A stretch of 5,002 nucleotides of DNA from contig JAEORY010000341.1 in assembly GCA_016840645.1 (NCBI GenBank), positions 1 to 5,002 on the forward strand, read 5' to 3'. Positions 1 through 5,002 of this stretch are shown piece after piece (positions within the stretch are counted from its first letter, which is position 1; every line of letters begins with the position of its first letter). The translations under genes and the position numbers were made by a program. The notes beneath the pieces are model-generated. The model saw nothing but the letters and a program-made list of their open reading frames with translations, was not told the origin of the DNA and did no database searches. This DNA comes from Candidatus Borrarchaeota archaeon (GTDB lineage Archaea; Asgardarchaeota; Sifarchaeia; Borrarchaeales; Borrarchaeaceae).

Positions 1-407
1 GGGTTGTTCATGGTGAGTATCTCCACCACATCCAGGTTTTCATTAAATACATGATGAATGTAAGAGGAGTTAACGATGTAGTTAAATCCGGCAAGGGTGC
101 CGTAAATGGCAGTATAAATAATTGCAGCAGTCAAATGCCCCTTCTGGTCCTTTTCTCCCAGGGAGATTGATGCAGCAATAAACTTCACAAATCCTATCAG
201 TAAAACAAATCCGAAAAGGATAGAAATTGAATGGACCTTATGGTAGGAAGAAACATATTGATTAATGCCGTTCCATGGGGGGAGTGGTTCAAACCACTGG
301 ACTATAAGGACTGAAAGTGGCCCGAGTACTGTGGCTATTATTACTATTAAGCATGAAACTTTTAGATTGTACAGTTTCACGCCTGATGATCTATTTAATG
401 ATTCCAT
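1..407 (-). CDS. Multi-pass membrane protein, unassigned family (3' end outside window)
   Basis: An uninterrupted minus-strand frame opens at the ATG at 405-407 and runs off the left edge, giving 135 full codons plus a final proline codon cut after CC. The product looks like an inner-membrane protein. Hydrophobic stretches lie at about residues 15-38, 59-80 and 92-112, with a short polar segment (GEKDQKG, 84-90) between the second and third. Several aromatic residues and histidines (YHKVHS, 55-60; YIHHVF, 116-121) flank the helices. The visible part ends in a TMNNP motif. The start lies inside the preceding DUF4199-like gene (17-base overlap), which suggests translational coupling and membership of the same operon. 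A purine-rich AGAAGG sits only one base from the ATG, too close to be a good ribosome binding site. I do not recognise the family with confidence. The membrane assignment is secure; the function is unknown. Confidence 0.8.
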   Translation of the reverse strand, partial: MESLNRSSGVKLYNLKVSCLIVIIATVLGPLSVLIVQWFEPLPPWNGINQYVSSYHKVHSISILFGFVLLIGFVKFIAASISLGEKDQKGHLTAAIIYTAIYGTLAGFNYIVNSSYIHHVFNENLDVVEILTMNN

Positions 408-897
408 GCCTTCTTCTTGTAAAAAAAATTGAAATAAGTAGTGAGCTTGCAAAGCCAATGAGTGTAAGCAATATCAAATTGCTAAAGGCTATTGAGCCTG
501 TGGTCAGACTAGATTGGAGATCGTTGGTCAGCGCTTCGATCTCAGCTCCCGTTAAACCAACACTTCTTTTCAGCAACAATGCAGTTCTGGCTTCTTCAAT
601 GAAGTCTGTATAGATGAATGTAATTGAGATCAGATTATAGAAGGAATATATGACTCCACATAAGAATCCTACGATGGATCCAGGGAGTACCAGCTTCCAA
701 AATCTTGATACTCCTGAGTTTGAGGAATAATAATTGATAGCTGTATATATGAATACAATCAGGACAGCGAGGCTGATTAGTATACTCCAGGACTCGAAAT
801 ATATCCCGGAATAGTACATGATAATTCCACTTAGCACCTGAATGAGGCCTGCATAGACCCCAAATGCAAGAATGCGCCTAGGTAATTTGTGTTTCAT
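391..897 (-). CDS. DUF4199-like four-helix membrane protein
   Basis: The 168-residue product has four hydrophobic segments, at about residues 9-32, 36-57, 68-92 and 136-159, and a basic C-terminal tail (TRRRHGIIK). The architecture matches DUF4199 proteins of Bacteroidota: two N-terminal helices, a third helix rich in Gly and Tyr (GFLCGVIYSFYN, 77-88), then a soluble segment beginning YTDFIEEARTALL (96-108) and a Thr/Glu-rich helical stretch (GLTGAEIEALTNDL, 114-127) before the last helix. Length fits that family (roughly 160-180 residues). DUF4199 has no established biochemical role, so none is assigned. The start ATG follows the stop of the small upstream gene by 28 bases with no promoter-like box between, so co-transcription is likely. 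No Shine-Dalgarno is visible, as is usual in this phylum. The family call rests on remembered pattern, not on a profile search. Confidence 0.85.
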   Translation of the reverse strand: MKHKLPRRILAFGVYAGLIQVLSGIIMYYSGIYFESWSILISLAVLIVFIYTAINYYSSNSGVSRFWKLVLPGSIVGFLCGVIYSFYNLISITFIYTDFIEEARTALLLKRSVGLTGAEIEALTNDLQSSLTTGSIAFSNLILLTLIGFASSLLISIFFTRRRHGIIK

Positions 898-925
898 AGG
901 AATTGAATTTTAAGTAATTGATTTC

Positions 926-1195
926 TTATTTTCTATTGGGCATTTCCCCGGACTTGAATAAGGTGGCTCCGTTTTTATCCAGCAACTCCACAGAAAGCAA
1001 AACAAGGTTCAAATCCCTGATTCTTTCAATTAGTCCATGCAGCGCAGATTGATCAATATAGGATCCGGTGAGAATGGTATGCTTCCTATCATGGATGGTT
1101 GTACTGTCCCTTGAATAATCAGACCAGTCAAGATCTATTTGCTCTTGAATTACGATCCGATATTTTGAAGCCAAAGGTGAATGACTGAAAACCAT
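926..1195 (-). CDS. Small conserved soluble protein, LTGxxxDQxALHGLxxxIRDL family
   Basis: From the ATG at 1193-1195 the product is 89 residues with no signal peptide or membrane helix. It reads as a compact alpha/beta domain. An N-terminal strand (YRIVIQEQIDLDWSDY, about 12-27) precedes a strand-helix-strand unit with the signature LTGSYIDQSALHGLIERIRDL and then LVLLSVELLD. I recognise this signature, usually LTGxxxDQAALHGLLxxIRDLxLxLxSV, from uncharacterised small proteins of Bacteroidota, Chloroflexota and other phyla, often beside transcriptional regulators or membrane proteins. Its biochemical role is not established. The frame stays open upstream to a GTG at 1246 (106 residues), with another ATG at 1225. 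I prefer 1195 because the GTG lies inside a dyad operator, the -7 promoter box (1213-1220) lies downstream of both alternatives, and the family domain begins after residue 1195's codon. It is the first gene of a likely three-gene operon. Confidence 0.85.
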   Translation of the reverse strand: MVFSHSPLASKYRIVIQEQIDLDWSDYSRDSTTIHDRKHTILTGSYIDQSALHGLIERIRDLNLVLLSVELLDKNGATLFKSGEMPNRK

Positions 1196-1212
1196 AGCAT
1201 TACATTTATCAG

Positions 1213-1240
1213 CAAATTTATACATGGCCTCTATGCACAA
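1213..1240 (-). promoter_or_regulatory. Bacteroidota-type promoter of the small-protein operon
   Basis: On the minus strand, TTG (1240-1238) is followed after 17 bases by TAAATTTG (1220-1213). The latter is an exact match to the -7 consensus TAnnTTTG of the Bacteroidota housekeeping sigma factor, and the spacing fits the TTG/TAnnTTTG pattern described for Flavobacterium. Transcription would begin near 1207, leaving a leader of about 12 bases before the ATG at 1195. The TTG begins two bases downstream of the 1243-1258 dyad, so an activator there would touch polymerase. The placement is inferred from sequence alone. Confidence 0.55.
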
Positions 1241-1242
1241 CT

Positions 1243-1258
1243 TCACATGAAAATGTGA
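1243..1258 (-). promoter_or_regulatory. Candidate operator, copy 1 (TCACAT-N4-ATGTGA)
   Basis: This is a perfect 6-bp inverted repeat, TCACAT and ATGTGA, around a 4-base spacer (TTTC on the minus strand). It matches the dyad at 4130-4145 in both arms and spacer length. Reading towards each target gene, 17 of 19 positions agree including flanking A residues. It lies 21 bases (from the end of the 19-base block) upstream of the TAAATTTG box, so its centre is about 43 bases upstream of the predicted transcription start. A dimeric activator is the natural reading; the neighbouring LuxR protein is the best candidate, by proximity only. Confidence 0.6.
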
Positions 1259-1302
1259 TTCTCGAAATAATTTGAAAGAGGAGGTAAGAAATCTTACTGT
1301 GG

Positions 1303-4059
1303 CTAAAGTATTCCCATTTCTTTCGCCACAGCTATAGCCTGTGTTCTGCTGTTTGTCCCGAGTTTAAGATTCAGGTTTTTTGTATGGGTCCTTATTGTAT
1401 TAATGGAAACGAATAGTTTATCGGCAATTTGCATGTTGGTCAGGCCCTCTGCAATCAACTTAAGTACTTCAATCTCCCTGGGGCTGGGATAATCTATACC
1501 TGTTTTGCTTTCACCTGACTGATTGAAACGACTGAAATGGATAAGAATTCTTCTGGTGTATGCAATCACCTCGTTGTTGGGACTTGTTTTATTGTCGGCT
1601 CTTAAATCCTCTAATAAGAAGCTCATGAGTGTTGCCATATCATTCCCCTCATCACAGAATAGGCTCAAATATCCAATCGGCAATGCCATTTGAATTGCCC
1701 GTATCAATTCCTCCTGAGCTTCTGACAGAAGGTTTAATTTATAATAGCAGATGGATTTTAAAACGGATAGTTCCAGTTTTCGGGATAACAGATCTTTATT
1801 TTTAATCGCCACCTCCAGTATGTGAATAGTGTCGATAGCCTCTGAATATTTTTTCATTGCTATAAGGTATCTCGCGTATAGGGTATACTCGAGTTCATTC
1901 CCATCGACCCTAATATCAGTAGTATTAAGATTAGAAACTACCCACATATTAACTGCCCCTAAATCTCCCTTAATAAGTGAAGATCTGATTCTCCAACCCG
2001 TAATTATCTTTTCAGCCCAGGGTGGTATAAATCGTTCTTTAATTATGGATTCGATTTTAGTAAGCGCTTCATCAGCTTCTTCAATTCTTTTAAGTCCCAG
2101 CCTTACTCTCAGGTAACAGTGATAACTCCATGAAAGCATAGTACCATCGTATCCAATATTGGACATTTGAATTCCATCCCTGGTATGTATGATGGCCTTT
2201 TCAATCTCGCCCTGTTCGCAATAAGACTCCCCAAGTATGGAATGTGAAACACCTGCATATATACTTTCAGATAATCCATTCCTACTTAATAATTCAATAA
2301 GAGATTTACAGAGATTTACAGCCAACTCCAGATTACCACTATTCCTGTAATTAACCGCAAGTTTAATGCTTGAGATAATAGTAAAATATAGTTTATTTAG
2401 TTTCTTGCTACTTGTAATAGCTTCTAAATAAGACTCTGAAGCCCTGTTAAGTTGACCCGACATGGAATAAGCATCACCCAGAGCAAGAGAGGTTAATCCC
2501 CTCCACAGAAAGTTTTCTGCTGATAGCTTAATTAGTGCCTGTTCTGCAAGCTTTATTATTGATTCCGATTCCCCTTTATAGGAAGAAAGTAGAGCTTTGA
2601 TTGCCAGTATTTTTCCGAAGAACTCAGTCTTAATTCCCTCGATGTCTATATCCTTTGATATTACACTGCTTGCTTGATGTTCATAGTTTATTATTTCTGA
2701 GTTCTCTTCAACATAAGAAAGAAAGTCCTCTGATTTTTCAACCTGCCCATTGGCCAAAATTACCCAGAGATAGTAGATGCACAAATTTGGCATCTCTGCT
2801 ATTCTCCTGTCGGACAATAGATCAAACCATTTGAGCAAATTATAGTGTGCTCCAGACTCCCAGTATTGTTCAACAGTTTTCTCCAGCAATATGGCAGCCT
2901 TCTCCGGGACCTTCCCAGCAAAATAGTGGTTAATCGCTTCGTCAATTCTTCGGTTCTCTTCGTACCATTCAGCAGCTCTATGATGAAGAGTAGATTTGAG
3001 TGATGGGGATTCTGATTGTAATTTGCTGGATAAGAGGTCAGAGAAAAGTTTATGGTATCTGAACTCCTTTCCCTCATCATCCACCCGGAAAATCAGCAAG
3101 TTTGATTTTAAAAGTTCTTCCAGAATGGCGTCACTATTGTCTGAACCTGTTATTTTATCGCACAGTGGTGCAGAGAGCTGATCCACTATGGAGGTCTGAA
3201 TAAGGAAGTGTCTTATGTAATCTGGCTGAAAAGCCAATACCTCTTCCACCAGATAATCTGCAATATGAAGATTGCTTCCTTCAATTGATTTATGAAGTTT
3301 TGTTAATTCAGGTTCTTTTCTCGCTGATAACCTGATAAGTTGTAATCCGGTAACCCAACCTTCTGTAATAGATTCCAGCAGTTGTAATTCATTGGGAGAT
3401 TTTTGTAAATCAGTGTATTCCTTAAAAAATTCAATTATTTCTTCCTCTGAAAATCTTAAATCACTGGCCCTAACTTCTGAAAGCAAATTTTTGCTTCTCA
3501 ATCTGGCAAAGGGAAGTGGCGGGTCTGACCTGCTTGATAGGATGAGTTTAAGATTTCCAGGAAGATTGTTTACCAGAAACGATAACACATCATGAATCTG
3601 CTTCGCGCTAATAACGTGATAATCATCAAAGACCAGATAGACCTCACTTTTGAGCTCCTCCATGTCATTTAATAATCCGATAATAACTGCTTCAGGATTA
3701 ACTGCCTGGGGGGATAACAGCATATCGGCCAGATGCTTCCCTATATTCTTATCCACCGTCTGAAAAGACTTGATCAGGTACAAAAGGAAGTAACTAACGT
3801 CGTTGTCGGATCGATCAAGTGAATACCAGGCTACCTGTGCTCTGTAATTATTCAACCAGCTTACTAATAGTGTTGTTTTTCCATATCCGGCAGGTGCTGA
3901 TACAATTGTGATTGGCTGATCTTTACTACTATCCAACCTCGATAATAGCGATTTCCTTTCGATGGTATTTGGTGATAATGCCGGAAATCTAAACTTAGAG
4001 CTCAGGAAAGATCTTATAATACTCGATTCCTCTTGCTTGTTAGCCTTGGTCGGAGCCAT
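1303..4059 (-). CDS. MalT/LAL-type LuxR family transcriptional regulator (STAND ATPase)
   Basis: The 918-residue product is close in length to E. coli MalT (901) and is a large ATP-binding LuxR regulator acting in the cytoplasm. The N-terminal STAND NTPase has Walker A in APAGYGKTT (55-63), Walker B in YLVFDDYH (141-148) and the family motif SSRSDPPLPFARLR (175-188) followed by DLRFSEEE (200-207). A winged-helix segment follows with FRYHKLFSDLL (333-343). Residues of about 355-800 are helical TPR-like repeats, the usual ligand-sensing arm of this class. The C-terminal GerE/LuxR helix-turn-helix covers about 857-918 (SPREIEVLKLIAEGL, then NTIRTHTKN and RTQAIAVA). Family knowledge predicts ligand- and ATP-dependent oligomerisation that activates promoters; the ligand cannot be told from sequence. 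MalT itself is not implied: no maltose genes are nearby. Start ATG follows an A-rich leader without Shine-Dalgarno. Flanking promoters carry matching dyads that it may bind. Confidence 0.95.
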   Translation of the reverse strand: MAPTKANKQEESSIIRSFLSSKFRFPALSPNTIERKSLLSRLDSSKDQPITIVSAPAGYGKTTLLVSWLNNYRAQVAWYSLDRSDNDVSYFLLYLIKSFQTVDKNIGKHLADMLLSPQAVNPEAVIIGLLNDMEELKSEVYLVFDDYHVISAKQIHDVLSFLVNNLPGNLKLILSSRSDPPLPFARLRSKNLLSEVRASDLRFSEEEIIEFFKEYTDLQKSPNELQLLESITEGWVTGLQLIRLSARKEPELTKLHKSIEGSNLHIADYLVEEVLAFQPDYIRHFLIQTSIVDQLSAPLCDKITGSDNSDAILEELLKSNLLIFRVDDEGKEFRYHKLFSDLLSSKLQSESPSLKSTLHHRAAEWYEENRRIDEAINHYFAGKVPEKAAILLEKTVEQYWESGAHYNLLKWFDLLSDRRIAEMPNLCIYYLWVILANGQVEKSEDFLSYVEENSEIINYEHQASSVISKDIDIEGIKTEFFGKILAIKALLSSYKGESESIIKLAEQALIKLSAENFLWRGLTSLALGDAYSMSGQLNRASESYLEAITSSKKLNKLYFTIISSIKLAVNYRNSGNLELAVNLCKSLIELLSRNGLSESIYAGVSHSILGESYCEQGEIEKAIIHTRDGIQMSNIGYDGTMLSWSYHCYLRVRLGLKRIEEADEALTKIESIIKERFIPPWAEKIITGWRIRSSLIKGDLGAVNMWVVSNLNTTDIRVDGNELEYTLYARYLIAMKKYSEAIDTIHILEVAIKNKDLLSRKLELSVLKSICYYKLNLLSEAQEELIRAIQMALPIGYLSLFCDEGNDMATLMSFLLEDLRADNKTSPNNEVIAYTRRILIHFSRFNQSGESKTGIDYPSPREIEVLKLIAEGLTNMQIADKLFVSINTIRTHTKNLNLKLGTNSRTQAIAVAKEMGIL

Positions 4060-4094
4060 CTTTTTTTAAACCAAAGAATACAGGTTGCAATAAC

Positions 4095-4102
4095 CAAATC
4101 TA
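4095..4102 (-). promoter_or_regulatory. Candidate -7 box of the LuxR-type regulator gene
   Basis: TAGATTTG on the minus strand is an exact match to TAnnTTTG, 35 bases upstream of the regulator's ATG. That predicts a transcription start near 4089 and a leader of about 30 bases. No clear TTG lies at the expected distance upstream, so the -33 part is weak. The dyad at 4130-4145 would be centred about 48 bases upstream of this start, so the regulator could also control its own gene. Confidence 0.4.
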
Positions 4103-4116
4103 TTGAATAAAACTTA

Positions 4117-4152
4117 GATGAGGATAAAATCACATCTTTATGTGAACTCATC
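4117..4152. repeat. Outer inverted repeat GATGAG/CTCATC enclosing operator copy 2
   Basis: GATGAG (4117-4122) and its exact complement CTCATC (4147-4152) flank the inner dyad at 4130-4145. Their centre (4134.5) is 3 bases off the inner centre (4137.5), so the two do not form one symmetric element. They could form an interrupted hairpin or be coincidence. Nothing equivalent flanks copy 1. Confidence 0.3.
4130..4145 (+). promoter_or_regulatory. Candidate operator, copy 2 (TCACAT-N4-ATGTGA)
   Basis: This is a perfect 6-bp inverted repeat with spacer CTTT, in the divergent gap between the regulator and the hydrolase. In the direction of the hydrolase it extends to AATCACATCTTTATGTGAA, matching copy 1 at 17 of 19 positions. 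The CAATTTTG box begins 21 bases after this 19-base block, exactly the distance seen at copy 1. The site could serve the hydrolase promoter, the regulator's own promoter, or both. Confidence 0.6.
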
Positions 4153-4167
4153 CCGGTTAAAACAAGG

Positions 4168-4175
4168 CAATTTTG
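4168..4175 (+). promoter_or_regulatory. Candidate -7 box of the serine hydrolase gene
   Basis: CAATTTTG matches TAnnTTTG except for C in the first position. The place where a -33 TTG would stand (4148-4150) reads TCA, so the core promoter looks weak and likely to need an activator. A start near 4181 gives an A-rich leader of about 14 bases before the ATG at 4196. The box was accepted mainly because its distance to the dyad equals that of the better box at 1213-1220. Confidence 0.4.
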
Positions 4176-4195
4176 TTCCTATAAAAAACAGAACT

Positions 4196-5002
4196 ATGGA
4201 CAAACTGAATCCACTTAGCCGCGTTACACCCCAGCCAGGGAGCCTTCATTCCATAATCATCTTACTATTAACTATATGTTTGCTTAGCATATCATGCAGT
4301 AAAGACAATCTTGACGAGATAGAGCCCCTTTCTGAATTGTCTGAGATTATTGATTCAACGCTAAATGCCAGCATCCAGGAAAATGATCCTGGTATTGTGA
4401 TTGCTGTCGTTTACAATGGAATGCCTACTCTTAAGAAGGGCTATGGTATGGCGAACATTGAAAATGATATTCCCGCCGACCCGGATACTCCTTACTATAT
4501 TTGCTCTATCTCTAAATCATTTACTGCAGTTGCCACCTTAATTTGTCAGGAACAAGGTTTACTAAATGTGAACGATAAAATAAACGAGTACTTTCCAGAA
4601 TTTCCTGAAGAATGGTCTCAAATTACTATTCATCAGCTTCTTGTACATCGTTCAGGTATACCAGACTGGATAAACGATCTTCTGTATTACCCTGATGGAA
4701 TTATTAACGAAGAAGCAATACAGCATGTTCTTGACAACAGCGCGTTAAATTTTGAGCCAGGAACAGAATGGAAGTATTGCAATACGGGTTATACCATACT
4801 TGCAGAATTGATACAAAAGGTAAGTGGTAAAGCTTTTGAGACCTTTGTTAAGGAAAACATTTTTGACCCTCTTAACATGACCAGTACCCTGTTTTATAGT
4901 GAGGATTCACCTGAAATTCTGGACAGGGCTATTGGTTATGCCGCAGATGGAAGTATCTCTGATTATACGCTAAGGACAGTTGGCAGTACTGGGGTAATTA
5001 CT
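4196..5002 (+). CDS. Lipoprotein serine hydrolase, beta-lactamase class C/DD-peptidase family (3' end outside window)
   Basis: The frame is open from the ATG at 4196 to the right edge, giving 269 residues. The N-terminus is a lipoprotein signal: hydrophobic IIILLLTICLLSISC with lipid-accepting Cys34. The -3 residue is Ser rather than the usual Leu. SKDNLDE follows the Cys and resembles the acidic export signal that sends Bacteroidota lipoproteins to the cell surface. The catalytic domain shows SxxK as S104-I-S-K107 inside YYICSISKSFTA, the LLVHRSGIPD motif (148-157; usually HTSG), and YxN as Y194-C-N196 inside FEPGTEWKYCNTGY. The third motif (KTG or HxG) would lie past the edge. Visible GSTGVIT (263-269) fits the segment just before the DL-W region of this family. 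Members include esterases, D-aminopeptidases and peptidases; the substrate cannot be read here, and true beta-lactamase activity is not implied. It is divergent from the regulator gene. Confidence 0.93.
   Translation, partial: MDKLNPLSRVTPQPGSLHSIIILLLTICLLSISCSKDNLDEIEPLSELSEIIDSTLNASIQENDPGIVIAVVYNGMPTLKKGYGMANIENDIPADPDTPYYICSISKSFTAVATLICQEQGLLNVNDKINEYFPEFPEEWSQITIHQLLVHRSGIPDWINDLLYYPDGIINEEAIQHVLDNSALNFEPGTEWKYCNTGYTILAELIQKVSGKAFETFVKENIFDPLNMTSTLFYSEDSPEILDRAIGYAADGSISDYTLRTVGSTGVIT

Follow-up and report, generated by a model that had tools for sequence, protein, structure and literature searches.

Two perfect copies of the dyad TCACAT-N4-ATGTGA flank the gene for a MalT-like (LAL) transcriptional regulator in the stretch of 5,002 nucleotides analysed here (the window), and both are very probably operators of that regulator, through which it would activate two promoters with Bacteroidota-type -7 boxes. 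The dyads, their fixed 22-bp spacing from these boxes, its recurrence by related regulators and the covariation of recognition helix and half-site in relatives can all be read directly in the DNA. The operator reading is supported because a similar dyad, 22 bp from its box, recurs after five other Bacteroidota LAL genes, and because a related element found in four further phyla covaries with the recognition helix. The original prediction of a LuxR/MalT-like operator and a small local regulon thus gains support from relatives, while binding and activation by the regulator are what we infer from these patterns. No published binding or expression test of the window's system was found in the literature.

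The regulator and its neighbors

The features of the window are as follows.

3..407, minus strand: further membrane-protein-like gene (open reading frame, hydrophobic stretches seen by eye), running off the window
391..897, minus strand: DUF4199 membrane protein (PF13858, 1e-10), 28 bp from the small gene
926..1195, minus strand: small conserved protein of 89 aa, unnamed family (open reading frame and relatives)
1213..1220, minus strand: TAAATTTG, promoter box of the Bacteroidota -7 type, separated from dyad 1 by 22 bp
1243..1258, minus strand: dyad 1, exact match to TCACAT-N4-ATGTGA, recovered again as dyad plus 22 bp plus box
1303..4059, minus strand: MalT-like LAL transcriptional regulator, 918 aa (Pfam TPR_MalT 6.5e-49, GerE 1.8e-17)
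4095..4102, minus strand: TAGATTTG, perfect box found in the sequence, facing the regulator gene
4130..4145, plus strand: dyad 2, exact match to TCACAT-N4-ATGTGA, in the divergent region, offset 38 to CAATTTTG
4168..4175, plus strand: CAATTTTG, -7-like box with one mismatch to TAnnTTTG, separated from dyad 2 by 22 bp
4196..5002, plus strand: beta-lactamase-fold serine hydrolase (PF00144, 2.1e-50), running off the window

The regulator has the size (about 900 aa) and the layout of a LAL/MalT-like protein, with an N-terminal STAND-type ATPase, a MalT-type TPR region and a C-terminal LuxR/GerE helix-turn-helix. A P-loop, APAGYGKT, can be read in its sequence, residues 19-382 match the structure of Escherichia coli MalT (8bob, 1.2e-56), and alignment of the helix-turn-helix gives SINTIRTHTKN as the recognition helix. 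Its score of 421.5 against the MalT equivalog NF003420 lies below the NCBI cut-off of 537, and no maltose-metabolism genes are apparent among the window's genes.

The start of the small protein is placed at ATG 1195 because a 75%-identical relative (P0002) is also 89 aa long; the database version of the protein itself (P0001) starts earlier and has 99 aa. It has no match in Pfam, NCBIfam or the PDB (the latter at E<=1), and a relative lies within 700 nt after 58 of the 138 LAL regulators sampled. The DUF4199 gene, whose protein search returned two proteins, probably forms one operon with it, and the gene at 3..407 matches no Pfam family over the cut-off. On the other side, reading by eye gives the serine hydrolase a lipobox-like signal sequence, LSISC; its reading frame is open from ATG 4118, with the start placed by inference at ATG 4196. 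As to drug resistance, none of the 25 families listed (of 48) reached its NCBI cut-off, the hydrolase being cut by the window's end, and PADLOC gave weak matches only.

Two dyads at a fixed distance from promoter boxes

Both dyads stand exactly where they had been reported, and 17 of 19 bases agree when they are read towards their targets (AATCACAT-YTTY-ATGTGAA). The equal gap claimed between this 19-base block and the promoter box, 21 bases, corresponds to 22 bp from the 16-bp dyad, at both TAAATTTG and CAATTTTG, so that each dyad ends exactly 22 bp ahead of a (T/C)AnnTTTG box. The consensus of this -7 box and its position from -12 to -5 are taken from the literature (PMC9723704). Of the two boxes proposed as TAnnTTTG, TAAATTTG fits and CAATTTTG deviates at its first base.

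How surprising is such a pair? As already noted by eye, there is no third copy in the window, even with up to three mismatches. The raw count at that threshold proves nothing, because shuffled sequences average 3.36 matches and 177 of 200 shuffles give at least two; the telling point is that both copies are perfect, not their number. Among the 22 perfect palindromes with 6-bp arms (spacing 0-12) in the window, only TCACAT-N4-ATGTGA occurs twice, and a repeated perfect palindrome of this kind appeared in 3 of 300 dinucleotide shuffles. The pattern TCAC-N8-GTGA-N22-.AnnTTTG occurs twice in the window vs. 0 of 300 shuffles.

Dyad 1 lies 47 nt past the last codon of the regulator and is the predicted operator of the small-gene operon. 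Dyad 2 is the predicted operator of the serine-hydrolase gene; being in a divergent region, it also lies upstream of the regulator's own start, and possibly serves the regulator's gene too. A regulator dimer would read the half-sites TCACAT and ATGTGA with its C-terminal helix-turn-helix, occupying about -50 to -35 with the center at -42.5. Of the two promoters, one would then drive the operon that follows the regulator gene (small protein, DUF4199 protein and membrane protein), and the other the divergent lipoprotein-like hydrolase. By analogy with MalT, ATP and an inducer may control the regulator, on which the small protein would perhaps feed back.

The same spacing after other Bacteroidota regulators

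Six of 15 Bacteroidota LAL regulators are followed by a TCAC-N8-GTGA-like dyad with.AnnTTTG 22 bp beyond it, namely that of the window and those of five other loci (L029, L040, L098, L103 and L104). The same 15 regions hold no such dyad at gaps of 5-21 or 23-39, and the 22-bp gap appeared in 0 of 500 shuffled sets, with thresholds chosen once the six regions were known and with L103 and L104 added after the pattern had been noticed. On a quick tree the six regulators share one side of a branch (SH-aLRT 99), together with that of L102. The 16-bp element is missing from the other nine regions, among them L102, although the regulators of L102 and L040 share 73% identity.

Close relatives of the regulator itself were not met: a single-protein search of genome contigs found none, and the best 80 of at least 569 relatives confirmed by an alignment-based search are 28-34% identical. 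Among 395 Bacteroidota genomes (one group, at most two candidates scored in each), 1 of 395 had a match at E<=1e-130, the center genome itself, and 4 of 395 had a relative at E<=1e-70.

Could dyad 1 simply be a terminator or RNA hairpin at the regulator's 3' end, and dyad 2 a coincidence? T-runs do follow the dyads of L029, L040, L098 and L081, and at L098 (z -4.55) and L029 (z -2.32) the stretch folds better than its shuffled versions. However, folding is ordinary in L103 (z -0.49) and at 1100-1400 of the window (z -0.79), the dyads of L103 and L104 have no T-run, dyad 2 sits between two divergent genes, and a terminator would not have to stand at a constant 22 bp from a promoter box. This explanation is scarcely credible, and dyad 1 was not accepted as a terminator, there being no terminator-like site at 1100-1400.

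It is somewhat less improbable, though still unlikely, that the operator is the same one and the regulator mainly represses, or that dyad 2 chiefly serves autoregulation. Dyad 2 is indeed upstream of the regulator's TAGATTTG, which is closer to TAnnTTTG than the hydrolase's CAATTTTG, but its offset to TAGATTTG is 43 (by subtraction, 4145 minus 4102), as against 38 in the six Bacteroidota regions. A center near -42.5 is moreover a usual place for LuxR-type activators. In the available text on Actinoplanes sp. SE50/110, a MalT palindrome at a similar place activates (PMC7567727).

Helix and half-site beyond the Bacteroidota

A related 16-bp dyad occurs in Chloroflexota, Bacillota, Actinomycetota and Cyanobacteriota, where it is joined at fixed spacing by a third half-site and a -10 element. 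The combined element comes after 30 of the 34 regulators whose helix-turn-helix is of the "GP" type (including L038, which scored 15 and was kept by eye) and after none of the 103 others scored. A half-site-agnostic score of at least 16 was reached by 29 of 137 regions and in none of 50 shuffled sets, and 94 regulator 3' regions contain 21 dyads scoring at least 10 vs. 1.37 expected. TCCCC occupies both arms in 6/6 regulators with a [GA]LST helix and in 0/24 others; L005, which scored 15 through an AT-rich stretch outside its dyad, was left out of this table. A quick tree puts the number of changes behind the covariation at two or more, and the Fisher p of 1.7e-6, which ignores kinship, is not relied on. 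TCACCA-N4-TGGTGA has 19 sites in 12 whole genomes, picked for holding such a locus or one near it, vs. a single site for the reversed control pattern. Of 15 sites examined, 9 are at a LAL gene, 1 more is beside a small-protein gene and 5 are at no LAL gene. At L008 and L073, both outside Bacteroidota, a second site lies about 0.9 kb past the first, ahead of a membrane-protein gene.

The window's helix-turn-helix is of the TN and not the GP type, which places it outside the three-half-site class. The exact dyad occurs in 0 of 152 other loci, the 58-bp element model has no match in the window, and the third direct half-site (+23 from the dyad start) is absent there; all three count against the operator reading. 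Relatives of the hydrolase lie some kb from LAL genes at 9 other loci; that model found no match ahead of them either, from which nothing is concluded.

The dyads might instead belong to another factor encoded elsewhere, for instance of the Crp/Fnr or TetR type, the LAL gene being adjacent by accident. TCACA-N6-TGTGA consists of Crp-like half-sites arranged as an everted pair, and no other LAL regulator was seen with the exact dyad beside it. Such a factor is nonetheless very unlikely: the 16-bp frame and near-equal promoter spacing recur by LAL genes in Bacteroidota and the four phyla, and half-site changes follow the LAL recognition helix.

The claim that a defined operator for a MalT-like regulator in Bacteroidota would be new needs trimming. 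According to the parts of PMC7567727 available, the MalT operator of Actinoplanes, TCATCC-5nt-GGATGA, is backed by deletion and overexpression mutants, and its 3' end lies 34.4 +/- 1.0 nt before the transcription start, vs. about -35 in the window if the -7 box spans -12 to -5. Both systems combine a MalT-like LuxR-family activator (a predicted one in the window), a palindrome with 6-bp arms and sites in the region of the regulator gene; the window has TCACAT arms in place of TCATCC and a spacer of 4 in place of 5, and it differs in phylum and targets. The MalT of E. coli and Klebsiella shares the protein architecture and the N-terminal match to 8bob, but its box, GGGGA(T/G)GAGG as quoted in the same text, repeats a GGA(T/G)GA core, unlike the window dyad. 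The window dyads thus fit neither the MalT box core nor the Actinoplanes palindrome. The Streptomyces SARP-LAL and LAL regulators (PMC5930380, PMC9628970) belong likewise to a large ATP-binding LuxR-type family; SARP-LAL proteins, to go by title, bind heptameric direct repeats, and their targets differ.

Whether a phylum-spanning DNA code underlies all this is an even question. It would comprise 16-bp dyads, a fixed core-promoter distance, helix-dependent half-sites and a recurring small-protein/multi-TM module in which the small protein may act back on the regulator. Its pairings would be S.NT with TCACCA, [GA]LST with TCCCCA, KTHLKN with TCACCC and the window's IRTHTKN with TCACAT; at L012, which has a KTHLKN helix, no dyad was found.

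The LAL family is large, with 3076 relatives among 7996 candidates scored, but the literature found describes few LAL operators. Predicted sites with fixed promoter geometry are now available for Bacteroidota and for four phyla besides, and targets can be proposed for an orphan small-protein family. Because similar sites adjoin related regulators in several phyla, the way these little-studied MalT-like proteins read DNA, including a possible helix-to-half-site code, becomes testable, and binding assays become possible without knowing the regulator's signal.

The dyads of the window and their promoter box

The genes around the two predicted operators are arranged as follows.

1303-4059, minus strand: MalT-like regulator, 918 aa
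926-1195, minus strand: small gene, 3' of the regulator
beyond the small gene, minus strand: DUF4199 gene, then a membrane-protein-like gene
opposite orientation to the regulator and small-gene series: beta-lactamase-fold serine hydrolase

Exactly as in the original prediction, TCACAT-N4-ATGTGA occurs at 1243-1258 and again at 4130-4145, and the rest of the window holds no third copy, even at up to three mismatches. The equal promoter distance proposed at the same time was also recovered: 22 bp separate each dyad from.AnnTTTG (TAAATTTG and CAATTTTG), a box resembling the Bacteroidota -7 element TAnnTTTG. In Flavobacterium psychrophilum this element spans -12 to -5, according to PMC9723704, which would put the window dyads at -50 to -35, centred on -42.5. 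When the window was shuffled, a repeated palindrome with 6-bp arms arose in 3 of 300 cases, and TCAC-N8-GTGA combined with the box in 0 of 300. Relative to the box that faces the regulator gene, the second dyad stands at offset 43; autoregulation is thus possible, though off the common geometry.

The small gene is best started at ATG 1195 (its 75%-identical relative, database protein P0002, has 89 aa), and the dyad and box thus fall outside it; P0001, the 99-aa database version, uses a more upstream start that would overlap the box. The small protein has no relative in Pfam, NCBIfam or the PDB. As for the regulator, its closest database protein, P0059, is listed at 100% identity; 3 of 918 residues differ, one within the P-loop region (P56S).

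Dyad spacing among Bacteroidota

Would relatives keep this geometry? Comparison of their equivalent regions yielded five further Bacteroidota regulators (loci L029, L040, L098, L103 and L104) in which a gap of exactly 22 bp separates a TCAC-N8-GTGA-like dyad from.AnnTTTG, making, with the window, 6 of 15 regulator 3' regions from 13 sequences, at thresholds fixed once the six were known. The combination occurs at no other gap from 5 to 39 in the 15 regions, and shuffling produced it at gap 22 in 0 of 500 sets. The spacing was first noticed in the window, L029, L040 and L098; L103 and L104, added afterwards, are near kin and so amount to about one independent confirmation. Nine of the 15 regions lack the arrangement, among them L102, although the L102 and L040 regulators share 73% identity. 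In a quick tree, a branch with SH-aLRT 99 has the six regulators and L102 together on the same side, and the window regulator's own branch is so long (2.0 changes per column) that the spacing has outlasted deep divergence. A variant is found in L081, where TCATCC-N3-GGATGA likewise stands 22 bp before CAAATTTG; its arm is that of the Actinoplanes site published in PMC7567727.

Several smaller features accompany these sites. T-runs follow the dyads of L029, L040, L098 and L081, where a role as terminator of the regulator gene is also possible, and are absent from L103, L104 and the window; the dyad stretches of L098 and L029 fold better than shuffles. By eye, L098 (within 4186-4290) and L081 (near 4012-4041) each show an additional direct half-site, TCACCC and TCATCC respectively, some 13 bp ahead of the dyad, and an extra half-site ATGGGTG lies between dyad and box in L103, L104 and L029 (offset 26-32). 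Locus L010 (Marinilabiliales) carries a tandem array of LAL regulators (large MalT-like LuxR-family proteins) on one short contig, one with an in-frame stop.

A related element in other phyla

No close relative of the window regulator was found, the best 80 of at least 569 confirmed loci being only 28-34% identical. Near many of these 80 regulators lies a small-protein gene of the window's family. Part of the loci carry, ahead of that gene, a palindrome of 16 bp that resembles TCACCA-N4-TGGTGA and shares the outer frame TCAC-N8-GTGA with the window dyads. Dyads scoring at least 10 occur in 21 of 94 regulator 3' regions (1.37 per shuffled set), all 15-121 nt past the regulator end. Nineteen non-Bacteroidota sites, chosen at a score of at least 9 and by eye, share TCACCACATGTGGTGA, seven bases and a third direct half-site, TCACCACAT; at offset 39, 18 of the 19 have TA (L044 has CA), and at offset 44 all have T. 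Applied to the window and 85 loci (86 sequences), their 58-column model gives 23 matches that exceed 12 bits, 19 of them its own training sites; when each strand was shuffled once, it gave none. New sites were thereby recognised in L013 and L030, and L008 and L073 each gained a second one, about 0.9 kb beyond the first and ahead of membrane-protein genes; the window dyads are not among the 23.

A score naming no half-site (self-complementarity, direct repeat at +23, TA at 39, T at 44) was applied to 138 unique regulators, 137 with enough flank. It reached 16 in 29 of 137 regions and in none of 50 shuffled sets. If L038, with a score of 15, is included, the element is present after 30 of 34 regulators with a GP-motif HTH (30 of 35 under a looser pattern) and after 0 of 103 others scored, counts that are not frequencies in nature, part of the sample having been recruited with site-bearing regulators as queries. 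The four misses include L030, where the site is on the opposite strand, before a divergent small gene. Ten of 12 whole genomes, picked from site-bearing loci or near ones, contain TCACCA-N4-TGGTGA (0 to 4 copies per genome over the 12, 19 sites; 1 site for the pattern read backwards). The surroundings of 15 of these 19 sites place nine at an LAL gene, one (L090) beside a small-protein gene and five at neither.

Judged from sequence, recognition helix and half-site covary. TCCCC occupies both arms of the dyad for all six regulators with a [GA]LST helix, as against 0 of 24 others; four of these 24 show that C in a single half-site out of three. At least two changes are needed on the quick tree, because cyanobacterial L073 stands apart from the other five (Chloroflexota); related sequences not being independent, the evidence amounts to about two events, not thirty. 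In the tree's other branch, the four KTHLKN regulators of Bacteroidota (L029, L098, L103 and L104) go with TCACCC, and L040 (KTRLKD) with CCACCC; no dyad was seen in L102 (KTRLKD) or L012 (KTHLKN). In Desulfobacterota, L004 and L005, also with KTHLKN, show by eye TCACCC-N4-GGGTGT and a -10-like hexamer at offset 37-38.

Precedents, target genes and predicted activation

The novelty claimed for the operator stands in part. PMC7567727 gives TCATCC-5nt-GGATGA for Actinoplanes MalT and GGGGA(T/G)GAGG for the enterobacterial protein, from both of which the window's arms and spacer differ; MalT operators, a palindrome included, were nevertheless already published. In the literature searched, which leaves out most subscription papers, neither TCACCACATGTGG, CACCACATGTGGTG, TCACCANNNNTGGTGA and TCACATNNNNATGTGA nor any report on such LAL operators or a small partner was found.

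The genes 3' of the sites encode a small protein and multi-TM proteins, matched in Pfam to DUF4386, DUF2306 or DUF6326, others having no match; L073 has one methyltransferase-like gene (by eye). The window is laid out alike, with a small protein, DUF4199 and one more membrane-like protein. Within 700 nt after the regulator, 58 of 138 loci have a small-protein gene; the family, which is unnamed and has DQAALHGLL..RDL.L.LLSV as its core, accompanies LAL regulators in different phyla. The small protein may inhibit or assist the regulator. E. coli MalT is kept inactive by proteins such as MalY, according to PMC10427625. The most economical account would be that promoters carrying a -7 box are activated from -42.5 in a class-II-like manner.
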